This document shows positions 1 through 50,795 of a stretch of 50,795 nt of DNA, piece by piece (position 1 is the first letter of the stretch; each line of letters begins with the position of its first letter). The translations under genes were made by a program, and so were the position numbers. Below the pieces are notes generated by a model. The model was not told the DNA's origin. It worked only from the letters and a program-made list of their open reading frames with translations, and did not search any database. The DNA is from an uncultured Chitinophagales bacterium. GTDB lineage: Bacteria > Bacteroidota > Bacteroidia > Chitinophagales > JAHDHT01. Where the stretch lies: positions 1-50,795 of the forward strand of contig CALHDG010000098.1 in assembly GCA_938023075.1 (NCBI GenBank), read 5' to 3'.

Positions 1-683
1 AAAGTTAAATACCATAATAAACAAGTACCTACACCTGCTCCGTCAAAATCAACATCACTTGCCCAAGCTGGCGTGGCTAAAATGTTTAAATGCTCATCGG
101 TAACTAACCAAAGTGCGTGATAACCGGCACCGCCACTTACATCAATATTGCCTACTCTGTCTTCTGCACCGTCGCCAACGCAAAATGAATATGGACCGCC
201 TGAAATATGTGCTGCTTTTGCACCACAAGAAGGTGGTGGTGCACAATCTTTCACTGTAAAAGTTATGCTATGTTCATCACATAAATTTCCTTTACCATCG
301 CCTTGGCTGTAAAGTTTGGCATTTATTGTGTACGTACCAGGATTAGCCCAAAATTGAGGAGAGTCATACGGCAAATGATTTTCCGTATTTCTTGCATGAA
401 TTGCACCGTTAATTTCGAAAACAAGGCTTTCATGAGAACCGGCAACTCGGGCAGTAATTCTAATGTCATTAGCAAAATCAGAAGTACAAAAAGTATCTCC
501 ATCTCTTACCTTAATAAAATCACTCCCATCTCCGTTGTAAGGAATAATTCTGAAAGCCCTAATGTCACCATCACAACTATTCGCGTTAGCATTAAAAAGC
601 GGAAATACGGCTAAACAAATCAGAAAAGACACGAGCCATTTCAAGTTAATTTGAGTGTTTTTGTGGTTAAACTTTGCGAGCAT
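1..683 (-). CDS. Secreted protein, N-terminal part (runs off left edge)
   Basis: The reading frame is open from an ATG at 683 to the left edge without a stop, about 227 residues visible. The N-terminus (MLAKFNHKNTQINLKWLVSFLICLAVFPLF) is a basic stretch followed by a hydrophobic segment ending near NANANS, so it is an exported protein. A cysteine-spaced region follows (DGDTFCTSDF, GNLCDEHSITFTV), then the segment CGAKAAHISGGPYSFCVGDG with DVDFDGAGVGTCLLWYL at the edge. This last motif recurs in large extracellular proteins of Saprospiria-type Bacteroidota; I know no Pfam name for it. The C-terminus, where a T9SS sorting domain would be expected, is outside the window. Function unknown; probably a surface or secreted protein. 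Confidence 0.8.
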   Translation of the reverse strand, partial: MLAKFNHKNTQINLKWLVSFLICLAVFPLFNANANSCDGDIRAFRIIPYNGDGSDFIKVRDGDTFCTSDFANDIRITARVAGSHESLVFEINGAIHARNTENHLPYDSPQFWANPGTYTINAKLYSQGDGKGNLCDEHSITFTVKDCAPPPSCGAKAAHISGGPYSFCVGDGAEDRVGNIDVSGGAGYHALWLVTDEHLNILATPAWASDVDFDGAGVGTCLLWYLT

Positions 684-1167
684 AGTTTTGCTCCAACTTT
701 CCCTTAAGAAGTTTAAATTGATCATTGTTTAAAAAATTTAATTAAAAAAAAATTAATGTTAATAGCAATACTTAAATTAATTTTAAACGATTGTTTAAAA
801 ATCCCAGTTTAGTTGGAGCATTTTCTGTAATGAGGTATTCATATAGTATTATGCAATGTTGTGGTATATGGTTGCTTTCATAAAAAACTATTTTGAAGCC
901 TGTTGGATATATAGTTTTATAACATAAATGTATAATATTTTAAAAATACTTAACGTTAATTCGAATGATTAAATTTATCTATTATTAGTTGAAATAGACA
1001 GTAAATAATCTACAATGATAAAACTTAATCAATATTAAAAATGTCTTATCTGCGACATAGAATGAGATCGCTCTTTTTAATTATTATATTTATATATTGC
1101 AATATTTATTTTCATTGATATAGATGTTTAGAAGCCTGTGTGAATTGTTTATTTAAAAAAAAATTTG
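684..1167. other. AT-rich noncoding stretch
   Basis: Very AT-rich leader region of the minus-strand secreted protein, dense with short A and T tracts. No ORF with coding character, RNA gene or convincing inverted repeat was seen. It presumably holds the promoter of the gene starting at 683. Confidence 0.5.
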
Positions 1168-1354
1168 CGTTTATCTAAGCCATCTAATAATTGACCCTTT
1201 TGCAAATATTTTTTTTTGAAGCGAAACCATGTAGCATTATAAAAACACCCGTCCCGCTTTCCGCTCAAATGCCATTTGCCTGCGCTACAAAGCCTCCGCA
1301 AAATGGCATAACCGCTGCAATCGGGGCTAGTTTAAAAACGTCGGTTCTTCGTAG
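1168..1354 (+). repeat. REP-like repeat family A, copy 1
   Basis: Opens with a motif GTTTATCTAAGCCATCTAAT (1168 onward) that recurs near 11965 and 24333. The core follows: GAAGCGAAACC (1218), CCCGCTTTCCGCTCAAATGC, a short stem built on GCCATTTGC/GCAAAATGGC, then GCATAACCGCTGCAATCGGG and a purine/pyrimidine tail. Other copies: 3177-3312 (minus), 28995-29125 (plus), 33787-33921 (minus) and 47372-47505 (plus). A short translatable frame here is produced by the repeat, not by a gene. Confidence 0.75.
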
Positions 1355-1500
1355 AAAGAAAAAAAATGGGACCTCGAAAACAGCAAAGTATCATTAACTT
1401 TGATAGGCTTGTAATGGGTAGAGGTGACATCTTTTTTGAGAAGGTGTTATCTCTAAATTCAACTCTTGATTTTCGGCGTTTGGATCAGGAGTTCAAAATC

Positions 1501-2703
1501 TTATATTCGCTCAATAATACTCGCAATGCCCATGCCGCCACCAATACAAAGGGTAACTAATCCGGTGTTTAAATCTTGTCGTTCTAATTCATCCATAAGC
1601 GTGCCGGTTAGCATACAACCGGTTGCTCCGAGCGGATGCCCCAACGCAATCGCTCCGCCGTTTACATTAATTTTGCTGTGGTCAACCCCCATTTGTTCCA
1701 TAAAATACATGGGTACGGCGGCAAAGGCTTCATTCACTTCAAACAAATCAATATCAGTGGTTTCCATACCGGCTTGTTTTAAGGCTTTTTTAGATGCTGG
1801 TGCCGGACCAATTAACATAATAGTGGGGTCGGTTCCTTCAACAGCGGCAGCTCGTATTTTAAAACGAGGAGTTAAACCCAACTCTTTGCCAATCGCTTCA
1901 TTGCCTACTAAAACGGCAGCGGCACCATCTACAATAGCTGATGAATTGCCGGCATGATGAACATGCTCAATTTGCTCTACTTCAGGATATTTATCAATAG
2001 CTACCGCATCAAAGCCGCCCATTTGTCCCATCATTTCAAAAGAAGGGTTTAGGTTTGCTAAACCTGCTTTGGTGGTAGAAGGTCGAATATTTTCATCGGT
2101 GTTTAATACGGAAATGCCGTTGATGTCTACTACTGGAATTCTGGAAGCATATCGTTTTTCTTCTTCCGCTTTAGCGGCACGCATTTGCGACTCGTAGGCA
2201 AAAGCATCTACTTCATTTCGCGAATAGCCATATTTAGAGGCAATTAAATCGGCAGAAATACCTTGAGGAACTAGTTTGCCCGGTATAGCTTGAATAGGAT
2301 CCATTAAAAAACCACCACCATCGGAACCCATAGGAACACGAGACATACTTTCGACGCCACCGGCAACTAACAATTGGGTAAAACCTGATTTTACATAAGC
2401 TGCCGCCTGATTAATAGCTTCTAGACCAGAACCACAAAAGCGGTTGAGCGTTACGCCACATAAATGATTGCCATAGCCCGATTCTTGCGCTGCCGACTTG
2501 GCAATGTTCACCCCTTGATCTTTCACCTGTGCTACACAACCCATAATTACATCTTCAACTTTACTCGTATCTAAGTTGTTTCTATCTTTTAGGGCAACCA
2601 ATACCTGCTTGGCTAACTCAGTTGGTGTAATACTATACAGTGCGCCTTTTTTGTTGCCTTTTCCTCTTACGGTTCGTACGGCATCATATATATATGCTTC
2701 CAT
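1501..2703 (-). CDS. Acetyl-CoA C-acyltransferase (thiolase)
   Basis: A 400-residue thiolase catalysing either thiolytic cleavage of 3-ketoacyl-CoA (beta-oxidation) or acetoacetyl-CoA formation. The nucleophilic cysteine lies in LNRFCGSGLEA (Cys90). The NEAFA motif, the catalytic histidine motif NGGAIALGHPLGATG and the second active cysteine CIGGGMG near the C-terminus are all present, so the enzyme looks intact and is full length for the family. The start ATG gives MEAYIYDAVRT, a usual thiolase N-terminus. It stands alone on the minus strand. Two matching palindromes at 2821-2838 and 2872-2889 upstream suggest control by a fatty-acid-type repressor. The sequence cannot decide between degradative (FadA/FadI) and biosynthetic (AtoB/PhaA) roles. 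Confidence 0.95.
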   Translation of the reverse strand: MEAYIYDAVRTVRGKGNKKGALYSITPTELAKQVLVALKDRNNLDTSKVEDVIMGCVAQVKDQGVNIAKSAAQESGYGNHLCGVTLNRFCGSGLEAINQAAAYVKSGFTQLLVAGGVESMSRVPMGSDGGGFLMDPIQAIPGKLVPQGISADLIASKYGYSRNEVDAFAYESQMRAAKAEEEKRYASRIPVVDINGISVLNTDENIRPSTTKAGLANLNPSFEMMGQMGGFDAVAIDKYPEVEQIEHVHHAGNSSAIVDGAAAVLVGNEAIGKELGLTPRFKIRAAAVEGTDPTIMLIGPAPASKKALKQAGMETTDIDLFEVNEAFAAVPMYFMEQMGVDHSKINVNGGAIALGHPLGATGCMLTGTLMDELERQDLNTGLVTLCIGGGMGIASIIERI

Positions 2704-2820
2704 TAGTGTTGTTTTTAATTTTAAGATGCTAAAATACTAATTAATAAATTATTTATGGAAATTGAAGTACTCCATAAGGTTAAGTTAACTTAATTCAGAA
2801 TACAAAGCATAAAACCATCC

Positions 2821-2838
2821 AAGTGAACCTGTTCACTT
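2821..2838. promoter_or_regulatory. Palindromic operator, site 1, upstream of thiolase
   Basis: AAGTGAACCTGTTCACTT is an 18-bp palindrome (arms AAGTGAA/TTCACTT), 118 bp upstream of the thiolase start. Its core GAACCTGTTC occurs again in reverse orientation in the second palindrome 51 bp away. TetR/GntR-type dimer sites look like this; the regulator is not in the window. Confidence 0.6.
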
Positions 2839-2871
2839 GTTGTAGTAAAGTTGCCATGCTTTTGTTTACAC

Positions 2872-2889
2872 AATGGAACAGGTTCCATT
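2872..2889. promoter_or_regulatory. Palindromic operator, site 2, upstream of thiolase
   Basis: AATGGAACAGGTTCCATT is an 18-bp palindrome (arms AATGGAA/TTCCATT) sharing the core GAACCTGTTC with site 1 on the opposite strand. The centre-to-centre distance is 51 bp, about five helical turns, so two dimers would sit on the same face of the DNA. Confidence 0.6.
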
Positions 2890-2947
2890 GGAACAGCAGT
2901 TATTTTACTACCGAAACTTAAGTTATTTATTATACTAAATTGACTCT

Positions 2948-3107
2948 AAGGAACGAGAAAAAATAAATTTATTATCTGACTTTTCCATTTTCCGATATAC
3001 TTTTTTGAAAAGCCTTGCGTTAGCCCCACTAAGCCTACGTTTTTCAACTCGTTTATCAAAAAATGGCTTTGTTTGAGTTGGGAAATTTATTTTCTCTTCA
3101 TTTTTAA
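2948..3107. repeat. MITE-like palindrome family B, copy 1
   Basis: About 160 bp, bounded by AAGGAACGAGAAAAAATAAA on the left and the matching inverted end TTTATTTTCTCTTCATTTTT on the right. Between the ends the element is itself an imperfect palindrome around GTTAGCCCCACTAAG. This is the most diverged of the four full copies (others 4476-4633, 26390-26549, 32713-32870). It sits directly beside family A copy 2. Confidence 0.7.
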
Positions 3108-3176
3108 GTTTGATACCATAACAGTTTTTTATAAACCTTTGTACAAAGCCAAGCCTCAGCTTGGTAGCTATAAATG

Positions 3177-3312
3177 TACGAAGAACCGAAGTTGGCAAAC
3201 TAGCCCCGATTGCAGCGGTTATGCTGCCTGAAGCGTTGATTATGAAGCAGAGCCGCAGCATTTGAGCGGAAAGCGGGACTGCCCTGTTTTTAATGGACAA
3301 GGGTATCGCTTC
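3177..3312 (-). repeat. REP-like repeat family A, copy 2
   Basis: Reverse-orientation copy carrying TAGCCCCGATTGCAGCGGTT, a GCTGC..GCAGC stem region, GCATTTGAGCGGAAAGCGGG and the terminal GTATCGCTTC followed by an A tract. It ends 14 bp before the stop codon of the aminopeptidase gene. Translation of this copy gives a meaningless peptide sharing segments with that of copy 1 because the DNA repeats. Confidence 0.75.
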
Positions 3313-3326
3313 AAAAAAAAAATTAT

Positions 3327-4433
3327 TTATGCCCCTATTAAAAACTCGCCGTTTTTGTAAATCAGTTCATCGTCTGTCCAAATTTCACCGCCGTCGCGCA
3401 TTTCGGTAATTAAATCCCAATGAACCGGCGATTGGTTTTTACCACCGGTTTGCAGGTAAGATTGACCTAATGCCATGTGTACCGTGCCGCCCATTTTTTC
3501 ATCGAACAAGGTGTTTTTAGTGATGGTTTGAATACTGTAGTTAGTGCCAATGGCGGCTTCGCCAAACACTTTGGCACCCGGTAATGCGAATACTTCGTCT
3601 AATACTTGCTGACCACTTTTGGCATTCCACCGAATAACTTCACCATCTTTCACCTCTAAAGTAACATCACGCACTTCTTGACTCATATATATAGAAGGCA
3701 TATTAAAATGTACGATGCCATTTACTGAATTTTCTACAGGGCTTGTGTATACTTCACCTGAGGGCATATTGGTTTGACCGTCGGAGTTGATCCACGTTCG
3801 ACCTTCTGTTGAAAAACTAATATCGGTACCTGAGTTATTTAGATATTTTATTTGTGTGCTTTTGTTTAAATGGTCAACAATGGCTTGTTGTTGTTGGCGT
3901 ACTTTTATCCATTCGGCAATTGGATCTGCTGCATCTAATTTGCAGGCTTTAAACACAAAATCTTGATAGTTACTTAATGTCATACCTGCCATTTGTGCTA
4001 AGGCATTGCATGGAAATACACATAAACTTCGCTTTAAATTGCGGGTAGCTGTTCGTTGCGAATAGATATTCATGGTAGGTTGCTTCGCCTTTTTAGCGCG
4101 TACCACTTTTTCTTTATTTGCCCCTTGCAAACTGTTTAAGTTAAAAGGAGACTGTATATATAAATAACACTCGAAATTTTCTAAGGCATAACTTACAAAT
4201 GGGGAAAAATAATCTAATTGCTCGTCTTTCGCAAATTCGTAATAAATATGATCTTGTCCTTGAAATGACATGAGAAATTCTATCTGCCCGCCTGCTTTAT
4301 ACACTTCTTCGCTTAAGGCTTGTAGTAAGGGTTCAGCCAAATAAGTGCTTCTTACAGCTAAGCGATCGCCTTTTTGCATTTCAAGACAATAGTTTACTAG
4401 TAGGTTGGCGTATTTCTGATACATTTTTTCCAT
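3327..4433 (-). CDS. Aminopeptidase, peptidase family M29
   Basis: A metallo-aminopeptidase of the thermophilic aminopeptidase (AmpS/PepS/aminopeptidase T) family, removing N-terminal residues from peptides in the cytoplasm. The metal-binding landmarks are visible in order: NMPSGEVYTSP (Glu), FGEAAIGTNY (Glu), DEKMGGTVHMALG (Glu and His) and SPVHWDLITEMR (His and Asp). Length, about 368 residues, is normal for M29. I start at the ATG encoding MEKMYQKY; two codons further upstream lies an in-frame TTG. Family B copy 2 begins 43 bp upstream of this start, so the promoter must lie in or across the repeat. No signal peptide. Confidence 0.92.
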   Translation of the reverse strand: MEKMYQKYANLLVNYCLEMQKGDRLAVRSTYLAEPLLQALSEEVYKAGGQIEFLMSFQGQDHIYYEFAKDEQLDYFSPFVSYALENFECYLYIQSPFNLNSLQGANKEKVVRAKKAKQPTMNIYSQRTATRNLKRSLCVFPCNALAQMAGMTLSNYQDFVFKACKLDAADPIAEWIKVRQQQQAIVDHLNKSTQIKYLNNSGTDISFSTEGRTWINSDGQTNMPSGEVYTSPVENSVNGIVHFNMPSIYMSQEVRDVTLEVKDGEVIRWNAKSGQQVLDEVFALPGAKVFGEAAIGTNYSIQTITKNTLFDEKMGGTVHMALGQSYLQTGGKNQSPVHWDLITEMRDGGEIWTDDELIYKNGEFLIGA

Positions 4434-4475
4434 ATACAATTCTTTACGATGATTATTAATAATGGTTGCTATTAA

Positions 4476-4633
4476 AGGAATGATAAAAAAATAAATTTAT
4501 ATTCTGACGTTGCAATTCTCCGATATACTTCGTTGAAAAGCCTCGTGTTAGCCCCACTAAGACTGCGTTTTTCAACTCGTCTATCAAAAATTTGCTTTAT
4601 CATAATTGGTCAATTTATTTTATCATCATTCCT
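4476..4633. repeat. MITE-like palindrome family B, copy 2
   Basis: 158 bp with ends AGGAATGATAAAAAAATAAA and the matching inverted end ATTTATTTTATCATCATTCC. The interior reads GATATACTTCGTTGAAAAGC, a central GTTAGCCCCACTAAG, and GTTTTTCAACTCGTCTATCA, the two arms being reverse complements apart from mismatches. It lies between the 3' end of the DUF4286 gene and the 5' end of the aminopeptidase gene. Confidence 0.8.
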
Positions 4634-4669
4634 AAGACGCAAAAAAATAATTTGGTCTTGTAAGTTAGG

Positions 4670-4975
4670 TTATTCAACTACTTTTAATAAGGTTCTGAAG
4701 GCTACATATTGTCCTCCAAAATTTTGTTGATGATCTTTTTGTAAGCGTTCTGCATACACCTCTTGATAGCGTTTAATTTTATTAATATCTTTGGCAAAGT
4801 ATTGGATGGCGTAGGTAAAACCGTCTTTATCAACTGGGTCAATTAAACGGCAGAGCCGATGACTTAAAAACATGCCGGTTGCCATTACCTCCGCAATATG
4901 TTTGTTTTGCATCCAATCTAACCAATCGCGATGAACGCCGTATTGAATTTTTACCGTAACGTTATAAATGATCAT
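4670..4975 (-). CDS. DUF4286 family protein
   Basis: A 101-residue cytoplasmic protein beginning MIIYNVTVKI and containing the HRDWLDWMQNKHI and GFTYAIQYFA segments typical of DUF4286, a small family very common in Bacteroidota and of unknown function. It has a ferredoxin-like dimeric alpha/beta-barrel look (beta-alpha-beta pattern around MATGMFLSHRL). It is the next gene downstream of ppx on the same strand, 113 bp away and separated by a hairpin, so it is probably transcribed separately. Confidence 0.85.
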   Translation of the reverse strand: MIIYNVTVKIQYGVHRDWLDWMQNKHIAEVMATGMFLSHRLCRLIDPVDKDGFTYAIQYFAKDINKIKRYQEVYAERLQKDHQQNFGGQYVAFRTLLKVVE

Positions 4976-5055
4976 TTATAAAAATTACTTACAAATGTAA
5001 TGTTATGATGCATAAAACAGAAACGAAAGGGGTTGAAAGCTTATTGTGGATCATT

Positions 5056-5077
5056 AGAGTCCTCTGCGAGAGACTCT
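5056..5077 (-). terminator. Hairpin downstream of ppx
   Basis: AGAGTC and GACTCT form inverted arms, extended inward by CTC/GAG, 12 bp beyond the ppx stop codon. There is no strong T tract, so this is a possible terminator or 3' stabilising stem. Confidence 0.4.
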
Positions 5078-5088
5078 GATGGAGAGTT

Positions 5089-5988
5089 CTAAGTAGCTTC
5101 TACTTTTTTATACAAGCGCTTAATAATTCCGTCAGCCAAACCAATTTTGGGTACATAGACTAAGTTAGATTCTATAGCATCTAATACAAATAAAAAAATA
5201 CGGGCTGCCGGAATAATTACATCTGCTCTATCGGGTTTTAGGTCTAACAGTTTTATGCGGTCTTCAATAGAAAATTGACTGATGTAATTATAGTGTAACT
5301 GAATTTCTTGTTTGGTTAAGGGTTCTTTTTTTGCTTTTAACGACATTTTGAACAAGCGGGTTATATTGCCGCCAGAACCAATAATGTTCACCTTATCCAT
5401 TTTTTGCATGGTTTGTTTAAGCCATTGCCGCATTTCTTCCCAAGGCTTTTCATTAACGGTGTTGAGTAAAATACGCACGGTACCGATTTTGAATGAGCGA
5501 GCGTTAACAATTTCTTTATTTTTAAAAAAGGTTAGTTCGGTACTTCCGCCGCCTACGTCAACATATAAGTATTGTTTGCTCGGGTCAATCTCATTACTTA
5601 TTTGTGTTGAAAAAATGATTTCTGCCTCTTCTTCGCCCGAAATAATACGCAAACCCATATCGGTTTCGGCGTTTATTTCATCTATAATGTCTTGCCCATT
5701 GCTGGCTTCGCGCAGGGCACTAGTGGCACATCCGTCAAAAAATTCTACTCCGTTGGCTTTCATTAAATGGCTAAAACCTAACAAGGCATTGTTCAACTTT
5801 TCTCTACTATCGTTACCAATATAACCACTTCTAAAAGCATCGCTACCTAACCGTACCGGTACGCGGTACAATACATTTTTTTTAAATACCGGACCACCAT
5901 AACCATTTTTGTATACATCGGTTATTAGCAAACGCAACGCATTAGTGCCAATATCTATTGCCGCTAACTTGTATTGTTTAAGCATCAT
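5089..5988 (-). CDS. ppx: Exopolyphosphatase, Ppx/GppA family
   Basis: A 299-residue member of the ASKHA-fold Ppx/GppA family that hydrolyses terminal phosphates of polyphosphate or converts pppGpp. It shows the phosphate-1 loop AIDIGTNALRLLI near the N-terminus, the phosphate-2 motif VDVGGGSTELTFF around residue 145, the catalytic Glu region SGEEEAEIIF, and the GSGGNITRLFKM segment. It is of the short, two-domain type without the C-terminal HD extension. Its start codon lies inside the 3' end of ppk1 (11-bp overlap), so the two opposed polyphosphate enzymes are translationally coupled. Two adjacent ATG codons are possible starts. Confidence 0.93.
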   Translation of the reverse strand: MMLKQYKLAAIDIGTNALRLLITDVYKNGYGGPVFKKNVLYRVPVRLGSDAFRSGYIGNDSREKLNNALLGFSHLMKANGVEFFDGCATSALREASNGQDIIDEINAETDMGLRIISGEEEAEIIFSTQISNEIDPSKQYLYVDVGGGSTELTFFKNKEIVNARSFKIGTVRILLNTVNEKPWEEMRQWLKQTMQKMDKVNIIGSGGNITRLFKMSLKAKKEPLTKQEIQLHYNYISQFSIEDRIKLLDLKPDRADVIIPAARIFLFVLDAIESNLVYVPKIGLADGIIKRLYKKVEAT

Positions 5989-8017
5989 CTTTTTTATTTG
6001 ATGTTTTTAAATAATTATAGGTTTCTACCTGGCTGCGTTTCCCTTCTACTTCCAAAACTTGATATTCATTTTTTAAATCTTTATCAATAACTCTGCCTTT
6101 TACATCGTCATTCCATTGCAAATGAAAAAGGTCAATAATTTGTTGCTTTATATTTTTACTATATACCGGACACATAATTTCAATCCGGTTATCTAAATTT
6201 CTAGGCATCAAATCTGCCGAAGCAATATATACTTTGGGTGCTTCAGTATTGGCAAAAATATAAAACCGGGAGTGTTCTAAATATCTGTCTAATATACTAA
6301 TTACTTTTATGTTTTCACTTTTTCGAGGTACTTCAGGTACTAAACAGCAAATACCTCTTACCAATAATTCAATTTTAACCCCTGCTGAACTAGCCTCGTA
6401 TAGCTTTGAAATAACATCATAGTCTGTCAGATTATTCATTTTAAAACGCAACCAAGCTACTTTTCCGGCTTTGGCTTGTTCAATTTCAAAATCAATTAGC
6501 TTATATAATTTATCACGCATAAAGCGGGGTGATACCACAAAATGATCGAACGTATAAGTTCTGATAGTATGTTTCATAAATTTAAAAAGCTTATTTACAT
6601 CGGTAGTTATACGTTTATCTTTAGTAAATAAGCTCAAGTCGGAGTATACGTTTGAGGTGCCTTCGTGGTAATTGCCGTTGCTAATATTGGCATATTGAAC
6701 GATCTTATTTTTTTCGAAACGGCTGATTAAACACAACTTGCAATGTACTTTTAGCAATGGATCAGCAAAAATTACCCGAATGCCCGAAGCTTGTAGTTTG
6801 CTGGCATAAGCAATATTGTTGAGTTCATCAAAACGAGCTCGAATTTCCATTACTGCCGTTACTTCTTTTCCATTTTTGGCGGCGTTGATTAAAGCGTTGA
6901 TCACCATTGAATTTTTAGCAACCCGGTACAAAGTAATTTTAATAGATTTTACTTTAGGGTCTATTGCTGCTTCGCGCAACAAATCTATCATATAATTAAA
7001 AGAATGATAGGGGAAATTGAGCAGCAAATCTTGCTGGTTGATATATTGTATAATGCTTTCGTTAGATGAAATACCTTCTATTTTTAAGCTGGAAAATTTT
7101 TTATGGACTAATTCTTTTCTACCTAAAACCGGAAAATTCATAAAATCTTTAAAATTATGATATCTGCCACCGGGTATTAAACTATCGGTATCTTTTAATT
7201 TTATTCTGTTCAATAAATAACTGAGCAGTTTAACCGGCATTTCTTCATCGTATACAAAACGCATCAATGGAGCATTTTCTCTATCTTTTACACTGTCTCT
7301 TATTTTTTCTAGATAGCTTTTGCTTAAATCGCTTGAAATATCCAACTCGGCATCGCGGGTAACTTTTAGGGTATAGGCTTCATATGATTCACAGTCAAAA
7401 ATATTAAATATTTCTGATATGCAATACCGGATAATATCATCTAATAAAATGATGTAATGCTTACCTTGTTCTTCGGGCAATACAAAAAAACGGGCAAGCT
7501 CTACTGAAGGGATTTTAATTAAGGCGTATTCATCTTTTTTAGTCGATTTTAATATTACAGCCAAATAAATGGTGTGGTCTAACATTACCGGCATCTTATC
7601 TACATGATGCAACATAACGGGCACTAAAAGCGGTCTTACATTTTTTCTAAAATAATTTGTAACTAAGGCTGCCTGTTTCGGGTTCAGTTGGGTTTCGTTG
7701 ATAATGTAGATACCTTCTTTTTCTAACTCATTTATTAAGCCTTGATAAATACCTCGAAACCGGGTTTGTAATTTTAAAACTGTTTTAGCAACTAACTTTA
7801 ATAATTTTTGCGGTTTGATAAAGAGGTTATGATGCTTTTGATGAGATAGACGCTTGATAGACGCTACACGAACTCGAAAAAATTCATCTTGATTATTAGA
7901 AAAAATACCTAAAAACCGGATTCTCTCTATTAATGGATTTAAGGTGTCTTCTGCTTCTTGTAATACGCGTTCATTAAATGATAGCCAACTAATCTCTCGG
8001 TTAATATAATGTTTCAT
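5978..8017 (-). CDS. ppk1: Polyphosphate kinase 1
   Basis: A 679-residue polyphosphate kinase, reversibly building polyphosphate from ATP. The N-terminal domain opens REISWLSFNERVLQEA, followed by the NNQDEFFRVRVASIKR motif. The phospholipase-D-like catalytic half contains LYRVAKNS, AVMEIRARFDE and LLKVHCKL, whose histidine (residue 425) corresponds to the autophosphorylated histidine of the family. ADLMPRNLDNRIE near residue 615 is the conserved C-terminal signature. Full length for PPK1. It is coupled on both sides: its start overlaps the stop of the upstream phosphohistidine phosphatase gene by one base (TAATG) and its end overlaps ppx. Confidence 0.97.
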   Translation of the reverse strand: MKHYINREISWLSFNERVLQEAEDTLNPLIERIRFLGIFSNNQDEFFRVRVASIKRLSHQKHHNLFIKPQKLLKLVAKTVLKLQTRFRGIYQGLINELEKEGIYIINETQLNPKQAALVTNYFRKNVRPLLVPVMLHHVDKMPVMLDHTIYLAVILKSTKKDEYALIKIPSVELARFFVLPEEQGKHYIILLDDIIRYCISEIFNIFDCESYEAYTLKVTRDAELDISSDLSKSYLEKIRDSVKDRENAPLMRFVYDEEMPVKLLSYLLNRIKLKDTDSLIPGGRYHNFKDFMNFPVLGRKELVHKKFSSLKIEGISSNESIIQYINQQDLLLNFPYHSFNYMIDLLREAAIDPKVKSIKITLYRVAKNSMVINALINAAKNGKEVTAVMEIRARFDELNNIAYASKLQASGIRVIFADPLLKVHCKLCLISRFEKNKIVQYANISNGNYHEGTSNVYSDLSLFTKDKRITTDVNKLFKFMKHTIRTYTFDHFVVSPRFMRDKLYKLIDFEIEQAKAGKVAWLRFKMNNLTDYDVISKLYEASSAGVKIELLVRGICCLVPEVPRKSENIKVISILDRYLEHSRFYIFANTEAPKVYIASADLMPRNLDNRIEIMCPVYSKNIKQQIIDLFHLQWNDDVKGRVIDKDLKNEYQVLEVEGKRSQVETYNYLKTSNKKDDA

Positions 8018-8508
8018 TATTTATTTTTCGGATAATCGAAAAATAACAATTTTTTTGGGGCTTCAAAAAAATTAGACCAATCATTGGTATCAAACTGTAA
8101 AGCCACTACCCCACATGTGGGTACATTTAAAATAGGGGTTTCTATAAACATATTTGCCAACATGGTAAAAGTTGGGTTATGTCCAAAAATACCTAATTGG
8201 TTGATGCTGTTGCTTGTATTGCACACCAACTGTATAATATTATCTTCATACGACTCATAAATAGAGGCAATAAACTCCACCTTGATGGCTTCAATTTCCA
8301 ATATTTCTGCAAAATAAATAGCCGTAGTTTTCGCTCTAATGGCAGGACTGCTCAATATCTTATCAAAAGTAAGCGCTCTCTTTTTCAATCGTTCTGCCAT
8401 TTCTTTTGCATTTCGATGCCCTCTATCATTCAGTGGACGATCAAAATCTTTTAAGGTAGCATCTGCCCAACTTGACTTGGCGTGGCGAATTAAAAACAAT
8501 GATTTCAT
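8017..8508 (-). CDS. SixA-type phosphohistidine phosphatase
   Basis: A histidine-phosphatase superfamily protein of about 163 residues. MKSLFLIRHAKSSW holds the RHG-type catalytic motif (RHA), and FGHNPTFTMLAN the second catalytic histidine. FDRPLNDRGHRNA is typical of SixA, which removes phosphate from histidine phosphotransfer proteins. I chose the internal ATG at 8508 because a frame extending to 8553 would add an unlikely 15 residues before the strand carrying RHA. It is first in an operon with ppk1 and ppx; because PPK1 works through a phosphohistidine, an effect on that intermediate is conceivable but unproven. Confidence 0.9.
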   Translation of the reverse strand: MKSLFLIRHAKSSWADATLKDFDRPLNDRGHRNAKEMAERLKKRALTFDKILSSPAIRAKTTAIYFAEILEIEAIKVEFIASIYESYEDNIIQLVCNTSNSINQLGIFGHNPTFTMLANMFIETPILNVPTCGVVALQFDTNDWSNFFEAPKKLLFFDYPKNK

Positions 8509-8823
8509 GTGTAGAATCTTTATTGAAGTATGTGTATGTTGTGCTAACCACAAACCATACCAATCTCATAATAATTTTATTTTTTTATGAAATTTTATTT
8601 TAATATTTGTTGAGCTTAAAACATTTAGTAGTTAACTAAATAAATTTAAATTGGTAGTTTCGGATTAATACCTGTTAAATTATTTGGATATATAAATTTT
8701 ACTAACTACTTCTATCATTTTGTAATATTTTAGGCTTAAAATAGAGCAACTAGCCAACCACCTGAAATCATGCAAATGGCATACACATCTATCAATATTT
8801 CCCTTCTATCCACTAAACTATTA

Positions 8824-8831
8824 TATATTTG
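8824..8831 (+). promoter_or_regulatory. TAnnTTTG promoter element
   Basis: TATATTTG matches the Bacteroidota -7 consensus TAnnTTTG and lies 34 bp before the ATG at 8866, fitting a short 5' leader for the large T9SS protein. The remaining divergent region 8509-8823 is AT-rich and shows no other feature. Confidence 0.45.
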
Positions 8832-8865
8832 CACTTTTATAGTTAAGGTTAACCTAAATCATTTT

Positions 8866-11784
8866 ATGAAACAATATATACTTTGGTCAATTTTATTACT
8901 TATCTGCTCAATTTCAACTAAAAATAGCCTTGCCCAATGTAACATTAATTTTTGTGATGAAGCACCCGTTTTAACTGCTGATGCACCATACTTTAATGCA
9001 GAATCTTCCAGTATTGAAATCGACAATGTCGCGTTTGGAAAGTTTGGTTGCGATAATTCATCATATAGTTCTGGTATTGCTGTTTATTTATATCAGATTA
9101 TGCCCAATGGCGAGCGTATGTTTCAATGTACCGTTTTAAACGAGCCACCTAATAATACAGTAGGCATTATTGCCTTAGGCTTGGGTCAGGTTAATCTGTG
9201 TGATCAACCTGTTTTTGAATTTGGTTCCATTTCTGCTCAACCAGAAATTGGATTTGTTGCTTGCGATGGAGCGACCTACGAACTTGAAGCAGTATTATTT
9301 GTTTCTGAAACAACAGTGGATATAAACTTGGTGGTTTATGACCAAATACCCGAAACTCAATATATTATCAATAATCTTGGTACTGTAAATGTTCATATTA
9401 CAGATGTTTTTCCGGGCAATGGGCAACCGTTAACAACAGCAAAATTGTCAGAATCTTCTACCGGAGCAACCGGTACAATAGAACTCAATTGCGGAGAACC
9501 CATTCAAGTGGAGGTAGAAGCCTTAAGTCGTTTGTCTAACTGTCCTGATTTAGCAGATATTTCAACTGGAATTCCCTCAGAAATGACCAATGAGTTTTAT
9601 TATTCTATTGATGGAGCAGAACCTGTTATTCTGCGCGACCCTTCGAGTGGTGCAGCAGGAGGGCAGTTAACCGGCAGTGTAGATGGGGGAACTTGTTATG
9701 GCGGTATTTTAGGGGAAAGAATCATTGAGTTTGAAGAATTAGAAGGACTTTGTGAAGGAAGTTCTATTGTTTTTACGTTAACTACAACCGACTTATTTAC
9801 TAATCAAACCGTCGATGATCAAATTACCTTTGTTTATTCTGGTGCAGGTTGCGATGCCTGTCCAGGGGTTGAAGGTTGTATAGATGATACGGCTTGTAAT
9901 TTTAATCCTGATGCTACCCTAGATGATGGTACTTGTACTTATCCGGAAACTAATTTTGATTGTGCAGGTAATTGTGTAGTTGCAGTTGATTGTGCAGGAA
10001 CTTGCGGCGGAACGGCAACTGAAGATTGCGAAAATGTATGTGGCGGTTCAGCAATTGCGGGAACGACTTGTGATGACGGCGACCCAATTACATCAGATGA
10101 TGTGTATGATAACAGTTGTAATTGTGTAGGAGAAGCCACACCAGGTTGTATAGATAATACGGCTTGTAATTATAATCCTGATGCTACCCTAGATGATGGT
10201 ACTTGTACTTATCCGGAAACTAATTTTGATTGTGCAGGTAATTGTGTAGTTGCAGTTGATTGTGCAGGAACTTGCGGCGGAACGGCAACTGAAGATTGCG
10301 AAGGTACTTGTGGCGGTTCAGCTCTTCCAGGTACAACTTGTACTGATATTAATGGAGAGATTAGTGTTTATTCCGAGAGTTGTATTTGTATAGAAGTAGA
10401 CCCAGCACCCGGTTGTACCGATGAAATGGCTTGTAATACCGGTTCAGCAGAAGATTGCCAATACCCACAGCCGGGATTTGACTGTACTGGTAATTGTATT
10501 GTTAATGAAGATTGCTTAGGTGTATGCGGCGGCACAACCATACCAGGTGCTATTTGTGATGATGGCGATCCGAACACCTTTAATGATGTATATAATTCGA
10601 ATTGTGAATGTGCAGGTTCTGTTGATGCAGGAGAATGTGCCAGTGTTGGGGGTTCCCTTGGTTTTACCGAAGGAGGAGCTTACTCCAGTATGAATTATGT
10701 TTGTAATGGTTCAAGAGTAGTAGTTGATGCAGATGATTTTATTTTACTGCCAGGGCAAGTAGTTTGTTATGTATTTCATGAAGATGGCGAAGTAAATTCA
10801 GCCACTCCTTTACAAAACGTTTTGCAATATGGCAGCTTTTTTACTAATAACGAAGTGGGCAAAAAAGAAATTTATGTTACTGCTTATGGAGCAAAAAAAT
10901 TGAGCGACGGTAGTCCTGATTTTACAGACCCTTGCCTTACTTACAGTAATACCTTAACTATTATTTTGCTAAAACCTGTTTCTATAATTGTTGATGAGGA
11001 ATGCTCTTCTGACAGTGGTGAATTTACCTATACCATAAACGTTACTGGAGGCTTGCCAGAATGTGTACCAAGTTCAACTTTCGAAATTTCCAGTGAGTAT
11101 TTTGTTGGAGCCTTATCGCATGGGCAGAGTCAATCGGTTGGGCCTATTGCTGATGCTGAAAACTATACCGTTACTGCAACAGATGAAAACGGTTGTACCT
11201 TTAGCGTAAGTAAATCAGTAAACTGTTCTAAATTACCTATCACGTTAATTGAGTTTACCGGTACCGTTAAAGCCATTGGTAATAGCTTAAAGTGGGTAAC
11301 GGCTTCAGAAATTGAAAATGATTATTTCACCTTACAATACTCTACAAATGGACAAGATTTTGAAAACATTGCCACCATTAAAGGTAAGGGAACCACTTCG
11401 CTTACCTCAACCTATGAGTTTTTACATAGAGAGGCATTAAACGGAATCGGTTATTACCGTTTGTGGCAAACTGATTTTGACGGAACAACAACAGAAGCCA
11501 AAACCATCAGCTTAAATAGAGGAGAATTGAGTCAGCAGATTATCGACATTTATCCTATTCCAGTTCACGAAACCTTAAACATTATTTATCAGCAGATGGA
11601 CCATGCACCTTTTACCTTGATGATTTACAATGCCACCGGTGAGGTTGTATATGAAATGAACCAACACGGTGTTAGGGGCAACAATGTAATTGAATTAAAT
11701 GTAGAAGCCTTTACATCAGGTATGTACATGGCACATATTTTATCTAAGGAAACCATTAGTACTTCCAAATTTATTGTGGAGTAG
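8866..11784 (+). CDS. Large T9SS-secreted cysteine-rich protein
   Basis: About 972 residues. MKQYILWSILLLICSISTKNSLAQ is a clear signal peptide, which is why I start at 8866 rather than at an upstream in-frame ATG at 8770. After a ~290-residue beta-rich region comes a cysteine-rich array of the form GCIDDTACNFNPDATLDDGTC / DCAGTCGGTATEDC, repeated with variations over roughly residues 340-590. This calcium-loop-like repeat is common in Bacteroidota adhesins and secreted enzymes. The final ~80 residues (IDIYPIPVHETLNII, YNATGEVVYEM, FTSGMYMAHI, STSKFIVE) form a type A T9SS sorting domain, so the protein is moved across the outer membrane and attached to or released from the surface. No catalytic domain recognised. 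Confidence 0.9.
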   Translation: MKQYILWSILLLICSISTKNSLAQCNINFCDEAPVLTADAPYFNAESSSIEIDNVAFGKFGCDNSSYSSGIAVYLYQIMPNGERMFQCTVLNEPPNNTVGIIALGLGQVNLCDQPVFEFGSISAQPEIGFVACDGATYELEAVLFVSETTVDINLVVYDQIPETQYIINNLGTVNVHITDVFPGNGQPLTTAKLSESSTGATGTIELNCGEPIQVEVEALSRLSNCPDLADISTGIPSEMTNEFYYSIDGAEPVILRDPSSGAAGGQLTGSVDGGTCYGGILGERIIEFEELEGLCEGSSIVFTLTTTDLFTNQTVDDQITFVYSGAGCDACPGVEGCIDDTACNFNPDATLDDGTCTYPETNFDCAGNCVVAVDCAGTCGGTATEDCENVCGGSAIAGTTCDDGDPITSDDVYDNSCNCVGEATPGCIDNTACNYNPDATLDDGTCTYPETNFDCAGNCVVAVDCAGTCGGTATEDCEGTCGGSALPGTTCTDINGEISVYSESCICIEVDPAPGCTDEMACNTGSAEDCQYPQPGFDCTGNCIVNEDCLGVCGGTTIPGAICDDGDPNTFNDVYNSNCECAGSVDAGECASVGGSLGFTEGGAYSSMNYVCNGSRVVVDADDFILLPGQVVCYVFHEDGEVNSATPLQNVLQYGSFFTNNEVGKKEIYVTAYGAKKLSDGSPDFTDPCLTYSNTLTIILLKPVSIIVDEECSSDSGEFTYTINVTGGLPECVPSSTFEISSEYFVGALSHGQSQSVGPIADAENYTVTATDENGCTFSVSKSVNCSKLPITLIEFTGTVKAIGNSLKWVTASEIENDYFTLQYSTNGQDFENIATIKGKGTTSLTSTYEFLHREALNGIGYYRLWQTDFDGTTTEAKTISLNRGELSQQIIDIYPIPVHETLNIIYQQMDHAPFTLMIYNATGEVVYEMNQHGVRGNNVIELNVEAFTSGMYMAHILSKETISTSKFIVE
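9874..10032 (+). repeat. 159-bp direct repeat, unit 1
   Basis: Encodes one GCIDDTACNFNPD...TEDCE block. It matches 10144-10302 at all but two positions (GAT/AAT and TTT/TAT codons), at a period of 270 bp, i.e. 90 codons. Confidence 0.9.
10144..10302 (+). repeat. 159-bp direct repeat, unit 2
   Basis: Second unit of the near-identical in-frame duplication. The 111 bp between the units are much less similar to the corresponding sequence after unit 2, so the duplication is recent or kept uniform by gene conversion. Confidence 0.9.
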
Positions 11785-11961
11785 TGTTAGTAGTTAATCA
11801 AGTTCATACTGTCGGTTACTTTGGCAAAAGTAGAACGATTACCTCGTTAGAGAACAGACCTATGGCAATGCCTAATAAGCTCTGCCTCGTACACGTCCAA
11901 ATTTTACTCAAATTAATCCAACACCAAAGTGCATTGGGTTGTTTAATAGTTTAGTGTTGTT

Positions 11962-12419
11962 TTACAAATTTGTCTAAACCATAAAGTAGTTGACACTTTC
12001 TTTTTAATTTTTTTTTGAAGCGAAACTTTTTCGTGTTTAAATAACCTATGGTCCGCTTCGGGTTATTGAATTTCATTTATTTATACATTAACTTAATTTA
12101 ATATTCGTTAATCGATATTCGTTGTTCATTAAATGGTCAACCAAAAAATATCGAATTTCGAACACCGAACACCGAACACCCAATTTTGAATGACGAATTT
12201 TTCCATTCGAAAAACAACACTTAGCTGCTAAACAACTCAACACGCTTTAGCATCGTTGGCTTGGAAAACGGGGCTAGATTAGTCAATTTGCTCCTTCGTT
12301 AGCCAGCTAGTTTTTGTGCTTTACAAACGCACTTCTCGAGCATTCTCGTAACTAACGATGATGAGCTAGGGCACCCAAAAACAGGAATGTGTCAACCTCT
12401 TTGATAAACTTGTTAACAA
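11962..12419. repeat. 458-bp intergenic element with imperfect terminal inverted repeats
   Basis: The left end ACAAATTTGTCTAAACCATA..GTAGTTGACACTTTC and the right end (read on the minus strand) ACAAGTTTATCAAA..GAGGTTGACACATTC match as imperfect ~35-bp inverted repeats. Inside lie a family-A-like GAAGCGAAAC, a hairpin AATAACC...GGTTATT, and an AT-rich GAACACCGAACACC stretch. No ORF. The stretch 11785-11961 before it contains no gene. Confidence 0.5.
12098..12209 (+). repeat. TTCGAATTT-type repeat, left copy
   Basis: Contains AATATTCGTTAATCGATATT, CATTAAATGGTCAACC, ATATCGAATTTCGAACACCG and TTGAATGACGAATTTTTCC. A diverged copy in opposite orientation lies at 13549-13640, so the DUF4340 gene sits between inverted copies. 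Confidence 0.6.
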
Positions 12420-12493
12420 TGCCAAACAAATACTTACAATAATATTACAAGCGGCTTTTGAAAAAATAACGGAACAATGCATAGCTTTGCCTT

Positions 12494-13522
12494 ATGAAAA
12501 AAATATGGCTGTTAGGCTTATTACTTTTTATGTTGGTTGCTATTGTATTTTATTTTTCTAAAAGTGGCAACAACTCAACCTTACAAACCAAAGAAAATAA
12601 TTTTGCTGTTGCCGACACTGCTGCTATTCAAAAAATTTTTATTGCCGATAAGGGCGATCACGAAATTTTATTGGAGCGTAAGCCTGCCGGTTATTGGACC
12701 GTGAACGACCGGTACAAAGTCCGCGCAGGGTCAATGGCTATTTTGTTAGAGACCATAAAACGGATTCGTCCATTGTACCCGGTTGCACATGCGGCACGCA
12801 ACAATGTAATTAAAAACTTAGCTACCGAAGCCCGTAAAGTTGAAATTTATACAACAGATGATGAATTACCTATTAGAACCTATTTTGTAGGTGGCACCAC
12901 TTTAGACAGAGGCGGAAATTTTATGTTGATGGAAGGCGAAGAACAGCCTTATGCCGTTCATATACCGGGTTTTAAAGGCTATTTTTCGGGGCGTTTTATT
13001 TTAGCAGAAGAACAATGGCGCGATAGAACAGTATTTAGCTACCGACCCGAAGAAATTAAATCAATTACCCTAACTTATCCGATGGAGCCTGAAAAATCTT
13101 TTCATTTAGCTGCATTAAATGAACAACAATTTGGCTTGTTTAATTTGCAAGAAACCGAAGCGCAAAAACCGATTCCTATACAGCCGGCTGCCGCCTTAAA
13201 TTATTTACAGGCTTATCGTTTTTTAGCCTGTGAAGCCTTTAACAACGATTTTTCGCATAAAGATTCTTTACTACAACAACCCAAAAAAAACATATTGACG
13301 GTTGAAAATAAAAAAGGTGAAAAAAAATCGATTGACATTTATTACATGCCCGTTAATAAACGCAGCAAAACGCAATTTGACCCTAAAGGCAACCGGGTAA
13401 AGTACGACGTAGACCGGTATTATGCTGTTATGAATGAAGGCAAAGATTACATATTAATACAAGATTACGTATTCGGAAAAGTGTTACAAACTTATGAGGA
13501 TTTGATGAAATTTAAACAATAA
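12494..13522 (+). CDS. DUF4340-domain membrane-anchored protein
   Basis: A 342-residue protein with one N-terminal transmembrane segment (WLLGLLLFMLVAIVFYF) and a periplasmic body. The body has the DUF4340 layout: IQKIFIADKGDHEILLERKPAGYWTVNDRYKV, then the YPVAHAARNNVIKNLATEARKVEIYT segment and VGGTTLDRGGNFMLMEGEEQPYAVHIPGF. DUF4340 proteins occur beside gliding-type ABC transporter genes (gldG-like) in other genomes, but none is near here. Function unknown. It is a single gene bracketed by inverted intergenic repeats. Confidence 0.8.
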   Translation: MKKIWLLGLLLFMLVAIVFYFSKSGNNSTLQTKENNFAVADTAAIQKIFIADKGDHEILLERKPAGYWTVNDRYKVRAGSMAILLETIKRIRPLYPVAHAARNNVIKNLATEARKVEIYTTDDELPIRTYFVGGTTLDRGGNFMLMEGEEQPYAVHIPGFKGYFSGRFILAEEQWRDRTVFSYRPEEIKSITLTYPMEPEKSFHLAALNEQQFGLFNLQETEAQKPIPIQPAAALNYLQAYRFLACEAFNNDFSHKDSLLQQPKKNILTVENKKGEKKSIDIYYMPVNKRSKTQFDPKGNRVKYDVDRYYAVMNEGKDYILIQDYVFGKVLQTYEDLMKFKQ

Positions 13523-13548
13523 TTACAACAAGTTTATTAAAATTAAAA

Positions 13549-13640
13549 TGGAAAAAATCGTCATTCGAAATTCGGTGTTCTACATTCGATATGTTTGATG
13601 GCTATTTAATGAATTACGAATATTATTTAATGTCTTCTGA
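13549..13640 (-). repeat. TTCGAATTT-type repeat, right inverted copy
   Basis: Read on the minus strand it gives CATTAAATAGCCATCAAACA, TATCGAATGTAGAACACCGA and TTTCGAATGACGATTTTTTC, matching the block at 12098-12209 with gaps. Confidence 0.55.
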
Positions 13641-14260
13641 TAGACTTCCTCAAAAAAATACTCGCCTTTGAGTTATCTATATTACTGTGCTTTGTTTTGC
13701 TATCTATTAAAAAATCGCTTTACCATATTTTAGATTATACTTGTTTAGGTTGAGTTTTGGGCGTTTTTAGTTCTGGAATTTGTGCTTAGGGATGGTGACA
13801 ACATAAATTACTCAATTGTCGGTTACTTAAGCGATTCAAAAAATCACCTCATAGAGATATGCTATGGAGCTATTTTTTTAAAGAAGTATAAGTGTAAAAG
13901 CCTTAGTCAAAAAGTTTAAAATTCAGCCTATTCAAGTATAACTTATTCTTATCTTTTTTATTTACTGTATATAATTTATAAAAAAAGGCTATTTTTTTAA
14001 CCAAATTGAATCAATATCGTATTTATGAGTTTAATGGTATAGAATCTATTTATTATATTATGTAATGGTTGTTAGTCAAGTTGGTGTTGACTAATTAATT
14101 TTAAGTAAAAGTTGGACGAGTTAGAAATGATTTAATTTCCCTTCTTGTTAAAAATGCTATTACTGCATAGCTATAATATGGAAATTTTTATTATTATATA
14201 TAAATATATGTTTAATTTTAATTCTATCAGGAATTTGTAAAATGCCTGATACTATGTAAA
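13641..14260. other. AT-rich noncoding stretch
   Basis: No coding frame. Two short segments recur elsewhere: TATACTTGTTTAGGTTGAGT near 13737 resembles TATACTTGTTCAGGTTCAAT near 35300, and GTCGGTTACTTAAGCGATTC near 13818 resembles GTCGGTTACTTTGGC near 11810 and TTAAGCGATTTAAAAATC near 35358. These look like eroded pieces of further repeats. Confidence 0.4.
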
Positions 14261-14331
14261 GATTTGGCTTTCTAACCAAGTATAGCAGAAAATTACAAAG
14301 TCAGAATTTAAATTTATTTTATACTCATTCT
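14261..14331 (-). repeat. Half copy of palindrome family B
   Basis: GGCTTTCTAACCAAGTATAG, ACAAAGTCAGAATTTAAATT and TATTTTATACTCATTCTTG align with one arm of the full element at 26390-26549 (segment ~26481-26549). The other arm is missing. Confidence 0.55.
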
Positions 14332-14428
14332 TGATCAAAAACAAATCTAAGTTTATGAAAATGTACACAAAAATTAATAGCACAAAGAAAATCCATTATC
14401 GTTAACTTGTTTCTTTAAACTAATAAAA

Positions 14429-16109
14429 ATGTCGCTATGTTGCCTATTTCTATTTATTCCTAATTTAGTAAATAGCCAACACGCAGCTCAATCAACCATT
14501 ATAAAAAATCAAACGACTTCTTATTATGTAGATAAAGAATTGCTAGATTATAATAAAATAATTAATGTGCTTCAGTTTAACATTGATGATGCAAAAACGT
14601 ATCATTTATTTTCGCACGGCGAAGCAGGAATGTTACTTTTAAATAATGAGTGGAAAAGCCCTCCCGAAATTGTAAAATGGTTAAAAAAGTATATTGATAT
14701 CACAAACTATAAGCAACTCAACATTTATGGTTGCAATTTTGCTAAGGGAGTTTTCGGCAAAACGGCCGTTCAATATTTAGAACATAATTTAGGTATATCA
14801 ATAGCCGCATCTAACGATATAACCGGTATTGATGGAGATTGGGTTTTAGAAGTGGGGAGCAACAGTCAAACAATAGAAATTCCTGGTTTTTCATATAATC
14901 TACAGAGCTGTAATTGCACAGATTTTTTATTTGTGAATGATACCGGACCCGATTTGGTGCATAAATTTGAGGTACTGCCAGATGGTTCGGTACAGGAAGT
15001 ATTTGTAAATGGGATGCCTTTTTTACCTCCTGGCGTGTCTCCTTCCGATCCACATGGCATTGCTTCCGATATTAATGGTAACATTTATATTGCTGATATA
15101 GGTAGAAATGGTCAGCAAGATTCTTTATTTGTCTTCAACTGTGCTGGAGAGCCTTTAAACGGAGGCGAAGCACTGCTTGATGCCGAAAATTTTCTGTTAA
15201 GAGTTAACAATTTCGCAAGTTTCAACGAATTTCTGTATTTTGTAAATAGAAGAACAACAGGCACAGACATTATGCTAGTAGACCCTTGTTCAGCCGATAC
15301 TATTGGTCGTATGGCTGTTCCGGTTAATGATTTAAATGCTTGGGGCTTTCATATTGATCCTATTAATGAATTTAGGGGGAAGAGAAAACTGTATAACTGT
15401 TTTTGATACCGACTTAAATGAGTTATCTGCCTTTAACATCGGTAATCCAACTAATGGCTCACCTAAAGGCGTTGGTCTAGCTATAGAATGCTGCCCCGAT
15501 CCAAATATACAGGTGATTGATGTAGATGCTTGCGAACCGGCGGGCGATATTTTGCTAAACGAACAGTTTCCTTGCGCAGGTACTGTTTGCGAAGCAGAAT
15601 GGGTACCTGCAGATGCAATATCTGCTTCATTTTTTGATAGCTGTAAACAATCTATTTCTGAGTTAGCACCGGAGGGTTGCTACAGTTATACTAAAATTTC
15701 TGACGGAATAGATATAAATGCTCGCTGTGGTGCTTTTAGTGTTACTTTAAATATTTGCAAAACTATTCAGTTCAATCCTCCTCAAATAAGCATTACAGAT
15801 AACACTTGTGATCCGAATGTAAGTGGTAGCATTAATGTAGATGTTCCTTGCGCCAATGGTAGTACTATTGAATTTTCAACAGATGGTGGTTTAACCTGGT
15901 CAACAACACAGCCGGTTTATGATACTACTAGTTCATTTGAAGATATGGTTATGCCGGTTACTGTAAGAGCGAGATGTGTAAATAACAACAATAATACTTG
16001 TATAAGTGAAGAAACAGCCGATGTAACTTCAATACCTGAACAATGTTGCCCGGTTCAAAACTGCATAAGCCGCTATGGTCAGTTTACCATTAACAAAAGA
16101 ATACCCTAA
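14429..16109 (+). pseudogene. Frameshifted DUF4347-containing secreted protein
   Basis: Two overlapping frames (14429-15406 and 15336-16109) together read as one protein. The first has a hydrophobic leader (LCCLFLFIPNLVNSQ) and a DUF4347 domain at about residues 30-158, with YHLFSHGEAGMLLL (His63) and NIYGCNFAKG (Cys102) as the paired residues expected of this caspase/C80-like fold, and AASNDITGIDGDWVLEV closing it. A beta-propeller-like part follows. At a run of five Gs (15375-15379) the frame breaks; removing one G joins DPINEFRG to RENCITVFDTDLNELSAF without interruption. The second frame carries Cys-rich Ig-like modules (GSTIEFSTDGGLTWSTTQPV) and then stops abruptly with no sorting domain, 140 bp before a transposase relic. 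Upstream, an ATG-initiated Lys-rich peptide at 14355 ends after 16 codons and may be the lost N-terminus. Confidence 0.7.
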
Positions 16110-16250
16110 ATTTAATGACCCTACAATAAATACATATTTCATATTTTAACTTACATTTTGTAATTTTTTTATGATAAAATATCTACTTTCTCTCTATTAT
16201 CCAAATATATAGAAAAATCAGTATTTATTATAAATACAACTAAAATTATT

Positions 16251-16585
16251 AACAAAACCATTGCAGTAAATGCCAGTATAGCCAACGAGGGTAATTTAAA
16301 CTATCTAAAAGGTAAGCAATACTATTACGCTGCAATATCGCGTAAAAAAGTAATAGACTATCACAAAGTAGAAGAGCAAAGCAAAATCATTCATCTAACT
16401 GGCAGAGATGAAAAACAAGTAGCACTTAAAATAATTGAATCCATAGGCGAAACCGACACCTTTATGTAGGTAGAAAGCGATGAGCAAACAATAAAAGAAG
16501 AATCGATAAATAAAAAAATAGGTGAAACGGCTCGGCGAAATTAAAACTGCTTTAGGCAAACCTTGAGGCACCAAACGCATAAACC
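16251..16585 (+). mobile_element. Degraded transposase relic (IS1634/IS4-like)
   Basis: Translation gives VNASIANEGNLNYLKGKQYY, YAAISRKKVIDYHKVEEQSK, then a TAG stop, ESDEQTIKEESINKKIGE, and after a frame change RLGEIKTALGKP, a TGA stop and GTKRINHF. This order (ASIA.E.NL..LK...Y, SR.K, E..EQ..KEE.I, then ALGKPRGTKR) is that of IS1634-family transposases of the IS4 superfamily. Stops and a frame change show it is dead, and no inverted ends are recognisable. It probably reflects an insertion or rearrangement that removed the 3' end of the DUF4347 gene. Confidence 0.6.
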
Positions 16586-16588
16586 ACT

Positions 16589-18382
16589 TTATTGACAAAT
16601 ATCAAACACCGCTGTTGCTGATTTTTCAACACTACCTTTAATATCGATTATTTCTTTCGCTTGATACTGACCGCTTATTGCCCCATTAGAGGTTACTAAA
16701 TAGCTTGGGCAAGGGTTATCACAATCAACATTTCCGTTTATATTGGATAGTAAAGGCACCGTTACCTCAAAAATACTTTTTCTGTTGAGTTGATCAGTTA
16801 TAGTTACTACATACTCACCAGAAGGCTGGTTATAAATAGCATTGATTAAATTATATGAAGTGCTTTCATCAATAAACAAACCGTTGGCATTTTCCCATAC
16901 AAAGTTAAATGGAGGAGTTCCATCTGTTAAAATTACTACCTGCATTGAACCGGAAGCGGATCTATTACAAAGTTCAGGAACAATACTAAGCTCTGCCAAC
17001 AAGCTGTTAACTTGCAGTATCGCAATATCGTGGTCATCTTCATCGTCAGGCTGAATGGAGTTGGGTCCTTTGCCGTTAATATTGTCATCTATTATATTTG
17101 TTTCATTATTTATATTGTCAGGATTTGAATCCCAATCGGGTAAGAGGATTGGATTACCCCAAACATCTGTAATATCACGATTAAAGGAAGATTCGATTTC
17201 TGCGGTATTAGTTATACTTGCTCCCGTAAAATTTGAATCGACAATATAGCTTACTGGAATTTTAACTGAAGTATTTGGTTCAATGAGTTGACTCCCGGTA
17301 TAGGTAGCCGTTCCATTTCCTAAATCTAACCAACTTGTATCGGATAAAATTAAACCATTGGGTATATAATTGGTAATGCTAATATCCGTATTTAAAAATT
17401 TACCTTGGTTATAAATGGTGATTAAAAAAGAAACGGTTTCACCAATATTGACTGGTTGTTGTGTATTTGGCTTTACTTCCATCTTTAAGGCAAGATCGAC
17501 ATAAGCGGTAAAACAATCAAAGGCTTCGAAGTCTGTATATTGGTTATTTTGATCAATAAAAGTTAATATTTCTTTAGTGGCTGCTCGTATATCAATAAAA
17601 ATAAAAGTATTAATGTCTATTGGAGTAGCACCATTATTGCCAATAGTGCCGTACAATTCCCCAAGGTAACTAATCCCTAAGCCTTGAACATCATTACCGG
17701 GTGAAGAATAAATTACTGCTTCAAGTTGACCATTCGCAGGGTTTAATTCGGTTATCGTGACTCTTGAATTACCCTGGTTTTGAGTAGCAAAAAGCTGTCC
17801 AGTATAGGAATTGTAGGCAATATCAGGAGCATCGTATACATCTGCACCTATTTCTCCATCAAAAATTTCAGGAATAATACTATAATCTACTGGAATATTA
17901 TTTGCATTAAGCATCGCTCCGGGTATTACCTTTCCGGTAGCGACATCAATTTGAAAAAGTAGATCGTTTGTTCCGGTACCAAAGCCTTTTACATTGTGTG
18001 TCGCGTACATAATTTCATTAATAGGGTCGTAGGTCAATCCTTTAACGCTATTTAACTCGATAAACCCATTCTCACCATTACCTATACCCACTTCGCCAAT
18101 TGGAGTAAATAAAGCCGTTTTCACATCAATGGTACCAAAGGTTCCAGCATCTACTGCATACATAATGTCGTTAACCGGATCGAAAGCAATGGCTTCTATA
18201 CTGGTGCCGCCTGTTACCCCTACTTCATACCATCTATCGATTGTAGGATCGAAAACAAACAACACATTAGGTAGCTCGCCAGATGAAACGGAATAGCAAG
18301 GAAAGTCTAACAGAGCTTGGCTGAAGGTTGATAGTACACAACAACAAAGGGAAAAAGTTAAGATAAATTTGTAAAAATTCAT
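16589..18382 (-). CDS. Secreted propeller/DUF11/SprB-repeat surface protein
   Basis: 597 residues. Signal peptide MNFYKFILTFSLCCCVLSTFSQA. Residues ~30-295 form a beta-propeller-like region (IEAIAFDPVNDIMYAVDAGTFGTID, VKGLTYDPINEIMYATH, GTNDLLFQIDVATGKVIPGA), which also matches the module of the neighbouring 1853-residue protein. A DUF11 domain follows at ~297-405 (VNIGETVSFLITIYNQGKF, IPNGLILSD, ITNTAEIESSF), then a DWDSNPDNINNETN / DEDDHDIAILQV acidic segment and one SprB-like Ig repeat (GTPPFNFVWENANG...YVVTITDQ). The end (ISGQYQAKEIIDIKGSVEKS, AVFDICQ) resembles the first strands of the coathanger-stack C-terminal domain of Bacteroidota. Second gene of a likely operon, 45 bp behind the larger paralogue. 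Probably cell-surface; no enzyme motif. Confidence 0.88.
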   Translation of the reverse strand: MNFYKFILTFSLCCCVLSTFSQALLDFPCYSVSSGELPNVLFVFDPTIDRWYEVGVTGGTSIEAIAFDPVNDIMYAVDAGTFGTIDVKTALFTPIGEVGIGNGENGFIELNSVKGLTYDPINEIMYATHNVKGFGTGTNDLLFQIDVATGKVIPGAMLNANNIPVDYSIIPEIFDGEIGADVYDAPDIAYNSYTGQLFATQNQGNSRVTITELNPANGQLEAVIYSSPGNDVQGLGISYLGELYGTIGNNGATPIDINTFIFIDIRAATKEILTFIDQNNQYTDFEAFDCFTAYVDLALKMEVKPNTQQPVNIGETVSFLITIYNQGKFLNTDISITNYIPNGLILSDTSWLDLGNGTATYTGSQLIEPNTSVKIPVSYIVDSNFTGASITNTAEIESSFNRDITDVWGNPILLPDWDSNPDNINNETNIIDDNINGKGPNSIQPDDEDDHDIAILQVNSLLAELSIVPELCNRSASGSMQVVILTDGTPPFNFVWENANGLFIDESTSYNLINAIYNQPSGEYVVTITDQLNRKSIFEVTVPLLSNINGNVDCDNPCPSYLVTSNGAISGQYQAKEIIDIKGSVEKSATAVFDICQ

Positions 18383-18427
18383 GATGATTTATTTTTATAT
18401 GATTAATTTTTGTGAAAACCTGAATGA

Positions 18428-21400
18428 TTATTTACAAATATTAAAGGTGGCAGTTTTTGATTGCTTTACACTACCCTGAATTTCGATTGCTTGTTGGGCT
18501 TGATGATAGCCGCTGATCTCCTCGGATGGTAATACCAAATACTCCGGGCAAGATAATGCTCCAACTTGGATTACAGCAATATCGTGATCATCTTCATCTT
18601 GGTTGGCATTGAGTCCGCCTCCATTCATTTCATTGTCTACAACATTGGTTTCATTGTTTTCATTATCAGGCTGAGAATCCCAATCGGGTAAGGCTGTTGG
18701 ATTTCCACGAAGGTCAGTTGGATAATTGTAGAGGCTAAGAACATCAATTATATCTGGCAGGAATGAGGAAGATATTTCAACGGCATTGGTTAAGGTTTGC
18801 CCTTCATAACCTGAATCTACTGTATAGGTAATTTTAATAGTATGATCTTCACCGGGTTGTAATATATCTTCAAAAGTGTAGGTTGCTTTTCCATCGCCGG
18901 AATCCATCCAATTGCTATCTGCTAAAGTTAAACCTTTGGGTATATAATTGGTGATGCTTATGTTGTTATTAGGAAAATCACCTTGATTGAAAATAGTTAA
19001 CAGAAAGGTAATTTCACCACCGGTATTGACCAACTGATTAGATTCTGTTTCTAAAAGTAATGCCAAATCATTATAAGCGGTAAAGCAATCGAAGGCTTCA
19101 AAGTCAACTTCCCTGCCTGACGGATCAATGAAACTTAATGTTGTTGTAGAACTTGCTTGCAAATCAATATGAATGAAAGTATTGCTATTTAGCTGTGTGC
19201 TTCCATTATCACCCGTAGTACCATACAACTCCCCCAAATAAGTAAAACCTATGCCTTCCATATCATCATCCGGCACATCATAAATTATGGATACCACATC
19301 ACCACTAGTTGGATCTAATTCGGTAAGTATGCCAGGACCATCTTGATTTTGCATGGCGAAAAGCTGTCCGGTATAAGAATTATAAGCAATGTCGTCAACG
19401 TCATAAAGATCAAATTTTTCACCTCTTTTAAAAGTTGAATCGAATACCTCTGGAATAATGGCATAATCTACAGGATTTCCAGTTCTGGAATCTATCATAG
19501 CGCCAGGTATAAGTTTTCCGGTAGCTACATCAATTTGAAAAAGCAGGTCGTTTGTTCCGGGACCAAAACCTCCAACTCGATGTGTACCATACATAATTTG
19601 ATTAACCGGATCGAAGGTTAAACCATCTACATCATCTAACTCAATTAAGCCTGCTTCACCAATGCCCGAACCTATTTCGCCTATTGGCGTAAACAAAGCC
19701 GTAGTTGCATCAATGGTTCCGAATATTCCATCATCAGTTGCATAAATAATCCCGGTAATTGGATCGGTAGCGATGGCTTCAATATGAGTGCCTCCAGTAA
19801 CCCCAACTTCCGTCCAATTACCGGTTGAAGGATTATATTCAAACAATACATTGGGTGCGGCATTATCTTCTGAAACGGTATAGCATTTAAATTTAGTTAG
19901 GGTGTTATAAGTTGGTGGAACTGCTGGTTCTGCAATTTCAATGGTGGCAATATCGTGGTCATCTTCATCTTGGTTGGCATTGGGTCCGCTGCCGTTTATT
20001 GCATTGTCGCTCACATTGGTTTCATTATTTTCATCATCCGGTTTTGAATCTAAATCAGGTAATGGGTCGGTATAGAAATTGCCTTCTTCATCAATAATAA
20101 TCGGGCTAAATGAAGCGGATATTTCAACTGCATTGGTAAGGGTTTGTCCTTCAAAACCTTCTGCCACCTTAAAAGAAATATTGACAGTGGCTGTTGCGCC
20201 AGGTTCAAGTGTTTCATTCAGAATATAAGTTGCTTTGCCATTGCCAATATCCGTCCAAAGCGCATCTGAAAGTTCTAAACCATTGGGTATATAATTAGTA
20301 AGGCTAATATCTGAACTAATGAAATCGCCTTGATTGAAAATGGTTATTACAAAATCAATAGTTTGTCCGGCAAGTGCAGGTTGCTCTGTGCTTTCCTCCA
20401 CCTCTATTTTTAAAGCCAGATCATTAAAAGCGGTAAAACAATCAAAGGCTTCAAAATCTTTATATTGATTGGTTGGGTCAATTGAATTTAATTGAGTTGT
20501 TGTGCCCATTTTTAAATTGATACTAAAAAAAGCATTGGAAGTCAATAGAGTGCTTCCATAACTACCCGTTGTAGCATACAATTTACCCAAAGAATTAAAA
20601 CCTAGACCTTCAATATCATCATTGTATGATGCAAAATTCACTGCTATTACTTGACCGTATAATGGATCTAATTGACTGATTGCACCAAGTCCAATGGCAA
20701 GAAGTTCTCTCGTATAAACATTGTAAGCAATATCACCTATGTCGTATAAATCACCACCAAAATCTCCATCAAAAATTTCAGGAATCACCCCATAGTCTAC
20801 TGGATTATTGTTTGCATCAAGCATCGCTCCCGGTATTACCTTTCCGGTAGCTACATCAATTTGAAAGAGCAGATCATTTGTTCCAGGACCAATTCCTCCA
20901 ACTCGATGCGTTGCATACATAATTTGATTAACCGGATCGTAAGTTAAACCGTCTACATCGTCTAATTCAATTACCCCAGCATCGCCATTACCGGAACCTA
21001 CCTCACCAATTGGAGTGAAAAGTGCAGTGCTGGCATCAATGGTTCCGAATGTTCCATCATCAGTAGCATAAATAATCCCGGTAATTGGATCGGTAGCGAT
21101 GGCTTCAATATGAGTGCCTCCGGTAACCCCAACTTCTGTCCATTTGCCGGTAAACGCATCAAATTCAAACAATACATTGGGGGCGGCATTATCTTCTGAA
21201 ACCGTATAGCAATTAAATTTAGTTAGCGTGTTATATGGTGGAGGCGTTATTTCTCCTATTTTAATCGTGGCTATATCGTGATCGTCTTCATCTTGGTTGC
21301 GAATGCTATTGGGGCCGCCTCCATTAATATCATTATCAGTTACTAGAAATTCCACATTTTGGTCATCTGGAAAAGAATCCCAATCTGGCAATGGGATAGG

Positions 21401-23989
21401 GTTGCCAAATGGATCAACTATTAGAGGATTAAATGAGGATGCTATTTCGGCAGTGTTGGTTATGCTTTCTTCTTCAAAATTTGCATCAACAATAAAGCCA
21501 ATGGATACTTGAAAAGAAGTGCCCGGCTCAATTGATTTATTGTAGGTATAAATGGCAGTTCCGTTACCCAAGTCCTCCCAACTGGAATCTGATAAAATTA
21601 GACCTGTTGGGATATAATTTACAATGCTAATATCATTATTGGCAAAGTCACCCTGGTTAAAAACTTCTATTATAAAAGTAATTTCATCACCTGCTTTTAC
21701 AGGTTGTTGAATTGAAGGATCAATCTCCATTTTTAAAGCTAAATCGTTATAAGCCGTAAAACAATCAAAGGCTTCAAAATCTACTTGTTCAGCAGGAGGT
21801 ATTCCATCATCCGGATCTATTTTTCCTAATGAAATAGTTTCTGCAATGGCTAAATCAATTTTTATGAAATTATTGCTATACTTTTCAGTAAAGCCCATAT
21901 CTCCCTGAGTGGCATAGAGCTCGCCCAAACTTGTAAAGCCAAATCCTTCTAAATCATTTTGATTGCGCATGTCATAAATTACGGATTCAATTTCACCCGT
22001 TTTCAGATTTAATTCAGTTATAGTAGCATCGGGTAAACCCAGTTGATTTTGAATAGCAAATAGCTGACCAGTATAGGGGTTATAAGCAATATCGTCCACA
22101 TCGTAATTCTCACAAAATCCTGCTTTTTTTAAAGTGCAATTGAATACTTCGGGAATAATTACATAATCTATAGGGCTATCGGTTTCCGGATCTTGCATGG
22201 CAACGGGTATAATTTTCCCCGTAGAAACATCAATTTGAAAAAACACATCATTAGTGCCGGGTCCTTCGCCTTTAATTCGATGAATGGCATACATTATTTC
22301 ATTGACCGGATCGTAGGTTAAACCCTTTATATTATCTAATTGAATAATTCCATATGCTCCGCCACCATAACCAATAGTTCCAAAGGGCGTAAATTTACCG
22401 GTATGGCTGTCGATGATACCAAAAGTACCACCATCAACGGCATAAATAATATCGTTGACGGGATCGGTAGCGATGGCTTCAATAGAAGTTCCTCCGGTTA
22501 TGCCTACTGCTGTCCACTTTTCCGATTCCGGGTTAAATTCAAATAAAATATTCGGCTTATTTTCTTCTGATGAAACGGTATAGCAAGGTGAAAAAATTAA
22601 ATTGTTGGCTCTCTGCACTTCAAACATCACTAGGTCATGATCGTCTTCGTCTTCATTAACTGTAGCACCTCCGCCATTAATTATATTGTTAATTACATTG
22701 GTTTCATTATTTAGATCATCGTAATTTGAATCGATATCCGATAAGGGAACATACTTACCAATCTCATTAGTAATGTTATGATTATAAGTTAGTAAGATTT
22801 CACTCTGTAGAGTCATTATGCCTTTAAAATCATCATTTAGCTCAACACTAAAAGAAGTTGTAAAATTTTCTCCCGGCTCTATCGTATTTTCAAAGCTACC
22901 ATATATTCGATCACCAAAACGAATCCAATTGCTTTGATCAATACCTAAGTTCAACACCTCAAGATTATCCTTATTAATTTTAACAGATAGTCTTACCTCG
23001 TTCACTTTTAATTCGCCCTGATTAAAAACGGTGATGTCAAAAGAAACGACTGATCCTTGTGTAAAAGGATTTTGTTGATCTGGACTTAAATCAATACGTA
23101 AAGCTAAATCGTTGTTTAATGGAACTATGTCAACACCGGTAACAGCTAAGCTTTGAAAGTTTAGTGTTACATCATCAATATTGTTGATAATTATTTCTCT
23201 TGCGGTTTCTACATTTATTTGCACTAAAGTATTAGGCTTGTTGCTATCGTTATTTGCAATGGTTGCGTATAAATCACCTGCTTCATCAAAGGCTATGTCA
23301 CTAATTGCAGATAAGGAGTTGTACAAAGTTTCTTCAATCTCGCCTGTTCGCTTGTTTAATTTGGTTATGATGCTGTACCCATTTTGTACGTGCAAGGCTA
23401 TCAAATTGTATGTTATGGGATCAAAGGCTAATCCAACAATATCTTTAACTGAGGTAGCCTCTCTTAAAATTTCGGGTATCGGTACATAATCGAAACGCCG
23501 GTCTTTAAAATCAAAAACCGCGTCGCGAACAATAATGCCTGTTGCCGGATCAATTTTAAAAAATAAATCGTTAGTGCCTTCTCCTGTGCCGGGTATACTG
23601 TGTATGGCAAACAATAAGTTAGAAAACGGATCGTAGGTTAAGGCTTCTATGTTGTTTAAGGTAATTTCGCCATAAGCGCCTTCGCCCAAGTTTGTAAAAC
23701 CGTAGGCACTAAATTGACCGGTTTGCTGATTAATGGTGCCAAGTATCCCATTGTCTACGCCGTATAGGGTATTATTGTCATTGTTAAAAGCTAAGGCTTT
23801 TAGGTTGGTAGTGCCGGTTTCGCCAACTACCGTCCACAAATTGGTTGAGGCATCAATTTTGTAGAGGACACTCGGTGTTGAGGTGGAAACAGAAAAAAAC
23901 GTACTTTCTAAAAAATTAAATGGAGTTGAAGCTCTTAAAATTGAGGAGCAAAATAGTAATATGGTGGTTAAATATATGATGGTTTTCAT
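18428..23989 (-). CDS. Giant surface protein of four propeller+DUF11 modules
   Basis: 1853 residues. A signal peptide (MKTIIYLTTILLFCSSILRA) is followed by four tandem modules of ~440 residues, each a propeller-like part (CYTVSEDNAAPNVLFEF, IEAIATDPITGIIYATDDG, GTNDLLFQIDVATGK), a DUF11 domain (FVITIFNQGDF, TNYIPNGL) and an acidic linker DEDDHDIA.I. Module 1 is the most diverged; modules 3 and 4 are nearly identical over long stretches, with matching sequence offset by 1326 bp, exactly 442 codons. The C-terminus (SGYHQAQQAIEIQGSVKQSK, TATFNICK) matches that of the downstream protein. Likely an exported adhesin or matrix protein. The absence of a canonical type A T9SS tail suggests another signal or anchoring mode. 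Confidence 0.88.
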   Translation of the reverse strand: MKTIIYLTTILLFCSSILRASTPFNFLESTFFSVSTSTPSVLYKIDASTNLWTVVGETGTTNLKALAFNNDNNTLYGVDNGILGTINQQTGQFSAYGFTNLGEGAYGEITLNNIEALTYDPFSNLLFAIHSIPGTGEGTNDLFFKIDPATGIIVRDAVFDFKDRRFDYVPIPEILREATSVKDIVGLAFDPITYNLIALHVQNGYSIITKLNKRTGEIEETLYNSLSAISDIAFDEAGDLYATIANNDSNKPNTLVQINVETAREIIINNIDDVTLNFQSLAVTGVDIVPLNNDLALRIDLSPDQQNPFTQGSVVSFDITVFNQGELKVNEVRLSVKINKDNLEVLNLGIDQSNWIRFGDRIYGSFENTIEPGENFTTSFSVELNDDFKGIMTLQSEILLTYNHNITNEIGKYVPLSDIDSNYDDLNNETNVINNIINGGGATVNEDEDDHDLVMFEVQRANNLIFSPCYTVSSEENKPNILFEFNPESEKWTAVGITGGTSIEAIATDPVNDIIYAVDGGTFGIIDSHTGKFTPFGTIGYGGGAYGIIQLDNIKGLTYDPVNEIMYAIHRIKGEGPGTNDVFFQIDVSTGKIIPVAMQDPETDSPIDYVIIPEVFNCTLKKAGFCENYDVDDIAYNPYTGQLFAIQNQLGLPDATITELNLKTGEIESVIYDMRNQNDLEGFGFTSLGELYATQGDMGFTEKYSNNFIKIDLAIAETISLGKIDPDDGIPPAEQVDFEAFDCFTAYNDLALKMEIDPSIQQPVKAGDEITFIIEVFNQGDFANNDISIVNYIPTGLILSDSSWEDLGNGTAIYTYNKSIEPGTSFQVSIGFIVDANFEEESITNTAEIASSFNPLIVDPFGNPIPLPDWDSFPDDQNVEFLVTDNDINGGGPNSIRNQDEDDHDIATIKIGEITPPPYNTLTKFNCYTVSEDNAAPNVLFEFDAFTGKWTEVGVTGGTHIEAIATDPITGIIYATDDGTFGTIDASTALFTPIGEVGSGNGDAGVIELDDVDGLTYDPVNQIMYATHRVGGIGPGTNDLLFQIDVATGKVIPGAMLDANNNPVDYGVIPEIFDGDFGGDLYDIGDIAYNVYTRELLAIGLGAISQLDPLYGQVIAVNFASYNDDIEGLGFNSLGKLYATTGSYGSTLLTSNAFFSINLKMGTTTQLNSIDPTNQYKDFEAFDCFTAFNDLALKIEVEESTEQPALAGQTIDFVITIFNQGDFISSDISLTNYIPNGLELSDALWTDIGNGKATYILNETLEPGATATVNISFKVAEGFEGQTLTNAVEISASFSPIIIDEEGNFYTDPLPDLDSKPDDENNETNVSDNAINGSGPNANQDEDDHDIATIEIAEPAVPPTYNTLTKFKCYTVSEDNAAPNVLFEYNPSTGNWTEVGVTGGTHIEAIATDPITGIIYATDDGIFGTIDATTALFTPIGEIGSGIGEAGLIELDDVDGLTFDPVNQIMYGTHRVGGFGPGTNDLLFQIDVATGKLIPGAMIDSRTGNPVDYAIIPEVFDSTFKRGEKFDLYDVDDIAYNSYTGQLFAMQNQDGPGILTELDPTSGDVVSIIYDVPDDDMEGIGFTYLGELYGTTGDNGSTQLNSNTFIHIDLQASSTTTLSFIDPSGREVDFEAFDCFTAYNDLALLLETESNQLVNTGGEITFLLTIFNQGDFPNNNISITNYIPKGLTLADSNWMDSGDGKATYTFEDILQPGEDHTIKITYTVDSGYEGQTLTNAVEISSSFLPDIIDVLSLYNYPTDLRGNPTALPDWDSQPDNENNETNVVDNEMNGGGLNANQDEDDHDIAVIQVGALSCPEYLVLPSEEISGYHQAQQAIEIQGSVKQSKTATFNICK

Positions 23990-24516
23990 AAAGTAATTTA
24001 ATTTTGGTTAAATAAAATCAGTTATCCGTTAAATACGCGTACAAAGCTATACGAAATAACAGTTACTTTTTTATACGAAAACTACCATTAATTTTTGCAC
24101 ATATAAAAATTGAGTTTTATAAATATTTGATATTTAATTATTTATGGCTGTGTTTTTTACTATGAAATTTCGAAACCGAAGTCAAGCTGAACGTACCATA
24201 ATTATCTATTGGTTTAATACTTATATGCCGGTAAGCTCCTCATGTAAAGTTTTTGACTAATCACTTTACATAATATTGCTATGTGAGAATTGTTTAATTA
24301 TACCAGATTAACGATTTAAGGTTGCATAAATCGACAAGTTTATCTAAACATATAAAGTAGTTTACATTTAATTAATTCAAATTTTAAATAAGAAGAGGCT
24401 ATTAAAAACCCCCAGAAATTCCCAATACCAAACAAATGGCGTCATCGCAGAAAATGTGGAGAGTAACGGAACATTTATCAGCGATCCCGCCTAAAGTTTC
24501 CCCATAAATTCAAGGT
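23990..24516. other. Intergenic region with one strong inverted repeat
   Basis: Leader of the giant surface protein gene. ATGTAAAGT (24242-24250) and ACTTTACAT (24263-24271) form a perfect 9-bp inverted repeat with a 12-bp spacer. At 24333-24370, ACAAGTTTATCTAAACATAT and AAAGTAGTTTACATTT repeat the motif at 1168 and 11962. No coding gene seen. Confidence 0.45.
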
Positions 24517-25452
24517 TTAAGAGGGGTATCTTTCTTCGATTCTTAAATAATCAGGATGATAGTTACTCAACTCTTTTGGTTTTACTTTAAGTATTTTTTT
24601 TATAAAATGTTTTAAAGCGTAAAGAGGTGTTTTGATTGGATAATTGTGTAAATTAAACTTTACATTTTTCCTCTGGTTAAACATACCGCTTCTGTTAATA
24701 TAAAATTTTTCTGGTTGGTCGGCATAAGTAAAATCCATTTTCTGGATTGATTTTTTCCAGTTCATAAAATGAAGATACAAATGTTGTTTATCTTTTTTAG
24801 AATATATTTTGCCTTCTTTCCAATACCAACCTAATGGTTTCTGTTGTAAGGTATATCTTTCTATGGCTAGGTCTTTTTCCCAATAAATTTTCAATCGGTT
24901 AGTTTCTTTTAAAAGCCTAAAAATGTAATATGAAAAATACCCTTCATCAAATCCAGCATATGCTTTGTCTAACAAAGGTTTCCAGTAGATATTAATTTCT
25001 TTATACAATTCGCATAAATTTTGATTGTTTTTGTATATCGTACAATGTCCACTTATCGCATTTTTTCTGGTTGAGACAATGTCATATCGCAGATAATCTA
25101 TTGATTGAAAAAAGCTCGTAATATCTCCCCAAACTAAATCCAAATCACAATGTCCCCAGTAGGTATATGCTTTCAAGTAACTTTTAAATAGGTCACCATA
25201 TAAAGGCTTAAAGTCGCAAAGTTTATAAGGCATTTTGATGGCTACATTTTTTGCCGTGGCTGCTTTTGCTAAGGTATTAAATTTATCAAGGTTTAAATAT
25301 TGAAATGTTATATTATCAGGATAAAGTTTGGGAGGGGAGGCATCGGTAAATATCAACCAATTAATTGCTTTGTTTTTTTGGCATGATAGCATAAAAGCGT
25401 CAAACCAAACCGGCAATTTTCCAAAATAGCAGATTACAAAACATATACTCAT
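24517..25452 (-). CDS. DUF6625-type glycosyltransferase
   Basis: A 311-residue predicted cytoplasmic glycosyltransferase. It begins ICFVICYFGKLPVWFDAFMLSC, a GT-A-like first strand, and has KMPYKLCDFKPLYGDLF, the donor-positioning segment of the family, followed by WGHCDLDLVWGDI, whose DLD matches the DxD metal/nucleotide-sugar motif. LYLHFMNWKKSI is also typical. It likely adds a sugar to a surface glycan. Its ATG overlaps the stop of the upstream sulfotransferase-like gene by four bases (ATGA), so the two were made as a pair for decorating an extracellular polysaccharide. Confidence 0.82.
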   Translation of the reverse strand: MSICFVICYFGKLPVWFDAFMLSCQKNKAINWLIFTDASPPKLYPDNITFQYLNLDKFNTLAKAATAKNVAIKMPYKLCDFKPLYGDLFKSYLKAYTYWGHCDLDLVWGDITSFFQSIDYLRYDIVSTRKNAISGHCTIYKNNQNLCELYKEINIYWKPLLDKAYAGFDEGYFSYYIFRLLKETNRLKIYWEKDLAIERYTLQQKPLGWYWKEGKIYSKKDKQHLYLHFMNWKKSIQKMDFTYADQPEKFYINRSGMFNQRKNVKFNLHNYPIKTPLYALKHFIKKILKVKPKELSNYHPDYLRIEERYPS

Positions 25453-26366
25453 AAAGGATAATTATAGGCTTCTAAATTGAGATTGAAAAAATGATTCAAC
25501 TGTTGATTGCTTTCTTTATAGTATTGGTTAATCTGTTTTCGATGACTTTCTGAAATAAACGAATTAGACGGTTTACTTATTTGATAAACCAAGGGGTCAA
25601 TAGTTTTTCTCAGTATTTTTTGCACCTTATATGAGGAGATTTTATTGGAGAGTATGTTAGAAGGCTTAAAATAATTATAAGTGAAATGATTGCAATAGCG
25701 TATAATTTTAAGCGATAAATTGCTCATACCTCTGTTTTGAATAGGATTTGATTCATAAACTGAAGCCTCCAATTCATCTGATAAAAAAGTTTCTATTTTT
25801 TGCAAATACGCTTTTTTATTTTGAACAAAAAATTCTAAAGGTAACACACAAACATTTTCTTTACCAAACAATTAACAATACAGTTGAACTAATTTCCAAT
25901 ACTCAAATTGATTAAAACTAAAATGCTTTTCAACTATTTTTTGCTCATTATTAAAATATTTTTTGAAAGGCAACACACCACCCATTTTTATATACTCTCG
26001 ATAAAAAGATGCTATTGCAGTTAATTGATTTTTAATGGTAATTATAATTTTGGTAAACCCAATTTTATAAAGCCGATGTGCAACTATAGATCGATTAATG
26101 GTAGCAATGAAATAATTAAACCCTGATAAAGCTTCTTGTGAAAAAAGAACTGCCTGTTTATTGGACAGCTCCTTAAAATAACTGATATGCTTTTGCTCAT
26201 TATAATATAAATCATCCAGAAAGATCACCTCATAAAATTGTTCAATACTTTCCTTAAAACCATAAAATCTGGTTTTTTTTAATTTTGGAAAAACTTGCTT
26301 TTGCAAAGTGGTAGTTCCTGTTTTATAAAAACCAATGTGTGCGGTTATGCCCATATTATTTTGCAT
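25449..26366 (-). pseudogene. Sulfotransferase-like gene interrupted by an in-frame TAA
   Basis: The first 164 codons (to 25872) start MQNNMGITAHIGFYKTGTTTLQ, where HIGFYKTGTTTLQ is the 5'-phosphosulfate loop of PAPS-dependent sulfotransferases. FTKIIITIKNQLTAIASFYREY corresponds to the 3'-phosphate-binding part (usually R..P...S.Y). After LVQLYC a TAA interrupts, and the same frame continues at once with LFGKENVCVLPLEFFVQNKK, the expected next part of the family (FG.ENV.VLP.E). A single base change, such as CAA to TAA, explains it. Either the gene is dead, or the first ORF and a TTG-started second ORF are made separately. The downstream glycosyltransferase frame is intact. Confidence 0.72.
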
Positions 26367-26389
26367 TTACTTAGCTTTACCCATTCACT

Positions 26390-26549
26390 AGAAATGATGA
26401 GAAAATAAATTTACCATTTATGATAAAACAATTTTTTGATAGGCGAAGCGAAAAACGCAGGCTTAGTAGGTAACCAAGAAAAGGCTTTTCAACGAAGTAT
26501 ATCAAAAAATTGTAAAGTCAGAATGTAAATTTATTTTTTTCTCATTCCC
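26390..26549. repeat. MITE-like palindrome family B, copy 3
   Basis: 160 bp in the orientation opposite to copies 2 and 4: GAAATGATGAGAAAATAAAT at the left end, GATAGGCGAAGCGAAAAACG, central CTTAGTAGG, CTTTTCAACGAAGTATATCA, and TTTATTTTTTTCTCATTCCC at the right end. It fills most of the divergent gap between the sulfotransferase-like gene and the CDP-alcohol phosphatidyltransferase gene. Confidence 0.8.
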
Positions 26550-26608
26550 AAAACAGGTGAAACCTATTTTACAATTCATTAAAACTTAATGAACACCAAA
26601 GGTAAAAA

Positions 26609-27328
26609 ATGAATACAAAAAAAATATTAAATTGGAATGTTAGTCATGCCATACTGATGCTTTTTGCCTCGGCAAGCAGTTTGCTTTTCAACAACATATT
26701 AATTTTAACATTACCCGCTTTTGTTTCGTTTATCATTCTTATAGTACAAAATTTTCAGTATCTAAAAAATTTACATCCATTTGGTGGTAGGGCTAACCAC
26801 CTTACTTTTTTTCGTTTGGTGCTTATTTCTGTAACCGCAATTGGCTATAGCACTATTTCTTATCACACACTTTTCGTTTTATTTGGTACGAATATTATTT
26901 TAGATGTAGTTGATGGCAAATTGGCTAGACAATACAACCAACAAAGTTTTTTCGGGCAATATTTTGATATGGAAACCGATGCTTTTTTTATTGCTATAGT
27001 TTGTCATGTTTTATACTTAACCGGTTTAGTAGGCGGTTGGATAATTATAATTGGTTTATTACGGTACATCAATGTGTTTGCCTATGTGTTGTTGAACATT
27101 CAACATTATCCAGAACCCAAAAGAAAATACGCCAGTTATATTGCCGGACTATTATTTTTAGCCGTATTGTTGCCTTTCCTCAGCCAACAAAAAATAATTA
27201 GCTGGTTTTTAATAAGTGCATCAATTGCAGTTTGCATGTCTTTTGCTATTTCCTTCAAGTATCAGTTAACTGCCAATGCTAAACACCCTGAAAAAGCCTC
27301 AACAAAACAGCCAACTGACATTGAATAG
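26609..27328 (+). CDS. CDP-alcohol phosphatidyltransferase family protein
   Basis: A 239-residue polytopic inner-membrane enzyme that transfers a phosphatidyl or similar group from a CDP-linked donor to an alcohol. The signature DG(x2)AR(x8)G(x3)D(x3)D is complete in DVVDGKLARQYNQQSFFGQYFDMETDA at about residues 99-125. Six or so hydrophobic helices are visible (HAILMLFASASSLLF, LPAFVSFIILIV, LVLISVTAIGYS, and a cluster after residue 127). The acceptor alcohol cannot be told from sequence; PgsA/PssA-like enzymes share this motif. No operon partner. Confidence 0.88.
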   Translation: MNTKKILNWNVSHAILMLFASASSLLFNNILILTLPAFVSFIILIVQNFQYLKNLHPFGGRANHLTFFRLVLISVTAIGYSTISYHTLFVLFGTNIILDVVDGKLARQYNQQSFFGQYFDMETDAFFIAIVCHVLYLTGLVGGWIIIIGLLRYINVFAYVLLNIQHYPEPKRKYASYIAGLLFLAVLLPFLSQQKIISWFLISASIAVCMSFAISFKYQLTANAKHPEKASTKQPTDIE

Positions 27329-27437
27329 TATTATAACTCGCCAAAGCACTCAGATAATTACTTTGAGCTTTATAATAAACTTCCTGTGCTAATAGTACAT
27401 CATTTACACCTACTAAAAAGGCGATGCAAATAAATTC
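27312..27437 (-). pseudogene. Relic of a TolC-like outer-membrane efflux protein C-terminus
   Basis: On the minus strand this segment reads EFICIAFLVGVNDVLLAQEV then YYKAQSNYLSALASYNTIQC and QLAV. The spacing of DVLLAQ, AQ.NYL.AL and YN..Q..L is that of the last long helix of TolC-family proteins. The frame is closed by stops on both sides and has no start. Its end runs antisense into the last codons of the CDP-alcohol phosphatidyltransferase gene. I read it as the remains of a lost gene, though a short chance resemblance cannot be excluded. Confidence 0.45.
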
Positions 27438-27458
27438 ACATCACCTTTTATTAAGTAG
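27410..27458 (+). terminator. Probable terminator hairpin
   Basis: CTACTAAAAAGGCGATG pairs with CATCACCTTTTATTAAGTAG apart from one G-T pair and a small bulge. It lies 82 bp after the stop of the plus-strand phosphatidyltransferase gene. The remaining noncoding stretch to 27706 shows nothing else. Confidence 0.45.
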
Positions 27459-27706
27459 TGCCTAACATTACTTTCTATTATATGTGCATACCATTTATGC
27501 CAATTTGACCATAAAATGTTATCAATTAATTTATTTTAGATGAGACGTTTGTATTATTAAAAGACTCCTCATACTGACCTTTATTCAAATAAAAAGTAAC
27601 TTAATAAAATCTTATTTTTACGTATATGGTAGTTTATGCCATGTTTTAATTTGTAGTATCGAACTAACCATGAAATGTAATACTAATTTGGATCAAAGTT
27701 TTTCTT

Positions 27707-28864
27707 TCAATACAACAACCCAAATACCCAAAGCGGGATAGATTGACCAACTTTTCTTTCTAAATTATCTTTCACTACAAAAGCATTATCTAAATTTTTA
27801 ATTTGTTTTCGGGTTTTGTGTTTACCCTCAATTTCAAAACTAAATTTATTATCTACCAAAAAATCACTCTCTTTAGAATAGCTTACCTGATGTTTGTTTG
27901 CTAACTGATTAAAAAACCAAGTTTCTCTCAGGCTTCCTAAATTTGGTAATTCTTCGCTTAAAGCATACATTAAGTTAGTGTTTTCTAAATATATTTTATG
28001 GGGTTTTTGCAAAGAAGCCACACTAAAACTATGCTGTTCTAATAAGAGCAAAAGTTTAGCCTGCGCCAAATAATAGAGGTAATTATTTAATGAATTTCTA
28101 TGAATGTTGGTTTTCTCAGCCAACGAACTCAAGTTAGGTTTAAAAGGCACCTGCTGAGCAATAATGTACAATAACTTTAACAGCTTTTTAGCCTGCCGAA
28201 TATCAAAACCCTTTATCTCTGCCATATCATATTCCACAATATTTCTAACCACCTGCCTCAATTTTTTATAGTAGGCTGTTTTGTCTTCATTATAATAGGG
28301 GTAATAACCAAACTTTAAATAATCAGTAAAATAGGCAAGCGGTTTAAAGTTGTTGGATAAAACTTCCTGATAAACTTCGGGCTTGTACAAAATATCATGC
28401 AAGCTTAATACCGGTAATAAAATACCATGTTCAAATTCTAAAAATTCGCGAAACGACAAACCCTGCAGTTCGTACATAACCGCTCTTCTACTTAAATCAC
28501 CTTCTTGTTTATTAATATCAACAATGGATGAGCCAGTAAAAATAATATGTAAATCAGCGTACCGGTCGTACAAGTTTTTTATTTCTTTCGACCAGTTTTC
28601 ATACTTATGCACCTCATCTAACACTACTAATTTCCCACCATTTAAATAAAAAGTATCAATAGTGTCTAACAAAGAATGTTTACTAAAATACAACTCATCT
28701 AAACTAAAATAGGCTTTAGTTTTTTCCGTACTATTTTTTAAATATTGAAGAAGCAAGGTTGTTTTTCCGGTTCCTCTTGCCCCTTTTATCCCAATTAGCC
28801 GGCTTTGCCAATTAACTTCCTCCATTAAGTATCTTTTGAAGTTATTGGTGGTTTGAGCAATCAT
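27707..28864 (-). CDS. AAA (AAA_14) ATPase with DUF4143 domain
   Basis: About 385 residues. The AAA_14 domain carries Walker A GIKGARGTGKTTLLLQYL, Walker B KLVVLDEVHKYENW and sensor IIFTGSSIVDI. A middle helical part (LQGLSFREFLEFE) leads to the DUF4143 region (winged-helix-like NIHRNSLNNYLYYLAQAKLL) and a nuclease-like fold segment near the end (KESDFLVDNKFSFEIEGKHKT). The frame extends upstream only to a TTG; I start at the ATG giving MIAQTTNNFKRYL, as in relatives. The family is abundant in Bacteroidota and archaea, often linked to DNA transactions, but its function is not established. It is a lone gene with its own promoter and three palindromic sites. Confidence 0.88.
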   Translation of the reverse strand: MIAQTTNNFKRYLMEEVNWQSRLIGIKGARGTGKTTLLLQYLKNSTEKTKAYFSLDELYFSKHSLLDTIDTFYLNGGKLVVLDEVHKYENWSKEIKNLYDRYADLHIIFTGSSIVDINKQEGDLSRRAVMYELQGLSFREFLEFEHGILLPVLSLHDILYKPEVYQEVLSNNFKPLAYFTDYLKFGYYPYYNEDKTAYYKKLRQVVRNIVEYDMAEIKGFDIRQAKKLLKLLYIIAQQVPFKPNLSSLAEKTNIHRNSLNNYLYYLAQAKLLLLLEQHSFSVASLQKPHKIYLENTNLMYALSEELPNLGSLRETWFFNQLANKHQVSYSKESDFLVDNKFSFEIEGKHKTRKQIKNLDNAFVVKDNLERKVGQSIPLWVFGLLY

Positions 28865-28895
28865 TTTGCCTGATATTTCTAATATTTTATCCAAT

Positions 28896-28979
28896 TTGCA
28901 CAATTAACAATGCAAATATACAATTTTTTGCACAAATTAAAGTGCAAATTAGGTATTTATTGCACAATTAAATAGGCAA
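28896..28979. promoter_or_regulatory. Array of three 20-bp palindromic sites at 32-bp spacing
   Basis: Sites: TTGCACAATTAACAATGCAA (28896-28915), TTGCACAAATTAAAGTGCAA (28928-28947) and TTGCACAATTAAATAGGCAA (28960-28979). Starts are exactly 32 bp apart, with 12-bp spacers. The middle site has perfect 6-bp arms. The array surrounds the promoter of the AAA ATPase gene, the -7 element lying between sites 1 and 2, so it is well placed for repression or autoregulation. Confidence 0.7.
28913..28920 (-). promoter_or_regulatory. TAnnTTTG promoter element of the AAA ATPase gene
   Basis: On the minus strand TATATTTG fits the Bacteroidota -7 consensus. It lies about 49 bp upstream of the chosen ATG and partly within operator site 1, so a bound repressor would block initiation. 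Confidence 0.5.
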
Positions 28980-28994
28980 ACACAATTTTTATTA

Positions 28995-29125
28995 GAAACG
29001 AAACATCTTGATTATTTAAAAACGGGCAGCCTGCTATCCACTCAAATGCTGCGGCTACGCTTCAAAAGCAAACGCTTCAGGCAGCATAACCGCTCCTATC
29101 AGGGTTAAACTTCCACCTTCGCTCT
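28995..29125 (+). repeat. REP-like repeat family A, copy 3 (diverged)
   Basis: GAAACGAAAC, CACTCAAATGCTGCGGCTAC, a stem CTGCGG..CAGGCAGCATAACCGCT and CAGGGTTAAACTTCC follow the order of the other copies. The CCCGCTTTCCG block is replaced by CAGCCTGCTATC. Confidence 0.6.
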
Positions 29126-29259
29126 GTTTTATAAGCTTTTAAACCTGACAGGTTTAGATAATGTAAATTTGTATTTTTTATTTTAAAAAGAAGTGCGCTA
29201 TAAATACGGAGTTTTGAGATTAGGATAAAAATTGGAGAAAGTAAACAATCGAAATTTTT

Positions 29260-29267
29260 TACCTTTG
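29260..29267 (+). promoter_or_regulatory. TAnnTTTG element abutting the rpe start
   Basis: TACCTTTG ends only 4 bp before the ATG at 29272. Because transcription normally begins some 5-8 bases after this element, the rpe mRNA would have no leader, or almost none. Confidence 0.4.
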
Positions 29268-29271
29268 ACCA

Positions 29272-29943
29272 ATGAAACATATTATTGCACCTTCCATTTT
29301 AGCCGCCAATTTTGGGCAATTAGATGAAGCGGTAGAACAAATTAATAAAAGCGAGGCGGAGTGGCTGCACATCGACATTATGGACGGACGTTTTGTACCC
29401 AACATTTCTTTTGGCTTTCCCGTATTAGAAGCAATACAAAAAAAATGCACAAAGGTATTAGATGTTCATTTGATGATTGTAGAACCAGAAAAATATTTGC
29501 AACGCTTTGCCGAAAGTGGAGCGCAAGTAATTACCGTTCATTACGAAGCCTGCACCCATCTTCACCGCACCATTGCCGCAATTAAGCAATTGGGTTGTAA
29601 AGCCGGCGTAGCGTTAAATCCGCATACACCCGTTCAATTATTAACTAATGTGTTAGAAGAATTAGATTTGGTTTGTTTAATGTCCGTCAATCCGGGCTAT
29701 GGAGGGCAGCAATTTATTGAAAAAACCTACCAAAAAATTGAAGCCTTACATTTAATGGCGACTTCTATAGCTAAGCCTTTGTTTATCGAAATAGATGGTG
29801 GCGTTAGTCAGCAAAATGCTGCTCAATTGCTAAAAGCCGGTGCTAACGTATTGGTTGCCGGTAGTGCGGTTTTCAAATCTAACAATCCATTAAAAGCTAT
29901 TGCCAATTTAAAAAGTATCAATTTAGATACTTTAACCGTTTAA
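29272..29943 (+). CDS. rpe: Ribulose-phosphate 3-epimerase
   Basis: A 223-residue TIM barrel interconverting ribulose 5-phosphate and xylulose 5-phosphate in the pentose phosphate pathway. IAPSILAANFGQL, WLHIDIMDGRFVPNISFG (metal ligands His and Asp), VHLMIVEPEKY (His), LVCLMSVNPGYGGQQFI, and EIDGGV (Asp) are the standard rpe motifs, all intact and in order. The length is typical. The TonB receptor gene starts 19 bp after its stop, so the two may share a transcript despite unrelated roles. Confidence 0.97.
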   Translation: MKHIIAPSILAANFGQLDEAVEQINKSEAEWLHIDIMDGRFVPNISFGFPVLEAIQKKCTKVLDVHLMIVEPEKYLQRFAESGAQVITVHYEACTHLHRTIAAIKQLGCKAGVALNPHTPVQLLTNVLEELDLVCLMSVNPGYGGQQFIEKTYQKIEALHLMATSIAKPLFIEIDGGVSQQNAAQLLKAGANVLVAGSAVFKSNNPLKAIANLKSINLDTLTV

Positions 29944-29962
29944 GTTAGCGTTTATTAACACA

Positions 29963-32452
29963 ATGTATAAAATTCTATTAACTATTGTTGGCTTACTGAT
30001 CGCAAACCACCTAAGTGCTCAAGTGGTTTCCGGTAAAATAACCAACCCCCAAGGCGAAGCACTCGAAGCTGCTTATGTGTATGATACGCTTAGTTTAAAA
30101 GGGGTTTCCACAAACCAAAAAGGCTTATACGAGTTAACAGTTAAAGCCAAGCAAAATGTAGTGTTGGCTTACAGTTATCTGGGCTACGAAGTTCAATACA
30201 AAAATGTAGTAGCTCAAAAGGGGCAGAATATTAAAGTAAATGTAAGCCTTCAACCCAAAGCCAGTACCATAAGTGAAATTACCATAAAGAGCCAAAGTGA
30301 AAGAGGTACTGGTACAGATAGAATAGACTCAAAAGTATTGGAAAATATATCGTCAACTGAAGGTGGGGTAGAAACAGTTATTAAAGCACTACCCGGTGTA
30401 AGTTCAACCAACGAACTAAGTTCGCAGTACACCGTACGGGGTGGTAATTTTGATGAAAACTTAGTTTACGTAAACGATTTTGAGATTAATAGACCCTTTC
30501 TAATTCGGTCCGGTCAGCAAGAAGGCTTAAGTTTTATTAATGCCGATTTAGTGGGTGGTATTGCATTTTCGTCGGGGGGTTTTCAAGCCAAATACGGCGA
30601 TAAAATGTCATCTATATTAGATATTACGTATAAAAGACCAACCAGCTTTAAAGGTTCTGTTGGTGTAGGTCTGCTGGGTTACGGCGGGCATTTAGAAGGC
30701 ATTTCAAACAATGAAAAATTTACCTATTTATTAGGGGTGCGCTATAAATCAAATGCTTATTTTCTCAATGCTTTACAAATCCAAGGGGATTATCGACCTT
30801 CTTTTTTAGATATTCAATCATACCTTACTTACGATATTAATGACAAACTTCAGTTGGCTTGGATTGGTAACGTTTCTCGTAACCGCTATCAAATTATACC
30901 AGATATGGCGAACGCGGAATTTGGAACGGTGAACGAGAAAGTAAATGTAGATTTTTTTTTTGATGGACAAGAGCGCGATAAATTTTTATCCTCCATGAAT
31001 GGAATTTCATTGCGCTACCAACCCAACAATCGCTTTTCGGCAAAGCTGCTAACTTCAGCTTATATAACCGATGAAAAAGAAGCCTTTGACATTATTACCG
31101 AATATTGGGTTGGCGATGTAGAAACCGACCCCAGCAAAGAAGGCTATGGAGAAACCATAACAAGATATTTGGGCATTGGTACTTTTCATGATTATGCCCG
31201 CAACCAACTGAATGCCATTATTAGTAATACCGAGTTGAACTTATCTTACCAATTAAATAACAACCATTTTATACAAGGTGGTGTACAATACAAATATGAA
31301 AACATTAAAGACCAAATTAAAGAATGGAACCGGGTAGATTCTTCTGGTTATTCTCGTCCGGTTTCTACCGAAGAGGTGTTGCTTTCCCGATATTTAAATA
31401 TAGAGCAACAATTAAAAGGTAATAGAGTAGCGGCTTTTATACAAGATACCTATACCGCAGGTCAAAACAATCGCTTTAAAGCAACAGCAGGTTTGCGTTT
31501 TAATTATTGGTCGGTAAATAAAGAGGCTTATATTAATCCGCGTTTACAACTTTCTTTTAATCCAAAAGGTTTGTATTTGTTAGATAAATTAGTTGAAAAA
31601 GATATTGTTTTCAGAGCTTCTACCGGCTTACATTATCAGCCGCCTTTTTACCGTGAAATGCGTAATTATGCGGGCGAGGTCAATACAGAGTTGTTATCTC
31701 AAAAATCGTGGCATACCGTTGTTGGGGCAGACTATCGGTTTAAACTCGGTAAAAAAGATTTTGCTTTTATGGCAGAAGCCTATTACAAACGCCTTTGGGA
31801 TTTAGTACCTTACGATATTGACAATGTGCTTATTAGATACTTTGGCAGAAACATGGCAGATGGTTATGCGATGGGATTAGACTTTAGAGTAAGCGGTCAA
31901 TTTGTTGGGGATAGCGAATCGTGGTTTAGTTTCTCCTTGTTAAAAACCCAGGAAGATTTGTATGGGGATTATTATTACGCCACTGAGTTTGATGAAGAGC
32001 GACAAGAATTTTTTCAAACGGATTCTATTGTTGGTATTGGCTACTTAAACCGCCCTACCGATCAACGCTACAATTTCAATATCTTTTTTCAAGATCATTT
32101 ACCTAATAATGATAACTATAAAGTGCATTTGAATTTTGTTTGGGGTGGCGGCTTTGCCTACGGACCACCCGACAATATGCGTTTCCGCAATGAGTTGCGT
32201 TTTCCTTCTTACAAAAGAGCCGATATTGGTTTTTCGGCTTTAATATTTGACACCACCAAAAGTCAACTGCCCGATCGTAACCCCTTCCGAAAATTTCAAA
32301 GCTTTTGGATAACCGGAGAGGTGTTAAATTTGCTAGGCTTTGGTAATGTAATTTCTGCTATTTGGGTAGAAGATTTTAGCGGCAATCAATATCCTGCGCC
32401 CAACCGGTCTACCAGCCGTTTGGCTAATGTGCGTTTGGTGGCTAAGTTTTAA
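29963..32452 (+). CDS. TonB-dependent outer-membrane receptor
   Basis: 829 residues. The signal peptide MYKILLTIVGLLIANHLSAQ is followed by a carboxypeptidase-regulatory-like Ig domain (VVSGKITNPQGEALEAAYVYD, STNQKGLYELTV, VVLAYSYLGYEVQ; ~20-105). The plug domain comes next (VETVIKALPGVSSTNELSSQYTVRGGNFDENLVYVNDFEI, ~130-235), then a 22-strand-type barrel with many aromatic-ending strands. No TonB box is obvious and no SusD partner is adjacent, so the ligand is unknown; it is not a classical SusC. Likely cotranscribed with rpe. Confidence 0.92.
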   Translation: MYKILLTIVGLLIANHLSAQVVSGKITNPQGEALEAAYVYDTLSLKGVSTNQKGLYELTVKAKQNVVLAYSYLGYEVQYKNVVAQKGQNIKVNVSLQPKASTISEITIKSQSERGTGTDRIDSKVLENISSTEGGVETVIKALPGVSSTNELSSQYTVRGGNFDENLVYVNDFEINRPFLIRSGQQEGLSFINADLVGGIAFSSGGFQAKYGDKMSSILDITYKRPTSFKGSVGVGLLGYGGHLEGISNNEKFTYLLGVRYKSNAYFLNALQIQGDYRPSFLDIQSYLTYDINDKLQLAWIGNVSRNRYQIIPDMANAEFGTVNEKVNVDFFFDGQERDKFLSSMNGISLRYQPNNRFSAKLLTSAYITDEKEAFDIITEYWVGDVETDPSKEGYGETITRYLGIGTFHDYARNQLNAIISNTELNLSYQLNNNHFIQGGVQYKYENIKDQIKEWNRVDSSGYSRPVSTEEVLLSRYLNIEQQLKGNRVAAFIQDTYTAGQNNRFKATAGLRFNYWSVNKEAYINPRLQLSFNPKGLYLLDKLVEKDIVFRASTGLHYQPPFYREMRNYAGEVNTELLSQKSWHTVVGADYRFKLGKKDFAFMAEAYYKRLWDLVPYDIDNVLIRYFGRNMADGYAMGLDFRVSGQFVGDSESWFSFSLLKTQEDLYGDYYYATEFDEERQEFFQTDSIVGIGYLNRPTDQRYNFNIFFQDHLPNNDNYKVHLNFVWGGGFAYGPPDNMRFRNELRFPSYKRADIGFSALIFDTTKSQLPDRNPFRKFQSFWITGEVLNLLGFGNVISAIWVEDFSGNQYPAPNRSTSRLANVRLVAKF

Positions 32453-32521
32453 ATGGAGGATTGATTGAATTCATGATTTAAATATAAAATATTTTTTAAA
32501 TGTTTTGCAAAGATTGCTACA

Positions 32522-32660
32522 ACAATAAATTTACAATACTGTCCTTAGCATTTTTCTACATAATTTGTTGAAAAGCCTCGTTTGAAAGTTTATTGGGCAT
32601 TTGCATAGTGGCATTGTATGACAAACTCGTCCTAACAAGACTTTAAAACAATTTATTTTG
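32522..32660. repeat. Degenerate family B-like copy
   Basis: AATAAATTTACAATACTG, TTGTTGAAAAGCCTCGT, ACAAACTCGTCCTAACAAGA and TTTAAAACAATTTATTTTG are in the order of the family B element, but the ends and centre are eroded. It lies 50 bp before the intact copy 4. Confidence 0.4.
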
Positions 32661-32712
32661 ATTGCTTACCTTATGGGAGCTTGTTGAAGCAATCATTCAA
32701 CCTTTTATGCTA

Positions 32713-32870
32713 AGGAATGAGAAAAAAATAAATTTACATTCTGACTTTACAATTTTTCGATATACTTCGTTGAACAGCCTCGTCTTAGCCCCCACTAAGA
32801 CTGCGCTTTTCGCCTCGTCTATCAAAAAATTGTTTTATCATTAATGGAAATTTATTTTCTCATCATTCCT
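32713..32870. repeat. MITE-like palindrome family B, copy 4
   Basis: 158 bp with ends AGGAATGAGAAAAAAATAAA and TTTATTTTCTCATCATTCCT (inverted). The arms ACAATTTTTCGATATACTTC.. and ..GTCTATCAAAAAATTGT meet at CTTAGCCCCCACTAAG. It lies 62 bp upstream of the collagen-like gene. Confidence 0.8.
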
Positions 32871-32932
32871 AATAGGCGGAAACCGAAAAGCCAAAACAGA
32901 GTAGGTGTAAATTTTTAAAAAAAATATATAAA

Positions 32933-33442
32933 ATGAAACGTTTGCTTTTAACTTTTACTTTGGGTTTTTTTACCCTTTTTATCAGCGCACAAACTGCGGG
33001 CGAATTTGATGGTCAGGTGACCATCAAAAATATGACTGTTGGTGAATACTTTATTGTTACAGCTGATGAAAATGGTGTTTTGCATTTATCTGAGCTGAAA
33101 TCCTTAGATGTAAATATCCCGGGTCCGCCAGGTCCGCCAGGACAAAGTGGCTTAAGAGGGGCAACAGGAGCTACTGGACAACCTGGTCCTCCAGGACCAC
33201 CTGGCGAAGCGGACAACCTTGGTAACCATTTCGCTGAACGGCAATTAAACATGGCTATGAAAAGAATAATTAATGTATCTGCTCCTTTTAACCCAAATGA
33301 TGCGGTCAACAAAGCTTATGTGGATGGGTTGCAATTCGGAGCTAATAAAACTTCTAATGAGTTGGGTGTAATCATTGATGAGTTGAGAACAGAAATTGCA
33401 ACACTCAAAGCGCGTATCCAAACCTTAGAAATCAATAAATAA
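32933..33442 (+). CDS. Secreted protein with collagen-like triple-helix stretch
   Basis: 169 residues. Signal peptide MKRLLLTFTLGFFTLFISAQ. A short head (residues 21-62) is followed by ten uninterrupted Gly-X-Y triplets, GPPGPPGQSGLRGATGATGQ then PGPPGPPGEA (residues ~63-93). The proline is mostly at X and Y, as needed for a bacterial collagen triple helix. After it comes MKRIINVSAPFNPNDAVNKAYVDG, a motif otherwise common in trimeric phage-type tail fibres, and a final heptad-like coiled coil (LGVIIDELRTEIATLKARIQTLEINK). The whole is a small trimeric fibre: head, collagen stalk, coiled-coil trimeriser. Partner unknown. Confidence 0.85.
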   Translation: MKRLLLTFTLGFFTLFISAQTAGEFDGQVTIKNMTVGEYFIVTADENGVLHLSELKSLDVNIPGPPGPPGQSGLRGATGATGQPGPPGPPGEADNLGNHFAERQLNMAMKRIINVSAPFNPNDAVNKAYVDGLQFGANKTSNELGVIIDELRTEIATLKARIQTLEINK

Positions 33443-33467
33443 CTCAAGTTTCAGCAGTAGCTATTTT

Positions 33468-33672
33468 GGCTACCTGTCTAAAACCGGACAAAAATAAATT
33501 TAGATGGGCTTATTACTTTGGACGATACTGCGCATTCAAAGCTGCGCAATGAATCGCAGCATAACGGTTTTCGGTACCATAACCGTCATGCTGCGAAATA
33601 ATGGAGTGGAGTGGAATTATTTGCACAGTATCCCCCCTTGTTTGCTAACTGTCCGGACTTAAACGGGTAGCC
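33468..33672. repeat. 205-bp nested palindrome with terminal inverted repeats
   Basis: The left end GGCTACCTGTCTAAAACCGG and right end (minus strand) GGCTACCCGTTTAAGTCCGG match at 17 of 20 positions. At its centre GCAGCATAACGGTT and AACCGTCATGCTGC form a strong hairpin (~33555-33594). No ORF. It starts 26 bp after the collagen-like gene and resembles a non-autonomous insertion element (MITE). Confidence 0.65.
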
Positions 33673-33786
33673 ATTGATGGACTTAATTCAATGATTTTTC
33701 AATTAGTTACATTTTGAAAAAATTATGTTAGGTAATTTTACTACGAGTTGCTTATAAACTCCATCGTCTGCCTGGAAAAATTTTCC

Positions 33787-33921
33787 ACGAAAAACCGAAG
33801 CTGTTAATTTAGCCCCGATTGCAGTGGTTATGCCTTGTGCAGCATAGCTTTTGAAGCGTTGGCAAGGCATTTGAGCGGAAAGCGGGACCCGCCTTATTGT
33901 AATGTCATAAGGTTTCGCTTC
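33787..33921 (-). repeat. REP-like repeat family A, copy 4
   Basis: TAGCCCCGATTGCAGTGGTT, a GCCTTG..CAAGGC stem region, GCATTTGAGCGGAAAGCGGG and GGTTTCGCTTC near the right end, all on the minus-strand orientation of the family. It ends 70 bp before the next gene. Confidence 0.75.
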
Positions 33922-33990
33922 TAAAAAAATAAATAATAATTGTCATTACAATTTAACACAAGTGCAGTCTAACATAGTAATTATACAAGT

Positions 33991-35115
33991 ATGACTAAGC
34001 AAATTATAACTATTGTATTAAGCAGCCTTAGTATGTTTTTGATAGCTAACATTGCTTGGGCACAAGCTCCTTGTGATGCCTTTGTTCCTCCGCCAAGCCA
34101 TAGCAAAACCGCTCCAACCGATGGCATGGGTAATTTTTTTGCTTGCGAAAGTGGAGCAGTAGATGTTGCTTTTAAACAAGATACTGTGCCTGATGGCAAT
34201 ATGCCTGACAATTTATATGTAATCGAGTTTTCGAACAAGCGACCATTAATTGCCAATAAAACCGGTGAGTGGAATACTGTTGAACAAGGTTTGGTTGCCG
34301 GAGATACCGTTTTTATTGCTGCCTTAACTTTTGATATTGACAGTGTAAATGGTTTGTTAGCCAAAACGGGATTTATGTGCCCTTTGCTAAATATTTTATA
34401 TCCGGCATACAAGCCGTGTACGCGTATTAAAGAAATTACAGAAGGTGATAATGATGGCATGCCGGGTGTGCAAACCTTAGATGAGGTGCTCATTATTGCA
34501 GAGGCTGTTTCTGGAGAACAAGTGGTTGATTTAGACCAAACAGTAGCTACACTTAATAAGTTTAACAACAACATCAAATCTTTTGGTGGGCAAATTTGTT
34601 TTGCCCGTACTAGCCCGCCTTTAGTTGTTCATATTGTGGAAGATGGGGCAACTTGTTTTCAAGGGGATATTGATCAAGATTTGGTAGATAATCAATTGGA
34701 AGATACTAACAATAATAACGATTTAACCGATGATGATTTAGACAACGATGGTATCCCCAATTATTTAGATGATGACGATAACAACGATGGTATATTAACC
34801 AATTTTCAAGATTTTAATAACAATGGCGACCCAACCGATGATGATAGTGACGGCGACGGCACACCGGATTATTTGGAATTTATAGCAGTAAGCATTGATG
34901 AAAATGAAGTTGTTCCATTGATTTATCCCAACCCCAATCAAGGTATTTTTTATACGAATTTAACAAAACGAATTGAAGCATTATATGCTTTTGATGTATC
35001 GGGAAAAGAAGTTAAAGTTGTTTCAGCCAATAATCGACTGCATTTAAATGATGGTAAAAAGGGGATTTACTTATTGCAAATTAATGAACAATTTGTAAAA
35101 GTTTATGTAAAATAA
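33991..35115 (+). CDS. T9SS-secreted protein with calcium-type Asp-rich repeats
   Basis: 374 residues. Signal peptide MTKQIITIVLSSLSMFLIANIAWAQ. Residues 26-215 form an unrecognised domain with paired cysteines (APCDAF, FFACES, GFMCPLL, YKPCTR). At ~230-300 lies an acidic repeat region (DNDGIPNYLDDDDNNDGILT, NNNGDPTDDDSDGDGTPDYL) like thrombospondin type 3 calcium-binding repeats. The last ~70 residues (VVPLIYPNPNQGIFYTNL, AFDVSGKEVKVV, KGIYLLQINEQFVKVYVK) are a type A T9SS sorting domain. Exported to the surface or medium; function unknown. Confidence 0.88.
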   Translation: MTKQIITIVLSSLSMFLIANIAWAQAPCDAFVPPPSHSKTAPTDGMGNFFACESGAVDVAFKQDTVPDGNMPDNLYVIEFSNKRPLIANKTGEWNTVEQGLVAGDTVFIAALTFDIDSVNGLLAKTGFMCPLLNILYPAYKPCTRIKEITEGDNDGMPGVQTLDEVLIIAEAVSGEQVVDLDQTVATLNKFNNNIKSFGGQICFARTSPPLVVHIVEDGATCFQGDIDQDLVDNQLEDTNNNNDLTDDDLDNDGIPNYLDDDDNNDGILTNFQDFNNNGDPTDDDSDGDGTPDYLEFIAVSIDENEVVPLIYPNPNQGIFYTNLTKRIEALYAFDVSGKEVKVVSANNRLHLNDGKKGIYLLQINEQFVKVYVK

Positions 35116-35118
35116 AAA

Positions 35119-35151
35119 AGAGTCAAGATGGTTTTAACCAAGCTTGACTCT
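35119..35151 (+). terminator. Terminator-like hairpin
   Basis: AGAGTCAAG and CTTGACTCT are perfect 9-bp arms, continued by GGTT/AACC inside, starting 4 bp after the stop of the T9SS protein gene. It lacks a T tract. Confidence 0.6.
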
Positions 35152-35464
35152 AACAATTACCATTTAAATCAAAAGGTTTGTGCCCATATTTGATCTTTAC
35201 AATTGGGTATACTACAAGTGCCTGAAAAGGTTGCGATGCGCTTAAATTTTTTAGTAATTTTAACAGTGTTTTGCTAAATCTAATTGCTTAAAGTCATTTA
35301 TACTTGTTCAGGTTCAATTTTGGAATTTTTATATGAGTATTTTCTCATCATTCCTTAAGCGATTTAAAAATCTTAAAATAAGCAACAATAGTTACTTTCT
35401 TAATTATTAGTATAATCTTGTATGTGGTTATCATCATTAAATCAATGAAACAAAATATTTTATA
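35152..35464. other. Noncoding stretch with repeat fragments
   Basis: Carries TATACTTGTTCAGGTTCAAT (near 35300) and TATTTTCTCATCATTCCT (35337-35354), the latter being just the end of a family B element. A closed 34-codon minus-strand frame ending at 35178 has no recognisable similarity. No gene called. Confidence 0.4.
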
Positions 35465-36181
35465 ATGAAACAAAACAGTCTACAAGTTTGCCTAAGTAAT
35501 AGTTTAATGTTTTTGCATCAAGATCAATTAAGTGATCATTTGGTGGTGTTTATTGATGTGTTAAGAAACACTAGTACTATGACTGCTGCTTTGTATTACG
35601 GCATCCAAAAAGTAAAACCGGTTGCCAAAGTTGAAGAAGCGGCAGCTTATCTTGGTAAAGCGGGTTACTTGGTAGCCGGCGAACGGCACGGTATCAAAAT
35701 ACCGGAGTTTGATGCAGGCAATTCGCCCTTGTTTTTTAAAGATAGAGACAATGCTAATCAAACCTTAGTCATTACCTCTACTAATGGAACACAAAGCGTT
35801 CATTTAACCAAAAATGCTAAACTATTATGCTGTGGTGGCTTTGTTAACCAAAGCAGTTTAGCACAATTTATTCTTCAACAAAATTTACCAGTTTTGTTGC
35901 TTGCCAGCGGTTGGCGAGGTAACGTTAATTTAGAAGATACTTTATTTGCCGGAGCTTTAGTACATCAATTAAAAAGCAATTTTGAGGTATTAGGCGACCC
36001 CGCATTGTTAGCTGAAACAATTTATCTTCAGCACCAACATCATATATTTGAAACCATAAACCGAGCCAGCCATTATAAACGGATTGCTCAAACAGATAGC
36101 ACCGCCGACCTTACTTTTTGTTTAACCAAAGATATAACTCCGGTAGTACCCGTTTTTGACGGCGAATATTTAAGCCTCTAA
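35465..36181 (+). CDS. comB: 2-phosphosulfolactate phosphatase (ComB family)
   Basis: 238 residues matching the ComB family, which hydrolyses (R)-2-phospho-3-sulfolactate to sulfolactate. The family motifs are VFIDVLRNTSTMTAALYYG near the N-terminus, VAGERHGIKIPEFDAGNSP around residue 75, LVITSTNGTQSV around residue 102 and LLASGWRGNVNLEDTLFAG around 145. In bacteria the family is linked to coenzyme M or to sulfolipid/sulfonate metabolism; no other gene of such a pathway (comA, comC, capnine synthesis) is visible here. Bacteroidota often make sulfonolipids, which gives it a plausible role, but that is inference. Confidence 0.88.
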   Translation: MKQNSLQVCLSNSLMFLHQDQLSDHLVVFIDVLRNTSTMTAALYYGIQKVKPVAKVEEAAAYLGKAGYLVAGERHGIKIPEFDAGNSPLFFKDRDNANQTLVITSTNGTQSVHLTKNAKLLCCGGFVNQSSLAQFILQQNLPVLLLASGWRGNVNLEDTLFAGALVHQLKSNFEVLGDPALLAETIYLQHQHHIFETINRASHYKRIAQTDSTADLTFCLTKDITPVVPVFDGEYLSL

Positions 36182-36239
36182 TTTATTGCATAGTTTTGTA
36201 ACTTAGGTTATTTTTAATCCTTATAAAATTTTAAAAGAA

Positions 36240-36602
36240 ATGATACTATATATTTTATATATATTACTTATCCTTAGCGGTCTGATTTTAGCATTAGAGA
36301 TAGTTAAGCAAATACCAGTAATTGGTGATGAATTAGAAAAAGTAATTATTGCGCTAAGCCGTTTTTCAAAACTATTTGGTGCCTTAACATTAATTTTAGG
36401 AGTACTTACTTTGTATTCGCACAAAATGCCTAGTGTAGTATCTATAGTGGTAGGTTTAGTGTTGTTAATTGATCATTTGGACGAAGTACCTGGTGTTGGT
36501 GGACCACTAAAAAAGTTAGCTGCAACCGTTGAACCATTTGATGAGTGGATTGGTTTAGCAGGTGCTGTAATTGGTTTGGTACTGCTTCTAATTCCAAAAT
36601 AA
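36240..36602 (+). CDS. Small hydrophobic membrane protein
   Basis: 120 residues, three predicted transmembrane segments: ILYILYILLILSGLILALEI (1-22), FGALTLILGVLTLYSH (~46-62) and VVSIVVGLVLLIDHL (~66-81), plus a last hydrophobic stretch WIGLAGAVIGLVLLLIP at the C-terminus. Short loops repeat a similar pattern: IPVIGDELEKVI and VPGVGGPLKKLA both follow a helix end, suggesting an internal duplication. I do not recognise a family. It is 58 bp after comB and 9 bp before the sugar dehydrogenase gene, so it is probably cotranscribed with the latter. Confidence 0.7.
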   Translation: MILYILYILLILSGLILALEIVKQIPVIGDELEKVIIALSRFSKLFGALTLILGVLTLYSHKMPSVVSIVVGLVLLIDHLDEVPGVGGPLKKLAATVEPFDEWIGLAGAVIGLVLLLIPK

Positions 36603-36611
36603 AGAAGCATT

Positions 36612-39374
36612 ATGCAATGGAAACTATTAATCTTCAACAAGTTTTTTTACCTAATCACTTTACTTTTACTAGGCAACATTTTTCAATTATTAGCACATTT
36701 GCCAGAAGGCTTTTCAGACAATTTAGTTTGGCAGGGCAGTGGCTACGATCAGGTAATAGGCTTAACTTTTGATGCCGAAGGCAATATGTACTTTTGGAAA
36801 AAGGCGGGTACGCTCTATAAATTAAATGCAGATGGCACTCTATACAACCAACCTGTTTTAGATATTAGTGAAGAAGTAGGCAACTACGGCGATCACGGAT
36901 TATTAACGGTTGCCTTAGATCCTGACTTTCTCAACAATGGTTATGTATATTTAATTTACAATGTCGATCGCCATCATTTGCTGTACTATGGCACTGCGCA
37001 ATATGATAAAAATGCCAGTATTGATAATGAAGCCACCATTGGCAGAGTCAGCCGTTTTCAGTTGGATGTTGCGGACAATTTTAATTCGGTTGTTGTCAAT
37101 AGCAGAAAAGTGCTAATTGGCGAAAGCATCCATACGGGCATACCCATTATGTATTTGTCGCACGGTGCCGATTGTGTAGTTTTTGGCAATGATGGTTCTT
37201 TATTGGTTTCGGCTGGCGACGGTACTACTTATGAAGGCATTTTTACCGGAACGGGTAGTTCTGACAAACCCTCGTACATTGCGCAAGGTTTGCAAGATGG
37301 TATTTTAACTGAGCAAGATGACGTTGGCGCTTTTCGCGCTCAGTCGCTGCATTCCTTAAATGGTAAGGTATTGCGCATTGACCCAGAAACAGGAAATGGC
37401 TTAGCAAGCAATCCGTTTTTCGATGCACAAAATCCACGTGCCGCAATTTCCAGAATATGGGCATTGGGTTTTAGAAATCCTTATCGTATGATTGTTCAAC
37501 CCAATACGGGTAGCTCGAATATAAATGATGGCAAACCCGGCACAATTTATTTGGGCGATGTGGGCAGTACGGCTTTTGAAGAACTTAATGTGATAATGGA
37601 AGGAGGGCAAAATTTTGGCTGGCCCCTGTTTGAAGGACACTTACCACATCCGCAATACTCCTTTGCACTAACTCCAAATTATACCATGCCCAATCCTCTC
37701 GTTGGAACAGACTGCGATCAAACCTATTTTAATTTTCAAGATCTGATACTGAATCCCTCAACCGCCAAAGGCTATTTCCCAAACCCTTGCGACTTTACCA
37801 CCAATATTGCCGATACGCATATCACCTTTACAGCGCAATTACCATTAATTGGCTATACCAATCGTTGGAATCCGCCAGAAAGAGCGATAGTTGGTGTATT
37901 TGAAGAAGCCTCATGTGAACCTGCTTTTTATGAAATTGGAGACGCCGCTTCACCTGTGCAAGGAGAAAATTTTAATGGTTCAAGCAGCATACCCGGTTTC
38001 TTTTATACCAATACCTATAACAATTTTCCATCAGCCTATCACAACAAATATCTTCATGCTGATTTTAGAGGTTGGATAAAAGTATTTGATATTAATGAAA
38101 ATCAACAACTTAAAAAAGTAGAGGATTTTTTATTAGATGAGCGCAAAAGCATCACCGCATTAGTATTAAACCCACTTGATGGTTTTTTGTATTATACCGA
38201 TTTAGCCAAGGATGCTATTTATAAAATAGGTTATAATGTACCACAAGCTCCAACTGTTATTTTAGCGTTCGATCAATACTATGGCAGTTCACCTTTAACG
38301 GTTAATTTTGAAGCAGCAGCATCTTACCACCCCAACAACTTAAGCTTTGATTATGCATGGGATTTTGGTAATGGAAACAACAGTACGCTTGCAAACCCAA
38401 GCCATACTTTTACGGCAAGCTCATCGCAACCTGAAACCTTTAAAGTTCGTTTAAGCCTTACCGACGAACAAGGTAGAAGCAGCGAACAAGAAGTGAAGAT
38501 ATTTTTAAATAACACCCCGCCACAAGTAAATATCAGCAGCTTTACAGATGGCGATTTATATTCTGTTGAAGAACCAACTTTATTGCCTTTAACTGCGCAG
38601 GTAAATGATGATGAACATAGCTTAGACCAACTAAAATTTCGTTGGCAGGTTAACTTGCATCACAACCAACATGTACATGCCGAAAAAGTAGATTTTGCAG
38701 TTATTTCTGAAGCCTATTTGCAGCCATTTGGTTGTAAAGATGAACCCTACCATTACCGGATTGACTTGGTAGTTACCGATCCCGAAGGTTTATCTACCCG
38801 GGTTGAAAGTAGCTTGTATCCAAAGTGTGGAGAAGAAGAATTAATTTGGGAAAGCCTAAGCGCCGAAACCAATGAAACAACCACCGAATTATTGTGGCAA
38901 CTCAAAAATCCCTTAAATCAAGTCTCCTTCATCATACAAAAAAGAAAAAAAGGCACTTTAAATTATATAAATATTGGTGTATTGGAAAACACAAATGGAG
39001 CAAACTTTTCCTTTGTTGATGAGGCACCCGGCTATGGCACTTCCGTATATCTTGTTAAAGCTGTTTTACCGAACGAGCTTACTTTTTATTCTCAAGAAAT
39101 AGAAGTAGAAGCGGCATTAAATGCGTTTATCCAAATTACACCCAATCCTGTAAGTAATGGACATATCTACTTTAATATTGATCAATTGGAGAAAAATACC
39201 AACATCACGTTTTTATTATATCATGCTAATGGAGCTTGTATATTAAAAGATCAGCTTCAAGAACATTGCCAACTGATCAGTAAAAATATTAGCCATTTGC
39301 CGGCAGGCATCTACATGTATAAACTTATTTTTAACAAGAACGTACAACAAGGTAAGTTGATTAAAATGAAATAA
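36612..39374 (+). CDS. PQQ-type sugar dehydrogenase fold protein with PKD and T9SS domains
   Basis: 920 residues, exported (hydrophobic start LLIFNKFFYLITLLLLGNIFQLLA). Residues ~30-540 form a soluble glucose/sorbosone dehydrogenase-type six-bladed propeller: FDAEGNMYFWKKAGTLYKL, YGDHGLLTVALDPDFLNNGYVYLIYN, SLHSLNGKVLRIDPETGNG, WALGFRNPYRM, LGDVGSTAFEELNVIMEGGQNFGWP. A PKD domain follows at ~550-635 (GSSPLTVNFEAAAS, YAWDFGNGNNSTLANPSHTF), then Ig-like segments and a T9SS type A tail (IQITPNPVSNGHIYFNI, HLPAGIYMYKLIF). Likely a surface-exposed sugar- or aldose-oxidising enzyme; substrate and PQQ use are not provable here. Confidence 0.88.
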   Translation: MQWKLLIFNKFFYLITLLLLGNIFQLLAHLPEGFSDNLVWQGSGYDQVIGLTFDAEGNMYFWKKAGTLYKLNADGTLYNQPVLDISEEVGNYGDHGLLTVALDPDFLNNGYVYLIYNVDRHHLLYYGTAQYDKNASIDNEATIGRVSRFQLDVADNFNSVVVNSRKVLIGESIHTGIPIMYLSHGADCVVFGNDGSLLVSAGDGTTYEGIFTGTGSSDKPSYIAQGLQDGILTEQDDVGAFRAQSLHSLNGKVLRIDPETGNGLASNPFFDAQNPRAAISRIWALGFRNPYRMIVQPNTGSSNINDGKPGTIYLGDVGSTAFEELNVIMEGGQNFGWPLFEGHLPHPQYSFALTPNYTMPNPLVGTDCDQTYFNFQDLILNPSTAKGYFPNPCDFTTNIADTHITFTAQLPLIGYTNRWNPPERAIVGVFEEASCEPAFYEIGDAASPVQGENFNGSSSIPGFFYTNTYNNFPSAYHNKYLHADFRGWIKVFDINENQQLKKVEDFLLDERKSITALVLNPLDGFLYYTDLAKDAIYKIGYNVPQAPTVILAFDQYYGSSPLTVNFEAAASYHPNNLSFDYAWDFGNGNNSTLANPSHTFTASSSQPETFKVRLSLTDEQGRSSEQEVKIFLNNTPPQVNISSFTDGDLYSVEEPTLLPLTAQVNDDEHSLDQLKFRWQVNLHHNQHVHAEKVDFAVISEAYLQPFGCKDEPYHYRIDLVVTDPEGLSTRVESSLYPKCGEEELIWESLSAETNETTTELLWQLKNPLNQVSFIIQKRKKGTLNYINIGVLENTNGANFSFVDEAPGYGTSVYLVKAVLPNELTFYSQEIEVEAALNAFIQITPNPVSNGHIYFNIDQLEKNTNITFLLYHANGACILKDQLQEHCQLISKNISHLPAGIYMYKLIFNKNVQQGKLIKMK

Positions 39375-39514
39375 CTTTCCAGTTTATTCAACAGGTAAGT
39401 TGTTATTTGAAATATGATCCCTTATTTCATTCTAGATGAGGGGTGTTAGAGAGATTGCCCGTTAACCTAATCTTAATCTTAAACTAAATAATACTTAACC
39501 TGCACAGCCGACCT

Positions 39515-39555
39515 TTGCACAAAGTTTGCACGTATAAAGTAAGAGCTTTGTGCAA
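39515..39555. promoter_or_regulatory. Long inverted repeat upstream of the lipoprotein/TonB operon
   Basis: TTGCACAAAG (39515-39524) and CTTTGTGCAA (39546-39555) are perfect 10-bp inverted arms, with a 21-bp spacer that itself starts TTTGCAC. It is 54 bp from the lipoprotein ATG. Just upstream, TAATCTTAATCTTAAACTAA is a short direct repeat that could be a response-regulator box. Confidence 0.55.
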
Positions 39556-39608
39556 TACGCTAAATAAATTATATTTAATAAAAATAAATTAAATTTTTCT
39601 CAAAACAG

Positions 39609-41003
39609 ATGAACACAAAATTATTTTCAGTTGTATTATTAATTTTTGCAGTAGCCATTTTTACAGGTTGTAAAGAAGATGATGCCTGCGAAGAACTAAT
39701 GGTAACATGCGGACCAAACGGAACTTGCAATGAAGGCTTCTGTGAATGTGATGAAGGATGGAAGGGCGTTAGATGTGACCAAGTGGCTGCAACCGAAACC
39801 TTAACCGGCTTTTTAAATGCCGACAAAACTTTAGAAGGCGACAAAATTTATGAAATAATTGGAAAGTATGTGGTTAGTGAGGGAGCCACATTAACCATTA
39901 GCCCTGGCACCATTTTAAAATTTGCATTAGGTCAAGAAACGGCTGCTTCTGCCTTAATTGTTGCAAAAGGTGGTAAAATTGAGGCAGATGGTACGGCAAA
40001 CAAACCTATTATTATGACCTCTGTTTTAGATAATATTGAGCCAGGTCAAATTACCGGTACTAACCTAAGTAAATCAGATGTTGGTTTGTGGGGCGGGTTA
40101 ATTATTTTAGGCAATGCAAACGTTTCTGCCATGGAAGGTAATACACAAGGACGTATTGAAGGCATACCCGAATCGGAAGGCTATGGCTTATATGGCGGAG
40201 ATGATAATGAAGATGATTCAGGGATATTAAATTATGTTTCGGTTCGCCACGCCGGCGTTTTAATTGGTGAAGACAACGAAATTAATGGCATTACCTTAGC
40301 TGGTGTAGGTAGTAAAACCAAAATAGAAAATGTTGAAGTGGTCGCCAATTTTGATGATGGTATTGAATGTTTTGGCGGTTCAGTTAACATTAAAAACGCC
40401 ATTGTAGTCTATCAGGGAGATGATGGTATTGATATCGATCAAAATTACAGCGGCACTATTGATAACTTTTATGTAAAACATGGCGCCTCTCCTAAAACAG
40501 ACTTTGCTTTAGAAATAGATGGACCAGAAAATGAAACCTACACAAATGGCAAATTTACCTTATTGAATGGAACGGTTAGAAATGACGGTATGGACGGTGG
40601 CATTGCCGATTTAAAATCGAAAGCACAAGGCACCATAGAGAATGTTTCTTTTGAAGGTTATGCCAATTTAAATTTCATAAAAGTTAGAGCCAGTTATGAT
40701 ACCAATACTGCCAATTCTGCAGATGTTTGTGAAACCAAAGCTGATAGTTATTCGCATATGGTAAATGGCGATTTAGTAATTAGCACTTGTGAGTTAGTAC
40801 ATAGCAAAACCACCTTATCGAACTTAGCAAACGGTTATGCCGATGGTAATGATACCCCTTGCCGTTACACCGGTGAAGAAGAAGCCGAATTAGATAAACT
40901 AATTAGTGATGGCGGAAATTCTATTGCCGGCTCTGCTACCAAAGGTGCCAACTTAGCCGTATTTAAAGGTTGGACATGGGCTTCTGAAAAAGGAGAACTC
41001 TAA
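39609..41003 (+). CDS. Surface lipoprotein with EGF-like and beta-helix domains
   Basis: 464 residues. MNTKLFSVVLLIFAVAIFTGCKEDD is a lipoprotein signal with lipobox cysteine at residue 21. An EGF-like knot follows at once (CEELMVTCGPNGTCNEGFCE, CDEGWKGVRCD; six cysteines, ~27-56). The rest is a right-handed parallel beta-helix (GATLTISPGTILKFALG, GKIEADGTANKPIIMTSV, GLWGGLIILGNANV, GSKTKIENVEVVANFDDGIE, YQGDDGIDIDQNYSG). This lipoprotein type is found paired with TonB receptors in Bacteroidota and probably acts as the surface lid or binder for the receptor at 41115, much as SusD does for SusC, although unrelated in fold. Confidence 0.85.
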   Translation: MNTKLFSVVLLIFAVAIFTGCKEDDACEELMVTCGPNGTCNEGFCECDEGWKGVRCDQVAATETLTGFLNADKTLEGDKIYEIIGKYVVSEGATLTISPGTILKFALGQETAASALIVAKGGKIEADGTANKPIIMTSVLDNIEPGQITGTNLSKSDVGLWGGLIILGNANVSAMEGNTQGRIEGIPESEGYGLYGGDDNEDDSGILNYVSVRHAGVLIGEDNEINGITLAGVGSKTKIENVEVVANFDDGIECFGGSVNIKNAIVVYQGDDGIDIDQNYSGTIDNFYVKHGASPKTDFALEIDGPENETYTNGKFTLLNGTVRNDGMDGGIADLKSKAQGTIENVSFEGYANLNFIKVRASYDTNTANSADVCETKADSYSHMVNGDLVISTCELVHSKTTLSNLANGYADGNDTPCRYTGEEEAELDKLISDGGNSIAGSATKGANLAVFKGWTWASEKGEL

Positions 41004-41048
41004 TATATATTCTATCATAAAACAAAATAATTTATCTCAAAACTTAAC

Positions 41049-41081
41049 AAAAAGTCGTTGCCTTTTGGGTAGAGACTTTTT
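41049..41081 (+). terminator. Intercistronic hairpin between lipoprotein and TonB receptor genes
   Basis: AAAAAGTC and GACTTTTT form perfect 8-bp arms around a 17-base loop, ending in a T tract. It lies between two genes of one operon, so it may act as a partial terminator or an RNA-stabilising stem that sets their ratio. Confidence 0.5.
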
Positions 41082-41114
41082 CCGCGCTAAAATCCAAACA
41101 AACAATTTAAAACA

Positions 41115-43946
41115 ATGAAACAATTTATAGTAATATTAATCAGTCTTATTTTAGTGCATACCGCATGGGCTCAACAAGGCACTTTACGGGGCACGGTAAT
41201 CGACAACAGCAATGCAGAAACCTTAATTGGCGTTTCAGCAGTGATAGAAGGAACCACCACCGGAACTTCAACTGACTTAGATGGCAAATACAGTTTAAAG
41301 TTAGCACCAGGTAATTATACCATGGTTTTTTCCTACATTTCGTATAGCACACAAACCATAACCGATGTAAGCATTAAACCCGGTGAGGTAACGGTTTTAG
41401 ATGTACGCTTAAGCGACAAGGCAGAAGAACTGCAAGAAGTAGTAGTAGTAGCAAAAAAAGTACGTAATACAGAAACCGCTCTGTTAACTTTACAGAAAAA
41501 AGCAGCCAATGTGTTAGATGGCATTTCATCAGAAACTTTTAGCCGTACCGGTGATAGTGACGCCGGACAAGCTATACAACGGGTAACCGGCGTTTCGGTA
41601 GAAGGTGGCAAACACGTGTATGTTAGAGGCTTAGGCGACCGGTATACCAAAACTACCTTAAATGGTTTAGATGTACCTGGGTTAGACCCCGATCGCAACA
41701 CCATTCAAATGGATATTTTTCCTTCTAACTTAATTGATAATATTGTAATTAACAAAACCTTTGCACCAAATTTACCTGGTGATTTTACCGGTGGATTAGT
41801 CAATATTGTAACACAAGATTTTCCTGAAACTAAATCGTTAAGCCTTAGCTATGGTACTACTTACCGCCCAACCACACACTTTAATAACGATTTTATTTTA
41901 TACAAAGGTGGTTCAACCGATTTATTAGCTTTTGATGATGGCACCCGGGCTCAGCCCTTTCCTTCGCGCGTTTATGTACCTCATCCGGCAGAACGAGAAG
42001 AGCAATTGACTGCGCTTACTGAGCGTTTTGGTAAAACGATGGCTGTTGAACCCTTCAACAATTTTTTGGATCAAAATTTTTCTATTGGCTTTGGAAATCA
42101 ACAAAACAAAGAGCGAGTTGATATTGGTTATAATTTAGCCTTTAATTATGGCATCAATTATCAATATTATGACAATGCTCAATTTAGCGAATATTTTAGT
42201 GGTAACTCTTCGGAGTATGAGTTGCTGCGCGATAGGGTTCGCACGGCACAATTAGGGGAGCAAAATGTATTGTGGTCTGCTTTAGCCGGTACGTCGTTTA
42301 AATTTTTAAAGAAACATAAAATCAGTTTGAACTTGTTGCGTTCACAAAATGCTGAATCAACCGGTGGAATTATTGAGCAACAAAGTTTTGAAACTGGTAA
42401 TTCTTCTTTAAGAAAAAATAGCTTAACCTATGTTCAGCGTAGCTTTACTAATGGCAATTTACTCGGTACGCACGAGTTGGGTAAAAATAAATTAGAGTGG
42501 CGAACAGGTGTTACCTATTCGAGCATTACCAATCCGGATATTCGCTCAACCTCATTAACCTATGTAGAAAATAAAGATGGGGTGTTTAGCTTAGATGAAG
42601 CAGAAGGCGCAACCATTAAAAGAGAGTTTAGAGATTTGACAGAAATGAATTACACCGGTAGAATAGATTATACCATTCCCTTAACGTTTAATAATGGAAA
42701 TAAATCAACTGTAAAATTAGGCTTGGCAGAAACCTATAAAGCGCGAGATTTTGGAATCCAACAATATAAATTTCAGTTGAGAAACAGTAATGCTTTCCAA
42801 TTTAGTCCTAATCAGTTTTTTGAAGATAACAATATTTGGAGAATTGGGCTTGAAACGAATGGTTCGGGTAGTGGCTTAGGCACCTTTGTTATCGGTAGTT
42901 TTCAACCAAACAATACTTTTTCAGCCAGTCAAAATATTGCCGCTGCTTATATTATGCAAGAATTACCCATATCAGAAAAAATTAAAGCCACGTATGGAAT
43001 CAGATCGGAATTTCTGATACATCAATATACTGGTAACCAACCATCTGACGCGCCGGGCACTCAACCGCTTGACTACAAATGGGAAGAATTTGATTTTTTA
43101 CCATCGTTAAATTTAGTGTATAATCTGGTAGATAATATGAACCTACGTTTATCTTATGGAAAAACTTTAGCGCGTCCTTCTTTTAAAGAAAGATCTAATG
43201 TATCAATTTATGATCCTATTACCGATCGTCGTTTTAGTGGAAACATCAACTTGCAATCTACCCAAATACATAATGCCGATATCCGTTGGGAGTATTTCTT
43301 TAACCCGGCAGAAATGATTTCTGTTAGTGGATTTTATAAATACTTTGTCGATCCGATTGAATTAGTTTCGGGCACTACCGATTCAAGAGAGGTACAACCC
43401 ATCAATAGCGACAAAGCCACGGTAGCCGGAGGAGAGTTTGAGTTGAGAAAAAACCTCAGCTTTTTTGGTGAATCGCTTAAAGACTTTTCCATTAGCTCTA
43501 ACCTTACTTATGTTTTAACGGCTTTAACTATGACGGATAAAGAATACAACAACCGGTTAAATAAAATTAAAGAAGGAGAATCCATTTCGAATGTTCGAAA
43601 TATGTATGGACAATCACCTTACATCATCAACTCAAGCATAAACTATGTTGGCAGCAAAAACAATATGGAAGCAGCTTTAAGTTATAATGTACAAGGCAAG
43701 CGTTTAGTTATTGTAGGTAATGGTAATATTCCAGATATATTTGAACAGCCTTTTCATAGTTTAAACTTTAGAGCAGCTAAACGTTTTGGTTTAGAAAATA
43801 AGTTTCAGCTTAGTTTTACGGTAGATAACATTTTAAATAGCAAACAACAACGCTTATATGAAGCCTTTAAAGCCAACCCAACGGTTTACTCCATTTATGA
43901 AGATGGAAGAGCCTTTGGCTTAGGTTTCAACTATACTATACAATAA
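41115..43946 (+). CDS. TonB-dependent receptor paired with the beta-helix lipoprotein
   Basis: 943 residues. Signal peptide MKQFIVILISLILVHTAWAQ, then a carboxypeptidase-like domain (GTLRGTVIDNSNAETLIGVS, TDLDGKYSLKLAPGNYTMVFSYISY). The plug is ~125-260, with GDSDAGQAIQRVTGVSVEGG, YVRGLGDRYTKTTLNGLDVP, DIFPSNLIDNIVINKTFAPN and LPGDFTGGLVNI. The C-terminal barrel ends LGFNYTIQ, with the usual alternating aromatic last strand. The RGLGDRYTKT plug type is distinct from SusC and from siderophore receptors. The gene lies 111 bp downstream of the lipoprotein gene and is followed by a strong terminator. Ligand unknown. Confidence 0.93.
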   Translation: MKQFIVILISLILVHTAWAQQGTLRGTVIDNSNAETLIGVSAVIEGTTTGTSTDLDGKYSLKLAPGNYTMVFSYISYSTQTITDVSIKPGEVTVLDVRLSDKAEELQEVVVVAKKVRNTETALLTLQKKAANVLDGISSETFSRTGDSDAGQAIQRVTGVSVEGGKHVYVRGLGDRYTKTTLNGLDVPGLDPDRNTIQMDIFPSNLIDNIVINKTFAPNLPGDFTGGLVNIVTQDFPETKSLSLSYGTTYRPTTHFNNDFILYKGGSTDLLAFDDGTRAQPFPSRVYVPHPAEREEQLTALTERFGKTMAVEPFNNFLDQNFSIGFGNQQNKERVDIGYNLAFNYGINYQYYDNAQFSEYFSGNSSEYELLRDRVRTAQLGEQNVLWSALAGTSFKFLKKHKISLNLLRSQNAESTGGIIEQQSFETGNSSLRKNSLTYVQRSFTNGNLLGTHELGKNKLEWRTGVTYSSITNPDIRSTSLTYVENKDGVFSLDEAEGATIKREFRDLTEMNYTGRIDYTIPLTFNNGNKSTVKLGLAETYKARDFGIQQYKFQLRNSNAFQFSPNQFFEDNNIWRIGLETNGSGSGLGTFVIGSFQPNNTFSASQNIAAAYIMQELPISEKIKATYGIRSEFLIHQYTGNQPSDAPGTQPLDYKWEEFDFLPSLNLVYNLVDNMNLRLSYGKTLARPSFKERSNVSIYDPITDRRFSGNINLQSTQIHNADIRWEYFFNPAEMISVSGFYKYFVDPIELVSGTTDSREVQPINSDKATVAGGEFELRKNLSFFGESLKDFSISSNLTYVLTALTMTDKEYNNRLNKIKEGESISNVRNMYGQSPYIINSSINYVGSKNNMEAALSYNVQGKRLVIVGNGNIPDIFEQPFHSLNFRAAKRFGLENKFQLSFTVDNILNSKQQRLYEAFKANPTVYSIYEDGRAFGLGFNYTIQ

Positions 43947-43975
43947 ACATTTAAAATACTATAAATTGTTTTTAG

Positions 43976-44007
43976 TGCCTCATCATGCTTTTGATGAGGC
44001 ATTTTTA
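43976..44007 (+). terminator. Rho-independent terminator after the TonB receptor gene
   Basis: TGCCTCATCA and TGATGAGGCA form a perfect 10-bp stem with a 6-base loop, followed by TTTTTA. It ends at the stop codon of the convergent O-methyltransferase gene. Confidence 0.85.
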
Positions 44008-44646
44008 TACCTTCCGAACCAACATCAAGCCATCCCTAACTGATAAAATTACGTTTTCAACCGAAGCATCTTTTGCTACCATTTCATTAAATTCTACTAC
44101 ACCTTTGGAAGCTACATCATAAGTTTCAGGCGGGTCCGTAACTTTACCATACCACAAAACATTATCCGCTAACAAAAAGCCTCCGGGTTTTAACATGGGA
44201 TATAATAACTGGTAGTAAGTTGGATAAAATTCTTTATCGGCATCCAGAAAAATTAAATCATACTGTTCATTTAAGGTGGGTATTAACGTTTGAGCTTCTC
44301 CTATAAATACATTTACTTGTTCACCAATACCGGCATCTTGTAGATTTTGGTCAATTACGGGTTTCAATTCTTCGTTAATTTCAATAGTGTCAATCCCTCC
44401 ATTTGAGGTTAAACCTTTGGCAAGGCAAATGGTACTGTAAGCAGTAAAGGTGCCAATTTCTAAAATACGGGTTGGTTGTATCATACAGCTGATCATTTTC
44501 AAAAACTGCCCCTGTACTTTGCCAGAAATCATTTGCGGATAGAGTTGTTGCAAAAAGGTTTTCCGGTTAATTTGATATAATAAATCGCTTTCTTCACTAC
44601 AATTTGTTTCAATATATTTTTCTATAGAAGAAGGTATAATTGACAT
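44005..44646 (-). CDS. O-methyltransferase, class I SAM-dependent (caffeoyl-CoA-OMT-like)
   Basis: A 213-residue cytoplasmic methyltransferase of the Methyltransf_3 family. SAM-binding motif I is ILEIGTFTAYSTICLAKGL; GIDTIEINEELKPV holds the acidic ribose-binding residue; YDLIFLDADKEFYPTYY holds the metal-binding Asp; LLADNVLWYGKV holds the second metal-binding Asp-Asn pair. Family members methylate catechol-like hydroxyls with a divalent metal. Length is normal. Single gene, convergent with the TonB receptor gene and divergent from the lipoprotein at 44723. The substrate is unknown. Confidence 0.9.
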   Translation of the reverse strand: MSIIPSSIEKYIETNCSEESDLLYQINRKTFLQQLYPQMISGKVQGQFLKMISCMIQPTRILEIGTFTAYSTICLAKGLTSNGGIDTIEINEELKPVIDQNLQDAGIGEQVNVFIGEAQTLIPTLNEQYDLIFLDADKEFYPTYYQLLYPMLKPGGFLLADNVLWYGKVTDPPETYDVASKGVVEFNEMVAKDASVENVILSVRDGLMLVRKV

Positions 44647-44694
44647 CTACTTATTTTTAATTTAAATGAAGCCTCTTTATTGATTTTAATATTC

Positions 44695-44702
44695 TACTTT
44701 TG
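44695..44702 (+). promoter_or_regulatory. TAnnTTTG promoter element
   Basis: TACTTTTG matches the Bacteroidota -7 consensus 20 bp before the ATG at 44723. Confidence 0.4.
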
Positions 44703-44722
44703 AAACTTGAAGTTGTAAAGTT

Positions 44723-45199
44723 ATGGTAAATAACACAATTAAAATAGGGTTAATGTTGCTGGTGATATTCACCGCTTGCCAAAAACGAAATTTGAAACAT
44801 GCAGAAAAATCATTAGAAGGCAGTTGGGCGGTGCAATCCATTTACAGTGCTTACGGGCAAAATACCAATTTAGGCATCCAAACAAATGAAGAATTTAACG
44901 AAGATGGACCACTTGGTCAGTTTAATTTTGATAAAGAGATGGTCACCTATCGTTTCACACGCTTAGATACACTGTACGAAAGTAATAGTGCTTGGAATTT
45001 AGTGAGAGAAAAAATAAATGCAGGCTTTACCAAGGCAGAACAATATACTTTAGAGATGGACAAGTTTGAATTTATATGTGCCTTTGGAGACCAAACCAGC
45101 GACGCCGAAAAACAGGCAACTGAAGTGAAGTTGATGTTTGAGACCAAAACTATTGGAAGTTATTATACTTTTGAATTGGATTTACGCAAAAAAGAGTAA
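44723..45199 (+). CDS. Small lipoprotein, lipocalin-like
   Basis: 158 residues. MVNNTIKIGLMLLVIFTACQ is a signal with a lipobox-like FTAC, so it is probably lipid-anchored. The body starts LEGSWAVQSIYSAYGQ, the usual opening strand of lipocalin-like Bacteroidota lipoproteins, and contains alternating strands up to GSYYTFELDLRKKE. No catalytic residues. It is followed 68 bp later by the thioredoxin-like lipoprotein gene on the same strand, possibly cotranscribed. Confidence 0.75.
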   Translation: MVNNTIKIGLMLLVIFTACQKRNLKHAEKSLEGSWAVQSIYSAYGQNTNLGIQTNEEFNEDGPLGQFNFDKEMVTYRFTRLDTLYESNSAWNLVREKINAGFTKAEQYTLEMDKFEFICAFGDQTSDAEKQATEVKLMFETKTIGSYYTFELDLRKKE

Positions 45200-45267
45200 T
45201 CACCAAATTCCTAATTAATAAACAACACCTATTTTAATTTAACAAAAAACTGATGATTAATATTTAA

Positions 45268-45762
45268 ATGTATTTAAAATTTACAACCCCTAATTCAACA
45301 GTATTACTTATGCTTAGTCTCTTTTTTTGTTTGGGTATGGCTTGTAATAGTCCAGATTTTAAAGTGCAAAATTTAGAATTAATCAATCTTGCCGGCGATA
45401 AAGTTGAATTAGATGACTACCAAAACAAAGTGTTGTTTGTTAACTTTTGGGCAACTTGGTGCAAGCCTTGCTTAGAAGAATTCCCATCCATAGTGCGCGC
45501 GCAAAACATCATGCAAGCTAAGGGATACGAATTTTTATTTATTTCGGATGAACCCATTTCGGTTATCGAATCTTTCAAAAAAAAGAAAGGCTATAACTTC
45601 AATTACCTAAAATCAAATAAAGCAATTGTTGAATATGGCATTTACAGCTTGCCGGTTACCTATATTATTGCTAATGGAGAAGTACTAGGTACCTTAAGTG
45701 GAGGCTATAGATGGGATACACCCGGAAATTTAAAGCTATTAGAAGATTTTTTAACCCAATAA
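45268..45762 (+). CDS. TlpA-like thiol-disulfide oxidoreductase lipoprotein
   Basis: 164 residues. A hydrophobic leader LLMLSLFFCLGMACNS ends in a lipobox-like GMAC, implying attachment on the periplasmic side. The thioredoxin fold carries KVLFVNFWATWCKPCLEEFPS with the active-site WCKPC, and YGIYSLPVTYII with the cis-proline (LPVTY). This is the TlpA/ResA arrangement used to reduce disulfides in periplasmic substrates such as cytochrome maturation partners. No cytochrome gene is nearby, so the client is unknown. Confidence 0.9.
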   Translation: MYLKFTTPNSTVLLMLSLFFCLGMACNSPDFKVQNLELINLAGDKVELDDYQNKVLFVNFWATWCKPCLEEFPSIVRAQNIMQAKGYEFLFISDEPISVIESFKKKKGYNFNYLKSNKAIVEYGIYSLPVTYIIANGEVLGTLSGGYRWDTPGNLKLLEDFLTQ

Positions 45763-45847
45763 ACATACTTTTAATAAGCTAAATGTTATTCAATAAGCTG
45801 CGTCAGGCTCTTCGTCCATTCCATCTTCATCGTTCTCCTTTATCACC

Positions 45848-46276
45848 CTATTCGGTCAAATCATCAATCACATTTGAATCAATTTCATCAACGGCATCAT
45901 TAAAAATTTCTAAACTAAATGGTTTGGTGTACACATTATATACGAAAGGAAATTCGGTCAACTCGTCTGATTGTTCTGGTTGAAAATCAGCACTCATAAA
46001 ATACATATTTACATTTTTATGGTTTTCATAAAAATGTTCTAAGTAATATTTGGCAAAGTAATAACCATCTTTTACAGGTAATTTAATATCGCAAAAAATT
46101 AGTTTTGGAAACCCATTATTCTTTTCAAATTCATAAAGAAGCGCAATAGCTTCATCAATAGACTGAGCGTAAAAACCTTCTATTGGCAAACCTTCCGCTT
46201 CAATTATTGCTTGGGTAAGCACATTATTTGGTTCGTTATCATCTATAAATAATATTTTTATATTCCCTTTATACAC
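45848..46276 (-). CDS. Single-domain response regulator (receiver)
   Basis: 142 residues, only a receiver domain. IKILFIDDNEPNN has the acidic pocket (Asp-Asp), LIFCDIKLPVKDGYYFA the phosphoacceptor Asp, NMYFMSADFQ the switch Ser/Thr position and VYTKPFSLE the conserved Lys. There is no output domain and no histidine kinase nearby. The frame has no ATG before IKILF; the start appears to be GTG. Just beyond the stop lies a short acidic frame (ENDEDGMDEEPDAAY) in another phase, which may be chance. Confidence 0.88.
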   Translation of the reverse strand: MYKGNIKILFIDDNEPNNVLTQAIIEAEGLPIEGFYAQSIDEAIALLYEFEKNNGFPKLIFCDIKLPVKDGYYFAKYYLEHFYENHKNVNMYFMSADFQPEQSDELTEFPFVYNVYTKPFSLEIFNDAVDEIDSNVIDDLTE

Positions 46277-46383
46277 AAAATTTATACATTAGTAGGTAAT
46301 GTAAGTTACGACAGTTAAATTAATTTGTTACATTAATTAACTTTTTAATTTACTTTCATACGTAATGGTTTCAATAAATAAAT

Positions 46384-47337
46384 ATGATTAAGCAAAATAG
46401 AGTAACTGATCTGTTTAAAATACAATATCCAATTATACAAGCCGGTATGGTTTGGTGCAGTGGCTGGCACTTAGCTTCGGCAGTTAGCAATGCAGGTGCT
46501 TTAGGCATAATTGGGTCGGGTTCAATGTATCCGGAAGTGTTGTTAGAGCACATTAAAAAATGTAAAGCCGCTACCCAAAAGCCCTTTGCTGTAAATATAC
46601 CGCTGTTATATCCTGATGTTGATAAACATATTCAAACCATAATAGCACAAGAAGTGCCCATCGTGTTCACTTCGGCAGGTAACCCCAAAAAATATACCGC
46701 TTTGTTAAAGGACCATGGCAAAACAGTTGTGCATGTAGTGTCGAGTGCTAAGTTTGCTTTAAAAGCGCAAGATGCCGGGGTAGATGCCGTAGTTGCCGAA
46801 GGCTTCGAAGCCGGCGGACACAATGGCAAAGAAGAAACGACCACCTTATGTTTGCTACCAATTGTAAAAAAATCGATCAGCATTCCATTAATTGCGGCTG
46901 GTGGCATTGCAACCGGTGCGGCAATGTTGGCTTGCTTCGCCTTGGGTGCAGAAGCCGTTCAAATTGGCAGCCGCTTTGTGGCATCGGAGGAAGCCTCTGC
47001 ACATCAAAATTTTAAACAAGCAGTTATAGAAGCGAAAGAAGGTGATACGATGCTATCAATGAAAAAGGTGGTTTCGGTTAGACTACTAAAGAACAAATTT
47101 TACACAGAACTAAAAAAATTAGAAGATGAAGGTGCTAGTTTGCATAATCAGATTGCCCACTTGGGTAAAGGCAGAGCAAAAATAGGCATGTTTGAAGGGG
47201 ATTTAGAAGAGGGCGAATTGGAAATTGGGCAAATAAGCGGTTTAATCGACAAGGTTTTACCTGCTGCCGATATAGTCGCCAATATTTGGGAAGAATTTAA
47301 ACTAGCCAAACAATGTATAAGTGCCCTTGAGGTATAA
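46384..47337 (+). CDS. Nitronate monooxygenase-like flavoprotein
   Basis: 317-residue FMN-dependent TIM-barrel enzyme of the NMO/2-nitropropane dioxygenase family (also including FabK-type enoyl-ACP reductases). YPIIQAGMVWCSGWHLASAVSNAGALGIIG is the conserved N-terminal flavin loop, VVAEGFEAGGHNG carries the catalytic-type His, and PLIAAGGIATG and GAEAVQIGSRFVAS form the phosphate-binding end of the barrel. The enzyme looks intact. In cells it may detoxify nitronates or have another reductive role; sequence alone does not decide. Single gene. Confidence 0.88.
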   Translation: MIKQNRVTDLFKIQYPIIQAGMVWCSGWHLASAVSNAGALGIIGSGSMYPEVLLEHIKKCKAATQKPFAVNIPLLYPDVDKHIQTIIAQEVPIVFTSAGNPKKYTALLKDHGKTVVHVVSSAKFALKAQDAGVDAVVAEGFEAGGHNGKEETTTLCLLPIVKKSISIPLIAAGGIATGAAMLACFALGAEAVQIGSRFVASEEASAHQNFKQAVIEAKEGDTMLSMKKVVSVRLLKNKFYTELKKLEDEGASLHNQIAHLGKGRAKIGMFEGDLEEGELEIGQISGLIDKVLPAADIVANIWEEFKLAKQCISALEV

Positions 47338-47371
47338 TTGATAAATGTTTACCATCTTTTCTTTTTTTTCA

Positions 47372-47505
47372 GAAGCGAAACAGTTGGCCACGTAGAAAGG
47401 GTAGTCCTGCTTTCCGTTCAAATACTGCGGCTATGCTTCATGCCTGCGCTTCAGGCAGTATAACCACTGCAATCAGGGCTAATTTAAAGGCCTCCGTTTC
47501 TCGCA
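47372..47505 (+). repeat. REP-like repeat family A, copy 5
   Basis: GAAGCGAAAC, GTCCTGCTTTCCGTTCAAAT, a stem ACTGCGGC..GCTTCAGGCAGT, ATAACCACTGCAATCAGGGC and CTCCGTTTCTCG follow the family order. It lies between convergent genes, 35 bp after the nitronate monooxygenase gene. Confidence 0.75.
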
Positions 47506-47550
47506 ATAGACAAAACAAAAAGTGTACTCCTTTAAGACTATGGTAATATT

Positions 47551-48156
47551 TCAGCCTTTGGAAGTGATATAGGCTTTCCAATCGGCTTCTGTATCAATAT
47601 CATTTAAAGCAGGTAATAAAAAATAACTAATTTTTTCTTCTTTCAACATCGATAATGTTTGTTCCAGTAAATTGGCTTGGCTCCAAGGCATATTGTTAAA
47701 CAGTGCCCGGTGGAGTTTGTTCATACCCAATAAATAATAACCGCCATCTTCACTGGGTCCAATAACCACTTCGTTGTTATTTAATTGATACAAAGCCTTA
47801 TTGAGCAGGGTGGTATCAAGTGTTGGGCAATCGCTGCCAATAATAATAGCTTTTGTATGTCCTAATTTAAAAATAAACTCAAAGGCGTGTTGCATGCGTT
47901 CGCCTAAATCATCGCCAAGTTGAATATGTTTTAAATAATGCAGGCTACTCCAATTATCCTTATGATTAATTTCATCACTATAAAATAAATACCGGGTAGC
48001 CTTGCATTGCTTAGCTTGCGTTTGGGTAATTTGCAATAATTGATGATAAATTTTCAAGGCTTCATCATCGCCCATCGTTTTAGCTAACCGTGTTTTTACC
48101 TTTCCTTTTACCGGATTTTTTATAAATATAATTAAAGCATCATTAACATTTATCAT
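47551..48156 (-). CDS. TIGR04282-family glycosyltransferase (DUF2064)
   Basis: 201 residues. LIIFIKNPVKGKVKTRLAKTMG is the N-terminal nucleotide-sugar signature of this family, LGDDLGERMQHAFEFIF and IIIGSDCPTLDTTLL (with SDCP as the metal/nucleotide site) follow, then VIGPSEDGGYYLLGM. The family was named for arsenosugar biosynthesis, but many members sit in unrelated settings. Here it is 17 bp behind feoB and in the same direction, so it is very likely in the feoAB transcript; a functional link to iron is unknown. Confidence 0.88.
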   Translation of the reverse strand: MINVNDALIIFIKNPVKGKVKTRLAKTMGDDEALKIYHQLLQITQTQAKQCKATRYLFYSDEINHKDNWSSLHYLKHIQLGDDLGERMQHAFEFIFKLGHTKAIIIGSDCPTLDTTLLNKALYQLNNNEVVIGPSEDGGYYLLGMNKLHRALFNNMPWSQANLLEQTLSMLKEEKISYFLLPALNDIDTEADWKAYITSKG

Positions 48157-48173
48157 AATTTGAGCTAAGTCTT

Positions 48174-50144
48174 TTAAAAAAGTTGATAAGCAATAAAAGC
48201 AGCTGCATAAGCCATCACTAACATCACTATAAATTGAAGCATAGGATATCGCCAGCTACCGGTTTCTTTTTTAACAATTGCCATAGTACTCATGCATTGT
48301 AAAGCAAAGGCATAAAATAGCAACAAAGACAAACAGGTAGCCACATTATACCGGGGTTCTCCTGTTTTTTGATTGACCTCATTTTTTAACCGTGTTTTTA
48401 TTAAACCCTCTTCTTCTGACCCCACACTGTAAATGGTGGATAAGGCTCCAACAAAAACTTCGCGTGCCGCAAAGGAAGAAATGATGGCGATACCAATTTT
48501 CCAATCGTAACCTAAGGGTTGAATTACCGGTTCAATAATTTTACCGAGATAACCAGCATACGAATATTCTAACTCTACCGCTTCAATTGACAAGGGTTTT
48601 CCTCCATTATTATCTTCATTTAAAGCCTGGTGTTGCTGTTCAATAAAACTTTGCGAACGTGGGCTAAAGCTGGATAACAGCCACAACACCATCGACACAA
48701 TAAAAATAACTTTACCGGCATCTACCACAAAGGCTTTGGTTTTATGATACATATTGTACAATACGTTTCTCCAGTTAGGAACGCGGTAAACCGGCAATTC
48801 TAATGACCATAAGTTATTGCTTTCAATACCAGACCGTTTGTGCATAAAAGCGGCAAGCAACAAAGTAGCCAACACACCTAATACATATAAACCCAATAGC
48901 ATCAAACCTTGCGCATTAAAAAAGCCAGCATTTTCACTGGGAAACATAATGGCTATTAAAATGGTGTAAACGGGTAAACGCGCACTACACGTCATTAACG
49001 GAGCGGCAAAAATTAAAGCCATGCGTTCTTTCGGATTATCGATAATGCGGGCACTCATAATGGCTGGTATAGCGCAAGCCCAACTCGACATTAAGGGTAT
49101 TACACTTTGCCCACTCAAGCCAAAATTCGATAAAAATCGATTGGCAATAAACGAAATACGAGCCAAATACCCGGAATGCTCTAAAATGCCCAACAACAAA
49201 AATAAAATAGCAATTTGCGGAATGAATATAAGTACGCCGCCGAGACCGGGTAAAATACCATTGCTAATTATATCTGCCAGCCAACTGGTTTGAATATTTT
49301 GGGCAGTCCATTTGCTTAAACTCGCAAAGCTTGCATCTATCCAATCCATAGGAATTGAAGATAAATAAAACACCGATTGAAACACGATGAGCATAGTCAA
49401 CAAGAAAAACATCAAACCAAAAATGGGATGTAAAAAAATCCGGTCCCATTTTTTTGATCGCTCTAACAAGCGATTGCCCTTTAATATATTTGCGGAAACT
49501 GATCTGATTTGAGCGCCAATTATTTTTTGACGTTTAAAATAATCGTTGGGATCTAAGTTGCTTTTTTCAGCATTCGATGCTTCAATCTTTTTTGCATAGG
49601 TGTTAATAATTTCGCCATCTTCTATATGGTCATACAAATTCAAGCAAATGGCATTGGGTATGTTGAACTGGTTGTTTTTTACAGCATGTTCTAAATCATT
49701 TAAGCCATCTCCGTTTCTCGAGTTCATTAAAATAACCGGACAGCCTAACCAATCGGACAGCTTATTAATATCAATTTCAATCTTATTTTTTTCTAACTCA
49801 TCTTTAAAATTAATGACTACAATACTGGGGATTTGCAAATCAGCGATTTCAGAAAACAACATCAAGTTTTCTGAAAGCTGCATGGCGGTGGCTACAAATA
49901 CAATAGGGTATTTGCTTACCGAGCGTTCTAATACAGCGTTCTTGGTAATTTGTTCGTCTAAACTAACGCTTATTAATGATTTAATACCCGGCAAATCAAC
50001 TACTTCGTATTGAAGGAAAGTACCGCTTTTTTTATCTACCGTTGCCCCACTGTAGTTGGCAATTTTTTGATTTAAGCCGGTTAACAAATTAAACAAGCTA
50101 CTTTTTCCGGCATTTGGTTTGCCGACTAACGCAAGCTGTGTCAT
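48174..50144 (-). CDS. feoB: Ferrous iron transport protein B
   Basis: 656 residues: an N-terminal cytosolic G domain and a polytopic membrane domain that imports Fe(II). G1 is LVGKPNAGKSSLFN, the switch region NYSGATVDKKSG, G3 VVDLPGIKSL, G4 VVINFKDE. The membrane part has the two gate motifs with cysteines, SSWACAIPAIMSARII and PLMTCSARLPVYT, and the C-terminal YAFALQCMSTMAIVKKETGSW with a third conserved Cys. It is shorter than the E. coli protein but normal for Bacteroidota. feoA is 2 bp upstream, so translation is coupled. Confidence 0.96.
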   Translation of the reverse strand: MTQLALVGKPNAGKSSLFNLLTGLNQKIANYSGATVDKKSGTFLQYEVVDLPGIKSLISVSLDEQITKNAVLERSVSKYPIVFVATAMQLSENLMLFSEIADLQIPSIVVINFKDELEKNKIEIDINKLSDWLGCPVILMNSRNGDGLNDLEHAVKNNQFNIPNAICLNLYDHIEDGEIINTYAKKIEASNAEKSNLDPNDYFKRQKIIGAQIRSVSANILKGNRLLERSKKWDRIFLHPIFGLMFFLLTMLIVFQSVFYLSSIPMDWIDASFASLSKWTAQNIQTSWLADIISNGILPGLGGVLIFIPQIAILFLLLGILEHSGYLARISFIANRFLSNFGLSGQSVIPLMSSWACAIPAIMSARIIDNPKERMALIFAAPLMTCSARLPVYTILIAIMFPSENAGFFNAQGLMLLGLYVLGVLATLLLAAFMHKRSGIESNNLWSLELPVYRVPNWRNVLYNMYHKTKAFVVDAGKVIFIVSMVLWLLSSFSPRSQSFIEQQHQALNEDNNGGKPLSIEAVELEYSYAGYLGKIIEPVIQPLGYDWKIGIAIISSFAAREVFVGALSTIYSVGSEEEGLIKTRLKNEVNQKTGEPRYNVATCLSLLLFYAFALQCMSTMAIVKKETGSWRYPMLQFIVMLVMAYAAAFIAYQLF

Positions 50145-50146
50145 AC

Positions 50147-50371
50147 TTAAATTTTAACCAGTTCAATCATTTCATAATCGGCATTTTTAAGGCTGAGCAT
50201 TTTTCCATTAACGGTTAAGTTAGTTAATTTTGAAAATGCCGGACTGTAATTTTTGGTAACAATAGTGCCTAAGGCAATACCGTTTGCTAACATATAATTT
50301 CGAAAGCTAACCGAACCTTGCAAGCCGGTAATAATGGCTCTTTCTCCTTCTTGTAGTTGTGTAGTTTGCAA
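50147..50371 (-). CDS. feoA: Ferrous iron transport protein A
   Basis: 74 residues, an SH3-like domain that supports FeoB. LQEGERAIITGLQGSVSFRNYMLANGIALGTIV and GKMLSLKNADYEMIELV match the FeoA pattern (GE.A.I..L........L...G...G). The frame opens immediately after a stop and has no ATG before the conserved part, so the start appears to be TTG. No Fur-like palindrome is obvious in the 160 bp upstream. Confidence 0.9.
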   Translation of the reverse strand: MQTTQLQEGERAIITGLQGSVSFRNYMLANGIALGTIVTKNYSPAFSKLTNLTVNGKMLSLKNADYEMIELVKI

Positions 50372-50531
50372 TTTTTATTTTAATGAATCGCAAAGAAAAC
50401 ACTTATTTATAATTAATCTAAACAAGTACGTTATATTCTGATGAAATAAAACTATCTACAAACTAAATTAAATATTTAATCGTTTTATTTTTTTAGAGTT
50501 TCTGCAACAAATCACCATTGTTCACTAATCT

Positions 50532-50795
50532 ATGAAATATATTTTTTCATTCTTTTTTACTTTCCTGATTGCAACAATCAACTTGCTTGCCCAAACTAAT
50601 TTAGTTTCTTTTTTTGAGCTGGCTGATCACGATAATTCATATTATAGGCTTTTGAAAGATTACCTTCAATCCATAGGAATCAATAAAGATCTAATAAATG
50701 ATAACCGAAAATTAAAACATAAGTTTAACTATTCTATTCCAACAGACTTGGTAAAGCCGGGTAGCATCGAAATTCAATTGCGAAATAATATAACG
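50532..50795 (+). CDS. Secreted protein, N-terminal part (runs off right edge)
   Basis: Open frame of 88 codons from ATG at 50532 to the edge. MKYIFSFFFTFLIATINLLAQ is a signal peptide cut after LLAQ, as in the other exported proteins of the window. The visible mature part (NLVSFFELADHDNSYYRLLK, DYLQSIGINKDLINDNRKL) has no recognised domain. Divergent from feoA. Confidence 0.7.
   Translation, partial: MKYIFSFFFTFLIATINLLAQTNLVSFFELADHDNSYYRLLKDYLQSIGINKDLINDNRKLKHKFNYSIPTDLVKPGSIEIQLRNNIT

Follow-up and report, generated by a model that had tools for sequence, protein, structure and literature searches.

The window, by which we mean the whole stretch of 50,795 nucleotides that was analysed (contig CALHDG010000098.1 from an uncultured Chitinophagales bacterium), contains a predicted anti-virus defence gene, a PADLOC candidate, that encodes an ATPase and is preceded by three candidate operator sites (Table 1). 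Two neighbours in the window were identified, a ribulose-phosphate epimerase gene and a CDP-alcohol phosphatidyltransferase gene, and neither encodes a regulator. An alternative TTG start at 28903, which falls within site 1, would give a protein of 398 aa; in that numbering, H255 of the 385-aa protein (codon 28100-28102) becomes H268.

Table 1. The ATPase gene, its predicted domains and the features of its promoter. Positions are those of the window.
Feature	Coordinates	Strand	Location, description or basis	Sequence
Operator site 1 (candidate, start-proximal)	28896..28915	-	-51 from ATG 28864	TTGCCTATTTAATTGTGCAA
Likely -7 element	28913..28920	-	read from sequence	TATATTTG
Operator site 2 (candidate)	28928..28947	-	-83 from ATG 28864; six outer pairs intact	TTGCACTTTAATTTGTGCAA
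Operator site 3 (candidate)	28960..28979	-	-115 from ATG 28864	TTGCATTGTTAATTGTGCAA
ATPase gene	27707..28864	-	385 aa from ATG; AAA_14 and divergent DUF4143; PADLOC PDC-S01	
AAA_14 NTPase domain	28439..28804	-	profile match	
Predicted winged-helix domain, about residues 222-293 of 385	27986..28201	-	secondary structure of AlphaFold2 model	
Predicted N-cap H255 and recognition helix 256-268 (385-aa numbering)	28061..28102	-	covariation, model	
PD-(D/E)XK-nuclease-like C-terminal part, residues 303-385	27710..27958	-	conserved residues; family fold in the available part of PMC12988326	

The ATPase and its predicted fold

The window protein matched AAA_14 (PF13173) at 100 bits against a cut-off of 27, and its match to DUF4143 (PF13635) was weak, at 33.4 bits against a cut-off of 28.1; among near relatives, L092 fell under the latter cut-off (25.4 bits) and L180 had no match. 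Six of the seven listed PDC-S01 models also matched (best E 1.3e-29), and we regard the protein as a distant member of PDC-S01. An alignment of 85 sequences showed that the Walker A and B residues G28, G33, K34 and D83 are invariant and that T35, T36 and E84 are nearly so. In the putative nuclease part, E314, D334, E344 and K350 were conserved and the standard ExK spacing was not seen, this part having been viewed only within the whole protein.

An AlphaFold2 model based on the 85 sequences had a mean pLDDT of 92.2 and placed H255 directly before the predicted recognition helix, as its cap. Foldseek alone ranked RuvB first. In a second look with VIA-align, the best solved folds were SSO1545 (2fna, Z 16.0) and PAB2304 (2qen, Z 15.7), followed by plant NLRs (Z 14-15) and CED-4. 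Residues 4-303 of the window protein aligned on 2fna (rmsd 3.7, 257 aligned), with the same arrangement of an NTPase followed by a winged helix, and residues 1-304 aligned on 2qen. The model thus suggests that the ATPase is a STAND/NLR-like NTPase with a C-terminal nuclease-like part.

A phased array precedes the ATPase gene

The first-pass annotation had described three palindromes of 20 bp in exact 32-bp steps with 12-bp spacers at this promoter, and these coordinates proved exact. Its term "palindromes" needed qualification, since the symmetry is present but imperfect: 7, 6 and 7 of the 10 base pairs are matched in sites 1, 2 and 3, respectively. Pairwise identity among the sites is 15/20, 17/20 and 16/20. 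We scored the 250 nt before ATG 28864 for palindrome arrays of width 20 and lag 32/33, blind to location, and this score picked exactly the three sites, reaching 27.7 against a mean of 5.0 (sd 2.65) for dinucleotide shuffles. A chance origin of the repeats in AT-rich DNA would fit the modest plain self-match score of the promoter, 19.9, where at least 20 was found in 5% of 107 control promoters. However, none of 3000 shuffles attained the palindrome-array score, none of 400 reached the lag-free three-copy score of this promoter, and the enrichment described below extends across the family at one width and one lag; we therefore rejected chance, on these statistics, as vanishingly improbable. 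The array is real and lies beyond chance.

The -7 consensus of Bacteroidota is TAnnTTTG. A -7 element had been proposed for the gap between sites 1 and 2, and the likely element does lie mostly there, except that its final three bases also form the start of site 1. The same overlap recurs in the window subfamily, where TANNT stood before the last site, thereby forming TAnnTTTG, in 41 of 82 genes and before the other sites in 7 of 125 cases. A -33 element was not located at the window promoter. The position of the -7 element bears on whether the palindromes might be RNA hairpins in the leader, an idea to which the 41-bp palindrome abutting the start codon in another subfamily (L048, below) lends some appeal. 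Transcription from the window promoter would leave out two of the three sites, which are upstream of the -7 element, and the operator bases covary with a DNA-binding helix, so we rejected RNA hairpins as scarcely credible.

The geometry of the array is kept in relatives

Two overlapping draws of 395 genomes each yielded relatives in 56 and 55 genomes. The resulting subfamily has 145 loci, of which one (L209) had no frame, and upstream DNA was sufficient in 141 or 142. We scanned lags with the width set to 20, and widths with the lag set to 32/33, assuming no frame. The results showed that width 20 and lag 32/33 stand out, with z>3 in 77 of 141 genes versus 5 of 128 controls; other lags gave 0-13 of 141. 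A frame-aware finder detected 20-bp sites at 32/33 bp before the start codon in 82 of 142 genes versus 2 of 128 control promoters, leaving 60 of 142 in which it found no array at z>3. Because this finder rewards the outer frame, conservation of bases 1-3 was judged not from information content but from an unbiased pass, in which 71 of 142 genes exceeded z>3, most with the same frame. These subfamily scans took the window gene from its TTG, which hides site 1, and the window score was redone from the ATG. Absence of the array upstream of orthologues, which the first-pass annotation had held would count against its proposal, is not what these scans found: the array was kept.

The expectation that relatives would carry the same array was borne out for its geometry but not for its sequence, which is private to each gene. 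The outer bases (T/A)TG...CA(A/T) are constant and inner bases 4-7 differ between genes; half-sites read TTGCAC in the window and TTGCTTA, TTGACTT, TTGTTA, TCGGTC and others in relatives, and the 57% identical homologue L092 (genome G010) has TTGCACAAT/ATTGTGCAA sites. A search for an identical array would therefore recover the nearest relatives only. The sites also appear to be dedicated: in genome G258, the exact motif matches were its own three array sites and no others. A wider regulon was also considered and rejected: a search of the window's own genome with up to three mismatches gave 258 matches versus 101 for a reversed control pattern, and among the 100 places listed, which reached into the three-mismatch class and took in part of the lone weak sites, the window array alone formed a cluster.

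Operator bases covary with the predicted recognition helix

To relate protein columns to operator bases 4-7, we used the 82 genes with an array (effective number 62). Column 268 of the 398-aa numbering, which is H255 of the 385-aa protein, was an outlier, with a summed z of 30.1 against 18.0 for the next column. Histidine at this position went with CA at bases 4-5 in 7/7 genes, asparagine with CTTA in 9/19, and glycine with ACTT in 5/10 and with GTTT or GTCT in 4/10. Serine, the commonest residue (30/82), occurred with diverse operators, so this single residue is not the whole code.

The association held when the rest of the protein was controlled for: the 12-residue segment 263-274 came first among 194 (partial r 0.324, against a median of 0.010 and an sd of 0.076), and the AAA and nuclease parts were slightly negative in the same relatedness-corrected scan. 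For residues 268-270 the Mantel value of 0.273 exceeded the maximum of 1000 permutations (0.139). With partners restricted to <50% identity, the helix predicted the bases at 0.494, compared with 0.323 for the rest of the protein, 0.367 for the AAA domain, 0.361 for the nuclease part and 0.371 at random; without the identity limit, the helix was only slightly ahead of the AAA domain (0.764 versus 0.738). Column 268 ranked first of 359 in pairs of >46% identity, and second and fifth in two other, narrower identity bands. Together with the AlphaFold2 model, this covariation supports the earlier proposal that the ATPase itself may bind the array through its winged-helix-like segment.

These results also bear on two other readings of the array. 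Phased promoter palindromes are typical of ordinary dimeric repressors, and it could be argued that a separate, trans-encoded regulator binds the array with the ATPase merely as its target, a reading with which the lack of an array in 60 of the 142 relatives is in keeping. However, the operator bases track the recognition helix of the ATPase beyond relatedness, no gene family occurs beside at least 4 of 57 subfamily loci, every paralogue would require a regulator of its own, and the matches listed for the genome show no second cluster of the motif; a trans-encoded regulator is therefore unlikely. The second reading, which takes the repeats for mobile-element ends or targets or for nuclease sites, would draw on the nuclease-like C-terminus and the patchy distribution (56 of 395 genomes). 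It was rejected as highly improbable, since no such repeats lie near the 3' end of the gene in the window, the geometry is anchored to the -7 element and the start codon, and the bases track the winged helix rather than the nuclease part.

A proposed model of self-recognition and autoregulation

We consider it likely that the array acts as a private operator for the ATPase gene, read by the protein's own winged helix, and that it serves self-recognition and autoregulation. In the model that we infer, one dimer would occupy each 20-bp site, and two or three dimers would sit side by side, three helical turns apart, a spacing through which they could bind cooperatively. The bound dimers would occlude the promoter, and the ATPase would thus keep its own level low; repression is preferred to activation on the grounds of position alone. 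Going by the STAND/NLR-like fold, a nucleotide state or a trigger might further alter exposure of the winged helix, and this change might couple derepression to activation of the nuclease-like part. With a motif of its own for each paralogue, many such genes can coexist in one genome with little cross-talk.

If correct, this model predicts for PDC-S01 a concrete activity, the reading of its own promoter, and specifies the helix and the bases involved; it also links an NLR-like fold with the sequence-specific reading of DNA. It further offers the start of a recognition code leading from helix residues to half-site bases, and it would explain the coexistence of many paralogues in one genome without cross-talk. 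The array thereby gives a handle on the function of a large, common and unexplained ATPase family.

Relation to known systems

Among the defence systems of prokaryotes, PDC-S01 has been ranked fourth in frequency, with the standing of an unvalidated candidate, and PDC-S01 and PDC-S27 were both presented as fusions of ATPase domains with PD-(D/E)XK members; anti-phage validation is pending for most such PADLOC candidates (PMC12988326, as far as its available part goes). The same part of PMC12988326 makes no mention of an operator, DNA reading or regulation for either system. In the literature searched, which did not include subscription papers and preprints, we found no description of these arrays.

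Some likenesses to characterized proteins deserve comment. The alignment with SSO1545 and PAB2304 excludes the C-terminal nuclease-like part of the window protein, and we know of no operator for either of them. Autorepressing controllers of toxin-antitoxin and restriction-modification systems are defence-type genes that hold their own promoters down through private operators, but they use a small dedicated DNA-binding protein, whereas here the ATPase itself is proposed to do so. The mycobacterial regulator IniR binds a promoter and has an AAA+ part that resembles SSO1545, but it is a protein of 818 aa with a MalT-like middle and an SdiA-like DNA-binding end, and regulates iniBAC, and the available part of its description reports neither a nuclease part nor a private phased array (PMC5760070). 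NanR is similar in that three repressor dimers adjoin one another on three repeats of one operator, according to the available part of PMC8012715, but it is a stand-alone metabolic repressor, in contrast to an ATPase-nuclease proposed to read its own gene.

A far more speculative extension, which we put forward as doubtful, is that PDC-S01 and PDC-S27 proteins together make up a vast class of NLR-like ATPase-nucleases in prokaryotes that use the winged helix as an address reader. Each would form a phased oligomer on its own private promoter array; sensing, self-silencing and nuclease activation would be one DNA-bound conformational switch, and operator-helix pairs would diversify, insulating the many paralogues of a cell from one another.

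Repeats at the promoters of paralogues and related subfamilies

The window genome has 24 AAA_14 matches, some of which are other ATPases. Promoter reading covered 22 of the 24, and three without an ATG in range were left out. Nearly all of the promoters read have repeats, each of a different sequence. Among 18 paralogues of two kinds in this genome, 16 scored at least 18, the exceptions being L001 and L007. The best cross-matches between paralogues were near background (95% at 16.1), the highest being L016/L019 at 24.2, and L005/L010 giving 19.1. The window genome (G000, 6.1 Mb) has 10 ATPase genes of the DUF4143 type and 8 of the PF01637 type (480-aa), almost all of which have repeats of their own, and a search of 40 related genomes gave no DUF4143 match in 19.

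Across the window genome and related genomes, a score of at least 18 was found for 44 of 73 DUF4143 genes and 11 of 12 genes of the 480-aa kind (a count that does not contain L236 and L237); the corresponding figures were 8 of 107 for control genes and 3 of 21 for other ATPases. L015, L021, L022, L023 and L038 are other proteins or fragments and were taken out of the DUF4143 count, two of them (L015 and L022) joining the set of 21 other ATPases; L020, L024 and L102, which had no frame, were left out. Where the best repeat of a DUF4143 gene was direct (31 genes), the lag was 32-33 in 19 and 22-23 in 8, with none at these lags in controls. The 22-23-bp period, equal to two helical turns, was seen in other subfamilies (L001, L002, L003, L030, L031, L047, L062, L075 and L076).

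The 480-aa kind, assigned to PDC-S27 through L018 (E 1.7e-189), has longer inverted repeats, often in at least two copies. Two copies of a 41-bp composite belonging to L018 are present in the window genome, each just upstream of L018 itself.

In the 453-aa subfamily (36 genes), 32 of 36 genes scored at least 18, and all 32 did so at a lag of 32, 33 or multiples. Its members (L400-L427 and L004) have direct, non-palindromic arrays of the TTTACCCTTATTTTGTTACAAA type in 33-bp steps, with several copies each. These direct-repeat arrays at 33 bp or multiples would suit another role for the window array, namely that the ATPase binds it chiefly as an assembly or sensing platform (a filament, a resistosome-like oligomer or an invader tripwire) with autoregulation secondary; the resemblance of the fold to oligomerising NLRs and CED-4 would, by analogy, point the same way. 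The arrays nevertheless overlap promoters, a position that autoregulation suffices to explain, and we hold a chiefly platform role to be rather doubtful and retain self-recognition with autoregulation as the preferred reading.

Finally, we analyzed the L048 subfamily, which comprises 80 loci from named organisms of many phyla; 78 were usable and, with 17 from relatives, gave a set of 95. Plain self-matches of at least 18 were found in 15% of the 78. A single 41-bp palindrome near the start codon was detected at z>2.5 in 46 of the 95, and at width 37 the palindrome was found in 39 of 95 versus 4 of 128 controls; ATG had been appended to every L048 upstream stretch irrespective of the real start codon, and in sites ending at -1 the final two bases therefore carry no weight. 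In L048-type PDC-S01 genes (L300-L379), the long palindrome ATCCTTGCAAATT...AATTTGCAAGGAT lies against the start codon and covers the likely ribosome-binding site. Its hosts include Proteobacteria, Acidobacteria, Verrucomicrobia and Actinobacteria, among others, and the palindrome could work at the level of either DNA or RNA. Covariation in this subfamily did not single out the recognition helix, the top segment being 189-200 (r 0.316; median 0.027, sd 0.110), in a set of 42 genes chosen by score and by CTTG/CAAG, from which four rows were dropped by hand and in which one column value is meaningless.

Inspection of the control promoters also revealed a dispersed repeat with inverted ends, of the type AAATAAATTTACATTCTGAC...GTAAATTTATTT and longer than 100 bases, that recurs before several genes of unrelated kinds. 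It was seen at window genes starting near 4433, 26366 and 32933 and at L127 near 4771, and it is perhaps a small mobile element.

Follow-up and report, generated by a model that had tools for sequence, protein, structure and literature searches.

A palindromic repeat of about 158 bp at 32713–32870 of a 50,795-nt stretch of contig CALHDG010000098.1, from an uncultured Chitinophagales bacterium, raises the question of whether it belongs to a family of mobile elements and, if so, whether its interior matters in addition to its ends. A sequence-only reading of the window (i.e., the whole stretch analyzed) had described a MITE-like palindrome with four full copies, and we found these copies where that reading placed them, at 158 to 160 bp, in both orientations, with inverted ends and a palindromic interior (Table 1). 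The half copy (14261–14331), end fragment (35337–35354), and degenerate copy (32522–32660) that it listed are all real as well. The TA target duplication that it considered possible, in contrast, proved to be a 3-bp TWA duplication, which sets the element proper at 32714–32869 (156 bp).

Table 1. Copies of the repeat and its hairpin core in the window
Feature	Position	Strand	Remarks
Full copy, subfamily A, element proper GGAATG...CATTCC (156 bp)	32714..32869	+	TAA flanks at 32711-32713 and 32870-32872
Hairpin core of the 32714 copy: ACTTCGTTGAACAGCCTCGTC, tip stem, CTGCGCTTTTCGCCTCGTC	32764..32826	+	Conserved
Full copy, diverged	2950..3104	+	TAA at 2947-2949 and 3105-3107; pairing in alignment A1
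Full copy, subfamily A	4477..4632	+	Flanks AAA/TAA, a decayed duplication
Full copy, opposite orientation	26390..26549	-	Flanks TTG/TAG, decayed
Half copy: only left arm and left half of core	14261..14332	-	
Degenerate copy, GCTACA-like end type, central part replaced	32510..32671	+	
End fragment only	35337..35354	-	

The source genome is a 6.12-Mb draft in 288 contigs, and a search of all of it returned 313 matches to the end motif (3 for the reversed control) and 197 to the core (2 for the reversed control), numbers that exclude chance. The element is present in ~200 copies that make up roughly 0.5% of the genome, and its consensus occurs throughout, not only at the places already seen in the window. 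At least three subfamilies were distinguished, namely A (158 bp), B (159 bp, AGGAATAATTCA), and C (161 bp, AGGAATGCTACA), and a further set with ATACCAAATTGACC ends stands apart from these. Among the fetched copies, identity to the nearest neighbor had a median of 95% and reached 98–99%, indicating that some of the spreading, at least, happened recently. The earlier statement that all copies are intergenic holds for most of them but not for all: of 103 copies in the source genome, 13 overlap ORFs of ≥90 aa under a mechanical ORF call, several of which are probably spurious. Contigs C9, C113, C168, and C202 of genome G000 start or stop at or inside an element; the repeat thus probably breaks assemblies, so that its copy number is underestimated.

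The flanks of these copies bear directly on mobility. Identical 3-mers flanked 66 of 96 own-genome copies (32 TTA and 27 TAA, i.e., TWA on both sides in 59 of the 96), compared with identical 2-mers in only 7 and identical 4-mers in only 2, and mixed TTA/TAA flanks occurred 3 times. The target site is usually CTWAG, with a weak preference for C at −4 and G at +4. Identical 3-bp flanks were also present in three sets from Saprospiraceae and relatives (55/66, 8/9, and 14/15). When the flanks of the copies were aligned, as the sequence-only reading had proposed, they were unrelated, with no common sequence beyond the TWA site and no long shared homology. A nested pair (L050) holds a C-type element in the center of a B element, and excising the 157-bp inner copy together with one TAA gives back a 159-bp B element with 156/159 identities; an empty site restored intact indicates true insertions. 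Segmental duplication or recombination, which would spread the repeat without transposition, is contradicted by this intact empty site as well as by the unrelated flanks and target duplications; nothing was found in its support, and we rejected it as having almost no probability. A preference of nested insertions for the hairpin tip was likewise discarded, since it is explained by the CTWAG sites located there and the cases are too few.

Taken with its length of 156 bp (below ~500 bp), its lack of a transposase gene, and its TIRs (GGAATG...CATTCC and longer), the dispersed copies, unrelated flanks, consistent duplication, and empty site bear out the MITE reading. We confirm that the repeat is a real non-coding mobile element, a MITE, that transposes with a 3-bp duplication. 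The imperfect hairpin with conserved loops is also what one would see in REP or attC sites, and an HUH (REP/RAYT-like) or integron-like enzyme could in principle mobilize a folded single-stranded DNA element. It is established, however, that neither HUH nor integron recombination yields a 3-bp duplication combined with TIRs, making such a mover highly improbable.

Which transposase moves the element? TNA duplications are reported to be typical of the IS1031 group of IS5, and one such IS has the end GAACCTGTCTAGTATCT (PMC12016507). The TWA duplication of the element is of this 3-bp TNA type, and the ends TTA-GAACCTGTTCAAAA and TAA-GAGCCTGTTTAAA of some relatives resemble the IS1031-group end, although the GGAATG ends do not. 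Based on the duplication type and on the end resemblance in some relatives, we infer that an IS5-type (IS1031-like) DDE transposase is the most likely partner. The sequence-only reading had seen no transposase with matching ends in the window, and the full-length IS that it called for was not found in a wider search either. Specifically, the source genome contains DDE_Tnp_1 and DDE_Tnp_4 matches without element ends and no DDE_Tnp_1_2; a DDE_Tnp_1 search of seven core-bearing genomes and an end-pattern search in three related genomes yielded no autonomous partner; and three copy-bearing genomes (G436, G405, and G337) have zero DDE_Tnp_1 matches, G436 with 57 end matches. In the fetched loci, inverted end pairs separated by 0.5 to 3 kb flank ORFs in which reading of the sequence alone revealed no transposase. 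Since no transposase with element ends was found, the partner is missing, lost, or of a type other than the families searched, a result that refers to these draft genomes and families and leaves room for an autonomous partner.

The core extends well beyond this genome. A scan of genome contigs with the core, in which the source genome itself may be left out, recovered, among the matches listed, more than 100 stretches in Saprospiraceae, other Chitinophagales, and one bin labeled Flammeovirgaceae, with arms and ends that differ widely (AGTAACAG, AGTAATGA, AGTAAAGAGG, AGTAATTC, CTTAGTAGTMAGTCAAG, TTAGACTTGTT, AAGTAGTTCCCG, and ATACCAAAT). An 84-position covariance model matched 32 of 395 sampled Bacteroidia genomes from many families, often in several copies each, at a threshold of E ≤ 1e-5; the short calibration makes these E-values rough, and the strict filters make 32/395 a lower bound. 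Most of the class-wide matches inspected by eye had inverted ends and duplications on both sides. TTA/TAA duplications accompany the ends TACCAAAT, GGGTCT, GGCATT, GAGGCTGTTC, and GAGCCTGTTTAAA, and CTAG, the target type of the IS5 subgroup, is duplicated beside TGTCGCAA-like ends in another branch, with possible TTAA duplications elsewhere. Viral contigs and a plasmid collection gave no matches to the element. We found no description of the core in the literature searched, where matches to its sequence strings led to papers about an unrelated virus, and to our knowledge it is not known from IS of the IS5/IS1031 group. The new part is a conserved, covarying hairpin core that is found across Bacteroidia and joined to different ends, and we regard these elements as a MITE superfamily whose structured core is conserved.

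The core is an imperfect hairpin of ~84 nt with four helical parts, the outer two of which were joined as one helix by the tool. In an alignment of 38 representatives below about 82% identity (A1), 85.9% of cells were paired, compared with 65.0% after shuffling and at most 49% after sliding, and both sides had changed in 23 of 26 pairs. The covariation score was 0.486 in A1 (shuffled: 0.141, SD 0.012; slid: at most 0.113), where relatedness inflates such scores and the shuffle count is not a probability, so that the argument rests on how wide the gap is and on the slid control. Among 30 class-wide copies it was 0.660 (shuffled: 0.170, SD 0.013); these copies stood outside model building but were aligned to the model, which biases them toward it, although the slid controls do not rise. 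The sequence of the two internal loops (GCCTCG/CCTACG and ACTTCG/GCCTCG) is best kept in Saprospiraceae-type copies and looser class-wide. Together with the recurrence of the core beside quite different ends, these results suggest that the hairpin is important in its own right and is not something left over by chance from a deletion. The sequence-only reading had noticed the palindromic interior correctly, but it missed both the class-wide covarying core with its different ends and a pairing constraint unlike that of a single RNA strand.

Either strand of a palindrome folds, and one selected RNA strand should tolerate G-U pairs on that strand. In A1, the 15 firmest pairs comprised 566 cells, 525 of them Watson-Crick; sense-strand wobbles numbered 11 and antisense-strand wobbles 9, and wobble was similarly low class-wide, save at one tip pair. 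Structured RNAs, by comparison, commonly hold a sizeable share of G-U pairs. Near-strict Watson-Crick changes with no consistent strand bias point to a constraint on both strands, i.e., on DNA or on RNA made in both orientations. We infer that the constraint acts on folded DNA or on both strands and not on one RNA strand, with a single sense-strand exception: one tip-stem pair reads as a sense-strand G-T in 11 of 28 class-wide copies and in 6 of the 38 A1 copies, and never as the opposite wobble. A fold of the sense strand would permit this pattern, which counts against the folded-DNA reading. As single-stranded DNA, both strands fold with z about −7.5. An RNA-only structure with a G-U bias was rejected: although the fold energy favors the minus strand, symmetric counting revealed no general wobble bias; the energy asymmetry probably comes from the purine-rich loops.

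The two-stranded constraint could also arise if the hairpin acts within mRNAs, in either orientation, as an RNA stabilizer or an RNase III-type processing site like that of Correia elements, because insertions in both orientations would require both strands to fold. Stable folds on both strands and the sense G-T at the tip are consistent with this, as is the RNase III processing documented for Correia elements (PMC10969869). Moreover, close own-genome copies between co-directional genes (L001–L057, L214–L233, and L294–L333) had a 33:9 orientation ratio in which the antisense strand is the transcribed one, a hint that transcripts are affected. This bias, strong in the first set, was not replicated, however, being 7:4 in an independent replication subset and absent from other genomes (20:20). 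Furthermore, G-U is favored on neither strand overall, the loops are rich in pyrimidines on one strand but in purines on the other, which would present one RNA-reading factor with different signals, the elements match nothing in Rfam at the gathering score, and no intrinsic terminator (a GC stem followed directly by a T run) is predicted over the 32714 copy. An action through RNA seems distinctly unlikely to us.

A different explanation is that this is an ordinary MITE whose core serves as a double-stranded binding site for a transposase or a bending protein, and in which mutation, through hairpin-templated correction as the DNA replicates, maintains the complementarity of the arms in place of selection. 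The strict Watson-Crick changes and few intermediates fit templated correction, and the boxes ACTTCG, GCCTCG, CCTACG, and GCCTCG lie next to A and T tracts and nearly repeat one another in direct orientation. Several copies in several genomes (L169, L180, L200, L201, and L224) have lost the center between two GCCTCG repeats, which is what slippage stimulated by a DNA hairpin would produce. Templated correction should, however, sometimes mend the loops, and the second internal loop was repaired to full complementarity in 0 of 294 cores; simple arm-to-arm correction is thus not the whole story, although selection on the loops could explain the same count. Overall, we regard this explanation as rather unlikely.

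We give an even chance to the reading in which these MITEs are moved in trans by an IS5-kind transposase and their core works as folded DNA, the latter role being putative and itself evenly balanced. According to this proposal, non-autonomous elements of ~156 bp would be cut and pasted in trans by a DDE transposase (IS5 kind, IS1031-like) that recognizes the terminal repeats and duplicates TWA. The element would act as a folded DNA hairpin or cruciform in which the arms pair and the ends are brought together, and the two conserved loops (GCCTCG/CCTACG and ACTTCG/GCCTCG) would be offered for recognition by the protein of the transposase complex or by one from the host. Selection acting on the fold would keep the arms complementary while the helix sequence changes, and the fold may let one core serve the ends of different IS5 subgroups. 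A bolder extension, which we consider less probable, is that a single DNA-hairpin core is a module that spread through Bacteroidia by taking the ends of several IS5 subgroups (TNA, CTAG, and perhaps TTAA), its fold, recognized as DNA, making these transposase parasites successful.

Several known systems share part of this description. REP/RAYT elements and attC sites work as hairpins of folded DNA whose unpaired features are conserved, the very way proposed here, but the HUH or tyrosine enzymes that move or recombine them leave no fixed 3-bp duplication. The ERIC and Correia/NEMIS elements found in Proteobacteria are likewise short, palindromic, mostly intergenic, geneless, and present in high copy number, and Correia-type hairpins affect transcripts (PMC10969869); the present element differs from them in phylum and probably in sequence, in its 3-bp TWA duplication, and in its covarying core with many ends. 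With IS of the IS5 (IS1031) group and the MITEs derived from them, it has the TNA duplication in common and, in some relatives, the similar GAACCTGTTCAAAA and GAGCCTGTTTAAA ends (PMC12016507), whereas it carries no transposase gene and no autonomous copy was found. Within Bacteroidota, MITECca01 of Cardinium is a short non-autonomous element with 169 copies in one genome (PMC9769881); that element is about 240 bp long, derives from IS982, and occurs in one strain with its parent present, in contrast to the 156 bp, class-wide core, and unfound parent of the family described here.

The usual view of bacterial MITEs is that they are remnants of deletions and that nothing but their ends is important, whereas a class-wide core, compensatory helix changes, and unrelated ends imply an interior under selection. 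If pairing is needed as DNA, the family would offer a direct test of whether secondary structure helps short transposons persist. The covariance model can also be used to annotate many of the unlabeled repeats that break Bacteroidota assemblies.

Other features of the window lie close to the copies or are repetitive themselves. An Rfam DUF805b RNA (RF02914, 43.5 bits) at 32873–32907 (+) begins 3 bases past the element and is located upstream of the gene at 32933. Within two adjacent large ORFs, blocks of 60 to 300 nt are repeated at a spacing of about 1.3 to 1.6 kb (16589–23989), and the ORF at 8770–11784, which bears a Por secretion tail, contains a 204-nt direct repeat that is 93% identical (9873–10346). 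A second, unrelated repeat of ~144 nt (ACGAAGAACCGAAG...GAGCGGAAAGCGGGAC...) is present at 1209–1352 (−), 3178–3321 (+), 29016–29104 (−), 33787–33929 (+), and 47362–47503 (−). It has dozens of matches in 0.57 Mb of the source genome and none in Rfam, and appears to form a separate, abundant intergenic family.
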